Positions 1 through 64,000 of a stretch of DNA of 64,000 bases are shown here, one piece after another. Source of the stretch: Tremella fuciformis (Eukaryota; Basidiomycota; Tremellomycetes; Tremellales; Tremellaceae); contig CP136491.1 in the NCBI GenBank assembly GCA_032768795.1, positions 3,536,501 to 3,600,500 on the forward strand, written 5' to 3'. Below the pieces are notes generated by a model. That model did no database searches. It was given only the letters and a program-made list of their open reading frames with translations, and was not told the origin of the DNA. Both the position numbers and the translations under genes were made by a program. Each line of letters starts with the position of its first letter. The first letter of the stretch is position 1.

Positions 1-418
1 CCCACCACACCGACTTCCAGCGGTCCTGCCGGCCCTCGGTGATCTTGAGGCCAAAGACGTTCGGGCGGCCGAGCGGCGGGAGGGGCACGTCCTTGAACTC
101 GTGCCCTGCGAGGGAACGCATGATGAGCAGCTCGCCGCGGGCCTCCATGTCGCCGAGCGGGGCGAGGGAGAAGCTGGAGGGCTGCGCGGCGTCGCGGAGG
201 AGGCGGAGGGGCACGGGCGCGAGGGGCCGCGAGTTGGTGCGGATGTAGGCGCGGAGCTGGGTGGCGTTTGTGATTTCGAGGTCGCGCTTGAAGGAGAGGG
301 CGCCGTTGACGGCGTTGACCTCGATCTTGTCGAGCGACTTGACGTAGTCGAGCACCTTTTGCGTGTCGAGCGTGGGGTATTCTTCTTGGATGCGGAAGAA
401 AGCGTCGTGCTCCGACAT
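1..418 (-). CDS. TFIIE beta subunit-like protein (partial)
   Basis: The C-terminus lies beyond the left edge of the window. An open reading frame reads leftward from an ATG at 418 and encodes about 139 residues. It begins MSEHDAFFRIQEEYPTLD and continues through KIEVNAVNGALSFKRDLEI to a WKSVWW motif. The order (a helix, then a 'KIEV...F' hairpin, then 'A/TQLRAYIR') resembles the tandem winged-helix core of the beta subunit of general transcription factor TFIIE, which binds promoter DNA at the RNA polymerase II pre-initiation complex. The first winged helix is incomplete, so an upstream exon is likely. A candidate is the Pro/Lys-rich reading frame starting with an ATG at 744 (MQPVKRKLPPEWARTAS), but I could not find a clean splice joining the two. 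The identification rests on pattern similarity only. Confidence 0.45.
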   Translation of the reverse strand, partial: MSEHDAFFRIQEEYPTLDTQKVLDYVKSLDKIEVNAVNGALSFKRDLEITNATQLRAYIRTNSRPLAPVPLRLLRDAAQPSSFSLAPLGDMEARGELLIMRSLAGHEFKDVPLPPLGRPNVFGLKITEGRQDRWKSVWW

Positions 419-873
419 GGTACCCGCTCGCTACCTGTCAGTCCCTGCTTCAACCAGATCCGGCGTCCTAAACACCTTGACCAGACCAAGGATGACCAAG
501 GCTGCCGTCCGAGCATCCAAGCCAGAAGATGTGGTAGGCGGGGCCGACCATTCTGGTCTCAGCACGAGTTTGACACTCTACACCTGTGCCCACCCGGCTT
601 CCTGTCTATCCCCGGCTCAGGCTTGACAAAAACGGGCACCGTTCCCGATCGTCCTCCGGGCGTCCTCGGGGCTGCAGCACTCGAAGGAGCCGGTGAAGCG
701 GTCCTCGCCCACTCTGGCGGGAGCTTGCGCTTGACCGGCTGCATGTCGACCAAGTCAAGGGAACTCACAGAGACACTGCAAGGTCAATTCAATCGCAGAC
801 CATCGCGCGATGATTACGTAAGCTCTATGGCACGACCACAGAGAAGATTGCACGAGCTGCATACAAAGACACT

Positions 874-2592
<1,719 letters not shown>

Positions 2593-2834
2593 CTTGACCG
2601 TGGGTAGATGCGCTGCCTGCTGCGCTGTCTAAGAGTGCAAGGCGTATGTTCAAGCTATAGAGAGGAATGCAGTCAAGAGAGACACTGAGAGAGAGAGGCT
2701 GTGGTGGGCGTGACGTAGTCGAGCGACGGGGATTAGGGGCAAGAATGTCAGCCTCACTCGGGAATTGTGCCTGACATCTTTACATCGCTACCACCCGCCG
2801 GCCTACGAGTACTCGAGCTACTACACGTATACAT

Positions 2835-4858
2835 CTAGGTCGAAGCACTGTTGTCTGCACAGGAAAATGGCCTGACCATCAGCAGGCCCCGCGCACGCAT
2901 CTCAATACCCACGAAGACACGTTGCCCTCGCCGATATCGTCCCTAATCTGTACCACCGCCGCATACGTGCCCGCACCCATGATGAACCATCCACAGAGGT
3001 TGAACACCACATTGACGCCCCAGAGGAGATACCACCGCCTCGTCCTGCCCTGCTCACCTGGAGGCGAGCGCCAGTTGTCATGGAACCACATGAACGTCTC
3101 GGTTTGGCTGAGATCAGCAGCGGGCCCTCACCCTACACCACTCTCAGCTCACATGCACAAGAATGTGGCGAGGATCGAGCCGATGATGGAGAGCAGGTCG
3201 TCGAAGACGGGAATGGCCTCGGCGATGATGAACGCCAGGACACACCCGGCCGCGACGCACAGGCTGCCGTCAGTCGGTCTGTGAGTCTTGCTTGAAGTGG
3301 AAAGGGAAGACGCACTACCACGTGATGAGGTGGATGGGGGTGTTGCGCGAGAGATGCTCGGTGCCGCCGAGCAGGCGGACGAAGACTGCGAGTCAGCCGC
3401 AAACCAGATCTCGGTGCGGTGTTACAGACCGTACTTGGCCGGGAGGTGGACGTTGATCATGCCCCCAACGAGGAGACCCGGGATGGCGATACCATAACAC
3501 ACCTTGCAGTCAGCGCTACGTTGTCGCGTGGGCAAGAGAACTCGCCCGCTTGAGGAGCGGGCCCGCCGAGCCCAGGGCCGGCGAGGCAATGTACTGCCCT
3601 GTGAAGTGGTACACCACGGACCCAATGACGACGTAGACGAGCGTGACAAACGTCTGGCACAGCACGACGCTCTTGTTGTAGTCTTCGAGGGTGCGCATCT
3701 CACTGGCGATCTGCATAAAGTTGGGCGCTCCCATGTCAGCCCACACGAAAAGGATACAGACGAAGCGGCAAGGGAGTGAAGGCTCACTGCCCGCATACGC
3801 AAAGAGGACTATGTTGATGGCATTCATGGCGTCGACAAACGAGACCTTCTTGACCGCCTGCACTTCCTTGTCGAACACGCCCGTGGGCGGCGCAGCGGCG
3901 GGGCGCGACTCGACGCCGACGGCAATGGCGAGCGTGATGACCGACGCGAGGATGGAGCACACGCCCACCCAGCCCAGCCAGGAAATGCGGCCGAGCGTCT
4001 GTATGGACGAGATGAGAAAGACAACGACGGCCGCTACGGCAACGAAGACGACGGTGCATGTGCCGTGGCTGTCCCGATCAGCCGCAGTCCGTCACCGTTT
4101 CTGTATCTAGGGGAGACGTACACTGAGACGGCGTTGAGGGCGATGGAAAAGCTCAGAAACGCGCCGGCCGCAATTGCTGTCAACATGAGCTGCCGCGTCA
4201 GCATTCCTTATGGGGCGGTGGGCGAGGGAGGGGACCGGCCCAGTATGCAAAGCCCCAGATCTCCCGCCCCACAGGGCCGAAGAAGATGTAGCCGACGTCG
4301 GCCATGGTGTAGCATTCCGGGTGGTTGCGCTTGAACGAGCCGATCACAAGGTCGGTCCCTACGTAAACGTCAGCCCCACCTCGACCCGCAGTCATCCGGA
4401 GCGGGCGTACAGGTGATGATGATGGCTATGGCGAAGATGACGATGAGGCCAGGGACGAAGCCGAGCGTGTCCAGCACGGCGGGCTGCAATCAGCGCAGTC
4501 ACCGTCCTTGGCCGACGACGTACGAGGCCTAGGACGCCGAGTCCGATCTGCGTCTTGGTCTCCAATACAGCTGCGCGGATCCTGTGCTCAGCCATGTTCA
4601 TATGATACCGAGACAGACCCACCATCCCAGATCACGATAGTTGGGGCCGTCAGCAGCCACTTCGCCCCATACGGCGTCCTTGGCGCTGTCTTGATTGTTG
4701 CTGACGGGCGAGACCTGTGTGTCGTAGACCCCTGCCTTGTCCTGCTGCCCTGCTGCGTTGCCTTCTGCTTGGCCCGGTGGGCCATAGGCGCCGACATAGG
4801 TCGCGTCGGACGTTCGCGGTGGGCCAGTGAGCATGTTGGGTTCCTCAACTTGCAACAT
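2835..4858 (-). CDS. AAAP-family amino acid transporter (Mtr-like)
   Basis: This is a membrane permease of the fungal N-system/Mtr group (amino acid/auxin permease superfamily), expected at the plasma membrane for proton-coupled uptake of neutral or aromatic amino acids. Recognisable blocks in order are a hydrophilic N-tail of about 80 residues starting MLQVEEPNMLTG, KTQIGLGVLG, NHPECYTMADVGYIFFGP, SFVDAMNAINIVLFAYAG (the family's conserved TM segment), HPNFMQIASEMRTLEDYNKS and IPGLLVGGMINVHLPAKY. The true C-terminus needs a last 41-base phase-2 intron (about 2867-2907). Removing it gives SSPFSCADNSAST and a stop at 2835, the typical fungal Mtr-like ending. Reading through instead gives an atypical tail ending at 2879. 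There are many short introns. Confidence 0.85.
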
Positions 4859-4964
4859 CCAGAAGGAATGGAAGGTCAGAGGGAGGGATGGTAGTCATAC
4901 ATGTTGGGTGTGTGGTTCTACCCACGGATAGATTGTCCGTCACACACCCACGCTGAAACTGACA

Positions 4965-5647
4965 CTAGGTAGATCGTGCAGGAAAGTGCGCGATAGGGCG
5001 TAGCTCGTTATTTCAATTCTTTTTTAGCTCTGAATTTCTAATCAGGTATTCAAGTTATTGGTTCTCAGGCAATTTGGAAAACCTAATGCAATTCCTTGTT
5101 CTTTGGTTCCGTTAGACATGGGGGGGTGGGACACCCCCCCAAGACCCCCCCTTGCGCCTAGCGGCGCAGCCATCGCAGCCCTTACGGGTCAAGCATCCGG
5201 CAAAGCCGGATGTACTGTAGAACATTGATTAGTTGCAAGCTAAAGCACTTCATCAAGAGATGCGCAAGTGCTTGTTGGGCATGCTAGGCTGATCAGATGA
5301 TCATAGGCATGCCAAGCTGGTCACAGGGGCTATGTCACAGCTGCCACCTGGCAAGCCTATTGCAGTCTTGTCAGACTTGCGCTATTGTAACCATTTTGGT
5401 GCAATGATAGGGCAGGGTATGGCAGTAGCTATGTAGGCGATTGGTTCTGCTACAGAGATCATTCCATGCATCAGCCTCATGCATAGATCTTTATTCTCTG
5501 ATGAAAGGCAATTTGGCAAGGACACAATGCATATTAGGATTGTGCTGATGAAATCAGAATGGCCGGAATTTTCTTATTTAATTCCCCCATTTACCGTTTT
5601 CGTTCCAGGGACACCCGCAGAAATTCGCCCCGTAAGAGCTACGCTGA
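4965..5647 (-). mobile_element. Non-autonomous Helitron, 683 bases (copy A)
   Basis: Read on the minus strand the element starts TCAGCGTAGCTC (5647) and ends ...CTAG (4965). It matches the length and, by eye, the sequence of the two copies at 18320-19685. A stem of 8 bases with one imperfect pair (4973-4980 with 4987-4994) lies just before the CTAG end, as in Helitrons. An inverted 9-mer GAGCTACGC/GCGTAGCTC (5636-5644 and 4999-5007) is shared by the two ends and with the autonomous element at 8032-14580. The base beyond the 3' end is T and the base before the 5' end is G. There is no target duplication and no coding capacity. It lies 107 bases upstream of the amino acid transporter start. Confidence 0.85.
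5120..5212. repeat. Three perfect hairpins inside Helitron copy A
   Basis: There is a 9-base stem with a 3-base loop (5120-5128 with 5132-5140, seven G against seven C). Next comes a 5-base stem GCGCC/GGCGC (5154-5158 with 5163-5167), then an 8-base stem CATCCGGC/GCCGGATG (5194-5201 with 5205-5212). The same block occurs in both nested copies at 18-19.7 kb, so it is a fixed part of the element. Confidence 0.8.
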
Positions 5648-6043
5648 CTAGCTCGAATCAGTAGCATCTGAAGCGCATGACCCGGTAGTCGTTGGTGAGT
5701 CGCGGGTGAGCCTCGCTTCGCTCTACCCTTGGCTTATCAGCCTTCACCTGGCCAATGTCGACCGCATGATGCACCGAGAAGTGAAGCGATATGAAACTGA
5801 CGTCAAATGCTGGTCCACGGAAGACGGGTGCCTCTAACGGTTGTAGCCTAAAGTAAAGCTTGATTTCATTCCCCTGGACCGAGATGCAAAATCCGCTGGC
5901 CGGCTCGGCACTGTTCGATTCTATGCTCGCTGCATTGCATCGAGTCGAGCCTCCCGGCCCAGTCATGCTCTATCGTGTATGGTCGTTTACTACAGTACAA
6001 CTCATTGACCGTGTCAATGTTTTCTATGTTCTATATGAGTGGT
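5648..6043. other. Intergenic, no gene seen
   Basis: This stretch lies between Helitron copy A and the 3' end of the Cys-rich secreted protein gene. I see no convincing reading frame or repeat. It probably holds the 3' untranslated region of the gene that ends at 6044. Confidence 0.5.
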
Positions 6044-7275
6044 TCACCAAGAGGGGCTCGGCGCAAACGCCGACTCCTCCATCCACGCGACGACGCGCTT
6101 CTGGCCGGCGTGGCGCATGCTGATGCGCACACAGCCGAGTGGGGTGAGGCGGTGGGTGCTGGGACAGCGGTACTGGCACTGGCCGTTGACGCAGCTGGCG
6201 TTGGCGAGGGGGTCGAACGCGGTGCAGTCCTCCCACACGCCCGCGTCGCCTGGGCAGCCGCCGCAGGCCTCAATGTCCGACTTTGTGTCGACGCAGGTGT
6301 AGACGGTCTTGCCGCGCTTCGTGGCCTTGCACGCGGTGTGGCCAGGCGGGCAGCGGGGGAGGGGGAGCTGGTCGCGCCTGCTCTTGCTGGACGCGGTGGC
6401 GGTGCACGAGGTCTTGGAGGCGTTGGGCTGGGTGCCGGTCTTGCACGTGGAGCACTGGGACGAGGCGGTGGCGCCGGCGGGGGCGACCTGGTTGCTGCTG
6501 CACGAGGTGCACGAGGTCTGGCCGCCGGTCGAGTACGAGCCGCCGGGGCACTGGGCGGCGCAGCCCGACGAGTTGGTGTAGTAGCCGGCGCCGATGGCGG
6601 TGCACTGGGACTGGGACGTCGAGCCCTGCGGCGAGGTGGCCTGCTGGTTGTTGACGCTCGAGCAGGTCTGGCAGGTGGTCGCGCCCGTGTTGCCCTGGTA
6701 GGTGCCGCACTGGCAGATGTTGCAGCCCGTCTGGCCGGTGTAGGTCTGAAAGTAGCCGGGGGTGCACGAGGTGCACGATGTCTGGCCCTGCGTCGCCGTG
6801 TAGGTGCCGGCCTGGCAGGCCTGGCAGCCGTTGGCCGCGTTGTTCGAATAGTAGCCGGCGGCGCAGGCGGTGCAGGACGACGCGCCGTTCGAGGAGACGG
6901 TGCCGGCGGCGCAGGAGAGGCAGCCGGAGCCGCCGGTCGAGTAGGTGCCGGCCGAGCAAGATTGGCAGGACGACCACCCGCCCTGCGAGTACTGCCCGTC
7001 GGGGCACGACGTGCAGGTGCCGGCGCCGGACGACGAGTAGGTGTTCTGCGAATCAGCAAGGCGCGACAGCGGTGTGAGGGAGGTGGACGTACGGCCGGGC
7101 AGGTGGTGCAACTGGTCGCGCCGGCCTTGGAGTACTGGCCGCCCTGGCACTGCTGGCATCCGTTGCCGTTGTAGTAGTAGCCGGCCGAGCACGACGAGGA
7201 GGAGGTGGTGGCCTCGACAGACACAAAGAGGAAGGCGACGGCGACAAACAGGAAGGAGAAGAAGGTCGCTCGCAT
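6044..7275 (-). CDS. Secreted Cys-rich protein with CPL1/priA-like C-terminal domain
   Basis: The protein of about 395 residues begins with a signal peptide (MRATFFSFLFVAVAFLFV..SVEA). About 250 residues of tandem Cys repeats of the type CxxCxxGxY follow, resembling GCC2/GCC3 or ephrin-receptor-like modules (for example CTSCPDGQYSQGGWSSCQSC). After a basic Lys/Arg linker comes a C-terminal domain with RCPPGHTAC, TCVDTKSDIEACGGC, DCTAF and CVNGQCQYRCPSTHRLT. That pattern is the CPL1-like/priA domain of secreted basidiomycete proteins. One intron (about 7047-7094) interrupts the repeat region and splices in frame. The start is the ATG at 7275; an in-frame TTG at 7284 is not needed. It is probably extracellular or bound to wall or capsule. 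Its ligand is unknown. Confidence 0.8.
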
Positions 7276-8031
7276 GTTGGACAAGTAGACTTGAGTTGGA
7301 TCGGGGAGAGGTGGGGGACATGCCGTCCAAATCTCGACCGTGGCCTATATCTTGTCCAGCCGCCGAGGGCGGCGATGGAAAAACTGTTGCCAGTCCGCTC
7401 GGGGCGCAGCTTGCAGGCCGTCCCGTCACGCCTTGGCGTGGCATGCATGTCGTGGACCGAACAACGTGAGCTGCGGCGCTTGAGAGTCAGAGCGGTCCCC
7501 GGCGAGGGTGGGCAGACGCCTGCCGCGAGGTCTTTACTGTGCGAGGCAGTACGGCAAGGGTAGGCTGGGTCAGAAAGACGGTCAGCGTGTCCCGTGCTAG
7601 GTCAGTGCTCGTGCTCCCGTCATTGTCCTTCGCAGTCGAGCGGTCCGAGCAAAGTCAACGTCCCTCGCTCGGTCGACCGGTCGGCCGTGGACAATGAACG
7701 CTCGGAAAAACCTCTTGCCGCGTGTCATGACGACACCCCAGCGTGACAAATGCCGAGCCGCGAGCTGCTAGCCGTGAATGTACTTGGAAGGGAGCAGAGA
7801 CTAAACGAAGAAAGAGACGCGTAGTTGTTAGTGCGGGAGTGAGCGGGTCTTGTGACGGACGGGATCGACGGGATCGTCTTGCATCCGTCTGGCGGTTGGG
7901 CGTCTGGTCGACGGCGAGCTTGGGGTCCGGCGGAGATCTGAAACGATCCGGGAGGTAAATCTTTCATTGTCATAGAGGGTAGAGGAGAGACGTGAGAGAT
8001 GAGAGAGTGAAGAGAGAGAGAAGAGAAGGGA
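7276..8031. other. Upstream region of the Cys-rich gene, no gene seen
   Basis: A 756-base stretch separates the Cys-rich protein start from the 3' end of the autonomous Helitron. It contains purine-rich runs (about 7970-8030, GAGA-type) just outside the Helitron. No reading frame looks like a protein. It presumably holds the promoter of the leftward gene. Confidence 0.5.
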
Positions 8032-8039
8032 CTAGGTAA

Positions 8040-8062
8040 ATCGGCGGTGGCGCGTCGCCGAT
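8040..8062 (-). repeat. Helitron 3' terminal hairpin
   Basis: A perfect 7-base stem with a 9-base loop lies four bases inside the terminal CTAG (8032-8035). Helitrons use such a hairpin as the termination signal of rolling-circle transposition. Confidence 0.85.
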
Positions 8063-8127
8063 GGGGCGTAGCTCTGACTCCGGAAAATTTTGGACTTTTC
8101 ATCTCTCATCTGTACATCTACATCAGA

Positions 8128-8663
8128 ATGGCTTTCCAGTCAGCTTTGTTCAAAAAAGCACTCAGGCAGCACCAGAGAGAGCAAAAAAAGCGACATCCCA
8201 ACCCTCATGATGAGCACAAGCATTCCTGCTCTCAACAAAGCCGCCCACAGCCAGTCAGACACTCTCCCTATCACCCACCCCAGCAACAATCCTACCTGCC
8301 TCCTGGGTCAGGCAAAGTCAATGGAGAGAAGAAGCCATGGGTGCCCAAAAGACCTGTTGTGAAGTCCTTGTGAGTCAGGCTCTCTCTTGGCATGACACAA
8401 AGCTGACTTGTAGCTTCAATGGTCCAGTCACCAATCCCCAGACCTTCAGATTGCCCTTGTGGAAAAGTAGGATGCTGGATTGGCTGAGGAAGATGAGAAC
8501 ACTCAGAGGAGGAGAAAGCCCACCTGGAACTCCTCTCTTCACTCCTCCCCCCACCCCTGAGCCTCCTACCTGGTCAGATCCCCCAACTCCTGCTGCTGAT
8601 GATCCTGTGTGGGATGATTACAGACAGGAGATGGAGGCAGATAGAGGTAGTGTTAGTAGCTAG
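8128..8663 (+). CDS. Helitron accessory protein, Pro-rich, unknown function
   Basis: This is a two-exon gene inside the Helitron, opposite to and convergent with the Rep-helicase (the stops are 131 bases apart). Exon 1 starts at the ATG at 8128 (MAFQSALFKKALRQHQREQK), a basic His/Gln/Pro-rich stretch. It is joined through a canonical intron (GTGAGT ... CTGAC ... TTGTAG, about 8370-8413) to exon 2. Exon 2 reads FNGPVTNPQTFRLPLWKSRM, then LDWLRKMRTLRGGESPPGT, then several Pro-rich 'TPPPTPEPPTW' stretches, and ends in an acidic tail at 8663. The product is about 163 residues. I recognise no domain. The open frame kept across a standard intron argues for a real gene carried by the element. Expression is unproven. 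Confidence 0.55.
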
Positions 8664-8794
8664 AGAGAGCACAATGACATGCATACACCCCATGAACTTG
8701 AGATTCAGCTGATGCATCAAACACTCAGAGTCATGCTTGATCAACTTTTATTCAGTCTACCTATGCATTGTCATTCATCTTTTTCTCTATACAT

Positions 8795-11700
8795 TTATTC
8801 TGTCATCTGAAGCATCTGACGTCTAGACGCATCCCTTGCTGCCAATACACGTCCTGATACTCCCCCCCTTCTACTCTCTGTGTTCAAGCTGTTCAATCTT
8901 GCCCAATCAAAGCCTGGCTTGAAAGCAAGGCCCTCCAGAGATCTTGCTCTTGAGATTGCCACAAATGTCAATCCCGTTGAGAAGTCGGCTGAACCAAGAT
9001 CAATCACTGCCTTGTCCAGCGTCATACCCTGTGATTTGTGTATGGTGATAGCAAATGCAAGCTGCAGTGGCAGCTGGCGTCGAGAGCACCGCTGCCCGTT
9101 TGTTGTCTCCCATCTGGCTGTATGGGGCACAATGGGAACCAGTGGTATGTTGTCTGTGGTGTGCCAGGGTGTTGGTCCAGTGTAGGATGGGAAGGCGACC
9201 ATGACCACAGAAGGAACAGATTGATGAGGAGGCTCAGATGGTGAGAGCCCAATCTGATATACTGTGCCCCTGGTGCCATTGACCAATCCCTGCTCGATCC
9301 AGAGGTTGCGAGAAAGCATGACTTGAGCACCAATCATGAGGAAGACAGCAGGAGCAAGCCCCTGTGCCTGTTCCTCTGAAGCCTGGGCTGCTCCTACCCC
9401 TGTGTGCTGAGCCAGAGAGCGCAGTACAGGCTGTCCAGAGCGAGCCAAAGTGTGTAGGTTGATCTCGGAGACACTCTGCTTTGTTGCACAAAGACATACA
9501 GCATCTTGAAAGGCCTGCTGAGATGCCGGGGAAAGGTTCCCCCAGAAGCGAGAGGACAGAAGGGTGTAGTCCTCCTGTTGAGGTGTCCCGGTGTGCAGGC
9601 GAGCAAGGGTTGCTTTGAAGGCAGTGGTGGTAGGGTCGGAGCCTTCCTGCCTCATAACAGCATCAAGCTGAACGCTCTCAGTGAAAGCAAGGTAGATATC
9701 TCGGCCAATGTTGCTGAGCCTGCCTAGATAGGAGGTTTTTGTCGAGCGTGCAGTGTTGTACAGTGGAGTGTCTCCCACAGGGGGCAGTTGACCAAAGTCG
9801 CCAATGAGCAGGACAGACAGACCGGCAAAGGGCAAGTACGCTGTCGACGGAAAGATTTGACCAAGAGCAAGGTTGATTCTCCCCAAGGCCGCCCTTCCAA
9901 CCATGCTTTTCTCATCAATGATGAGGTATCGTGTCCCATGCCACTCTTCCTGGAGGCTGGCAAGCTTTCCCTCTCCAAGCTTGTCATGACTTTCCTCTAT
10001 TGAGCCTCCAAGACCAAGGGCAGCATGGTATGTTGAACCAGCAATGTTGAATGCCGCCACACCCGTGGGGGCAAGCCGGCGGACAATGGGATTTGTGCTG
10101 AAGTCGAGATTGTTGTGCTGCCCAGATTGGAGCCCTTGAAGAGCTTGGGATATGGCGTCAATGAGGAAGGATTTGCCTGTTCCTGCTGTCCCATCGATGT
10201 TGAGGAGTATTTGAGGGACTGACTCTCCAGAGAGCAGACGGTTGGCATGGCGCAAGACCTTGTCAAAGATGAGGCGCTGTGTGGTGTTGAGTAGTTGGGG
10301 ATCGACAGTGTTGCGAGCTACAGAAGGCTGAGACTGCTTGGTCAGCTCACAGTATGCAGTGGATTGTAGGCCACTGCTCACCTTCTTGCGTTCGGTTTCT
10401 AAGTAGCTTGCCCTCTCTCCTATACCATCTGATCCCCACTCCCTCCCCACTGCTTCCCAATCGTGGGAAGTATCAATATCACGTGCTCCAAGCAGTGGCC
10501 CATTCCACCCATCTTCATCAAACTGAGGGCCCATTCCAGCCAGAACTTGCCAGTCATCAAGCTCGTGGTCATTGACTTCTTCACCCTCAGAAAACTCTGA
10601 GTCACTGTCGTTTTCATTGTCACCCTGTTGTTGACGGATGGGTCGCTTGGGCAATGTGTCTTGGTGCCCCTCTGGGTGGTCCTCAGTACAGCGAGAAAAA
10701 GCTTCTGTCCAGGATTCGTCATCAAGCTTGAGCTCTGAAGGGTGTCGATGAGGATGGTGGAGTAGTAACTTTGCCCGGCACCAGTTTTGGTGATCCTCAG
10801 ACTGAGGGTCTGATGGATAATACAGCGGCCAGAGAATGATGATCTTTGGGTGCTTCCTTCGAGTGGCGTTGCGACCTTGTTTCCGGTAGAATTGAAACCA
10901 TTCGTACAGGCTGATGCCCTCATGCTCTGGCTGGCGTGCCAAGTAGGCATCGTGCCAGTCTTGCTCCTCCACACCTTGGTCCAGTCCCTCATCTTCCTGC
11001 CTCTGCCTCAGGCGTCTCTGTCTCTTTTCCAGTATGCAGAGTGTGCCAAACTCTCGTGATGCAGACATCATATGTCGACCAAAGAGCTGATGACAGACTT
11101 CCTGAGCACTGTAATCCCTCTCGGTGACAATGCGGCTGAGCATCTTCTGGAAGACAATTCGTGAAGATGTTTCTTGCTCCAGGCGGGTTGAGATAGCCTG
11201 CATTATCTCGCCAAAGTTGTTGGATGGTTTTTCGCATTTTGAAGCATACTTGGAGATGTAGGAGGCAACTGCACGGGGATCTGTGCATGGACTGATGTCG
11301 GAGTTGGCTCGCCATCCCAGTGCAGTGACTGCATTGTAACTGTTGAGGTGGGTGTCGTTGCGTGGTGTGATGAGTTGCTTGTTTCTGTTGGGATTGACAA
11401 CCAGTCGGAGTTCTGTCTCCAGCTCCTTGGGGAACTTGAAGCGACAGACAAGCGGACTGTTGGGAGGAGATCCTTTTGGGCGGCGAAGACAATAGGCAGT
11501 GCACCTCGTGTGCCTCTGGACACGGTTGAGCATCTGTGCCAGATCTTTGAAGCGAAAGATGATTTCGTCGCTACTGTGGGCAGAGGGGTGCTTTGGATGA
11601 GGCGGAATGTCCTCTCCAGGATTGATGGTTGACACTCTGGTGGACCAGAAGTCAAGGAATTCCTGGACACTGTCCGGATTGTTGATATCAAGGGTGTCTG

Positions 11701-14216
11701 GGGATGGCGCCCCCTTGAGCCAAACCAGTCCATGGACATGGCTGGAGCCTCGATTTTGCCATTCAAAGCGATACCACCAGTCCTCTATTCCAAGCAGGGG
11801 TTTGAGGACCTTGGCCAAGAACAGCTCAAATCTTCGATAGAACCAGCAAGCTGCAATTGCTGGGTTCTCATTGACGTTCTTGGCATTGATGCGTTGTCGA
11901 TCAGGTTCGCTCATAGTTGGTAGCGCTTGGTCCGGCATGTGGACGTGGAGATCTGGCCACTGAAGATCCGCAGCTGAGAATGTGATGAAAGCATGTGGAG
12001 TGCCCAGTTGACGGATCATTGCAGCAAGATTGCGACTCTGCTGTGCCCAGTAGGGTGGTGTTCCGGTTAAGGTGGCTGCTGATCGTCGCACTCGAGATGC
12101 CAGCTGCTTGGCTGGGTCGGACACCATGGCAGCAATGTCTGCAGCAGAGAGGGCTCGGTCCTCTTCATTCCGGCTGACATAGAAGCAGGAGAGCCGTTTT
12201 GCTCGCCACCTCATGATGCAGTTGAAGGCATAATAGCTGACTGTCAGCTTGGCTTAATGCTGAGAGATGCACTCACCGGAATCGAGGGTGTTTTGCAAAC
12301 CTTCCATCCTGATAGTAGAGCAGGTGACGGAAGTAGTCTGAATCACGTATTGTGGTAGGCCGTTGTTGATGCAGATCCCCCTGGCCGGTGGGGAAGAGGA
12401 AGGGGAAGGCCTTGGTGAGGAATGGGTTGCTGATGTCGTGCTCATTGATTGGAGTGGAATGCAGCACAGGTCCAGTGAGGAGCAGGGGTGCTGGTGGTCC
12501 TCCATCCACCACCTGTTCCAGTGCTTCCCGGATCTCCTCCACAATATTGTTGCCTTCTCCAAGGTTTGGTATAGCCAGCTCTGGCAAGCTTGTCTCCTCT
12601 GCTGACTCCTGCTCAACTGGCCCAGTGTCAGGCTCAGGTGCGCTGTACTGCACCTCCTCCAAGTTGACAGACCGCAGCTGATGGAAGACAGAACCGTTTT
12701 CAGGAAGGGAATTGATTGCTTCCCAGTTGATCTCGACATTCTGAAAGGCTGGATGGAAGTGTTGTAGTGCTTGCAGGTTTGCGAGAATGCGTGACCGCTG
12801 GACTTGGAACTCTGGTCGGCGTGCAAAATCCTCTGAGGGATTGGCAGCGTTGGCGGGGGCTTGGGCATTTGTCGGCTTGATGATGAGAACATCAAGGTCG
12901 GTGACGGTGAGGGGAAGTCGAGAGAGGAATCTGCCACTGTCATGGGCATAGAGACAGGTGTGGCCTCCGTATTTGGTTTGTCCACCACCAACGCGCCATG
13001 TTTGAAGCAGCACATGGTAGGGAGAGAGGAGCATCTCTTCCACCTGTGAGGGCAAGTCAGGGACTGCTCTGCCAGCTGCACGGCACAGTTCCTGCAGAGA
13101 AGGACCTGTGAAGTCAGTCATGAGAAGCACATACAATCCTGGACACTGACCTGGATCCATACAGTTGGCAGATGTCCATTTCTCCCCATCAATTTGACAA
13201 CGTGAACATTTACCCTGTTGGACCTTGAGTCCAAACCATTTCTCATTGCAGTTCTCGCAAGTCTCCATCGTCTCAGCTGCCATTGCTGAGTGGAAGTCCC
13301 CAATACACCCAATGGCAGCTTCAGAGAGGCAGATGTCGTCAAGATCGTTGGGTGTTGCAGGAATGGGCAGGAAGGCATTGCCCAGCATGTCGACTGAGAG
13401 GGATGACTGAGTTGACTGTTGTCGACGATGATAGGCTGCTCTGGAGGATTCGCGACAGGTGCTGCAAGTCTTGAAGCGGCGAGAGGCTGTCCCTGCTTGG
13501 AGAAACTCGGAATGTTCTTTCCAGGTCTTGCACTTGAAGCAGCGTGACTGTCCAGCATGGCGATCCAGGCGTGGTGGTGGGGCTGGTGGCTGTTCTGTGA
13601 CTCGGTGTGCAGCACCTTGAGGCGGGCTGGGCGGAGTGGCGTAGGGCAGTTGAGGTGCACGTCTGGTTCGTGTGGGGCGGCCAAGCTCTACAGGATGTAG
13701 ATCCTGGTTGCGACGTGGTGTTGGTGAGGTGACCTCATGGCGCGGGCGTGGAAGACCTCTCTGTGTACCAGGCGTAGGCTGAGAGCCTGGGGTGACTGGT
13801 GGCAATGGCCGGGTTGTGCGAGTGGGTGTGCCTGGCGCTGATTGGGAGTGATGCTGCTCCAAGCAAGATTGGCATGTGTTGCGTGGGCGACCTCGATTGT
13901 CTCGAAATCGAGGAGTGGCAAAGGTGAAGCCACATTTGATGCACTCAGCATGACCATGCCGTGACCGGGGTGTTGCAAGTGGGACTGGCGGTTGTTTGCG
14001 ACAGAAGGAGCATGTTTTGAAGAAGTCGCTGCTGCCCCGCCCTGAAGAAGCCTTCCGAAAGTGATCACCATTGAGAGTTGTGTGCTGACCCAAACAGCGT
14101 TGGCCTCGAGAGCAGTGCATTGCTGCAATATCTGGGACTTTCTGCATCAGTATGTGCATGCATCGCTTGAAGGCAAAGCTCACATTGATGTTATGGACAA
14201 GCCAACACTTGATCAT
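8795..14216 (-). CDS. Helitron Rep-helicase (RepHel transposase)
   Basis: This rolling-circle transposase is 1793 residues long in two exons. A 40-base intron (12237-12276, GTGAGT...GTCAG) joins HPRF-R to [13 protein letters not shown] in frame. The N-terminal ~350 residues carry several CxxC...CxxC zinc-knuckle pairs (CSFC, CIKC/CQSC, CFKC/CSTC, CENC/CSRC). A region ([18 protein letters not shown]) typical of sequence upstream of Helitron Rep follows. The HUH nuclease has [20 protein letters not shown], the metal-binding [10 protein letters not shown], and the two-tyrosine motif YISKYASK. The PIF1-type helicase has GTAGTGKS (Walker A), [30 protein letters not shown] and [12 protein letters not shown]. 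No frameshift or stop interrupts it, so the element may be active. The start at 14216 is the first in-frame ATG; later ATGs are possible. Confidence 0.92.
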
Positions 14217-14859
14217 GCATCAACTTGCAAGAAGTTCAGCTGTACTCATCAGCCCATGCATGCATGACAGAAGAATGGGCGACTTACAGTGGGTCCAAAG
14301 TTAGGCATGCAATAGGAAGTGAGAAGATTAGGTGTGCAAGGCAAGCCAGGCAGCCTGAAATCTCTAAGTGCTCCGGAATTTCTTTATTTGATCCCCCCAC
14401 ATAAACAGTCAAACTGCCAGGGCTTCGCCAGATTTGAGTAGAGAGGGGGATGAGGATGAAAATTCAAAGTCCCCTCCACCCTTATACCCAGCCTGCCGGA
14501 AAATTTTTATTTGGCCCCCCCACTTACCGTTTTCGTTCCAGGGACACCCGCAGAATTCAGCACCGTAAGAGCTACGCTGAATATCCGAGACAGTGGTGGC
14601 GTCGGCGGGGAGACGGGAGCTATAGGGATCAGAAGAGATAGGCTCACAAATGGGTGAGATGAGATAGGCTCGTCTGGCTGATTCACGTGACTTCGGAGGC
14701 AATTGCCTAGATCCGCCCGGGCAGCTCGGCCTCGGCGATGACTTGAAAGCAATTCCAGTCACATTCGACTCGAAGCTTCTGTCAACCAGGTCTATATGTA
14801 TATGTCCAGCTCGACTCGGATGCACCTCACACTGCATCCACAAGATACGCACTGAAAAG
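14217..14859. other. Helitron 5' end and arrestin gene promoter
   Basis: Positions 14217-14580 are the non-coding 5' region of the Helitron. They include a second, degraded copy of its subterminal motif (CCGGAATTTCTTTATTTGATC at 14372-14392) besides the one at 14499-14580. Positions 14581-14859 are host sequence and should hold the promoter and 5' leader of the arrestin-like gene. Confidence 0.6.
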
Positions 14860-16732
14860 ATGCTCCGCTTGCTGTCACAGAACCCCCGAAGGAGGGCGTC
14901 CTCCTCGTCCTCCTCCACGGGGGGACGCGACCTCTCGCTCAACATCCGCGTGTCGAGCTACGGCTCGGTGTTCATGCCGTTCCCCCAGAACATCCCCGGG
15001 GAGCCGCGGACAGACAAAGAGTTCTCGGGGGACCTCGAGATCGACGTGCCGCACGGTATGGGCGACCGGCGCGTCAAGGCGATCCGCGTGGGGCTGCGCA
15101 CGACGTGCACGCTCGACATGGGCCCCGGCAGGAAGGGCGAGGAGGACGTGATTTGGGAGGGCACGGCCGAGATCATTGCGGGGAACAGCGAGGGCGTCGT
15201 GCTGGAGGAAGGTATCCAGCGGTGTGTGCATACACCGGCGAGCCTGATCTCGTGCTGAGACCAGATTCGCCTTTACCCTCATTATCCCGGGCAATCTCGC
15301 CCCGCATGATTATCACCCGGGCCACAAAGTTGATAACAAGGTGTTTGCCGAGGTGCAGGGGCTCGACGAGGTCACCCCCTGGTGGCGCTCGTCGGCGGGC
15401 GCCAGTCCCAGCTCGAGCAGGGGCACCTCGCCTTCGTCGTATCGCTCACGGTCCGGGTCGCCTCAGCGTTTCGGCTCCACCCCGCCCAGTCTGTCTATAC
15501 TGAGGCAGGAGGTGTCTCTGCCCCAACCCCCGAGCTACGAGCGCGATCAACAGGCCGAATGGCTCTACGGGACGTATCGTACCGACCGGCTGATCAAGTT
15601 GATCTACAATCCGGACCCGGCGGGCGGAGTAAACGTCCTGGACGTCCGGGTGGACCGAGACGCCGCGGGGTTGGGGCCATTCACTGCACAGTTCTCGGCG
15701 GATGAGGTACGCTCAGGTGCTCGGAGGATGATGGTGCAAGGTCTGACTGGCAGTGGTCTATCGGTTCGCGATTGCGAGCACAGCTCTCCCTGCCTGCCCC
15801 ATCGCCTAAAGCGACAGTCTACTTTGTGCGAGCTGGCCTCTTGCAAACAGTGGACGTCACATCACCTCGCGATCAATCCACTGTCCAATCTCAAAAGCAC
15901 TTCTCCATCTTGACACTTGGCGAGTTGCCCAAACTTCAGGGCTCGACAATCGTCAACCCTGATGCAGATGCCATCTGGCGAGGAATAGATGTGGGTGGGA
16001 CGAATCGCGAGCAATTGTCGGTCGAGGGCACCGCGAGGATGCCCAACGATTACGAAGGTCGTCCGTCGACTCTGGAGGGGTGGGTGATACCCTGGTGTGG
16101 CAACTAGTGCTGACCGCCAGCGTCGAGACACCGATCCACGTCTCACACAAGCTCGTGCTCGAGGTTTTCTTCTCCATCGGTGGGGAGGACATGCACGGGC
16201 GACCGCTTGAAGGCAAAGCGGGCGATCTGCGGGTGATGAAGGTCGAGAAACCAGTCATTGTCCCCGCGTGCTTCCTCATCCCCGAGGTGCTGGACCTTCC
16301 TTCATGTGAGTTGTCCAGCCGTGACGTGTTTGGCGACGAGCTGATCATGCAGATCGGTTCTCCGAGGCCAGCTGCCCCGCATGGACACAAGGCAAGACGG
16401 ACGATTGCCCGCTGTGCCACACCAGCCCGACCGAGCAGTTTTGCCTGACATGCCCGACGTCGGTCCCGCACCCGCGACACGACCACGACCCAAAATTGGT
16501 AGGCAACGCCAATGGCGTCTGCCCCCTCTGCGCACAACGGATCATCCCTGCTGGCCAGGGCGAGTGGAGGGACTGCGCGTGCGGCCTCCGCAGAGAGGAT
16601 ATGATTGAGCGTATGAAAAAGCTCAGCTTGGGGGAGGAAGAGGACAGGCGGGGCAACGAGGAGGACGAGCAGGAGCGCGTGCTGCGGGAGAAGGAGGAGG
16701 CGGAGCGCGGCAGGCGCGCGGTGCGAGTGTGA
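14860..16732 (+). CDS. Arrestin-like (alpha-arrestin) protein with Cys-rich tail
   Basis: Five exons encode about 540 residues. The N-terminal arrestin fold is visible as SLNIRVSSYGSVFMPFPQ, FSGDLEIDVPHGMGDRRVKA, a beta-strand edge, FAFTLIIPGNLAPHDYHPGHK and, further on, GVETPIHVSHKLVLEVFF. The introns join cleanly: after GVVLEEG, after TAQFSADE, after STLEG and after VLDLPS. A Ser-rich insert (SSSRGTSPSSYRSRSGS) separates the two halves. After the fold comes a Cys-rich segment with four CxxC-like pairs (CPLCHTSPTEQFCLTC, CPLCAQR, CACG) followed by a charged helix rich in Glu and Arg. Alpha-arrestins act as adaptors for ubiquitin ligases on plasma-membrane transporters. The Cys-rich tail is not standard for the family and may bind zinc. 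Confidence 0.75.
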
Positions 16733-17033
16733 CGTCTCAAGCTGTTCAGGTGTCATTTATAAGGGGTTCCGTTGGCGTCGCCATATCCAAAATGTACAGC
16801 GAGGACGCTGTCAATCTCAATGTAGAGCAGAGTAGTTGTCGAGTCTTGATGTTGCCATGTACTGTCTACCTGGTCGCTGAGCCAGCGTAGGCCGCATTGC
16901 GCCGGTCAGCGCTCGGCATAGCATAAAACGTCATGGCATGCATGTCATCAGATCGTGTGAACATGATTCGACAGGTGTGTGTGTCTCGCTGCGTCGTCAG
17001 GTCGTCATGAAACTCATGTTAAGAGGAGTCGTG
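16733..17033. other. Intergenic between convergent genes, no gene seen
   Basis: A 301-base stretch holds the 3' flanks of the arrestin gene and of the leftward Cys-rich gene ending at 17034. I see no feature in it. Confidence 0.5.
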
Positions 17034-18218
17034 TCATGAGTTCCGGCTGTGATATTGGGGACGAGCCGACAGGTGGATGGGATTCCCTGTGAACCTCGTC
17101 AGGCGGTCTTGATACACTGACGGGCCAGGTGGCAGGCGATGCGGAGCTGGAATCAGCAACAGCACATCTCCGGGGCACTCACGTGGGAGAGAGCCGAATT
17201 GAGGTGAGATGGCCGACGAATCCGGCAAAGCGACGGTGGGAGCCGACTTGATGCGCTCGAGACCCAGCACGGTGTACCCTTCGCCGTTGAGAAGCGTGCC
17301 GGGCCACACAGCCGAGACGAGAAGGATGAAGGCGGGGCCAGGAAGGGGCGGGGGGCCCTGCGAAGCCGGGCCGTGCATGTCTCTGAGCCAGCCGACGTAC
17401 TCGCGGTAGATGTCGCTCTGCCGCGTCTCGACGCCGAGGGCGAATACGTAGTTGGCCTTGAGCCTGCGGTGCGTCAGCGGCCGTGCAGGCTAGGGCAGGG
17501 GACGCACCATTCCATCGAGCGCTGGGGTTCGGGCATTTGGGCCATGACGATCTGCCCTGCGGTCGGCGCGGGACGAGATGGGCCTGCGGTCGGCACGTCG
17601 AGAGGCGTCGACAGTGCCAGGGGGAGGACATTGGGTATCGGAGGTGGGGAATGGGGCTGTGGCGGGCGAGCCATGGTGGGCGCGCGCTGCGTTTCTTCGG
17701 ACGGGCGAGCCTGAGAGGAAGGTGGTTCGAGGGCGAGGCGAGGGGCTTTGGGAGGCCGGCCTACAGTATGAGCGCCTGGCAGCTGAAGCAGAAACAGGGT
17801 AGTGGACGCACCCCTTTTCGGAGTTTTGGGGTACGGCAGGTCGGGCGCCACGGGCTCTTGTACCCTCGTCAGCGCCGGCATCCACGTCGACCACTTGACG
17901 ACGCGTTTCGCGGCCTTCTTATGGCGGTGAGCCACGAGGGCCGGATCGGTAGGCAGAGCCTGACGTGCCTCGAAGATCTCGCGTTGCTGCTATGAGCGTT
18001 GCGCTTGGGGTCCACCGTCTGGCAGGTGGGACTTGCCATGTCGTCATACATGGTCCGCCATATATTGAGATACAGAGCAGGGTCGGCGCAGCTCACGCAG
18101 AGAGGGTGACCCTGGTTGTGAGCCAGGGCTTGAAACATCTCTAGGCGCTGGCCTGTACCTGTTGAACCTTCGCAAACGGCCATGCGTTGTTGCAGTTGAA
18201 GCAAGTGGGGCTCGACAT
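17034..18218 (-). CDS. Hypothetical protein with N-terminal CxxC...CxxC finger (GATA-like?)
   Basis: The start is the ATG at 18218 (MSSPTCFNCNNAWPFAK). After an intron the sequence continues ALAHNQGHPLCVSCADPALY. The C-x2-C, about 20 residues, C-x2-C spacing with 'PLCxxC...LY' recalls a GATA-type zinc finger, but the Trp/Arg core of true GATA fingers is not obvious. A basic stretch (HRHKKAAKRVVKW) and a long Pro-rich middle follow, then a conserved-looking block (LKANYVFALGVETRQSDIY) and a short tail ending RPQYHSRNS at 17034. At least three introns are needed, one of them uncertain (about 26 bases near 17995-18020). The start lies 102 bases from the nested Helitron pair. DNA binding is a guess. 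Confidence 0.5.
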
Positions 18219-18319
18219 GGTGCATGACACGAAGATGCAGTACGAGTACGAGATTGAAGGTTCGCGTTCGTTACTGAAGCCTCATCTTCACGTGACATCA
18301 TTTGGCAGTGTGGCACTTG

Positions 18320-18413
18320 TCAGCGTAGCTCTTACGGGGCGAATTTCTGCGGGTGTCCCTGGAACGAAAACGGTAAATGGGGGAATTAAATAAGAAAATT
18401 CCGGCCATTCTGA
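18320..18413 (+). mobile_element. Non-autonomous Helitron copy B, 5' part
   Basis: This is the first 94 bases of a 683-base element (TCAGCG...CCATTCTGA). It is interrupted by the insertion of copy C and continued at 19097-19685; 94 + 589 = 683, exactly the length of copies A and C. The base before it is G. Confidence 0.88.
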
Positions 18414-19096
18414 TCAGCGTAGCTCTTACGGGGCGAATTTCTGCGGGTGTCCCTGGAACGAAAACGGTAAATGGGGGAATTAAATAAGAAAATTCCGGCC
18501 ATTCTGATTTCATCAGCACAATCCTAATATGCATTGTGTCCTTGCCAAATTGCCTTTCATCAGAGAATAAAGATCTATGCATGAGGCTGATGCATGGAAT
18601 GATCTCTGTAGCAGAACCAATCGCCTACATAGCTACTGCCATACCCTGCCCTATCATTGCACCAAAATGGTTACAATAGCGCAAGTCTGACAAGACTGCA
18701 ATAGGCTTGCCAGGTGGCAGCTGTGACATAGCCCCTGTGACCAGCTTGGCATGCCTATGATCATCTGATCAGCCTAGCATGCCCAACAAGCACTTGCGCA
18801 TCTCTTGATGAAGTGCTTTAGCTTGCAACTAATCAATGTTCTACAGTACATCCGGCTTTGCCGGATGCTTGACCCGTAAGGGCTGCGATGGCTGCGCCGC
18901 TAGGCGCAAGGGGGGGTCTTGGGGGGGTGTCCCACCCCCCCATGTCTAACGGAACCAAAGAACAAGGAATTGCATTAGGTTTTCCAAATTGCCTGAGAAC
19001 CAATAACTTGAATACCTGATTAGAAATTCAGAGCTAAAAAAGAATTGAAATAACGAGCTACGCCCTATCGCGCACTTTCCTGCACGATCTACCTAG
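18414..19096 (+). mobile_element. Non-autonomous Helitron copy C, nested in copy B
   Basis: A full 683-base copy (TCAGCG...CTAG) is inserted between A (18413) and T (19097) of copy B, without target duplication. It looks identical by eye to copy A in reverse orientation, including the hairpin cluster and the 3' stem. It has no coding capacity. Confidence 0.9.
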
Positions 19097-19685
19097 TTTC
19101 ATCAGCACAATCCTAATATGCATTGTGTCCTTGCCAAATTGCCTTTCATCAGAGAATAAAGATCTATGCATGAGGCTGATGCATGGAATGATCTCTGTAG
19201 CAGAACCAATCGCCTACATAGCTACTGCCATACCCTGCCCTATCATTGCACCAAAATGGTTACAATAGCGCAAGTCTGACAAGACTGCAATAGGCTTGCC
19301 AGGTGGCAGCTGTGACATAGCCCCTGTGACCAGCTTGGCATGCCTATGATCATCTGATCAGCCTAGCATGCCCAACAAGCACTTGCGCATCTCTTGATGA
19401 AGTGCTTTAGCTTGCAACTAATCAATGTTCTACAGTACATCCGGCTTTGCCGGATGCTTGACCCGTAAGGGCTGCGATGGCTGCGCCGCTAGGCGCAAGG
19501 GGGGGTCTTGGGGGGGTGTCCCACCCCCCCATGTCTAACGGAACCAAAGAACAAGGAATTGCATTAGGTTTTCCAAATTGCCTGAGAACCAATAACTTGA
19601 ATACCTGATTAGAAATTCAGAGCTAAAAAAGAATTGAAATAACGAGCTACGCCCTATCGCGCACTTTCCTGCACGATCTACCTAG
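19097..19685 (+). mobile_element. Non-autonomous Helitron copy B, 3' part
   Basis: These are the remaining 589 bases of the interrupted copy B, starting TTTCATCAGC directly after the CTAG of copy C and ending in its own CTAG at 19682-19685. The following base is T. It lies 166 bases from the stop of the downstream sugar transporter gene. Confidence 0.88.
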
Positions 19686-19851
19686 TATTTCCCCTCGGTA
19701 CATGATGCAATATGTGATGCTTCATTCCCTTGCTGCTCCCCGGCACACTATAATCGCATCGGGCAAATAGTATGGTACCGAGTCTCAGAGCATCTCCTTC
19801 CATCTTCGCCGAATGTCCCATGACAGAACGACGCGAGCCGTCCGGGATCCC

Positions 19852-21876
19852 TCAAGCTTCTCCCGCTCGCGCTTTCTCTTCCAGGTTGATCTGAACTTGC
19901 GTCCTGTATTTGCGGAACTTGCGAGGGGCGATCTTGGCCTCGAAGAGCTCGTCAATCTCGGCCGGTGTGCGTCGGGCAATTTCCGGCAACACGAACCAAC
20001 CCACGATACATGAGATCGTGCCCGTGCAAGCAAAGCTGATCTCAGAAAGGGTCCCCCGAGCTGAAAGAACCACTCACAAGAAGCCGGCCTTGACAACCCA
20101 GACGTCCAGCATAAGAGGTACGGTGTAGTTGACTGAAGTCAGTACTGGAATTCGGCTGGCACCATCCGCCATAGACTCACAGCAGATACCAAGCAAAAAC
20201 GAGCCGCACAGGGCGATAGAGGCGGTGCGGGCTCGGAGGCGCTGAGAGGGGATCTCATTGACGTAGCTGTTGTCAATAAGGGACTTGAGGGTAGTCTTTC
20301 AACTCACGAGTAGGCAGCACTGGCTCCGCCGATGACACCAAAGTTTGAGACGGACGCGAAGAAGACGAGCAGCTTGCCGAGGGGCCCGTCGGCATAGTCA
20401 AAGCAGCCGACAATGGCGATGCCTAGAATGGCGGCAGTGCCGGATATGAAGGCGCCCATGACGAGCCAGCGACGGCCGAGGGTGTCGGAGACCAGGGCGG
20501 CGACTCCGATACCGATCAGCTGGCAGCACGCGAGGATGATGGTGACCAAGAAGGGGTCCTTGTTGCCGGCGAGCTGGACTGTCTGGTCAGCACACCTGCC
20601 ACTCTGGCGAGCGAAAGAGGGGGAGACTGACAGAAGTAGGTGGCGTAGTTGTTGGTCACGGACTGGCCGGCAAACTGCTGCATGGCCTTGGGCCAAAAGG
20701 CGATGAAGAGGCGCCAGAGGTTGGTGCCCTTGAAGATCTGGAAAAAGTCGAACGACTTTTGCTCGAGGGCGAGCAGGCGCTCATGCTCGACGGTAGCGAC
20801 GAGGATGCTCTGATGAGTTAGCTAGAGGTCTTCCGCGGAGGGAATGGACGACTCACGACCTCCTTCTTGACGTCAAAGCCGGCGACGCCTTTGCGGGTGG
20901 TAGCGAGGACCTTCTCGGCACGGTCGACCTTGTGCCTCTGAACCAGCCACCACGGGGACTCGGGGAGGAGGACGTTGATGATGAGCAGGATGCCGATCAT
21001 GGCCCACTGCGTGAGGACGGGCATCTTCCAGTTGTACGGGTCGTGGCGGGACACCTGGCGCAGGACGACGGGCGCAAAGATCTGCGCAAAGACGTACCAG
21101 CTGCGCAGTGAGTGTTTGGGCGCGTACAGAGGCTGAAGACGTACAAGAGGTAGGCGTTGACGAGGAAACCACGGATGGGCGCGGGCGACTGCTCCGAGAT
21201 GTACAGGGGATAGGTGGCCTGCATCATGCCGAGACCTGCGCCACCGAGGAGCTTGGCGAAGAGCCAGTAGATCCAGTTCTTGGATGACGACTCGAGGGCA
21301 ACGGCCTGGTTTGTCAGACTCGGGACCTGCACAAGTGTGGAAAACGCAACACTCACGATGACGAGTGCGATCCAGGTCAGGTGCATGGCGGCTTTGCGGC
21401 CGATCTTGTCGATGCCAAACTGGAGGGACAAGACACCGACAAATTGGCCTGGGTGTCAGCGAAGCTCATCACGTCTATGTATGTACTGACCTGTGGACTG
21501 CATGCCGCCCCAGACGGAAACGTGGGTGGGGTTGAGCTTGGTGCCCCCGTTCGACATGAGGCGGATGAAGCCCTTGTTCGAGACGATCGAGCCGACCATC
21601 TGCACCTCTGCACGAATCAGCACTGACGACATATGACAAGGGGGGCGACGCACGGTACCCGTCCATGGCACCGCAGAAGGCGGCGGCGATGCAGATGAGG
21701 GAGACGCGCCAGTAGACAAAGGCGGCGCGGTAGGGCTGCATGTTGTCGAGCTCTGAGCGCATCTGGACGACCTCGCCCGCCTCGAGCTTCTGGTCGATGT
21801 CATGCGTGAGGTCTTCGTGCTCGACCGAGTCGAGCTGCCGCTCGGCGGGCTTCTCCATGACGGCTGATTGCTCCAT
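19852..21876 (-). CDS. MFS sugar transporter (maltose/alpha-glucoside permease type)
   Basis: This 12-TM sugar/proton symporter has multiple short introns. The N-tail is acidic (MEQSAVMEKPAERQLD), followed by TM1 (AAFVYWRVSLICIAAAFCGA), then FGIDKIGRKAAMHLTWIAL, the PLYISEQSPAPIRG loop after TM4, the LPESPWWLV motif before the central loop, LLALEQKSFDFFQIFKGTN, and the distal PEIARRTPAEIDELFEAKI in place of PETKGRS. This combination is typical of the fungal alpha-glucoside/maltose (MAL) branch. The start is the ATG at 21876. A TATATA box lies about 85 bases upstream (21961-21966). It shares a 718-base region with the divergent nucleoside hydrolase gene. The substrate is not provable here. Confidence 0.85.
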
Positions 21877-22594
21877 GTTGGCTCGATGGAGAGAGAGTGT
21901 GTGTGAGGGGGATAAACTTTTGGGGCTCCTGTGGGGGCTGTTGCAGCGTCGCTCTCTTCATATATACCTGCGGTGCGAGACGTGCTGCGTCGGGAGGTCG
22001 GGTCGGGCCCGATCCCACATCGGGGCAAGCAGTACCAGCGATCAGCCACGGATCGTGAGTGGGTCCAGGCAGACAGAGTGAGATGAGATGAAAAAAGTAG
22101 TCGTCGATGCGTCCCCGGCAGCCGGCTACCGGGGCCACGGCGCGGGAGCAGAGGGGGTCAAGGGGCCCTGAAGGGTCGGCGGCGCTGTCAACAGTCCGAA
22201 GTACTTTACAAGTCCGAAAGCGAGGCGCACGTCCTTTTGCTGCACACAGCTCTGTGCGTGAGGCCGATCGGTCCTCTCTTCGGGTCAGAGGAAGTCCTTC
22301 GGGTGTTGTGTTGGGGGCTCGGGACAGACCGGACCGTGCGTCCGAGTGCGATGGCGTCTGGCCTGAGGTGCGCTGGTTGAAGTGCTGCCGCCACTCTCCT
22401 GGACGAGCCATCGCTTCGGGGTTCCTGTTTCGGGCGAGAGGATTGCTTCGGGCCATGTCAGGAAAACATCGCAAGGGTCATTCGGAACCATGCCGACCGG
22501 CTGAAGCACCCGTGGGTCGGTGAGAGACCCGCTCAGTGCACCTACTTGAGAGAAATCATTGTGTGTCTCGTTGTCGTCAAGTCCATTCATTGCA
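21877..22594. promoter_or_regulatory. Divergent promoter, MFS permease / nucleoside hydrolase
   Basis: A 718-base non-coding stretch lies between divergent start codons. A TATATA box at 21961-21966 is well placed for the leftward permease. No TATA was recognised for the rightward gene, and no coding sequence is convincing. Confidence 0.5.
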
Positions 22595-23638
22595 ATGCTT
22601 CAGCCGGGGGACGTACCCATGTCCGCAAACTACACCAACGGGGCCAACGGCGCCAGCAGGCAAAATGGCGCCGGCCAGGCTCGACCTACGCGCATCATCC
22701 TCGACACGGATCTGGCCATGGGCGCCGGGGCAGATATCGATGACGGTTTCGCGCTCGCCATGGCCTTTGCCGACCCCCACATCCAACTGGACATGATCAC
22801 CACTGTCAACGGCAACACGGACGTCGAGAGCGCGACTATTCTCACCGGGGTCCTCGCTGACCGCCTCGGGGTTCCGTCCTCGACGCCTTTCTACCGCGGG
22901 TCCGGCACACCGATACTGCGACCCGATTTGAAACGAGTACCCGCACCGCACGTCTCGGCCATGCGCTCGCAAGGGCGGACACCAAAAGAGGGCTACGCGC
23001 CCGTGGAAATGGCGCGGCACATCCTGGCGCATCCGGGGGAGATCACCGTGGTAGCCATCGGACCCCTGACCAACATCGCCTTGGCAATTCTACTGGAACC
23101 GCGCATTAAGGCGGCCATCAAGGAGCTTGTCATCATGGGCGGCGTGTTCTTCGGCACGATGTACTCGTTTGACAAGCCGGGCGAGTTCAACGTCTTCTGC
23201 GATCCGGAGGCGGCGCGGGTGGTCCTGCGCTCTGGGATCCCCCAACGATGGGTCGGACTGGATGTCACACTGCAGGTGCGGCTGAGCATCGCCCAGGCCG
23301 AGGCGCTCAAGCGCTCAACGCGGGAGTTTGCATCTTTTGCAGGAGAAGCGTCGCTCAAGTACATCGAACATCAGGCGGCGCGATTTCCGGGGCGGCCGAG
23401 ACCCACCTCGTGCCCCATGCACGATCCGCTCGCTGTGGCGGTAGTGACCAAGCCCGAGCTGTGCCAGTGGAGAGATCTGGCCGTCAACATTGTCGTGGGT
23501 GATGGAATTTCTCGAGGGGTCATGGTGTGCGACAGGCTCGAGTTGCCCGATCCACCGTTACCCAACTGCCGCGTGGCCGTCTCGGTGGACAACGATGCGT
23601 TCCAAGAGCACTTTCTCGGTCTGATAGAGTCATTGTAG
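22595..23638 (+). CDS. Inosine/uridine-type nucleoside hydrolase
   Basis: A single-exon gene of about 347 residues hydrolyses the N-glycosidic bond of nucleosides, giving ribose and a base. The Ca-binding N-terminal signature is DTDLAMGAGADIDDGFAL, a longer-loop variant of DTDxGxDD seen in one IUNH subfamily. VAIGPLTNIALAI, ELVIMGGVF, GEFNVFCDPEAARVVL and the C-terminal CPMHDPLAVAV (Asp of the active site) complete the family pattern. The ATG at 22595 is the first; 22619 (MSANYTNG) has a better context and may be the real start. The gene faces a ribokinase whose stop lies 20 bases away, which fits nucleoside-to-ribose-phosphate salvage. Confidence 0.9.
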   Translation: MLQPGDVPMSANYTNGANGASRQNGAGQARPTRIILDTDLAMGAGADIDDGFALAMAFADPHIQLDMITTVNGNTDVESATILTGVLADRLGVPSSTPFYRGSGTPILRPDLKRVPAPHVSAMRSQGRTPKEGYAPVEMARHILAHPGEITVVAIGPLTNIALAILLEPRIKAAIKELVIMGGVFFGTMYSFDKPGEFNVFCDPEAARVVLRSGIPQRWVGLDVTLQVRLSIAQAEALKRSTREFASFAGEASLKYIEHQAARFPGRPRPTSCPMHDPLAVAVVTKPELCQWRDLAVNIVVGDGISRGVMVCDRLELPDPPLPNCRVAVSVDNDAFQEHFLGLIESL

Positions 23639-23658
23639 ATGTAGCATATATGCATTGT

Positions 23659-24704
23659 CTAGAGTCTAGCCGTGACGTCGGCGAGCGATGGGTACGATTC
23701 CATGGCGCCTTCTCCTTCCACACAGATGGCGCATGCCGTCAGGCATTTCCGCAACGCCTCTTCGAGCGGCTCGCCCCGCATCAGACCGGCCACAAAGAAT
23801 CCCGCAAAGCAATCACCGGCTCCCGTTGTGTCCTTGAGCGGTCGTTGGAGGGTCGCTGCAGGTAGGTGACCTATTCTGGGGGCGGCGCCGGCCTGGGGGA
23901 CGAGGTAGAGTATGCCCTTTGCGCCGAGGGTGCAAATGACGGAAACCGTGGGTCGGAACGACTCGGCGTTGTGAAGTTTTTGGAGGTCGTCCTCTGCCTG
24001 GACGCGGATATCAGAGGATTCTGCTGTCGCTATACCGAAAGATTCGAGGAGGGTCTGCAGCTCGCCCTCGTTGACGATCAGCCACGAGAGGTGCTCCCAA
24101 GGGAAAGAGCGGAGCTCGGCGGGGGAGAGCATGGGGGAGGGATTGAATACGCTTGTCAGGCCTGCTTGCCCGGCTGTGCGGAGATACGCTAGGGTTGAGG
24201 GAAGGGGAACCTCGTTTTGGATGAGGAGGTGGGTATATGGTTCGAGGGAGGGATTGGACAGGTCGGGGGCGTAGTTGGCCCCCTTGTGTAGCACTGCCAT
24301 TAGCGCGTCATCGAGAATAGAAGGAAGCCGTGACACACCGATGGAGTTCTCCCCGTCGTCTGCAAGCTGTATGATTGCCCGGCCGGTCGCATCCTCGACG
24401 GACCGCACCTTGCTCACGTCGACGCCTGCTCCGGACAGAACGTCTTTCAGCCATTGTCCGTCACTGCCTATGCAGCCGTCCAGCACGACAGCCCCTCCCG
24501 CTCGGGCTACAGCACATGCTTGGTTGGCGCCCTTCCCTCCTGGCCTCCTGGACAGTCCCGTCGAAGAAATGGTCTCTCCTGGTCGGACGATGTGGGGAAG
24601 CCGAAGAAACTCGTCAATGTCTTATTTGGTAAGCTCGGCACGGGTTGGTCATAGGAGAGCACACTGAGTGAACCTCTGACGAGACACCTGGGCTGCGATG
24701 CCAT
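23659..24704 (-). CDS. RBKS: Ribokinase (PfkB family)
   Basis: Two exons encode about 330 residues. Exon 1 reads MASQPRCLVRGSLN. A 43-base intron (GTGTGC...AATAAG) joins it to IDEFFRLPHIVRPGETI. Family signatures are RRPGGKGANQACAVARAGG (PfkB signature 1), DGCIGSDGQWL and PLKDTTGAGDCFAGFFVAG (signature 2, Asp as catalytic base). It phosphorylates D-ribose at O5 using ATP in the cytosol. The gene is convergent with the nucleoside hydrolase at 22595-23638, so ribose released there could be fed directly into the pentose phosphate pathway. The start is the ATG at 24704. Confidence 0.9.
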
Positions 24705-25795
24705 GGCGAGACGCGGCGACAGAGATTAGATGTGCAAGAGAAAGTGTCGCATCGAGGAGGGAAGAAAGAGAGCAACTCCCGACCTCCGCCCGAAAGTGAT
24801 CCGAACCCGAATCCCGACGGGCACCTCCCTATCTCCGTCTCTTGTGCAGGTTGTGGCAGGAAAGAGCTGCATTGGGCCCGCTCGGGCGGGACCGAGCGGA
24901 GCGGCTATGGAGCTCTACAAGACGACCCAAGAAGCTGCGGGGTGGGCCGGACGGAGCGCTGATCCACGACCTGCACGAGACGGCGATGAATGTCAGGATG
25001 GGACATCATCGTCGCTCGTCCTGTGCCCTAAGATCCCTATCCTCCTCGTCACGTGATCCATCAAAAATTTACGTTGTCATATAATCGCTACCCCCCCCTT
25101 TTGGAAGTCAGGCGAAAAGGCGAATGATCCGTGCCGAATACGGAATGTGGCAATTGAAATTTCGCCCACTGGCTCGGGACCGCCGGGAGAGCAGAGACAT
25201 GTGGGCAAGATGGTTGATCAGGTACGTTCCGGGTTTGTCACTGCCCCGCAAACACTCGCTCTCGTCGCCCCCTCTCTCCCTGCGCCTGTCCCAGTTCATT
25301 TCGCTCTCCGGCCCGGCAAGTACCGGTTTTACTCGGGTCAGGGTTGTTCCACGTTCAGGTTTTCATCGCAGCAACGGGGACATCGCAGCGTATGAGCCGT
25401 TTTAATCCCGCCCGATTCCCTGCATCCCGTGACCAGCACGCTCCCCAGGTGGCGCTGACGATTGGTATTCCCGGCGGCAACTTGGATCCGCCAAGAGCCA
25501 AGACTCTGGCAGACTGCCCACCGGCGAGGGGCCGAGTGCTACCGTGATACGTAAGCTCATCGCCAATCACACCACGAGATTGGTATTCACCGTCCAAAAA
25601 AGCCATTTCGTTGGTAGAAATCGGTCCGGCACAGTCCGGGGGTGATGCATCTCTCCAAACAGCACGGACGCGGGTCGTGGGACAGCCCCAGACGAGGTAT
25701 ATAGACCTCGACGTAGGCCCCCCCGTCCCCCTCATCCCCCACAACTCTCTTTGACAGCCACCTCCACGCTCTCAAGCGCGACCACCGTCGACAAG
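24705..25795. promoter_or_regulatory. Divergent promoter, ribokinase / quinate-type permease
   Basis: About 1.09 kb lies between divergent starts. A TATATA at 25698-25703 lies about 93 bases before the permease ATG. Several CGG/CCG half-sites occur (for example near 25180 and 25310-25340), as expected where Zn2Cys6 regulators bind, but none forms an unmistakable site. I see no gene inside. Confidence 0.45.
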
Positions 25796-27832
25796 ATGGG
25801 TTTCAAGATCATCGAAGACCGCCCCACGCCTCGCGAGGTGTACAACTGGCGCATGTACCTGTTCGCCGCTACAGCTTGTGAGTGGTTGTGAGCGGGACTC
25901 GGGGAACACGTCAGCTGAGGCGCAGCCGCTGGAGCCATGGTGTTCGGGTACGACGGCGCGTTCTTTGGTACTGTGAGCTGATTGAGTCATCCGGGGAGCA
26001 TAGCTGAGAGCAGACCTACGCCCGTGCATCGTTCAAGTCGGCATTTGGCATCACCAAGATGACAGCCGCCGAGCAGACGTCTACCTCCGCCAACCTGACC
26101 TCTTCTTACCTCGCCGCCGCCTTCTTCGGCGCCTTGTTCGCTTGGCCGTTGATGGAGACTGCCGGCCGCCGCGTGACCATCCAAGTGTCGTCTTTCATCT
26201 TCGTCATCGGAGCCGTTATCATGACCGCGGCCACCCACCAAATCTCGATGATCTGTCAGTCTTGATCAGTGTATGGTATGATTTTCGAATACTGATGGGC
26301 AGACGCGGGTCGAGCTATCACCGGTCTCGCATCGGGCGCTCTCACAGCCGTCATTCCTACCTTTATCGCCGAGACCTCGCCGCCGGGAATCCGAGGTACG
26401 CTGACTGGTGCATTCGAGGTCTCCTACCAAGCTGGGGCTCTCGTCGGGTTCTGGGTGAGCCGCGGGATCTTGCTGGACCAGGGGACGATGCTAATGGCAG
26501 ATCAACTACGGCATTTCCAAGAACATCGGCGGCAACTCTGTCTTGTCCTACCGAATCCCCATGGCCGTCCAGCTCATTCCGGGTGGTCTCCTCTTGATCG
26601 GCTCTGTCATCCTGCGCGAGTCACCGGCTCTTCTCCTTCGCCAGGGCAAGGACGAACAGGCCCTCAAAAACCTGTCGTACCTGCGAATGCTGCCCCAGGA
26701 CCACCAGTACATCCAGGAAGAGGTCGCCATCGCGCACGCCAAGATCGCCGAGGAGCTGCGCATGAGCGGTGGCAAGACTGGCATTGTCGCCTACCTGAAA
26801 GGCGCCTCCAAGGAGCTGTCTCAGAAGCACATGCGCCACAGGATGTAAGCGATGAACAAGCTCTACATCTAACTTGCTCTGATCCCCAGGATCATCACCT
26901 TCTTCATGTTCGCCTTCCAGAACTGGTCGGGTGCCGCCGCCATCAGTGAGCTGGATGCTCATTCGAAGCAGTGCAAAGACTCATTGACAGACTACTACTC
27001 GCCTACCCTGTTCGCCGCCATCGGCATCACCGACACCAACCTCTACACCGGTATCTACGGTCTGATCAAGGGTGAGCGCATCTCGAGACAGGAGATGATC
27101 GATGGCTGATCTTAGCGATTGGATCCTTCGTCTTCTTCATTCTCATCGTCGACCGATCCGGTCGTCGTATTCCCTGGCTCATCTCCGCGTCGACCTGCGC
27201 TGCCTTCTTGCTCTACCTGTCCATCTTCATCAAGGTCATCTCGGGCCACAAGGGTGCTCTCGAGGGCAGCATGAAAGCGGCCGGTAACGGCGCGACTGCC
27301 TTTGTCATGCTCTACGCCCTCTTGTTCGTCGTTCTACATTCTCATGATAAAACAGCTGATCAGCAGCTGGTCGTTCGGTGGCAACGGTCTTCCGTGGATC
27401 GTGTCCTCCGAGCTGTTCCCCATCCGCCTGCGATCCCTGACCGGTGCCTACGGCGCGATGTGCCAGTGGCTCACCCAGTTCTCGTGCACCGAGGCATTCC
27501 CGCACATGTACGCCTCCAAGATGGGCCTTTGGGGCGCATTCCTGTTCTTCGTCTGCTCTTGCGTCGCCACCACGTAAGCACCCTCCGCTTGTGGGGTACA
27601 ATGCTGATCGATCAGCATCTTCACGTTCATCTGGGTGCCAGAGACCAAGGGTATCCCCATCGAGTGCATGGAGACGCTCTTCTCGGGGCCGGTGCGCCAC
27701 GCAGCCTGGAGGCAGAAGAAGGTCTACCCTCCCGACGGTATCCCTCCTCTGCCCGACCACCTCGTCGCCACTGCCGTCGCGCTCGAGAAGGGCACCGGCG
27801 AGCATCTGGAACGGGCTACTTCGGTGGTCTAA
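25796..27832 (+). CDS. MFS transporter, quinate permease-like
   Basis: This multi-intron gene encodes a 12-TM sugar-porter-family protein. The N-terminus MGFKIIEDRPTPREVYNWRM is the hallmark of the fungal quinate/lactose permease group. Other blocks are AAAGAMVFGYDGAFFGT (TM1), ETAGRRVTIQVSSFIFVIG, FIAETSPPGIRGTLTGAF, LRESPALLLRQGKDEQAL, NYYSPTLFAAIGITDTNLY, ALFWSFGGNGLPWIVSSELF (after a 43-base intron near 27321-27362) and VPETKGIPIECMETLF. It probably imports a polyol, quinate-like acid or sugar with protons. The start is the ATG at 25796 with a TATA box about 93 bases upstream. Confidence 0.85.
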
Positions 27833-27899
27833 GTGTTGCTGTGGAGGACAGGCGTGTATGTAGTCCTCGCCCTCTGGTAATGGACCTAGGGTCCAGATG

Positions 27900-28420
27900 C
27901 ATGTGTCTATCTACAGGTACCGGATGCTGGTTGATGACGGATCCGATGCCTCGCATGTTCACCACGACGTCGTCGCCGTCTTTGGGCCACTCGGGCGGGT
28001 TGAGCGTGATTCCGATACCCATGAACATGCCGGGGCAAAGGGTGATCCCTTTGGGACAAGTAGGAGCTGAGAAGGGAACGCCAGCTTGAGAGGTCACGAG
28101 CTTTATGGGTGTGTTGCACCTGACCGGCGACGTAGACATCGCCGCCGAGAGCAATGAAAGCTGTCGTCCCCGGGCGCGGAGGGTTCTGCTGCATGCGTAT
28201 CCTCAAGAAGCTGGTCTCATCCTCGGTGTCCAGCTGTCTTGGCGGAGGTCTACCGAATCCGAGGGAGAAGAACCCATCGAACCTGCCGTCAACAACTTCT
28301 CCATCACGCCAACTCGAGAGATCGAGACGCTCACCAGAACAAGCCGAGACTTGTGATCAGTACACAGTCAGCCTGCTCGGATGTTTGAGCTCACCTGGTA
28401 CGCCACGTTTGTATGAGACC
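27900..28420 (-). pseudogene. Possible fumarylacetoacetate-hydrolase-family relic
   Basis: Read leftward, a fragment with TCPKGITLCPGMFMGIG, TLNPPEWPKDGDDVVVNM and RGIGSVIN resembles the C-terminal 'GDVI.TGTP.GVG...L..GD.V...I.GIG.L.N' strand set of FAH-fold hydrolases. The preceding part is in another frame (RQLDTEDETSFLRIRMQ), and the N-terminal two thirds of a normal protein are not found. The frame runs into the 3' end of the permease gene. A decayed gene is the simplest reading, but the similarity is modest. Confidence 0.3.
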
Positions 28421-28724
28421 CGCAAATGTGGTGAGCTCCTCTCGGGGTGAAGCAACGTCTTGGCGGTTCGGCGAGTTTCGCCTGGTGGGTCCACGACTCT
28501 CCCATACGCCTAGGCCGCCGGACTGTCTTCAGCCCCAGCCGACATGAGTGCCCTCATGATCAGAAGCAGCTCCTTGAGAGATGCTTCCCGAAGCTCCTGA
28601 GTGGTGCCTGCCAGACCTGGATTCGCAGCCGGTGTGTGCATCTCTGCCCACGGGCGACGAGTTCGACTGCCAGCCACACGAAAGTCTTTGATGAACTCGC
28701 GTGAGTCTTATCTGTCGCAGGGAA

Positions 28725-30224
28725 CCTGCAGGCGTCCGCTGAACGCGGCGCAGTACCATGGATTGGGAAATTCACTGGCTGCTTCAGCGCCGAGCCCATC
28801 GTCGACCGCTGGGGCTTCAAGAGCGCCATGTACATCCTCGCGGTGATCCAGATCGTCGGCCTGATCAGTGAGCGGACAAGGACGCCACGAATGCCCATGT
28901 CGTACTGACTAGTCAGTCGAGCTGACCGCGCATTCATGGGCGCAATTCACCGTCGGCCGCATCGTCACCTACTTTGCCGTCGGCATCGTCGAGAATGCAG
29001 TGCCATCTTACAACGCAGAGTGCTCCCCCGCGGCAGTGCGCGGTCTGATTTCGGGTTCGATCATGACCATGACCGCGTTGGGCAACCTGTGGGGCTCGGG
29101 CATGTCGCGCGCCTATGCCACCGAGACTGGGCAGAAAGGGTGGATTGTTCCCACCTCGATGCAGTTCATCCCCGCACTCGGGATACTCTTGCTTGTCCCC
29201 TGGACCCCCGAATCTCCACGGTGGCTACTGGCGAAGGGGCGTAGGGACGAAGCCAAGGTCAATTTGGACAAAATCCGCCACAAGCACGAGGTGGAGAGCG
29301 GGCAGACGATCGCCGAGCTCGATGTGATGGAGCAGCTGGTGGAACAGTCCGCTGAGAGCGAGAAGGGCGGGTGGATCGATCTGTTCCGTGGCAACTACCT
29401 TCGCCGTACCTGGGTAAGCGACCTTATCCGCGGCCTGAAATCACGCTGATGCCCGCAGATCACGGCTACACTGTTCATCCTCGAGCAGACCAATGGGAAT
29501 CAATTTGTACAGTAAGGCCGGAACACCGACAGGAGGCCAGTCACTCAAGTGCAGATCCTACGCCGCAACGTTTTACGTTCAGCAAGGCCTCGCTGCCATG
29601 TCTTTCACTTATGCGCTCCTCGGACAGATCGTGGGTGCAGTCGGGGCTGGCGCGGGCATCGCCACAATCGACCTCTTCGGCAGGCGTCCCCAATTTATCG
29701 TCGGCTCCATCTTCTGCGCCTTCCGGCTGTACCTCGCCTCGGGTCTGGGACTCCAGTCCAACCCGTCCGAAGCGTCAGTGCACACGCTCATCGCGTGCTT
29801 CATCTTGCTTCCCGCGTTTACCCGGATCTCGGCGACCAACTGCTCATTCCTGACGGGCGCCGAGATTGGTGGCGTGAGGATGCGCAAGAAGATCATGGCA
29901 TTCGGCACGGCGTGTGACGTGGCGGCAGCGTTTCTCGTCACTTTCACCACCCCCTATATCCTTCCCTCCATGGGCGTCAACATCGGTTGGATCTTTGGCT
30001 CGGTGGCCGCATTCAGCGTTGTCTGGGGAGCACTCTTCTTCCCCGAGCTCAAGGGACGCTCTCTCGAAGAGGTCGACGAGCTATTCGCCGCGAAACTCCA
30101 CGCCTGGCAATTCAGCAAATACCAAACCAAAGGCGCGGGGCACCTCCTTACGCAGCTCGAAAAGAACGAGGTCGTCGATCTCACCAAGGGTCAAGTCGAG
30201 CACGACGAAGATGTGAAAGCGTGA
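28725..30224 (+). pseudogene. N-terminally truncated MFS sugar transporter
   Basis: From about 28727 the frame encodes KFTGCFSAEPIVDRWGFKSA (TM2/TM3 loop), then WAQFTVGRIVTYFAVGIVEN, AECSPAAVRGLISGS, PWTPESPRWLLAKGR, FILEQTNGNQF, DLFGRRPQFIVG and FPELKGRSLEEVDELFAAKL, ending at 30224. Introns follow the usual pattern. TM1 and its FGYD-type motif are missing: upstream, in 28430-28725, I find no matching exon and no plausible start. The remainder is intact, so the loss may be recent, or a distant first exon was missed. It resembles the hexose/alpha-glucoside branch. Confidence 0.6.
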
Positions 30225-31410
30225 ACTACGTCTGGGATGTTCGTCAATGCAGGAAGGAGTGTCGCCATCAGGCTTGGGACGCAATTAGCTATTCTCTGTA
30301 GTCGTGTATGCCATTTTTTCGTTTACGAAATGTCTGCTGGCATCTCCAGTTTATGTCAGCTTCACATCGAGGCCTTTCTGAAAGGAAATATGATACGTGG
30401 TTGACAATACATACCCGCGAAGTGAACGTTCTGGACCTCGTCTCCGGCGCGATCGGGTGCTCGTCAAGCAGCCAGAGGAAGAATGCGATGCTGGCCACAA
30501 GTTCTGTGGGCCTACGGATTTGTGCCGCGAAGATGCAGAAAGAGGACACGATCGATGTCTGCCACAGGAGCCGCACGTCTTGCAGTACCTCCGCCCACAC
30601 CACGCTCATGGGCGCCTGCGACCGCGGCCGCAGCGTTGTGAGCCCCGGATATCAAGACATTCGCCAATGCGGGTCCAGGACAACCGCTCCCGGATGCCGA
30701 AGGCTTCGGCACGGACAGACCTAGTCGCAGCACATGATGGCCGCACGACAAGCAGGGCGCGCCAGTTTCAGAACGATGCGGTAACGGATTAGCGGCTGTG
30801 GCGGCTGCGATAGAGTGACTCGGCAGGTCTGCAGAAACGTGAGCCTATGCGGCTGTGTACCCATGGTGCAAGTAAAGCTTTGCCCCGCTTCTGACCCCGG
30901 TCTGCTGTCCGGGGCCATCATCACTGCAGCGCAGCAATGGCATCCAAATTTGACAGCGCCGCCACGCCAAGGTGCCACTTGCACCTCCCCGTGTACATAA
31001 GCATGACCAAATGGCGGCAGATGTCCGCGTTTGGGCGGCTAAGCGGAAGATGGGTCTCCATGGGGCCGGGTAGCGAGAGGGGGAACCAACCGTGTCGCAT
31101 TCTCCGCACTACCACCTAGAGGCGTTCGCTCTCGATTGCGGATACCCGGGCCCCACTCCCTCCCCGAATGCCCCAAGGACTCCAAGCCTGAGTGCCCTGC
31201 ATTCAAAGTTCTTTTATGTTCCCGGCTGTTCACCGGATATCTCGCAGAACCCAGCAGGGACCTTGTTCGCTATCCAGTATCGCCGGAAATCCATTCGGCA
31301 CGAACGGCAAAGGTCATCGAGCGAGATTTTGACATATACATAAGCTTGAGGGGAGTCCCCAGATCGGGGTCCCCACAAGCATCCGCGACGCAAGACACAC
31401 CATCTTGGCC
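30225..31410. other. Intergenic, promoter of the next permease
   Basis: About 1.19 kb holds no gene I can support. A leftward frame (30289-30609) is not recognisable. An ATATA at 31334-31338 lies about 75 bases before the following permease ATG. Confidence 0.45.
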
Positions 31411-33145
31411 ATGTCGCAACTCCACGCCGCAGACCAGGTCGAGGATGAGAAGATCACGGTCGAGCATCTCGACGGCTCGGGCGCGCCCATGTCGCAGGGG
31501 CAAGCCGGCGGCCACGGAGTGACCCGGACCGTTTCGCCCCTGCAGGAGCTCGGTGTCTGGCAGTCCATCAAGACGTTCCACGTCGCCGTCTTCTACTGCA
31601 TCCTCGTGGGTTGGAACGCCTTGAACGATGGATACCAGCTCAGTCTCCCCGGTCCGTTCTATGCCTTGTATAGCGCGACTCCGCTGACTCGGCAGGAAAT
31701 GTCATCGCCATGGAGGGCTTTATCGATCAGTTTGGCATCATGTTCGAGGGGACTCTGCAGCTCGACGCCAACACCGTATCGGCTTGGGGAGGCGCATACA
31801 CCGCCGGCTACATCGTGATCCTCCTGTGCGGGTCTTACCCCGTCGATCTCTTCGGCCGCAAATACTGTCTTCTCGCGGTGCAGCTCTTCCTTATCATCGC
31901 CTGCCTGCTCGAGATGTTTGCCAAAACTTGGCAAGTATGGCTCGCCGCCAAGATCTTCGACGTAGGCAGATTGCTCACAGCCATCACGTACGTGTTACTG
32001 ACAACGGGTAGGGCCTCTCTGTCGGTCTCAACCAGGCTGTCGCATCCACCCTCGTTTCCGAGCTCGCGCCGACGAATGCCCGGGGCGCTGTCCTTGCGCT
32101 TTACCAGTTTTGGTTTGCCTTTGGCCAATTCGGCGCCGCCATCGCCACCAAAGTCGTCGCCGATATGCCTGCGAATAAATGGCGCCATGCGATCTACTCT
32201 GAATGGGTATTTGCTGGGATCGCGCTCATCATTTGGCCTTTCCTGCCAGAGTCGCCGCGCTGGCTCGCGGTAAAGGGCAAGCACGACAAGGCCAAGGCTG
32301 TGCTCAACCGCCTGAACGGCAAGGTTGATGGGTATGATGTGGACTCCGAATTTGAGATTCTCATCGAGGAGATCGAGGACGGCAAACGGCTCACGCGCGA
32401 AGCCAACGCGTTGTCTTTCTGGGCGATTTTCCGCGGCACCAACCTTCGCAGAACCCTCATCTCGTGGGGGCCCTTCTCCTGGCAACAGTGGATCGGTGTG
32501 CCCGTCATCTTCGGCTACACTTCCTACTTCTTCCAGCTCGCCAAACTCAAGGACCCGTTCATGGGCACCGTCGCTGTGTACCTCGTACTCATTGTGTTTG
32601 TCGCAATCAGCTTCTTCGCCGTCGAGAAGATGGGTCGTCGGCGTCTCCTTCTGATCGGCGGATCGACCATGCTGGTCTGCCTGCTCATTGTCGGCGGCAT
32701 GGGAACCATCCCGGACCCCACCCCCGCTTCTGGCGGTGTCCTTGTCGCCTTCTCTTGCGTCTGGGTCGCAGCTTACGCCCTGACGGCCGGTCCAGTCGGC
32801 TACGTCTATCTGGCGGAGACCTCGACTCCCATCCTTCGAGCCCGAACGGTGTCTGTCGCCGCTGCCATGTCGGGCATGCTGAACCTCATCGTCAACTACT
32901 GCACGCCCCTCATGCTGGCTGCCACCGGCGCCAACTGGGGCGTCAAGGGTGTTTCGTTCTTCTACGCCGGTACCGGATTCATTGGTCTAGTTCTGGTCTA
33001 CTTTTTCATCCCCGAGACCAAAGGACGCTCTTTCCTGGAGCTAGACGAGCTTTTCGAGCGAAAAATTCCTGCTCGCAAGTTTGCCTCGACTCGCACGCTC
33101 GCGGAGGAGAACGTCATTGGGCAACTCGATGCCAACAAGGTATGA
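31411..33145 (+). CDS. MFS sugar transporter (alpha-glucoside/maltose type)
   Basis: This 12-TM permease has two recognised introns in its first third (about 31648-31698 and near 31962-32013). Features are an acidic N-tail (MSQLHAADQVEDEK), VGWNALNDGYQLSLPG, YPVDLFGRKYCLLAVQLFL, VSELAPTNARGAVLALYQFW, FLPESPRWLAVKGKHDKAK, FGYTSYFFQLAKLKDPF, AVEKMGRRRLLLIGGS, YVYLAETSTPILRARTVSVA and FFIPETKGRSFLELDELFER. The LPESPRW and PETKGRS motifs are the classical sugar-porter signatures. It lies in tandem with the truncated transporter upstream and precedes a hydrolase that could act on an imported ester or lactone. Confidence 0.88.
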
Positions 33146-33654
33146 TTGCGGACGTCAGTGTGCACACGGCGAGGGCGAGGATCCGTTTCTCAAGGAGGTG
33201 GACGTAGGCAATCACGTAAAGGAAGAGCAGATGTATACGGTCATGCGGTCATGTACTGTATCTGGACGAGCCATGTGTTCTAGCTGTAGAGCGATCTATG
33301 GGCCAGGCGGACATCGGTATCCCTGGACTCTTGGCGGGGCATTGCACCAGTCAGTCGCGTATCATTTTGGATTGGGAAAGTCCAGTTGGAGACAACGTGT
33401 AACAGGTAACAAGTGTGCGTCTATCAATTGCAACTGTTGCCGCCAGCAGTAGCCGACATCAAGGCACGTTGGGCAAAACGGTAGATCATGGTTCACCAAG
33501 GACCTTTTCCCGCTCTCCGCGCGTATACCTGCTACCGCTGTGGGACTCCCGCATCTCCGCACAGCCGAGGACCACGATACTAGCTCCCGAGTGGACTTTA
33601 ACGGTGCGAGGCGAGGACGCTCTTGGGAAGTTCCAGATTCATTTGGGCATTACG
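33146..33654. other. Intergenic, no gene seen
   Basis: A 509-base stretch lies between two rightward genes. It contains the permease 3' flank and the promoter of the alpha/beta hydrolase. I found no further feature. Confidence 0.5.
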
Positions 33655-34870
33655 ATGACCATGAAATGGAGAGGTACTCCCTTCCCGCCGTGTCCCCCCG
33701 GCTTCGACGACCATATTTACAAAAGCATCGCTGGGGTAGACATACCCCTTCGAGTCTGGAAAGCCCAGGGGAACGTGGAGAGGGCGCCATGGGTGCTGTG
33801 GACGCACGGAGGTAATTTTCCTCCACCGATATCCTCTGACGGTACCGGAAGATTGATCGGCAGGCGGATGGATAGCTGGGAAATACACGGCTCCGAATGC
33901 CTGGGTCGTTCCCGGGTTCACATCCAGAGGATATCACGTCGTCTCTGTGGCGTACCGCTTTTTGCCCCAGGTCAAGCTTCACGACATCATCGATGACTGC
34001 AAAGATGCCTTTGAATGGTGCCGCATGAATCTGGGGCACGTACTCGGGGAAAAGGCCATTGATGTCAATCGCTACATCACCGCGGGCGACTCGGCGGGCG
34101 GCTATCTCGCCTCACAGTTGGTCTTTGAGCTCTCGCCACCTCCGTCGGCGGTGGTCCCTGTGTACGCGGTGACGGACTTGGTCAGCCAGTCTTCCAATCG
34201 CAAGAAAGTGGCGGACACTCCGGCGGAAAGCATGCCGCAGTATCACCGACCTCGCAGCGTAGAAGAGCTCGAAGCGGCTGCCAACGACCACGATCCAACA
34301 AACGCCCAGTTTTTCTGCCCGTGGGATGGCGACCTCCCTCCGGCAATCGCTATCGAGAAGACACGCGAGTTTGTAGGAGTGGCAGACTTTGAACCGACCG
34401 ACGCGCACTGGCTGCGGCTTGATCTGAACAAGTACCTCGTGTCCAAATCCTTTGATCTCATCCGATCGCTCTTCGTTCACACACAAGACCAAACCGGGCG
34501 CAGCAACGATGACAAGTTGATTGACGCCCTGAAGGAAGCTTCGCCTTACTACGAGGTTGACAGGACGAGCCTCAGGTACCCACCCACGTTTTTCATGCAC
34601 GGACAGAAAGACTCTCTTGTCAGCGTCCAGCAGGCGACGGCGATGGAGGCAAAGTTGATGGACAAGGGCATTCCGACAGGACACTGCTTTGACCCGGAGG
34701 GAGAACATTGCTATGAGATCTTCATATCGGTGAGTGTGGACAGGAAGCAAAGACAATGCGCTGAAACAAGACAGGGGCCTCATGAAGAAGACTGGGATGG
34801 ACTGATCACGCCTGCATTGGACTTTGTTGATAAATATGTCAAAGGACTCCAGGGAGTCTCCTCATGGTGA
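33655..34870 (+). CDS. Alpha/beta hydrolase (HSL-type esterase/lipase)
   Basis: Three exons encode about 365 residues. WVLWTHGGAGKYTAPNAW carries the HGG oxyanion-hole motif across the first intron. GDSAGGYLASQLV is the nucleophile elbow (GxSxG variant with Asp before Ser). FFMHGQKDSLVSVQQA supplies the acid, and HCFDPEGEHCYEIF the histidine. The last intron (GTGAGT...GACAG, about 34732-34773) leads to PHEEDWDGLITPALDFV. These belong to the hormone-sensitive-lipase-like class (alpha/beta hydrolase fold 3), which hydrolyses carboxyl esters. No signal peptide is visible, so it is probably cytosolic. The start is the ATG at 33655 with a second ATG two codons later. The substrate is unknown. Confidence 0.8.
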
Positions 34871-34954
34871 GATGTTGAAGATTGCATGAAAGCTACCCCC
34901 GCTGTACGTACTTCGGTACCTCGGCGGACTAGGTACTGTACGAAAGGGAGCATT

Positions 34955-35689
34955 TCAAATCTGCGCCAGTCCTCCATCCACAGCAAGCTCGCTGGCCGTC
35001 ATAAAGCTGCTGTCGGAAGATGCAAGGAAGGCAGCGGCCGCCCCGATCTCGGAAGGATCGGCCATCCGCTGGAGCGGATTCATGGACGCGAAGACCTTCA
35101 TGCCTTCCTCGCCCAGTGCCTCCTTGGCGAGCTCAGTGGCGGTCGGTCCGGGAGACAACACGTTGACACGGATACCGGTACCCTTCAAGTCCTCAGCAAA
35201 GGTGCGAGCCAAGTTCCGTACTGCCGCCTTGGACGCCGCGTATGCGGAGAAGGCAGGCGCGCCAGTCGTTCCCGCGCTCGAGCCCGTCAGGATGACTGAG
35301 CCACCCTCACGCATGAGAGGTAGCGCCTTTTGAACAGTAAAGATGGATCCTTTGACGTTGGTGTCGAAGATCTCGTTGATGTGTTCGACAGTGATTTTGC
35401 CCAACGGCAGCTGGCTGCCCGCGCCGGCGTTGGCAAAGACGATGTCGACGTGGCCGCGGACACTGCGTACTTCCGCAAAGAGTCGATCGAGGTCCTCAAG
35501 ATCGAACACTGAGCCCTTGACCGCCCGCGCGTTAGGACCAAGAGTTTTGAGCGCCGAGTCGAGGGTGTCTTGGCGTCTGCCGTAGATGAAGGCAAAGGCG
35601 CCTTCCTGCACGAAGCGCTGCGCCGCCGCGAGACCGATGCCGGAGGCTCCGCCGGTGATGACGGCCGTCTTACCGGTCAAGCGACTCAT
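34955..35689 (-). CDS. Short-chain dehydrogenase/reductase (classical SDR)
   Basis: This single-exon gene encodes 244 residues, a standard length for classical SDRs. The cofactor motif is TGGASGIG near residue 13, followed by YGRRQDTLD (Arg pair suggesting NADP preference), FANAGAG (NAG motif), a catalytic Ser in ILTGSSAGTTGAP, YAASK (catalytic Tyr and Lys), and the LSPGPTATEL loop. The C-terminal end SELAVDGGLAQI is typical of 3-oxoacyl-ACP-reductase-like and sugar-dehydrogenase SDRs. It is convergent with the alpha/beta hydrolase and divergent from a second SDR at 36260. It could oxidise a sugar or hydroxy acid of the cluster's pathway. Confidence 0.88.
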   Translation of the reverse strand: MSRLTGKTAVITGGASGIGLAAAQRFVQEGAFAFIYGRRQDTLDSALKTLGPNARAVKGSVFDLEDLDRLFAEVRSVRGHVDIVFANAGAGSQLPLGKITVEHINEIFDTNVKGSIFTVQKALPLMREGGSVILTGSSAGTTGAPAFSAYAASKAAVRNLARTFAEDLKGTGIRVNVLSPGPTATELAKEALGEEGMKVFASMNPLQRMADPSEIGAAAAFLASSDSSFMTASELAVDGGLAQI

Positions 35690-36259
35690 ATTGCGAGTGT
35701 GATGTCTGAGGGGAGGCCTGAAGCCTGTGAATGAGTGTCACGATTGAGCCGAGTGAGAGCAAACCCACGTCGGTACAAGTGGGATCGGAGAACAGCGTGG
35801 CTTCCGAGGTATAGAATGGACTGGTTCGACGAAGGGTGGGCTGCAGCGATCTGCGAGGCTTTATAGGGTGCCGCAGGAGCGATTACCACAGAGCACCGAC
35901 CCAGTACACTAAGCACATTGAGCACCCAGGCTCACTGTCTCGGCGAATCCCCGTCCCACCGTCATTCGCGACCCGCATCCATGCCATCAGTCTAGAGTTG
36001 CAAGGACGTCTCATACTCACCGACGGGCATCAAATGCTCACGGTTATCAGAATCATGTTCCAATGGAGACGTTCAAGCAGATGAGGCATGTTCGTTATCG
36101 GAACGGTCTCCCGGCGAAAATCCGATTCGGAGCCCTCGATTGAACCTCGTTGGTCAGCTTTCCACAATGCATTAGATGTCTCTTGTCGCCGGTTCTTCAA
36201 TGCATTCGCTGGCTTAAAATGGGCCATCATCTGTACCCTGGCGCCGCGCTGTAATCACC
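35690..36259. promoter_or_regulatory. Divergent promoter between two SDR genes
   Basis: 570 bases lie between divergent start codons. No TATA box or repeated element stands out and no coding sequence is visible. Confidence 0.45.
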
Positions 36260-37064
36260 ATGGCAAACAAAAGCGGAATAGCCCTAATTCTCGGCGCTGG
36301 TCCCAACATCGGGCAAGCAGTCGCAACACTGTTTGCAGCCAAGGGGTACAAAGTCGCCCTGGCCGCGCGTTCGGTGAAAGCTATCGCAACTTCTGCATCT
36401 CGACTAGAGATCCCATGTGATCTGGCGAGACCCAGCGACGTCGTGCAAGCTTTTGAAGCCGTGAAGAAGGCCTTTGGTGTCCCCAGCCTCGTAGTCTACA
36501 ACGGTCTGCTTCTCGCTTCTCCGCCCGTTGCGAGCTGACAGATATCAGCCAGTGCAGTCCACTTTTCCCCACCTGACGATCCGTTCGCCATCTCGTTGGC
36601 GGACTATGAGAACGACATGAATGTCAACGTCTTCAGTGCATTCGTCGCTGCTCAACAGGCCGTCGAGGGGTTCGCTACGCTCCCATCTTCGGCAGCTCGA
36701 GCTTTCATCTATACGGGCAACGTCACCAACGTCGCGGTCCTCCCGCGATTCATGTCACAAGGTGTGGGCAAGTCGGGTGCCGCGCATATGATCTGGTCTG
36801 CAGCGGAGGCTTACAAGGACCGTGGATACAAGTACGAGCTTCCCCCTCCGTCAATGATCCGCGGCATGCTGAATTGAATACAGATTCTATTATGCCGATG
36901 AGCGGAAGATCGATGGATCACCGAAGTATCGGGTGGATGGCGAAGCTCACGCAAAGCTCTATTTCGAACTCGCCCATGGAAGCTCGCAAGGTCCGTGGAT
37001 GCAGACTTTCGTCAAAGGAGAAGGGTATCGAAAATTCGATACGATCTACACGCCCCTGTCGTGA
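36260..37064 (+). CDS. SDR-family NAD(P)-binding protein, divergent
   Basis: Three exons encode about 230 residues. ALILGAGPNIGQAVATLFAA is the Rossmann glycine loop (GxxxNIG type), then VALAARSV, IPCDLARPSDVVQAF and VPSLVVYNASAVHF (replacing NAG). The middle exon gives ARAFIYTGNVTNVAVLPRFM and GVGKSGAAHMIWSAAEAY. The third exon, reached by a 51-base intron (GTACGA...ATACAG, phase 2), ends FYYADERKIDGSPKYRVDG to the stop at 37064. The usual YxxxK is not present; a GKSGAAH block occupies that place. The protein belongs to the fungal group of short SDRs related to YMR226-like proteins. Its activity cannot be inferred. Confidence 0.7.
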
Positions 37065-37369
37065 TGAACATGCAGCCTCGCCGGACCGTGAAGCACCGAG
37101 GCAGTTAGAAGGCCTATGCGATCTCAGGTAGTCATCAGCCACGAGCTCGAAAATACCCAAGTTTGCATGCCCCCAGCCTGTCGTTGATATCAAGGACACG
37201 GGGCTGGAGGAGTGTAACACGGTGGATGATATGATGTGCACTGTGATGCTGGCACTGAACCGACTTTGCTCTTGAGCGCCTCGTTTCTGCCTGTACATCC
37301 GCCCCTAGTCCCGTAAGCACGACAGAGAGGAGCCGATTAAAACTAACAAGATCCCTTCCCCGCTTCCAC

Positions 37370-37741
37370 TTAAGAGCTCTTAACAACGACCGCGAGCTTA
37401 TCGTCGCCGTCCAAGGTGGCCAGCTCGAGGATCTGACACTTCTCCTTGTCCCATACTCCGTTCTTCCAATATGTATCGCTCTTCAGGCGCGCCCACGCCT
37501 CGTCAAGCGTGTCGTAGCGGTAGAGCATGGCCGATCCGGCCATCTCACGGCCAGTCTCAGGGCGGAAGAATGCTCGACCCAAGACTTTGTCTCAGCATTG
37601 CGAAAGCTCTCTTGTTACAGACCTACGCGTTGTCCCTGCCGCTTTTGACTCGGCGCTGGCGGCTAGGTGCTCTGGTCGGACCTTGAGCCTGGCTTCGACA
37701 TTGTTGGGGTAGTCGGGAGCGTATACCAAGAAGAGAGGCAT
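37370..37741 (-). CDS. YCII-domain protein
   Basis: Two exons encode about 109 residues. Exon 1 starts MPLFLVYAPDYPNNVEARL and holds the conserved His in VRPEHLAAS. A 42-base intron (GTAGGT...CAAAG) leads to LLGRAFFRPETGREMAGSAM and DTLDEAWARLKSDTYWKNGV with the WDxEK motif. That is the YciI/YCII fold, a small dimeric alpha/beta barrel found as stand-alone proteins in bacteria and fungi and often next to catabolic enzymes. The function is not established. It is divergent from the aldolase gene at 38069. Confidence 0.8.
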
Positions 37742-38068
37742 GGCGTGTGGTATGGATGTTTAAGTGATGATGCCAGCTTTGAATCCGAATGGTTTCTCAC
37801 TAGTTAGAGTACCCTGCTTGCGGGGACTGCGGGGACTTGCGGGGACTTGGTCGGAGACGCGTTCTCCTTTCCCGTTCCCCGGCCCGACTCATTTACAGCG
37901 TCCACGTCTCGGTCCGTCCGGAGCATCTCCCGGGCCGGATGAGACCGTATAGCCAAGCAATTAACAGCGACTCGCTGTGATTCATGTCCCATTTACAGTC
38001 GCTCCCAACATGTATAGCATTTCACGAAGACCTGCTTCCGCCTAGTTGGCAACACAGTGATCAGCAAC
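37742..38068. promoter_or_regulatory. Divergent promoter, YCII protein / aldolase
   Basis: 327 bases lie between divergent starts and contain three tandem GCGGGG hexamers at 37820-37844. A CCGG-rich stretch follows at 37880-37935. Confidence 0.5.
37820..37844 (+). promoter_or_regulatory. Three tandem GCGGGG motifs (CreA/Mig1-like sites?)
   Basis: GCGGGG occurs at 37820-37825, 37829-37834 and 37839-37844 at a 9-10-base spacing. It matches the SYGGRG consensus of fungal carbon-catabolite repressors CreA/Mig1. The hexamer is degenerate and GC content is high, but the tight triplicate in a divergent promoter is notable. Confidence 0.35.
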
Positions 38069-39074
38069 ATGGCGGACGAGATCATCGCACTTGGCAAGAG
38101 GTCGGTCGTGCCCAACCTGCTCAAGCGGAAGATGGCCAGAGGGGAGCTGGCGTTCACCTACCTCACGTACTTGATCCCTCGTCATGAGATGGTGGGCTTC
38201 ACCGCGAACTGCGGGTACGATGGGCTAGTGATCGACCTGGAGCATGGCACCATCAATCTAGACGAGGCTGCATGGATGTCTTGCTCCGCTATGGCCGAGG
38301 GGTAAGTCATCGCATTGTCGGACGCAGAGGAAGGTGGAGAATGACGACAGGGTCACCCCGCTGGTCCGGGTTCCATCGGCCACGTTCGACTGGATAGGCC
38401 GGGCGCTGGAGTTTGGGGCCCAGGGAATCATTGTTCCTCAAGTCCAGACTGCTGCCGAGGCCCGAGAGGTCGTCAAACACGCCAAGTATCCGCCTTATGG
38501 CACTCGATCCATTGGCGCCGCCCTGCCGTCGCTCAAGTACGAAAATCTGCCCTTCGAGCTGACTGGACAACTTTTGAACGATGAGACGGTCACGGTGGTC
38601 ATCATCGAGACCATCCAGTCGGTGGAGAATATCAAGTGAGACACTGCACCTCCCTCTAAGTGCGAAGCAAGCAGTGGGCTGACGCTCAGCGAGATTGCAC
38701 GAGTCCCCGGGCTGGACGTACTCATGATCGGCACCCCCGACTTGCTAGGTGACATGGGTCTGGATGGGCAGCTGGAGCATCCGAAACTCGAGGCGGCTTT
38801 CGGCACCATCTGCGAGGCTGCGGCTGCTGCCAATAAAGATGGCGCCAACGTGATGGTTGGCATAGGCGGTTTGACGTGAGTCGCGCTTAATGAGCCTTGC
38901 GCTGACTTCAGTGGACGCCTTGACTTGCTGGAGAAGTACTGCAAGCTGTACCCCGTCGTGAGATACGCCACAGCGGGAGCGGACGGGGGCATGCTGCACA
39001 GCGCCATGAAGGCGCGGGCGGCTCAGACCCAGAAGGTGGCGGCTGCAGTAGCTGCCCACGCCAAGGGCAAATAG
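38069..39074 (+). CDS. HpcH/HpaI-family aldolase (first copy)
   Basis: Four exons encode about 280 residues of a TIM-barrel class II aldolase that cleaves 2-keto-3-deoxy acids to pyruvate plus an aldehyde. Visible motifs are YDGLVIDLEHG, ITPLVRV-type VTPLVRVPSATFDWIGRAL (substrate Arg), GAQGIIVPQVQTAAEA, VVIIETIQSVENI (metal Glu) and GLDVLMIGTPDLLGDMG (metal Asp). Relatives include 2,4-dihydroxyhept-2-enedioate aldolase and 2-keto-3-deoxy-L-rhamnonate aldolase. The real start is the ATG at 38069. The polyol dehydrogenase is convergent and 13 bases away. A second paralogue lies at 46161. Confidence 0.88.
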
Positions 39075-39087
39075 TCCACATATGTAC

Positions 39088-40373
39088 TCAGATGCATGAC
39101 GAAACGCTCGATACCACTGGTTTGATGACTGTCTTTCCGTCGGAATCCCGACCTCTCTGCAGGTCTTTGAAGGCCTCGACGGCCTTTTCGAGCGGGTATC
39201 GATGGGTGACCATCTTCCCAACGTCGCCTAACAGGCCTGAGCCGAGGAGCGAAAGCGCGTCGGGGTACGTGTTGGCGTACCGGAAAACACCGATCAAGTC
39301 CACTTCTCGGACCAGGCATGACTGGGTGGGGAGAAGGAGGTGTGAAGTGCCGAGACCCACGAAGACCGCCTTGCCTCCGGACCGTGCAGCCTGGTCTCAG
39401 CGATCTATTTTCGGACAGCACGCTGAGCACCCTGAGGCTGCTCACTCACCATGACAGCCATCTGCATACAGCTCTCCACACCTGTGCACTCAAAGACGGC
39501 ATCAAAGCCTTTGTCAAGGCCCTCCACCCCAGAGACCGCCTCACTCTGTCTGATGAGGTCCCAATTGGAGTGAGCAACCGCTAGCGCGTCCAGGCCGCTC
39601 GCTCGCGGACCTCTTGGCAGGCAGAAAGTCCCAGTGGCCCATCCCTGCTGCGTCGCAAAGTCCAGCTTCCCCTGCTCGATATCGACCGAGACAGTGGCTG
39701 TAGACCCACTCGCTCGTGCGAGTGCGCAGGTCAACAGACCGACGGCTCCGGCGCCCAGCACAAGTACGCGGGCACCCGGTCGTAGATTGGCTCGTCGGTA
39801 CGCGTTGATGACGACTGACAGTGGTTCGGCCAAGGCGGCGAGATCGAGATGTAACGAAGTGGGGATCTTGTAACACAAGTCCGCCGGATGAGTGATATAT
39901 TCTTGCAGAGTCCCATCCCGATGTGGGAATGTGAGAGAGGAGGCGGCAAAGCTCATCTTCTCGCAGAGGTTGTACCGACCAGACTTGCAATATCCGCACC
40001 GCCGGCATGACACGCCCACCTCGATGGCGACGCGATCACCGATTTTCAGATGCGTTTCGGTGTCTGGGCCGATCGCGGCAACGGTCCCGCACGCCTCGTG
40101 ACCCAGTACCATGGGGGCCAGGAGAGGAGAGACGCCATGGCCGTGGATGTAGTAGTGAACTGGTCTCCGTCAGCACAACTTTGCTCTTCTAGCGGACTCA
40201 CGGTCTGAGCCACAAAGACCCGTGGCGTCGATCTGAATCTGGACCTCGCCCGCTGCGGGCAAAGGGACAGCCCTCCGCTCCTGCCAGCATATCAGCGTTG
40301 CAGGAATTCGAGGCCTAATGAGCCTTACTATTCTCGTATCGAGAGCACCGTGACACACGATAGCGTTCTGCAT
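39088..40373 (-). CDS. Zinc-dependent polyol/sorbitol-type dehydrogenase (MDR)
   Basis: Four exons encode about 360 residues. After MQNAIVCHGALDTRI an in-phase intron leads to ERRAVPLPAAGEVQIQIDA. The catalytic Zn ligands lie in GLCGSD and LGHEACGTVAAIG. The structural Zn lobe is CRRCGYCKSGRYNLCEKM (CxxCxxCx7C). LVLGAGAVGLLTCALAR is the NAD(P) fold and FDAVFECTGVESCMQMAV follows. GDRVAIEVGVSCRRC and the 'GTLQEYITHPADLCYKIP' section match the sorbitol/xylitol/L-arabinitol dehydrogenase group. It would oxidise a polyol to a ketose. It is divergent from the transketolase-like gene at 40750 and convergent with the aldolase. Confidence 0.88.
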
Positions 40374-40749
40374 CCTCGGTTGGTGGCTCCTGAGTGCAGC
40401 TACCAGTGATTCCCGATTAATATCTGCTCTGTACGTCTCGACATTCCGCCCGGCATCAAAAAGTATCCGAGACGGCGAGAACTGCTGTTCGGGCCGACAG
40501 CCGATTCCCATGTCATGTCTGGCGCGGCATTTAACAGATGCAGTCTGTGGTCGCGTACTGCCATGTCCTAGTCGTTTTGGTTGCTTGCTGCAGCCCCGTT
40601 CTTCGGCCGGCCCGACTGTCGCCAAAGGCTGTCAATTAAGCGATCCGACCTCAACGTTCGGGTAACACAGGCATGTCTTTCAACTCAACTAGAATCCAGA
40701 GCTCCTAGTTTCGAGATCGTAAGATACTCGCACACCTCCCCCCATCAGT
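40374..40749. promoter_or_regulatory. Divergent promoter, polyol dehydrogenase / DAS-like
   Basis: 376 bases lie between divergent starts. It contains GGCC/CGGCC-rich sites (around 40488-40500 and 40600-40612) that could be regulator half-sites. No clear TATA box is seen. Confidence 0.4.
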
Positions 40750-43025
40750 ATGGCTCCCACCGCAGTCGCTGCCGCTCAGCCTGACGCCGAACACGGCACG
40801 GGGCTCGTGAAGAAACCTCAGGTCCCTGGCAAAGTGGGGCATACGGCGCAGGAACAGCTGGTCATTAATACCATACGATGCCTTGCTGCCGATCTCATCC
40901 AACAGGTGCGTTCAAGGGAGGACGGAATACAGCCAAGCTTTCTCTAATGCTCAGTACAAAGGTGGCCACCCCGGCACTGTCATGGGCGCGGCGCCTATCG
41001 GCATTGCCCTCTGGCGGTATCACCTGCGCTATAATCCGGCCGACCCCAATTGGTTTGGTCGTGATCGTTTTGTCCTCTCCGCGGGACACGCCTGTCTACT
41101 GCAATACCTGATGCTTCACTTTTCCGGCTACAAGCTCTGGACCATGGACGCCATCAAACAATACCACGCCCCAACCATGGACGGCATCGCCGCGGGTCAT
41201 CCCGAAATAGAGTACGACGGTATCGAGGTCACGACAGGCCCGCTCGGTCAGGGCATCGCCAACGCGGTGGGACTGGCTATTGCCGGAAAGAGTCTCGAGG
41301 GAACGTACAACAAACCCGATGTCCAGGTCATTGATGGCAAGGTGTGGTGTTTCACCGGAGACGGCTGCTTGCAGGAGGGCGTGGGCCAGGAGGCTGTTTC
41401 GCTCGCAGGCCATCTTGGACTGGACAACATGATTCTCGTATACGACAACAACTCTGTGACGATCGACGGCCCTATCACCGACTGCTTCACAGATGACACC
41501 TCGGCTAAGATGAAGGCGATGGGCTGGCATGTCATCGACGTAATGGACGGATCGAATGATGTAAGCATATGGACCGCTTGCACTTGCCGATCTCGCTAAC
41601 CCCTTCCAGCTGAACGCCGTTGTTGAGGCTTTCGACGAGGCCAAGAAGATCAAGGGCAAGTCAGTCTTTGTCAACATTCGCACTATCATTGGCTTCTCGT
41701 CCGAAATACAAGGCACTGGAAAAGCGCATGGGTCGGCCTTTGGCGATGACGGAGTCGCCTACATCAAAGAGCAGCTCGGCTTCGACCCCGCCGCGAAGTT
41801 TGTCGTGCCGCCTGCCGTCTACGATTACTTCCGAGGGTGCAAAGAGCGCGGTGCCAAACTGCAGGCTGACTGGGAGTCCAAACTCCAGCTGTACATGAAG
41901 AAGTATCCTGAAGAAGGGGCGGAGCTCCAACGGCGTATCGCAGGCAAGATCAGGCCCGACTGGGAATCGTTCCTTCCGCCAAAGGAAAAGCTCCCTAAAG
42001 CACCTGCCGGTACTCGAAACGCCAGCGGCATCGTCGTGGAGAGCCTTGTTGCCAACGACAACTCTTTCCTCGCCGGTAGTGCGGATCTGATTACCTCGAC
42101 ATTTGTGGGCTGGAAGGGGATGAAGGAGTTTCAAAACCCCAGTACCGGTCTGGGCGACTTTTCGGGTCGACAGGTCCGTTATGGTATTCGAGAGCACAGC
42201 ATGGTCGCGATCGCCAACGGCCTAGTCGCGTACAACAAGGGCACAGTCGTCCCGATCGTTGCCACCTTTTTCATGTTCTGGATCTATGCAGCTCCTGCAG
42301 CGCGCATGGGGGCTCTCATGGGATTGCCATTTGTCGGGATTGCTACCCACGATTCCCTGGGGATAGGCGAGGATGGCCCCACTCACCAACCCATCGCTCT
42401 GGCTGCCTTCTACCGGGCCTTGCCGAATATCAACTTCATCCGTTGCGCCGACGCAGAGGAGGTAATGGGTGCATGGAGCGTGGCGCTGCAGTCGACGAGC
42501 ACACCCACCCTGATCCTGCTCTCCCGTCAACCCGTGCCTCTGTTGGACGGAACAAGCCGTACGAAGATGCTCAAAGGCGGTTATGTCGTAGACGACGACG
42601 AAGGCGCCCCAGACTTTACCCTGCTCTCGACCGGTACAGAGGTCGTACGGGCTATCGAGACCGCCCAGATCATCCGCTCGTCCGGATACAAAGTCCGCGT
42701 CGTCTCCATCCCGTCGATGAGCCATTTCGACGCCCAGACCCGGGACTACCGTCGCAGTGTCATCCCGCCAGGTTCGCTCATTGTCGCGATCGAGCCTTGG
42801 TCGACAGCGCAGTGGCCACGATACGCCCATGCCGGTCTTCATATGCACTCTTTCGGTCACTCGGCCCCAGAAGATTTGCTCTTCGAGCATTTTGGCTTTG
42901 GGCCCAAGACCATGGCCGGCAAGATCCTCGCCTGGGCTGAATCGAAGAAGGGTTCGACCGGGGGCTGGGAGATGCCTGGAGTCGGAGATTATGATGAGCT
43001 GCTACTTGGGCATGCGAAACATTAG
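40750..43025 (+). CDS. Dihydroxyacetone synthase / transketolase
   Basis: Three exons encode about 725 residues. TPP-enzyme landmarks are YKGGHPGTVMGAAPIG, RFVLSAGHACLLQYLMLH, TTGPLGQGIANAVGLAIA, the TPP-Mg motif CFTGDGCLQEGVGQEAV with LVYDNNSVTIDG, GFSSEIQGTGKAHGSAFG, then in the pyrimidine domain GSADLITSTFVGWKGMKEF, RYGIREHSMVAIANGLVAY and THDSLGIGEDGPTHQP, and the C-terminal domain from VPLLDGTSRT. The enzyme transfers a two-carbon unit from a ketose phosphate. The length and the 'FGWKGMKEF' region resemble fungal dihydroxyacetone synthases. The C-terminus ...GHAKH is not a standard peroxisomal PTS1, so a cytosolic site is likely. It could process pentose phosphates coming from ribose. 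Confidence 0.85.
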
Positions 43026-43450
43026 GTAGGAAGGGGTCTTATCGATAGCATCCACGAGCCTAGTATACTCGAGTATGGCATGAGAGTCTGAGATAGAATC
43101 CGGACTATGTATCCTCAATTGCGCTGCTTACCAAGTTTCGTTGCAGGTGTGCTGGGCACGTGAAACTCAAAACTCCATGGCATGCACAAGGGCTGTCGCT
43201 CAATATGCGGCGAAGCTGGTACACGCATACCTACGCAAATGCACCGTATGGGGCTCAATTGAGATGGTAGTAATGGTGGAAAACTTGTGGTACTGGAATG
43301 AACCGCGCACGAAGTCAGGTCATCTCAATCTGATACATCTCGCCCCAACTCGGTGATTGCACCCAGCAAGTTTCGCCGCCTTTGCCTATGTATCATCACC
43401 TGATCACACCGATATCCGAGCAGGGCGCTCGTTGCTCCTTCTATCCAGCT
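43026..43450. other. Intergenic between convergent genes, no gene seen
   Basis: 425 bases contain the 3' flanks of the transketolase-like gene and of the leftward permease. I see no further feature. Confidence 0.5.
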
Positions 43451-45413
43451 TCACGCACGGACAGTCTCTTCTACGTGCGCAACATCTCCCCTAGTCTTCT
43501 CCTCGTCTTGGTCCGGGTGCTCGAGGGACTTGTCTTGAGCAATGGCCTTCTCGAGATCGGCGTGCACCTGATCTCGGCCGACACCCAGCCGACCGTAGTC
43601 CATGATGAGCGAAATCTCTTCAATGGAGAGCTTCTTTGTCTCGGGGAAGCAGAAGTAGATGAGCGCGAACCAGCAGCAATCGAGCGCGATGTAAACCCCG
43701 TAGCTGAAATGAGCGACGAAGCAACGTTTCCGACACAAAAGAGACTCACTACTTCCACGTCAGTTTGGCCAAGGCGATAGGGTTGACGAATTGATTGAAG
43801 GCGTTGGATGCGTTCTGGGAGATGGTATAGATGGCCAAACCCTTGGTTCGCATGTGGTACGGAGTGACCTCGCAGGTGTAGGCGTAGCCGAGGGGTGTCC
43901 ATGCGATGTCGTAAAAGCCGTAAAAGAAAAAGAGGAATGGAATTGCTGCCGTACCAGCATGCAGATTTTTGGGCACAGAGTTGGCGTACGTGGCGGAACA
44001 GGCCATGACAACCGCATAGGACGCAATCATGCCTCCAGTCGAGATGAGGAACATGGGACGGCGGCCGACTTTCTCCATGTTCAAGGCTGCCGTCTCCGCC
44101 AGAATGAGATTCCATACAGCCAGACCAGCGTTGACGGCAGTCAGGTTGGTCGGATCCGTCACGCCGAGCTGTTTGAGAACGGGCGTCAAGTAGCTCAATG
44201 GTCAGTGCCCAGACCGAGAGGAGCAGAGGAGAAAAGGGACGCACTAAGAGACAATTCCGTTCCCGACCCAGTTCCCTCCAAAGGAAGTGGCGACGATGAT
44301 GAGCAAACGCCTTCGGTTGCCAGGGGTTTTGATGAAGTCGACGTAACGAGTCTTGTTACCCTCCATCTCCATTTTCAAAGTCTCCACGATCTCCGCATAC
44401 TCCCAATTGACGAGAGGGTCATTCTGCATACCATTGGCGTGATACTTGGTCATGATGGCCATGGCTTCCTCGTTGCGACCCCGACTGATCAGCCACTAAT
44501 AGTTAGCTACAGCCGACCTTCCACAATGTCGTACTCGCCCTCGGGGATTCGGGGATGCCCAATGTGATAAGGATCACCAGAATCGGGCCGAAAGCTTGGA
44601 AGATGACGGGAAGACGCCAACCCCAGTTTCCATCAATGTGCAGACCGGCGACTGCGCCCTCAGCCATGTTCACGAGGCGCTCAAGTGCTAACTCACTACA
44701 CATGCAAGCTGATGTCAGACTCCCAGTGTAGTAGAAGCCATAGTACATGACGCCCAGTGTGCCTCGAAGTCGAGGGTGAGCTAGCTCATGCAAGAGTGCC
44801 GGCGCTGCGACCTTGGTGAGGGTGCCACCGAAGCCGATCAGAGTGCGAGCTGCCTTGAGCACGGTCGCGGCCCAACGATTTAGCTCACCTCCCATGTACT
44901 GGCCAATTGATGTGCACAATCCGTTCCAGATCGCGCCTGCAATAATGATGACCGAACCCGCCCAGATGATCCATCGTCGACCGTAGCGCTGACAGAGCAT
45001 GTCGGCGAAGGGGGCGAGAAAGATGGGGGGAAGGAACAGTGTCATGGTGATGAGGCCGAGCCAGTTGCCCGCGGGCGCATCGAAGTATCTTCACGTCGGT
45101 ACGATGCCCTTCCTGTCATGAGACACTTACTTTGTCCATTGAGGAAGAGACTGAACACCGGTCAGAAGGGATTGATCGTAGCCTAGGTAGTATGGGCAGA
45201 GGCAACATCCGATGCTGATGGTTAGTGAGACGACCTAATCGTTGACCGTAGCTGACCAGAAGAACACATTCTTCTTGAGTCCTGGATCCTTCCACCACGA
45301 TGAAGCGGTGTTGTCTGAGAATCAGAATTTCGTTCTCGGTCATCCCATCTTGTCCCATTTCGCCATACATGCTCCGACTCACTTGGGTACGAGCTGAAGG
45401 TCCCTTTGGCCAT
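43451..45413 (-). CDS. MFS sugar transporter, lactose permease-like
   Basis: A multi-exon gene encodes a 12-TM sugar porter. The first exons give MAKGTFSSYPNNTASSWWKD and LKKNVFFWSATVN. TM1 ends GYDQSLLTGVQSLPQW, the LAC12-type 'GYD.S...G.Q' motif. Further blocks are ADMLCQRYGRRWIIWAGS, ELAHPRLRGTLGVMYYGFYY, GIPESPRWLISRGRNEEAM, YYLTPVLKQLGV, NMEKVGRRPMFLIS, YTCEVTPYHMRTKGLAIYT and FCFPETKKLSIEEISLIM. The PETKxLSLEE ending and NGxxS motifs are usual for the lactose/cellodextrin branch. The product is about 540 residues. It shares a 747-base promoter with the second aldolase. Confidence 0.85.
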
Positions 45414-46160
45414 TTTCGGAAGTAACTGATTCCAAGAGACGCAAAGGGGTGACAGCCATCCTTGCGGCAGGTTTTAATAGCCACAAACCATGGCTAAGAA
45501 AGGCCCCAATTTGCCCCGCGCGGACCTGGGGTCAATGCTGTGGGGCGTACGGGAGGGTCTCGGGAAAACTCGTCCCGTGCATTTAACCCGTGCGCCTGGG
45601 CAGCGGGCCGAATCCGCCGGACAATTTGCAGATTGGGCAAGATTTACAGGATATTCGTCCGCCCAGGGCCTTCAGGCCTCGCTGGGGAAAGATCGACAAT
45701 GTCTTCGCCTTCACAGTGATGGCGAGGTCAAGCGAGACGACTAGATGACCCGATTGCACAGCTCCTGGAATCGCCCGAGACATGAACGAAGGGTATACCC
45801 AAAAAGGATCAGCGAGGACCGCTGTGGTGTACTGTATCTCTTCTCTCAGGAAGCGCACAAACGACAGAGCGAACAGTATAGCTTGTAACAAGACGAACAA
45901 TTATGTAAACGCTCTTTACTATGGTCGCTGTCACGTTAGGCCCACAGATAGGAGTAAAGAGCGATCAGTGTCACCGTCTGCCTTCCGGCACATAGTCCAT
46001 GCGAAGACCAGTAGCCGCGATCTAGAAGTCATTTGAACAGGCCCAGGACTGCGTCATGGTTCATACCGATCTAGGGAGCTGAAGAGGCCGACCCGGGCCG
46101 CTGCTAAATTGCACCAATACATCGTGTCAACGAAGAAGACAACTCGAATATGGAGCTCAC
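45414..46160. promoter_or_regulatory. Divergent promoter, lactose-type permease / aldolase 2
   Basis: 747 bases lie between divergent starts. An A/T-rich TTTTAATAG at 45472-45480 is placed about 60-70 bases before the permease ATG. A palindromic-looking CCGAATCCGCCGGACA lies at 45608-45623. I see no coding sequence. Confidence 0.45.
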
Positions 46161-47253
46161 ATGAGCGAGAACAGGATGAGCAACGTAGATATAGCACGCG
46201 CGGCGCTGTGCCCCAACACCTTTCGGAGGGCTCTGGAGTCTGGCAAGTTGGCGACGACTCTCACGGTCTTCACGGTTCCCAACTATTCGGTCGGTCAGCT
46301 GGCGGCCAATGCGGGGTTTGTAGCGACGTATGTGGACATGGAGCATTCCGTGGTGCAGTTTGAGACTGCAGCGGAGATCTTCCAGGGGACTCTCGCAGCA
46401 GGGCGAGTATCGACCTTGACAGGCAGGTCCGCAAGCTGATGCGCAGTATCACCCCTCTGTGTCGAGTCCCACTGCCAAGCGCCGAATGGGTGACCCGGGC
46501 ACTTGACGCAGGCGCGGTGGGTATCACGGTGGGTTCTTGCGTCTTCTCAAGATGCGCGGCTGACTGCGACGAGGTACCTCATATTGAGTGTGCCAAGGAC
46601 GCTGCTGAAGTGGTGAGGAATGCAAAATTTGCTCCTCTGGTACGCGGATTCACGGGTCCGAAAACCGCTCACCAATAGGGAGAACGATCCGTGGGAGGTC
46701 CCATGCCCATGTTCCGCAGCAAAAAGGTTCCCACTCTGCAAGCGCAAGCGATCGCCAATGAGGATACCATCGTGATCTGCATGCTCGAATCACAGAATGC
46801 AATCGACCATGCCGAGTGAGTGCAGTGCCGAGGATCTGCTGAAAGCAGGGAAATTGCCGCTGTGAAAGGCGTGGATGTGCTGCACATCGGGACCAACGAC
46901 TTGAGCGAGGAGTGCGTCCGCGGGGGAATGCAATCGCTCACGTCAGCATGGGCATCCCATTCCAATATGAAAATCCAAGACTACATGAACAGATCTACCG
47001 AGTGTGCGCTGCCGCCAAGAAAGCATGGAAAGACGGTCACAAGGTATACGTTGGTGTCGGGGCCATCATCAACAAGCCCGACCTTCTGAGAAAACTCATC
47101 GTAGGAGACAAGGACAACGTGATCAGGTGAGGACGAAGCCAAGTAGCACTGGCTGATATCAGATTCGTATCGGCCACAGACTACTCGCTGTACGCCGAAG
47201 CGCTCGAAGCATGCGCCACGACGGTCAACAGCATCTTACCCTTGCACATTTGA
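46161..47253 (+). CDS. HpcH/HpaI-family aldolase (second copy)
   Basis: This is a divergent paralogue of the aldolase at 38069, with about seven short introns. Spliced motifs are TVPNYSVGQLAANAGF, YVDMEHSVVQFET, ITPLCRVPLPSAEWVTRAL (substrate Arg), DAGAVGITVPHIECAKDAAE, CMLESQNAIDHAEEIAAV (metal Glu) and VDVLHIGTNDLSEDMGIP (metal Asp). The first intron starts GC (GCGAGT...GCGCAG, about 46404-46447). A later one (GTCCGA...TGGGAG) removes an apparent in-frame TAG near 46675. One intron is only 33 bases. With these the frame is complete to the stop at 47253. The start is the ATG at 46161 (46176 is also possible). It probably cleaves a 2-keto-3-deoxy acid. Confidence 0.8.
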
Positions 47254-47299
47254 TGTTTTCCATTGCCAGCACTATGAATCCATCATGCAGGGCGCTCGG

Positions 47300-49993
47300 C
47301 TACGACTGACCCCGGGTAGGCTTACTCATCAAGAGATTCTGAAAATCGAGCTGGGGAAAGTTGTCCCAGAAAGAGGCCAAACTGCCTGGCGTTGCTCCCA
47401 CACTCGTACCCTCCTCGAGCCGCGCCGGTGTGATGGTGCCAGTGGGCCGCGGAGTCAGACGACCTGATTGCTGTGTCGTGGAGAAGTCCATGGTACCCGG
47501 AATGCCGTCTATGAGCAAACTGCTGGTCGCGGGAAGGGTGTCGAGGGCGGGCTGGGCGAAATTCTGGGGCAATATCGCCTGCTGCTGAGCCGCTGAGATT
47601 GTAGAGTCGGGGGCTTGGGCGGGGACAAGCGGCTCAGCATTGAGCCCCAAGACTTCGGAGAGGCCTGAGTTGTCGTTCTGTGGGAAGTTGATGCTCAGTA
47701 GTGACTGGATATTAGGTGGAGACACAGAAGCATCCTGAAGAATAAGCTTCACTGGCCGCGCCGGGCTGAGGTCGACTCACATGACCTGCCACTGTAGCCT
47801 GAACCCATCGAGAGAGCAGTCCCCTCGCCATGGTCGGCGACGAGTCGAGGGAGCCGCTCGTACCTCGTCCGATCGCCATCTGGTTGATGTACCAATCAAT
47901 CTCGTCAATGTGGCTTCGAAGCTTGTCTGCGAGACCTCGCGCAGCGGCCGAGTGGTTCGGCTCGAGGGATGCGAGATAGTCGGCGAGGACCAACAGGATA
48001 TTTCGTACTTGCAGGTATGTCCACGCCGTGAGCGGCGGCCGAATCGCCGTACTCAATAAATTACCGACCCCTGCCAGATGGTGTAGCTGCAATCAGAACA
48101 AGTAACCCCTCGTTTCGTTGACCTCACCGTGGTCATATTCGATGCGTTGATATACCCAGGGGGCATACCAGAAAGGTCGTCCAGCAGCTCCCCAGCGATG
48201 GCGCAACGGTGATGCAAACTGCTCTTCTGGTTGCTCGCAAGGATCAATTTGATAGTATGCGTCGTGATGATACAATTGAGTGCTTGACCTCAGCCCGACG
48301 AGATACGGCTGCATAACGTGGAGATAGCGGACTGTAGAGAAACTCACCGAGAAATCCCACTCTGTCCTGTTTTGGATCACCCGTCATGGGTTTGGCCGCC
48401 TTGAAACACGAGGGCAACGAGTCGGAGAGAGCTTGTACCGCCGCAAGGTATTCTGACGTTGGGATGACTGGGGCGCGAGCGAGCAGCGCCGTTACTGTCG
48501 AGCCTGGACCTTGGTCACTGGATGGCAGAACTTTGGTTCGCATGTCTCCGGTGATATGCTCTAACATGCGATACAGATCGGCACAATAGTTTGAACCACG
48601 CAGCCAAGACAGACTGTCGGGCCGTATATAGGAATAGGTGTCGGTGATATCCTCGTCATCGAGCACTTCGGCAGGATACTGGACAGTTGTCTTAGCCTCG
48701 CGATGACGAGCCAGATAACCGAATGTAGTCGAGAGGTAGATGTCGTGCTGATACATATACCAGTACTGAGAGATCAGGTGAGCGGGGCCGCCTGTCAGCG
48801 CAACAAGCTCACCAGTCTTCGCCTTTCCTCCTTTTCAGACTCTTTCAGATTCGCTGGCCAATTGGCCTCGATGTGAAACCCTAGCGTCGCCGAATGATTG
48901 CAGTAGTCTCCGGCGTGGTTCAGAGCTCCTCTCAGGTCGCCGGTCTGGACGCACAGAGCCGACAAGATGGCCTTTGCTTTCAGGAAGTGTATGTCGGGCG
49001 TGCTGTTGGCGTCAAGTGGCATCGCACGTATGACGGCATCGTAGAAGATTCGCCATTCCGGATGCTGTAGAAGCGTGTGGGTCGGGCTTGCTGCAACCAT
49101 CGCACACACAGCCATAGTAACGGCAAACATTCCGCGATTGACCTTGTACTCGGCACGACCGACTCTTCCCATGAAGGACGGCCAATGGAAGTAAGGTCGC
49201 CTTGGGAACTCAGCAGGGAGTCGCTGGCGTCGAACAGAGACTTACAAAGGGTATCCCGTGGAGTAGAAATGCTGCATCATGGAGACAATGATGTCGTGAC
49301 TGACGAGTTCTTCGTACTGCCAGGGTCTGCTGGTTGAGGTTCCCTCGCCGGTAGTGGCCGCCAATGCCTCAAGGCCAGGGTCATTGTCTCTCCGGGTGGG
49401 TGAAACATCCGGGCCCTCGTAGTGGGGTAGCTCTGGTGGATGGGCCACGGTGTCCTTGGACCTCGGGGTTGGCATACCGGCCGAGTTGGTGGTCGCCGAT
49501 GAGGGACCTGCGAAGAGCAGTGCAGCATCGTCCAACAGGGTGTTATGATGAGATGCAGGGGTGTGGTAATGCTGAGTGGTCGTGGACGGGCGTCGAACCT
49601 GACTCGTAGCGTATTCTGAGAAGTCGTCGGGTGGATGTCGGCGATAGGGCGGCTACTCAGTGAGTCTAGTACTGCGGATCGCGATGCAGACGAGGGAGAC
49701 CAGCGACCCACCCCTCGCCGCTTGCTTGGCCTGTTGTACGTACATCGGGATCCGGACAGCTCGCAGCGAGCACAGATACTAGGCTTGCTTCCGGGGGAAC
49801 ACTAGCTTGGTGAGAACTTCGTGGGATCACCGCTGAAGATTACCCACGCGACATCCGCTGCGGTGACATGCATCGCATGCTTTCTTTGACCAGTCAGCAT
49901 GCGTTGCGTTATGTCAGGATGGTAGCTCACCGAGGCCCTGGTCCGCTTCACGCCAGTATCGGCTCCGCTCAGCTGGACAGCAGCTGCGGCCAT
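47300..49993 (-). CDS. Zn(II)2Cys6 transcription factor with fungal-specific TF domain
   Basis: The Zn cluster is assembled across two introns. MAAAAVQLSGADTGVKRTRA is followed by KACDACHRSGCR, then CSPGSKPSICARCELSGSRC. The spacing C-x2-C-x6-C-x8-C-x2-C-x6-C is canonical. YNRPSKRRGVG is the basic linker. The middle homology domain includes EELVSHDIIVSMMQHFYSTG, FAVTMAVCAMVAAS, AKAILSALCVQTGD, YMYQHDIYLSTTFGY and WTYLQVRNILLVLADYLA. The C-terminal ~150 residues are Gln/Pro/Ser-rich and may activate transcription. The start is the ATG at 49993 and the stop is at 47300. It lies at the heart of the catabolic block, divergent from the dioxygenase gene and convergent with aldolase 2, so it is the best candidate for a local regulator. 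Confidence 0.85.
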
Positions 49994-50676
49994 GGCTGGT
50001 AATTAGATGGGTAACGAACAGGACCGAGGAAATAGGCGACGGAAGTTTCAAAGGCAGTCCCGCGCTGAGGAGGAGATTAGAACTGCCAGCAACGCAAGGG
50101 TGACCAGGATGCGCGATGGCCCGTACGTGGGCCGATATGAGAGTAGAGTCCGACAACTAAACAGACGATGGCGGCGGAGACGAGGGAAGGTGATCAAGAG
50201 GGCATTCAGAGTCATCCGAATCCAAATCGGTGGAGATGCATCGCTCCGCACTAATGTGCTCCCGAGGTCCCATGCCCCCAGGGCCATGAAGAGAAGAGGG
50301 AAGAGGGGGAGCCCCCAGCTCTTGCGGGGTTTGACCTTTGGCCGGCTCCCTCGGCCCGAGACAGGATGAACTAGCTGTTAGCTGTTAAATACCATCTCTT
50401 TGGCAACCTCCATGCTTTCACCCTGCTGGCCATACGGTTTGTCGGCTCTAGCCTGCTTTGCTGGTTTGCCTTACTTGCTTGAGAACCAAGCCGGCAGTGC
50501 AGCTCCCGTGGAACCCCCTGGGGTAAGCGTGTTCCGAGCAGTGGATGACGTTTGGGCGTTTGCTCCCCCCAGCCGCCGCCGCCGCCGTACTATAATAAGG
50601 AATCCGGGCGATCGCATGTGGATGCGTCTCCTCTCTCCACAGACGCCTTCTCGACCAATAGGCACTTCCCCTCACA
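49994..50676. promoter_or_regulatory. Divergent promoter, Zn2Cys6 regulator / dioxygenase
   Basis: 683 bases lie between divergent starts. TATAATAA at 50591-50598 lies about 80 bases before the dioxygenase ATG, preceded by a run of CCG/CGC triplets (50570-50586). Autoregulation is plausible from the arrangement but not shown. Confidence 0.5.
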
Positions 50677-51942
50677 ATGTCCATCACTGCGACAACTATC
50701 TTTGCGGGCAATGCTTCCGACGGTGGCCTCTCTGAGGTTCCCGCAGCCCTGCGCTTGAATCTGATTGGTGGTGATCTGAAGGAGGTTGGTCATTGATTGT
50801 ATCCGCAAAAGACATCAACTGATACCGCGCAGGTACCCGAGTGGATGCGCCAGCTCAGAGACCAGGGATGGTGTGTGGTGAAAGGTGCCGTTCCCCGCGA
50901 CCGCGCGGATCACTATCGCGACGAGGCGTACAAATGGGTCGAGGGGTGGGGACTTGGCTACGATAGGAATGACCATTCCACTCGGTTGACCAAGAACATG
51001 CCCTGGTCGGTCAGAGGGGGTCTGTACGCCAGGTCAGTCCGCTGATCCAGTGCGTTATTGCCATGCTCAAGTTGCAGATACGGAGTCGCACACGAGCAAT
51101 TCATCTGGGACATAAAGTGCGTAGGCTTTTCCGACGACGCTCATCTCCAGGCAGGAACCTGGGGTCGTGTCTACCTTTGAGCAGATTTGGAACACAGAGG
51201 AAATTGTGGCATCGTACGGTACGTGGCTGGATTCTTCTCATAGGTATGGCTGACTGTCCCAGATGGTTTCAATCTGTCCGTGCCCATGCTTGATCGACCT
51301 CGGACTCATGTCCTGAACAAGCCATGGCCTCACGCAGACCAATCTCCTTTGCGACCATACTTCCACTGCATCCAGGGCATCGTGAATCTGGCCCCCAACG
51401 GTCCCGACGACGGAGGACTCATGGTCCTGGAGCGTTCAAACCTATACTACAAGGAGCTTTGGGAGAAATTTGACCACAAGAAAGGCCCGGACGGCTGGCA
51501 CACTTGGGACCAGCAGAACGTTGACGAAGAGATGTGCGACTGGCTCGTGAACGAGAAAGGGTGCAAGTATGTCAAAGTATGCGCCGAACCTGGCGACCTC
51601 CTGCTCTGGGACTCGGTACGTTGTTCTCCACACCTGACGCGTCGACTGGCTTATCAGAAGCGTACGATTCATTATGGCGCTCAGCCAACCTCTCAGAACG
51701 ACCGGGTCGCGGCCTATGTCTGCTACAAACCTGCTGCATACTTGACCGACGAGCTCAAGCAGATTCGCAAGCAGTGCTGGGACGCCAAGATGGGCACGAC
51801 GCACGACCCCACCTCGTTCCGCACGAAAGATCGCCTGCCGCCAGAGGACCATCCCACCTTTGAAGAAGCCAGCAAGAGATCTCTGCAGGAGCCCAAGCTG
51901 ACCAAGCGTGGACGCCAGCTGGCAGGTGTCGATTTGTACTAG
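50677..51942 (+). CDS. Phytanoyl-CoA dioxygenase-family Fe(II)/2-oxoglutarate oxygenase
   Basis: At least six exons encode about 340 residues. VPEWMRQLRDQGWCVVKGAV is the usual N-terminal helix of PhyH-type proteins. The Fe ligands are HAD in NKPWPHADQS and the distal His in SKRTIHYGAQPT; the latter appears only after removal of a 43-base intron (GTACGT...TATCAG). NLAPNGPDDGGLMVLERSN is the conserved strand between them. The Arg for 2-oxoglutarate would be near RVAAYVCYKP. Such enzymes hydroxylate small molecules. In this cluster a role on an organic acid or nucleoside is possible but unproved. The start is the ATG at 50677. Confidence 0.85.
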
Positions 51943-52194
51943 TCTCAGTCCGCAGTGTAGCCTGTATGCATCTCACATATTCGTTACAGCGACGTGGTCG
52001 AGGTCGTTCAGCTCGCCGCGCGATGGAGGTGGGTCTATAAACTTCGCTGCAAAACAATTTGTGGGTTTCTAACAACGAGACGGCGGAGTTCCTCCAACCA
52101 GACTAGATCACTGGGTCGAGTGTTGCGGGCGTATGGGGCGCGCCAATGATTAATGATGGTTCTCTACTCCAATGCCCTTAACACCTTACCCCTC

Positions 52195-52302
52195 TGTCAG
52201 AACCGACTAGGTTATAACGGGACTCGAGATCAGCCAGTCGATCTGCGAGTATTGTACCTTTTGGTCAGTTGTTACCAAAGACCCGTTACTTTGGTCGTGA
52301 CA
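52195..52302. repeat. 5' LTR of the miniature element (108 bases)
   Basis: TGTCA...TGACA ends. It holds the 14-mer GATCTGCGAGTATT (52240-52253) complementary to the region just after the LTR. Confidence 0.85.
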
Positions 52303-52544
52303 GAATACTCGCAGATCACGGGTCAACCGTTCGACTCGCTGCCTCACTCTGTGCTTTTCAGAGCACTTTCTAGTCCGGGTAGTCGGGGCCCGAGGCGCCG
52401 CATTGGGTATGCGGGCGCTTTAGAGTTCATTCATCTCCGAGGCAGGAGCAACGCCAGACTTGGAAATTCGCCGACAGGGTCGGAGGGAGTTTCAGGTGCA
52501 AGCCTAGTGGCTGTCGGGACGTCAGCCTTGTGGGACGGGGCGAC

Positions 52545-52652
52545 TGTCAGAACCGACTAGGTTATAACGGGACTCGAGATCAGCCAGTCGATCTGCGAGT
52601 ATTGTACCTTTTGGTCAGTTGTTACCAGAGACCCGTTACTTTGGTCGTGACA
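52545..52652. repeat. 3' LTR of the miniature element (108 bases)
   Basis: This is a direct repeat of 52195-52302 with one visible substitution. It is followed by the target duplication and a C-run. Confidence 0.85.
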
Positions 52653-53034
52653 CCCTCCCCCCCCCCCCTGCCGGCTTGCCGAAGCCTTTCAAGTTGGCAT
52701 GTTCTGCGTCACTGTTGATGCACGCTTTTGAGTTGAGCATGCGTGTGTATCCGTCCCAGACTGACTGGGGACGCCAAGTCTGTTCGGCGGCGACATGTAC
52801 GGTGGCCTAGGGGGCAAAGAAGGCTTGCGCGTAACGGTGCAGGCGCATGGCGCATGATCCGGTCAATTAAGCTGTCAATCATCCGTGAACCGAGGATTCA
52901 AGCAGTAGATCATTTCACGCTTCGGTCCGGTGTCGCCGAAACAGACATTAAATTGTGTGTTCGAGTTAACTAGATATCTATGTACAACAGTACAGCGGGG
53001 CTTCGATCAACATCTACCTCTCACCGCGTCCGAC
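52653..53034. promoter_or_regulatory. Promoter region of the GST gene
   Basis: 382 bases lie between the miniature LTR element and the GST start. It opens with a run of C and contains no recognisable gene. The LTR insertion upstream could influence this promoter. Confidence 0.4.
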
Positions 53035-53980
53035 ATGGCCGCTCGACTGACGTTCCACCCCATCGAAGGGCCATCGCGATCTGAGCGGGTGTGTAAGTTG
53101 TTCCCGCCTCCAAGTGGATCCCGGGCATGACTGAGACTACAGGGTGGCTTCTCGAAGAGCTTGGAGTCGCATACAATGTAGAGTATCATCTCCGGACTCC
53201 GACCCTGATGCGCGGCGCTCCAGAGGAACTCATGAAGCATTCGCTTTTCGGCAAAGGCCCCGCCGTCACTCTCGATGGCGAGTCGTTCGGGGAGTCGGCC
53301 TATGTGGTACATCGGTTGCTTGCAGATTCGCGTTTGACTGCCAAGAACCCCGAGCTCGAGACATCGCCTTCCAACGACTCTACATTCTGGACAACCGCTG
53401 CAGAGTCGGCTGGCATGCTATGGTTCCAGATGTATGCCATGGTCAACGCCGGGGCCAAGGCTTGGATCGACGGCAGAGAGGGGGACGCACAGCCGCAGGA
53501 AAAGGGTGTGCTCGAGCGCTTTCGAGAATGGTACTGCCAGGAAATCTGCTGGCCTCAAGGGCAGAACTTCATCTCCAAGGCGCGTAGCTACCTGCTCCTA
53601 CTCATGGCGCATGCAAAAGAATCTGACATCCGTCGCAGGTTGAACAGTATCTAGCTGCTCACCCCGGCAAGAACTTCTCGGGCAATGACAAATTTGGCGA
53701 GGGAGACGTGGGTAATGTCTGTGGTTCGGGATCGAACTGACCAAGGCAGTTCATGATGTTCTTCCCCATTCGGTCCCTTATGGTCGGCAGCCGGAAGAAT
53801 CTTGGCTACACCGTTGGTCCCCACACCACGGCGTGGTGGGAAAGAGTCTCGTCGAGGTGAGAAGAATGTGGCACCTGACATGGGTGCACCGCTGCTGACG
53901 AAAGTAGACCGGCAGCCCAGCGGGCAATGGAGAAGATGAACAAGCTGGAAGCCGAGGCTCTGTCCAAAGTAGCCAAGTGA
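53035..53980 (+). CDS. Glutathione S-transferase
   Basis: Five exons encode about 230 residues. MAARLTFHPIEGPSRSERV is spliced to GWLLEELGVAYNVEYHLRTP, the thioredoxin-fold start of Gtt1/Ure2-like GSTs. GKGPAVTLDGESFGESAYVV carries the cis-Pro and the Glu-Ser glutathione-contact pair. The helical C-domain has SAGMLWFQMYAMVNAGAK, VEQYLAAHPGKNFSGNDKFG, FMMFFPIRSLMVGSRKNLGY and WWERVSSRPAAQRAMEKM. It conjugates or binds glutathione in the cytosol. The start is the ATG at 53035 and the stop is at 53980. The introns are all GT-AG and short. Confidence 0.88.
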
Positions 53981-54177
53981 CCCGTTGCATAAGTAGAGTA
54001 CAAACGACCCCTTAGTTCACTGAATGTATCGTATGCTTCGGCAATTCCGAGCCATAGATCGGCGATCCGGTCCCCGGATGCCGATCTGACAGTAATCAGG
54101 TGACTCCCACAATACCCATTATAATAGACCTCCCATACGCGTTTGAGAGCGAAATCTCGTATCAGCGGTAAAGCAAG

Positions 54178-56417
54178 ATGTCTGCCGGGGTCCTGCACGT
54201 AGGGAAGTCATCAGTAGAGGGCATAGCCCGTCCTAGGACCGCATCTCACGGGGCGCAGCCGCGTCCTCCTGGGCCCACACTGCGCACAAGAAGCGTTCAT
54301 CCCCATCCGTCCGTCGCTTCAAGCCAGACATCGAAATCGCCATGGAAGCGTTTGAGCCAAAGACTTCCCTCGCTACGTAACGACCGACCCTTGCGACCGC
54401 CGCCGCCTCCCCGCACACTCAAATACATGATGTCCGCGATAGCTTTCTCCTCGACCGGGAAAGCATACTAACACGCAGAGTTGTACTGCAGAGCCTCATG
54501 TTCATGGCTGGATGGCAATCTGGATCCAACGGTCCATTGATCCCTCACCTGCAAACACATTATCACGTAGGCTAGGGACACCGTCGAGGTTACATCAGCT
54601 CATCATTTCTCAGATTGGATTTGCCGTCAGCACGTCTGCTCCGAGAGGCTCCGTAGGAAAGACGCTGATCGATATAGTGTCGCTGATATGGATCACGAAC
54701 TTCCTGGGGATTCTCACCACTTCTCTCATTGTGGGAAAGGTGGTCGATCGAATTGGTCATGGCTACGTGAGTGGCGTGCCCCGCGGCCTCAGCAGCGACT
54801 CACGACAGGCATACGCACTTGGCATGACGAATCAGGCTATAGCCCAGGCGATTCTTGGGGCAGCTCCGCCTTACCCAGTGTTCTGCCTGGGTTACTTTCT
54901 CAACGGCACGGGCCAGGTTTTATATGTACGTGCAATTGCGAACGAAGTGCCGCGCAGCTGAGTGTCTAGGCCGCTCTCGTCAACTCTTTGTTGGCCCGAC
55001 TGCCCAATGCCACCACACAGGTCGGCATAGCTCAGTCTGCATTCGGCTTGGGAGCCTGCGTCGGTCCACTTGTCGCCACCAAGTTTGCGTCGACATATCC
55101 GGCGCATGTCAACTACTATTTTTTCGTGTCGATGAGCATCTCCCTGACGATGTGCGGAGTCATCCTGGTCGTCCTTCAGGGGCGAAGGATCGAGGAGATC
55201 ATTCCCCTCGACCAGCAACAAGCCGCAGCTATGGAAGAGGCACGACGGGGACTCACGTCTGTACCCCCGTCGAGGGCGGATGTCGGGACACCGAATGCGG
55301 CTAAACCGATCACGGATCTCGAGATGAATCCGACCGCCAGGGATCAGGCGGTCATTGATTCGGTACCGCAGAATCCTCCGCTCCTCCCTGCAACGGCTCA
55401 AGTAGTCAAGCAGTCGAGCTTTATCGAAACGATCAGGATGCCATATATCAGGCTGGTCGCACTGTATCTGTTTCAATATGTGAGGGAGAAGCGAATCTCC
55501 CCAGCGGTCTCTCATTGACGTGCAGACTGGCTGCGAAGTGGCCTACGGCGGCTGGATTGTACGCTGACCTTCTTGGAGGTTCAGGCGTTGAGCTCAAGTC
55601 AGGTGACATTCATGATCGATAAGCGGAAGAGCAGCAGTGCCATGGGTTATATCGCTTCGGGATACTATGGGAGTGCGTGTACAAATATGTCTTTGGCAGG
55701 CCTCTGATCCGGGAATAGGTCTCGCCCTCGGACGTTTGCTGCTGATACCTGTCACTCGACGACTCGGGGCCCGTTACGCGCCATATGCGTAGTGAGCCCA
55801 CCTTACTCGTCCTTTGTTGTGCGTCAGCAAATGTTGATACCAGCTCATTGGTCGCTGCGGGCGCTGCGGTAGTGGTTTGGACGGTAGATCTTGTAGCAGT
55901 CGACGCGGTGGCAATAATAATCATTGGAGCGAGTCTTGGACCGATCTTTCCACTGTGGTCGGTGCTCAGTGTAGTCCGGAGGGTGTACCGCTGATCACCA
56001 GTATCAACACGTGAGAAAGGCGTCTTACAGGAGGCTCTGAAGGCTCATTCACAACAGGACAACGCAAACGGTCCCTCGAAGAGTCCAGACCGGGGCGGTT
56101 GCGTTTCAGGCAGCGTGAGTTGGCCTCGCTCCACCTTCGCTGCATAAGCCCTTGCTGATTAGCAGCTGTGGCTCAGCGGGGCAGGCGGTCTGGCCTTTGT
56201 GGGTCGCTCAACCACCAGCAGTGGCGAAGCTAGCTGACCCCAGGGTCGTTGGTCTCTTGGCACAACGTGCAAGTGAAGACATGCCAGTCGCAGCCAGGCT
56301 GACCAACAGTATTCAATTAGCGTATTACAGCCTGTCGCGGTAGCACTCATTGGATGCTCCATCATCACCTGGGCGTTCGCATCGCGCTACGCAACCTTCC
56401 CTCACGAGGCTATATGA
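54178..56417 (+). CDS. MFS transporter, BSC6-like (left member of inverted pair)
   Basis: This multi-exon MFS protein is of the fungal group annotated as bypass-of-stop-codon 6-like, distantly related to fucose permeases. Blocks are VVLQSLMFMAGWQSGSNGPL (TM1), SLIWITNFLGILTTSLIVGK, VDRIGHGYALGMTNQAIAQA, SLLARLPNATTQVGIAQSAF, YYFFVSMSISLTMCGVILVV, GYIASGYYGSGLALGRLLLI, SLVAAGAAVVVWTVDLVAVD, IIGASLGPIFPLWS, SSCGSAGQAVWPL and the last helix PVAVALIGCSIITWAFASRY, stop at 56417. The ATG at 54178 begins a Ser/Pro/Arg-rich N-tail reaching TM1 through a phase-2 intron; this start is uncertain. A paralogue lies tail to tail at 56476-58464. Confidence 0.75.
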
Positions 56418-56475
56418 ATGGGCCTCATTGAAACGCCGGCCGACGCGTTCCACACCCTCCGGGCCGCACTCTCTG

Positions 56476-58464
56476 TCATCCGTCGGCAGTCGCGCCCGCA
56501 GAGTACCTTGACAGAATAAGCCACAGTATGATCGAACACCCAAGCAGTGCTAGCGCAACAGGTTGTAGCACCCCAATGTCAAACTGTCGTCAATTAAGAG
56601 ACATGCTCATAAAGACGTGAAGCCTACCCTCTGGGAGAGGAGCCCGATGACGAATGGCCATATCGCAGAACCCCCGAACCCGCAGCTGACTCATAAGCTG
56701 CTCAACCTCATTTGGCTCACCTTGCAGTGAAGGCGAGTGAAGTAGTGAGAAGCCTCCTCGGCACGACGGAACCGGTCATGTTGATGCTGCGCATGAGCGG
56801 GCAGTCCGATTGATCTTAACTCGGCATGCTCGCCAGATGGGGAATATGGGGCCGAGAAAGCCACCCAGCAGGGCGACTGCGACACCGTCCACATAGATGT
56901 TCTTCACGCCCCAAACCACACCGACGCAGGCCATGCACAGAAGCGAGCTATTATTCCTCAGCTGAGAAAGATATGTGCCCCAACGCCAAACTCACTAGAT
57001 AGGGACGGCGAATCGAGGCCCCAGCTTCTTCGTCACTTGCATCAACAGGAGCCTGAACACCGCAACACCTGCAATCAGCCGAAGTACTTGGCATTTGGGT
57101 CGCTGACTGAAGTAATACCCCGATGCAATATAGCCCAGGGAGTGTCGCTGCGCGCGTTTGTCCAGTAGATAGGTAACCTGCGTCTCAGCGGATGCCCCGC
57201 CTCGCCTCTCGAGGCTGTGACTCACGATCCACGCCCCGTAGCCGATCTCGATCCCCACCTGTGGTATTAGCGATCGATGAGGCCCAATACGATCCTATCC
57301 CACATAAATGAATAGATAGAGCGCCATGAGCAGAGTATAAGGCATTTTGAGTACTGCCAAGATATGAGGACCCCCATGATTCGATTCCGGATTTTCTCCC
57401 GTGGTCGTTGCTCTTGTTGATGTACGTCGGGATGCTGCACTAATGACGGCTTCCAGGGGAACAAGGCTCAACTCGACGTCCTGCTCCCCCTCATCTGGCG
57501 ACCCGTTCGTAGGGGCGGGGCGTGTCTTCTCCGCCATGACCCGATTATACTCTTGCGGTATGACCTCCTCGGTCCGTCTACCGCGGAGCACCAGGACGAG
57601 GAGTATCGCCATGAGGAGGGACAGACCCATGGAGAAGAAGAAGTATTGCGCGGTGTGGGGCGAATGCTGGGTCCACAATGTGGCGACGAGGGGGGCCGCC
57701 CCTGCCCCGAGACCGAACAGTGACTGTGCGACACCAATATTGAATGGACCGTCGGCCGTTCTCGTCAAGGTCGGGTTGACGAGAACCGACTGAGATCAGC
57801 CTGGGGAAGGTCTGGAGATGGGCCCGCACGCACCGATGCTCCCTGGGAGAGGCCTTGGACAAAGAACCCGAATACAAAGGCTGGATATGGAGGCGCGAAT
57901 GCGCACAGCATCAAGCCCATTGCACGTACAAACAGACCGACGGGTATACACTGACGTGAGCTGTTGGGGTGAGATTGTTTCCTGCTGAGACTCACTATCC
58001 CAATGCCCAGCCGATCGGCAATTTCGCCAACCATAAAAGACATGGAGAATGTGCCAAGGAAGGTGAAGATGTAGATCAAGGACACTGCAGTGATTGAGTG
58101 GTAGAAACACGTCGGTCAGCTTGACCTACTAATAGCATAGTCGACCTAAATCGTTAGGCTTATTCGTCTGCAACTCTCTGAAACGTACGTGGTAGTCGGC
58201 CTGCAGGTAGGGAATTAATGGTCCATTTGAACCGGACACCCAGCCACTCAGAAAGCTGACAGCTTGCAAGGTGATACTGCATTCAGTGAGCCGTCCATGG
58301 AACACGTCTTGCACACACATGACGGCGCGGGTGTGCGCGGGACTGATTGGTCGGCGGGTGGGCCATTCTTTGGTGGAAAACCGACGCAAGGCTCCCCAGA
58401 GCCGCCCATGTTGCGGTTCAGTCGCATCATCCCCAGTAGGTGCGCCTGGAAGCTCATCCGTCAT
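56476..58464 (-). CDS. MFS transporter, BSC6-like (right member of inverted pair)
   Basis: This is a paralogue of the gene at 54178-56417 in opposite orientation; the stops are 58 bases apart. The start is the ATG at 58464 (MTDELPGAPTGDDA). TM1 is ITLQAVSFLSGWVSGSNGPL, then SLIYIFTFLGTFSMSFMVGE, IADRLGIGI, GVAQSLFGLGAGAAPLVATL, YFFFSMGLSLLMAILLVLVL, KMPYTLLMALYLFIYVG, GYGAWIVSHSLERRG, GVAVALLGGFLGPIFPIW, VSCGFGGSAIWPFVIGL and the final LQPVALALLGCSIILWLILS with the stop at 56476. All blocks align with those of the neighbour, so the pair arose by an inverted duplication. The substrate is unknown; group members have been linked to sugars, but that is not shown here. Confidence 0.75.
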
Positions 58465-58884
58465 GACAACAGGTAAGACAAGTCAAGAAGGGGTCATGAA
58501 TGCCCAATCGGCCCCAAAGAAGTGCGGGTAGGAAGGAGTATGGAATAACGCCGACGGGGGTTGAATCTCCCGCGATGCCGCTTAAATGTCGGCCCGAGCG
58601 CCAGCTACTGCACTGTGAGCCCGCCGACGCTAAACACCGGCTGAACGACGACCAAAGGTCGATCTGACAGCGAATCTGTCGATGAAGGTGCTGATTTCTG
58701 TAGATGCGTGAGCCCGAGAAACCGGAGCGGTGCGACACGTCAACTTTCTCTCGGTGTTGCCAATGTCTCCAGGAGGGCCCACTGACAGGAATGTAGATGC
58801 ATCTGCACGCCATTGCTTGCTATCGTCACGAGGCTCAGACAATGAACATGCTGATTGGTCCCCCTGCGCTCTACGAGACGCACT
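58465..58884. other. Intergenic, MFS promoter side; no gene seen
   Basis: 420 bases lie between the start of the leftward MFS gene and the stop of a leftward SDR gene. It must hold the MFS promoter. No TATA box is clear. Confidence 0.45.
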
Positions 58885-59783
58885 TCAGCTCCCCCCATCT
58901 GTCATCAACATCAGACTCGTGTGTTTGGACCCACCGATGAGGATGCTTGTCCCCGTCACATAGTCAGCCCTGACAGCGTACAGGTATGCCTCTGCGACAT
59001 CCTGGGGTGTACCCGCAAAGCCGACAGCCAAACCGCTCCCCACCCTCTTCGTTTCGCTTTCCACCTCATCCTGCGTCTTGCCACTTTTCCGTGCTTGTGT
59101 CATGGTGAAGCCGGGGATCACAACGTTGCACCGGATGTTTTTCAACCCAAGCTCATCCCGCAGGCCTTGCGTCAGGGAGATGATTCCCCCATTCAGCGCC
59201 GTCATGGCTGCCGTCAGAGGTCCAGGTCTAATGGCTGTCGTCCCAGAAGTGAGCGTGAGCGATCCGCCCGCCGGTAAGATGTCGTATTTTGACACGGCTG
59301 TCGTCATTATCTGGCCCGTTTTTGCCAGCCAAGGACACGGTCGACGATGACCCACCCTTTCCCACCATCATCGACCCCCAGAACTTGATATTGTACTGCT
59401 CCCTGAGATCATCGAGACTGAGATCCTTCAGTTGCCCGTACAGTCTCGGGGCCGTGGCGCAAAAGACTATATGGTCGAGAGGTGCGAGGGAGATGAGCAG
59501 CTCGGTGAACTTGCTTTCATCCCTGACGTCGCCCGCGACGCCGGACACGTCGGCCTCTGGATAGTCGGTTTTGAGCTCCCCGACGACGTCCACCACTTTG
59601 TCCGGGGTGGATGAGCTGATGATCACACGAGCACCTGCATCGAGAAATGCTGAAGCTGCTCCCAGGCCAATGCTAGAAATACTGTTCAGCGCGCATCGTT
59701 TGGTGTCTCCGCATAACTGACCCTGTAGTGCCTCCGATGATCAAGATCCGCTTGCCCGTCAACTTGTCCGCATATCTCCCCAT
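58885..59783 (-). CDS. SDR-family protein without the YxxxK catalytic pair
   Basis: At least three exons encode about 250 residues. MGRYADKLTGKRILIIGGTT joins through an intron to GIGLGAASAFLDAGARVIIS, the Rossmann loop. VAGDVRDESKFTELL and LDHIVFCATAPRLYGQL follow the classical SDR order. The serine is kept in LTLTSGTTAIRPGP, but where Tyr-xxx-Lys should stand the sequence is LTAAMTALNGGIISLTQGL. CNVVIPGFTMTQ and GTSILIGGSKHTSLM complete the fold. Loss of both Tyr and Lys is known in a fungal/bacterial side-group of SDRs and implies altered or absent redox chemistry. The start is the ATG at 59783. Confidence 0.75.
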
Positions 59784-60230
59784 TTTGGATTGTGGTCTTG
59801 AATGGAAGTTGAAAAGGAAAGCATCTACTGACTTTTGTCAGATGGTAGGGTAAACTCGGTGCTTTGAGTGGCAGGTTAAACACCAGGCCCACTGCAAATT
59901 AGCAGTCACCGTTATCATAGACCTTCTTCCCCGAACGGCACTCCTCATCCCCCCGAGGGGCTCACGCTCCGACTTGGGATAGCTCCAGAGATCGGTCCAG
60001 TTCGGCACCCGGATCGTCCATAATTGTATCGTAGCGGACATTTAGTAGATCCCTAGGAGCCTCCAGGAGGACTCGGGAGAGAGCCCGACGCCCCGCACCA
60101 ATGTCCATCTCCGCTCTGCTGTCGTCCGGACCGATTGTCATAAGGTGGTGTTGACAGGTGCATATGCTTCATTCTCTAGATACTCAAGATGTCTGGCCCG
60201 CCCCCAAAGTTCCCGTCTCCTCTCGCTGTT
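59784..60230. other. Intergenic, no gene seen
   Basis: 447 bases lie between two leftward SDR genes, probably the promoter of the gene starting at 59783. I found no further feature. Confidence 0.45.
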
Positions 60231-61383
60231 TCAAGAACGCCTTGAATTTGTCGGCATCTTGTGATCAGCTCCTGTCCACCCGTTGACAAGCCGCACGGCG
60301 CAACTCACAGTCTGGATGCCACCTCGAGAGGGCGGGTCGGCCTTCGATGATGTCATTGGCTGTCCAAGCTTCTTCAGCATTGTCTCGAACCTAGCCTTCA
60401 GCTTTTCTTCCTCATGCCGCGTCTGAGCGACAGCACGCACAGCGGAGCACTCGTTGTCCGGGCACACGGCAAAGAATTTCTTTTCGACAAAGATCTTGGT
60501 GGCGTAGTAATTGACCGTCTGCCTGGGCGTCCACATGAGGGGATTGATCTTTCCTGGGTTGGACTTTGATGTGAGTCCGGACCATGTCCATCCAGGAATG
60601 AAGTGGTGGGCCGTGCATTTACAGTCGGGAGTATTCCGCAGCTCGTGAGCCACTGTCTAATCAGCCATCTGGCGTAAAGGTCAACGGTGAAGGGACAAAC
60701 GCTGCTCGGTGTAATGTTTCATGGCAGCCTTGGAGGAATTATATCCCGGTTTGCCTCTTTGCGACAATCAGCGTATGGTAGAAGCTGATTGCCGAGCTCA
60801 CTCACGGCCTGTTGTCGACACCTAGTTTACTCCCAGAGGTGATGATGACGCTTTCGGACTGCTGTTGGACCATGGTCGGGGCGAAAGCTTGTACGACCAT
60901 GATAATCGAATTGAAGTTGATGCCCATAATGTCCGCCCACATTCCCTGCAGCTCACGAAGCGACATGGTGAGCGAGAACGATTTGGCCCAGTTGATGATG
61001 GCGTGGTTGGACATTAACACGTGGATCTTTGAGGTCAGCGAGATTGGTACGAGCAAGGAGAATGACTCGCTTCGGGAAAGTCTTTCAACACTTGGTCTCG
61101 GAGCGATTCGACGTTTTCAATCTTGCTCAAGTCCATATTAAAGCCCACGACCCTGCCGGCGGTCGGGACCTGTTTGATGGTCTCGACAGCTTTGGGCAAA
61201 TGCTCCTCGTTCCAGTCGACCAAAATCACGTCCATCCCATGTTCGGCGTAAAAGACGCCCGACTCGAGCCCAATACCCTGACTGTCACACTCAGCCCAGC
61301 ACCCGGGAGATCCCTTTTACTCACGCTCCGCCCGTGATCAACGCGACGTTGCCTTTCTTGAGCACATTCGAGATCATGATCAT
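60231..61383 (-). CDS. Short-chain dehydrogenase/reductase
   Basis: Six or so exons encode about 300 residues. MIMISNVLKKGNVALITGGA joins to QGIGLESGVFYAEHGMDVIL, giving the TGGAQGIG cofactor loop. FNMDLSKIENVESLRDQVL, VLMSNHAIINWAKSF, MGINFNSIIMVVQAFAPTMV, SVIITSGSKLGVDNR (catalytic Ser) and GYNSSKAAMKHYTEQ (Tyr and Lys) follow. The downstream part CKCTAHHFIPGWTWSGLTSK is typical of fungal SDRs of about 300 residues. The last splice is uncertain: the frame used ends at 60231, while a second frame just beyond (DADKFKAFLKQREETG) looks more protein-like. It is divergent from the amidase at 61645, 261 bases apart. Confidence 0.75.
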
Positions 61384-61644
61384 ACGAAGTTGACGCAGTG
61401 TCACGATAAGGTATGGATCACTGCAGCTTGATTTATGTATCTCTCCAGTTTCGCTATGCTTGGGTCGAAGCCAAGCGGACTCGGGGAGCTAGGCGGGAAT
61501 TCAAGCGCTGATTTAAACGTATGTGCAGAATTCTGCAGGGACCACTGGTCTCCGACCGGGGCCAAGATCCTGCGTGGGCCTCCATCTTTGCCAGATACCT
61601 TGATGAAAGAAGACACTGCTCGTGAACCGGGCTCCTCAGCCAAA

Positions 61645-63139
61645 ATGCAGAGCAACACTCTCAGCGCCAAAGAAACGATAGCGCTTGTCGCTGCCGACAA
61701 AATCACGGTCACTCAAGTGGCACGAGATCATCTAGACCGGTATGACCAAAGACAAGGCGAGATCAGCGCTTGGACAATGGTCGATAGAGATCAAGTACTC
61801 GCCGAGGCTGCACGACTTGATGCCGTACCCAAAGCCACACGCGGACCTTTGCACGGAGTCGTCGTCGGAGTCAAAGATATCATCAGTGAGGTGTTCGCAT
61901 GAGGCCGCCTCCCACTCGCTAACTCTGATCAGACGTGAGAGGGCTTCCGAGCCAGCATCATGAACGTTTCTTTGGCTCGTCGACCTCTTCAGAAGATGCA
62001 GCTTGTGTAGCCATTTTGAGGCAGGCTGGAGCGCTTATTTTTGGCAAATGTGTGAGTCTATGTCCTCCTTCTCACATGCCGTGCGCGCTCAGTCATCTCA
62101 CTAGGCCACACCGGACCATTTCGCAGACAGCCCATGCAGGAATCCACACGACCCAAGGAGAACCCCAGGTGGCTCGTCGTCCGGATCAGCCGCCGCGGTC
62201 TGCGACTTTCAAGCGCACGTATCCCTTGGAACGCAGACGGTCGGTCAGTAGTGTCTTTGCTGATTTATGACCATTTCAGCTGAAATATCCGCCAGGATCG
62301 GTCACCCGACCTGCCGCATTCTGTGGGACGTTCGCGCTGAAGCCGACCTATGGCACGATATCACCCGAAGGGGCAAAGCCATCCGCTTGGACGTTCGATA
62401 CCATCGGGATGTTTGCCAGAACAGCATCGGATCTCGAGCTTGTGGCGTCTGTGCTGGGTTTCCCGGGCCACCGAGCCGAAGCCAGGCCTATCTCACAATG
62501 CAAATTTGGGTTCCTCAAGACGGCTGAGTGGGAAGACAAGAGGTCGCCCGAGCTGGAACAGGCTTGGGAGTCGGCAAAACGATCTTTAGCTTCTCAAGGC
62601 TCGATTGTGAGCGAGATAGATCTACCGGAAGCATTTGGCGGCAGCTTCGTGGCTCGTAACGCCCGGGTAGTACAGGCAGAAGGGAGTCTGTGCTTCTTGG
62701 CGGAGAAACGATCAGCACCCGAGCAGATTAATGCTGTGGTCAATGGCTGGATGGAGCGACAAGTCACGGCAGATCCCAAGGAGTATCTCGCTCTTATCGA
62801 CCTCTATGCCGTCCTACGACCCCAGATGGACGCCCTTCTGTCGGCTTTCGACGCTGTGGTCACGCCCTCTGTTCCGGGGCAAGCCCCCATGGGTCTCGCG
62901 GGTACAGGTGACTCCAGATACAACGTCATATGGACGGCACTGCATCAGCCATGTGTCAGTGTACCTGGACCGGTCAGTAAGGATGGAATGCCAGTTGGAC
63001 TTTCCTTGGTCGCGCCGAGGTAAGCTCCCAGTTAAAGAGGTGGTAGGAGTTGCTGACAATCGGATTTGACGATATGCGGCTGCTTGCTCTCGCAACCCGT
63101 GTGGGCGAAGTATGGAGGGATATACCGCCGCAGACATGA
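61645..63139 (+). CDS. Amidase-signature-family amidase
   Basis: The spliced product of about 430 residues carries the Ser-cisSer-Lys triad. The Lys is in [13 protein letters not shown], the cis-Ser in the [12 protein letters not shown] stretch, and the nucleophile Ser in [20 protein letters not shown], formed after removal of a 56-base intron (about 62239-62294). Further family blocks are [28 protein letters not shown] and [20 protein letters not shown]. The enzyme hydrolyses an amide to an acid plus ammonia. The chosen ATG at 61645 ([16 protein letters not shown]) has a good context; in-frame ATGs at 61435 and 61603 would add N-terminal residues. The last splice near 63020 is not canonical by eye. 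The gene is convergent with the lactonase. Confidence 0.78.
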
Positions 63140-63209
63140 GTCAACAGGCACCTGTTGGGGTGGGGGAGCTGGGCGAACTGCACAGGACATGCATTCATTC
63201 AGAAGGTGC

Positions 63210-64000
63210 TCATGACATGAACACCGGGATCGCGACGTTTCCCACTTCCAGTCTGGCGCACTCCTTCCATCTGGCGTCGTAAACAACCACGCCACCTGCG
63301 TCCCTACCTGCGGCGCAGAGATACTTTCCGTCCGGACTGCAAGACATGGCGCGAATGTGTCTCAGCCTGGGCCAGATCCATAGTGGCTCGCCAAGTCGGC
63401 CTTGCTCGTCCGCTTCCAGCACCACCATCGCGTCCATCTCGGCGTTGGGAGACATGCGATTGGTAGCGACGACTTTGCCGTTCCAGAAAACAATCTCGGC
63501 CGTGCGCATGGGGTGTGAGAGGTGGTGATTGAAATCCGAAGGCGGGAAGACGGGAATACGAGCGATGCACTTGGCTTCTTGATTCGAATCTAAATCGGGC
63601 CAGCTCATGACTGACAGCCACGACGAGAGCTCCTGCAGCACGTAGAGTATCTTGGCTAGATGGTTCAGTGCGAGCTACGTGGAGCACCCTTTGTAAGACA
63701 TTTACCGCTGGGATGCATGACGGCGTGCCGCGGTCCATCGCCCTCCTGGAAATCTTCGACGGCTTTGACCAGCTTGATACCGTAACTCGGGGTATATCGC
63801 ATACGCCAGACCTTGTTACTGCCCTGATCACAAACAATGATCTCATCTCCGTGTATTACGAGACCGTGGCAGTGAGAAGCCCATTGCTTGGCGTGTTTCT
63901 GAGTGGTGTAAGGCGCCAGGAAGATATCGGCGTCGGCCGGTCTTGGGGTCATAAACTTGCCATCAGCCTTGAGACCAAGCACCGATACCCCGCCTCCGAG
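63210..64000 (-). CDS. Seven-bladed beta-propeller lactonase (partial, 5' end outside)
   Basis: The window edge cuts the N-terminal part. Two exons remain. Upstream is HCHGLVIHGDEIIVCDQGSN, GSNKVWRMRYTPSYGIKLV and GDGPRHAVMHPSG. After a 51-base intron comes ILYVLQELSSWLSVMSWPDL, IVFWNGKVVATNRMSPNAEM, WPRLRHIRAMSCSPDGKYLC and AGRDAGGVVVYDARWKECAR to the stop at 63210. The repeated 'GPRH...HP.G..LYV..E' blades are those of the 6-phosphogluconolactonase/carboxymuconate-cyclase-type lactonase family. It would open a sugar-acid or muconolactone ring, a step that fits between a dehydrogenase and an aldolase in non-phosphorylative sugar catabolism. The family is firm, the substrate open. Confidence 0.85.

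Follow-up and report, generated by a model that had tools for sequence, protein, structure and literature searches.

A miniature LTR retrotransposon of Tremella fuciformis that very likely primes its own reverse transcription

How does an LTR element that codes for nothing begin its reverse transcription? The question is raised by a 458-nt element, here called TRIM1 (Table 1), in the stretch of 64,000 nucleotides from Tremella fuciformis that we analysed (the window). A terminal-repeat retrotransposon in miniature (TRIM) is normally assumed to be primed by the same tRNA as its helper. An earlier note on this DNA had described 108-nt LTRs with TGTCA/TGACA ends and one mismatch between them, a 5-bp target-site duplication and 242 internal nucleotides, all of which was borne out on re-reading. 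It had further claimed that 52304–52317 is the exact complement of LTR bases 52240–52253, as in a self-priming site of the Tf1/sushi kind; the two arms do pair at 14 of 14 positions, and the arm at the primer-binding site (PBS) begins one base past the 5' LTR. The G-rich tract before the 3' LTR is not all purine, being broken by T and C.

Table 1. Features of TRIM1 (52190–52657), numbered from the first letter of the window.
Feature	Position	Strand	Remark
Left target-site duplication CCCTC	52190–52194	.	
5' LTR	52195–52302	+	108 nt, TGTCA...TGACA
TATAA in U3	52213–52217	+	27 nt upstream of the primer copy; candidate core promoter
Self-primer copy GATCTGCGAGTATT in the LTR	52240–52253	+	Putative register, by analogy with five other families
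Spacer GA, LTR end to PBS	52303–52304	+	52304 is also able to pair
Primer-binding site AATACTCGCAGATC	52304–52317	+	Exact complement of 52240–52253; in all nine full copies
Internal region, non-coding	52303–52544	+	242 nt; stop-free for up to 80 codons across the three plus-strand frames
G-rich tract GTGGGACGGGGCGAC	52530–52544	+	Next to the 3' LTR, where a polypurine tract would be expected; putative role
3' LTR	52545–52652	+	108 nt
Right target-site duplication CCCTC	52653–52657	.	

TRIM1 is repeated in the genome. A whole-element search through 28.1 Mb on 11 contigs gave 25 matches, of which sixteen cover LTR sequence only and nine are full copies, spread over six contigs; with the internal region as query, the same nine full copies were recovered and nothing more. 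The eight full copies outside the window and 12 of the 16 partial matches were read for comparison. The nine full copies measure 455–474 nt, with LTRs of 108–113 nt and longest plus-strand stop-free stretches of 68–82 codons. The duplication of the window copy is not strong evidence on its own because its right CCCTC sits within a C-rich tract; of the eight other full copies, all but one have identical 5-bp flanks (eight of nine overall), and the duplicated letters vary between copies. The two LTRs are identical within six copies, one base apart in two (the window copy and C10_90), and least alike in C9_409, where they show 4 mismatches plus a 5-nt gap. TRIM1 thus resembles known TRIMs, whose LTRs measure about 100–250 nt, in its LTR size, its length below 1 kb and its lack of coding sequence, and it has target-site duplications and multiple copies, as TRIMs do.

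The PBS of TRIM1 has the form of a Tf1/sushi-type self-priming site. According to the accessible part of one account, Tf1 RNA pairs with the PBS through its first 11 bases and is cut by RNase H between bases 11 and 12 (PMC7175516), and a plant survey took a complement of at least 10 bp beginning 0–5 bp after the LTR as a putative self-primer (PMC6317226). TRIM1 has 14 nt at a spacer of 1, or 13 nt at a spacer of 2. When each of 63,800 window positions was treated as the start of a 108-nt pseudo-LTR and a complement beginning 0–4 nt after it was sought, at least 12 nt were found at 17 positions, seven of which are TRIM1 itself. Shuffled versions of the stretch 52240–52317 have a mean folding energy of −14.6 kcal/mol, and its RNA reaches −31.5 kcal/mol (z −6.8), a value that none of 200 shuffles equalled. 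The 14-mers are intact at 27 of 27 places in the nine full copies (nine PBSs and eighteen LTR copies). These account for 27 of the 30 sites at which the exact 14-mer occurs genome-wide, the others being two solo LTRs and a site at C7:2255738, where ARAGORN finds no tRNA. Since there is no 14-mer variation inside TRIM1, covariation can be assessed between families and not within this one.

The earlier note had also proposed a search for an autonomous element with the same LTR and a Tf1-like polymerase. The outcome was mixed: Ty3 families with a Tf2-type integrase domain, a chromodomain and similar LTR tips are present, and none has the TRIM1 LTR. Genome searches for an autonomous element sharing the TRIM1 LTR or PBS found none, and a partner search allowing 3 mismatches yielded, besides TRIM copies, one 3-mismatch site (C1:3595219; backwards control, 2). 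The polymerases belong to other families of the same genome, TRIM1 itself being without a chromodomain Ty3 polymerase, as it codes for nothing. In a survey of the genome for integrases, in which 150 of 483 candidate matches were scored, Pfam assigned five polymerase pieces to copia-type (L029, L030, and L031) and Ty3-type (L034 and L058) elements. The two Ty3-type pieces, which represent a 1369-aa family (L034) and a 1389-aa family (L058), encode RNase H, integrase, a Tf2-1-like SH3 domain and a chromodomain, as does a 1416-aa family (L133). A fourth Ty3 family (L089, also L090) has gag, protease, reverse transcriptase and RNase H downstream of L089, the piece stopping short of the integrase end.

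LTR/PBS junctions were read in one copy of the 1416-aa family and one of the 1369-aa family (variants of both later), and in five copies of the 1389-aa family, whose LTRs are 98.9–99.8% identical. In all three families the LTR runs TGTCA...CGTGACA and is followed by GT and then by a complement of the family's own LTR. The L089 family has such a complement as well, with no TGTCA within 511 nt further upstream. One 1369-aa copy (C1:737515) gave no LTR pair and another gave one; for family O1208 no LTR pair was found in the stretch searched. Two copia families, read for contrast, have no self-complement. One copia element (L063, family 1763, C1:2598230–2602200) has LTRs of only 93 nt as matched, followed by GTTATGAGCC, which we take to resemble an initiator-tRNA-Met anticodon-arm primer site; comparison with 26 tRNA genes did not bear out this likeness.

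A second self-primed TRIM, TRIM2, was newly found in the same genome. It has 135-nt LTRs, 207 nt inside, a GTTAT duplication and a 16-nt complement (L087:578–1054; C1:5607877–5608353). Of its 16 genome matches, twelve are partial and four are full. Three of the full ones are near-identical, two of them overlapping within a tandem array, and the fourth is diverged and has a TCTGG duplication. In the diverged copy one T-A pair has become C.C and an unbroken run of 14 remains; primer and PBS are identical at 15 of 16 positions versus 86–89% elsewhere, in a sample too small to count as selection. TRIM2 and the 1416-aa family have in common a tract before the 3' LTR (GGTTGGGCAG) and an LTR start (TGTCACGACGG), the latter occurring in the 1389-aa family too, and TGT(A/G)CC(C)TTTTGGT comes right after the primer in both TRIM1 and TRIM2. 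A tandem TRIM2 array at C3:2286531–2287349 (L088) shows three LTR ends 342 nt apart.

The self-priming reading was also examined by comparing families. For TRIM1, TRIM2, the three Ty3 families named by protein length and L089, each PBS was matched against each LTR for the longest complement, with a 560-nt piece before the junction standing in for the L089 LTR. Against its own LTR, the PBS has a complement of 14 nt in TRIM1, 16 in TRIM2, 16 in the 1416-aa family, 13 in the 1389-aa family, 14 in the 1369-aa family and 14 in L089; against the LTRs of other families it reaches 0–6 nt in 30 of 30 combinations. Because the match is long within a family and short across families, the primer letters change together with the PBS letters between families. 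This family-specific match, together with the perfect complement at the PBS position, the strong fold, the intact 14-mers of the duplicated copies and TATAA at −27, supports what the earlier note had proposed: judged from its sequence, TRIM1 is very likely a non-autonomous LTR retrotransposon that primes its own reverse transcription in the manner of Tf1/sushi elements.

The surroundings of the site are also alike. CGTGACA precedes the spacer in all six families, and the spacer is GT in five and GA in TRIM1. By analogy with these five, the TRIM1 primer is probably 13 nt (52240–52252 with 52305–52317) with a 2-nt spacer, rather than 14 nt with a 1-nt spacer. In the 13-nt register, the 3' edge of the primer falls between AT and TG in six of six families, which is only suggestive as an RNase H cleavage mark. 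TATA-like words stand before the primer copy at −27 and −28 in TRIM1 and TRIM2 and at −33 and −36 in two Ty3 families; none was found there in the other two Ty3 families.

Pairing is not universal at this LTR tip. A genome scan for the junction CGTGACAGWAT, with a filter that drops the 1389-aa family and the main 1369-aa form, returned 57 sites (backwards control, 7), and sixteen places were then read. The sites comprise 9 of TRIM1, 4 of TRIM2, 10 of 1416 type, 4 of variant 1369 type, 2 of L089 type, 9 of L084 type, L128 and 18 single sequences outside the complement tally. Among those of 1369 type, L125, L126 and L127 retain 12, 13 and 13 nt, and in L124 uncompensated changes on both the primer and the PBS side disrupt the pairing; the 1416-type L129 and L132 retain 15 and 16 nt. 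A 1416-like variant (L130) has a complement of 6 nt and L128 one of 8 nt that is the LTR start itself (~640 nt upstream read in each). The L084–L086 family (three copies) has 9 nt, with CT, not TG, after the primer. L131, with only 76 nt before the junction, was left out of the comparison. Old copies lose pairing; six families keep the pairing with their own LTR despite these exceptions.

The sequence suggests the following course of events. Transcription would start near 52240, the predicted RNA 5' end, at a distance from TATAA that is given in Table 1. The first 13–14 nt of the RNA would fold back onto the PBS just past the 5' LTR, and the reverse transcriptase/RNase H of a self-priming chromodomain Ty3 element could then cut the RNA after ..GTAT, with cleavage predicted after 52252 (between AT and TG) or 52253. 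The freed RNA 3' end would prime minus-strand DNA, extending into U5, and the integrase of the helper, recognising the TGTCA...CGTGACA tips, would insert the product with a 5-bp duplication. TRIM1 is thus probably mobilised in trans by self-priming chromoviruses as putative helpers. By LTR tip, the 1416-aa family would be the best candidate, and ten letters at the U5 end (GTCGTGACAG) are identical in TRIM1 and this family; such links between families are short, and the choice of helper is a guess.

A variant of self-priming, rather than an alternative to it, is that RNA polymerase III transcribes the TRIM from a promoter derived from a tRNA gene, the RNA then priming itself. With A-box and B-box patterns taken from the consensus, TRIM2 has exact matches to both, 69 nt apart and flanking the U5/PBS junction; neither strand of the window has such an exact pair, nor do 467,200 bases of other loci, a total that counts strands and overlaps. 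The T-arm of one tRNA-Val gene (L097, among 26 tRNA loci) is identical over 19 nt to GGTTGCGGGTTCGAGCCCC in TRIM2. The pair in TRIM2 is a possible Pol III promoter. At the corresponding places of TRIM1 (LTR 68 and 134), each box is matched at 9 of 11 letters, but this is weak, as the two window strands together contain 31 pairs with at least 9 letters of the A box and at least 10 of the B box. The TATA at −27 would fit Pol II equally, the B box lies outside the LTR, which separates TRIM1 from Helenus elements with their tRNA-like A and B boxes inside it, and no tRNA-like body was found in either TRIM by Rfam or ARAGORN. We therefore regard Pol III transcription as unlikely. The same holds for its fuller form, a doubtful picture in which chromoviruses with different primer letters would move two or more self-primed TRIM families, the RNAs of which (those of TRIM2 at the least) would come from a tRNA-gene-like Pol III promoter across the LTR/PBS junction. 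If true, Pol III transcripts would serve as both template and primer, and an element transcribed like a SINE would replicate like an LTR element without any tRNA.

A tRNA, or a cut tRNA as in copia/Ty5, might instead prime TRIM1, with the inverted repeat acting as a structural stem for packaging or dimerisation. The printed definition of TRIMs includes a tRNA primer (PMC6934838), and in fungal Helenus TRIMs, as far as the available text describes them, the primer is mostly a tRNA anticodon loop and the helpers are ascribed to copia (PMC10886601). There is, however, no TGG in 52303–52320, the best tRNA match to this stretch is 6 nt, under the shuffle mean of 7.2 (p 1.0), and the sites of the exact 14-mer lie in TRIM1 copies and solo LTRs, apart from the one without a tRNA. 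The tRNA comparison is weak because the gene set is partial (26 tRNA genes, from 63 of 484 candidates scored) and the two copia PBS controls failed to stand out against it (8 nt; p 0.33 and 0.22). Six families have a complement at the PBS position with differing letters, and we consider a tRNA primer quite improbable. That the direct repeats are a product of chance or recombination and no retrotransposon is refuted by the nine full copies on six contigs, eight of them with differing 5-bp duplications, and has next to no probability.

The proposed self-priming of TRIM1 can be set beside known systems. As in Tf1/sushi elements and Tcn1-like chromoviruses, the PBS after the 5' LTR complements a stretch within the LTR, and the putative helpers share with the Tf1/sushi group a chromodomain and a Tf2-1-like SH3 domain. 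Unlike Tf1, TRIM1 has only 458 nt, is non-coding and has a complement of 13–14 nt versus 11. Self-priming is predicted for most Tcn1-clade plant elements (PMC6317226), and one Selaginella Tcn1-like element without it is described in the accessible part of another report (PMC2864245). TRIMs have been recorded in three of five Boletales genomes (PMC5689174). The definition of TRIMs has a tRNA-complementary PBS (PMC6934838); that of TRIM1 is LTR-complementary. The ta-TRIM/lennie pair of Echinococcus (PMC4558846) is similar in that a TRIM is matched with a candidate helper through LTR ends and PBS; there, going by the available text, the helper is expected to share a tRNA PBS, whereas TRIM1 would carry its primer in cis. 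Fungal members of Helenus/TRIMp3, which have tRNA-derived LTRs, are likewise TRIMs with 5-bp duplications, and TRIM2 has A- and B-box sequences; the present case differs from fungal Helenus in that the putative helpers are Ty3-type chromoviruses and in that the LTR does not include the B box. The string 'self-prim' has 0 occurrences in the main text of PMC10886601. Self-priming and TRIMs are each already known, and among the open-licence papers listed by our searches none was found to describe the combination, a TRIM with an LTR-derived self-primer.

With the primer in cis, the PBS letters of TRIM1 should be free to differ from those of its helper, and a self-primed TRIM should require nothing beyond the enzymes of the helper and its own LTR tips. 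This would explain a 458-nt parasite with an LTR and PBS unlike those of any autonomous element found in the genome. What a self-priming reverse transcriptase recognises becomes testable on a minimal natural substrate, and six families with six primer sequences, a near-equal spacer and a common edge between AT and TG offer natural material from which such rules could be worked out.

Several single copies deserve description. The copy at C9:409120–409584 (L002/L009) has an intact duplication and unlike LTRs (113 versus 108 nt), and its internal region is identical to that of the window copy; gene conversion and inter-molecular strand transfer are possible readings. One solo LTR (L017, C3:380742–380856) lies between repeated ACGAAA words and has one surplus base at each end, a C ahead of TGTCA and a G behind TGACA, as might be left by insertion of an unprocessed cDNA end; it is a single case and carries no weight. 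In the copy without target duplication (C9:530888–531357, L004/L011), the 3' LTR is followed by GAATACTCGCAGAT, which equals the spacer and 13 of 14 PBS letters, and then by unrelated sequence, whose likeness to the LTR was equalled by 376 of 500 shuffles and that to the internal region by 276 of 300. We considered GAATACTCGCAGAT as a copied-primer fossil of priming and did not uphold this; the 5' flank is weakly PBS-region-like (79 of 500 shuffles as good), which counts against it, and whether copied primer or rearrangement, the stretch is left unexplained. Scans for primer remnants after the 3' LTR, each detecting about three quarters of possible remnants, gave 0 sites for the 1389-aa family and 3 for the 1369-aa family, the latter all variant PBSs with 12–13 nt complements and not remnants.

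Elsewhere in the window, a Helitron-type gene (Helitron_like_N and PIF1 helicase) adjoins a DUF6570 frame at 8795–14216, both on the minus strand, and a perfect 590-bp tandem duplication occupies 18508–19686.
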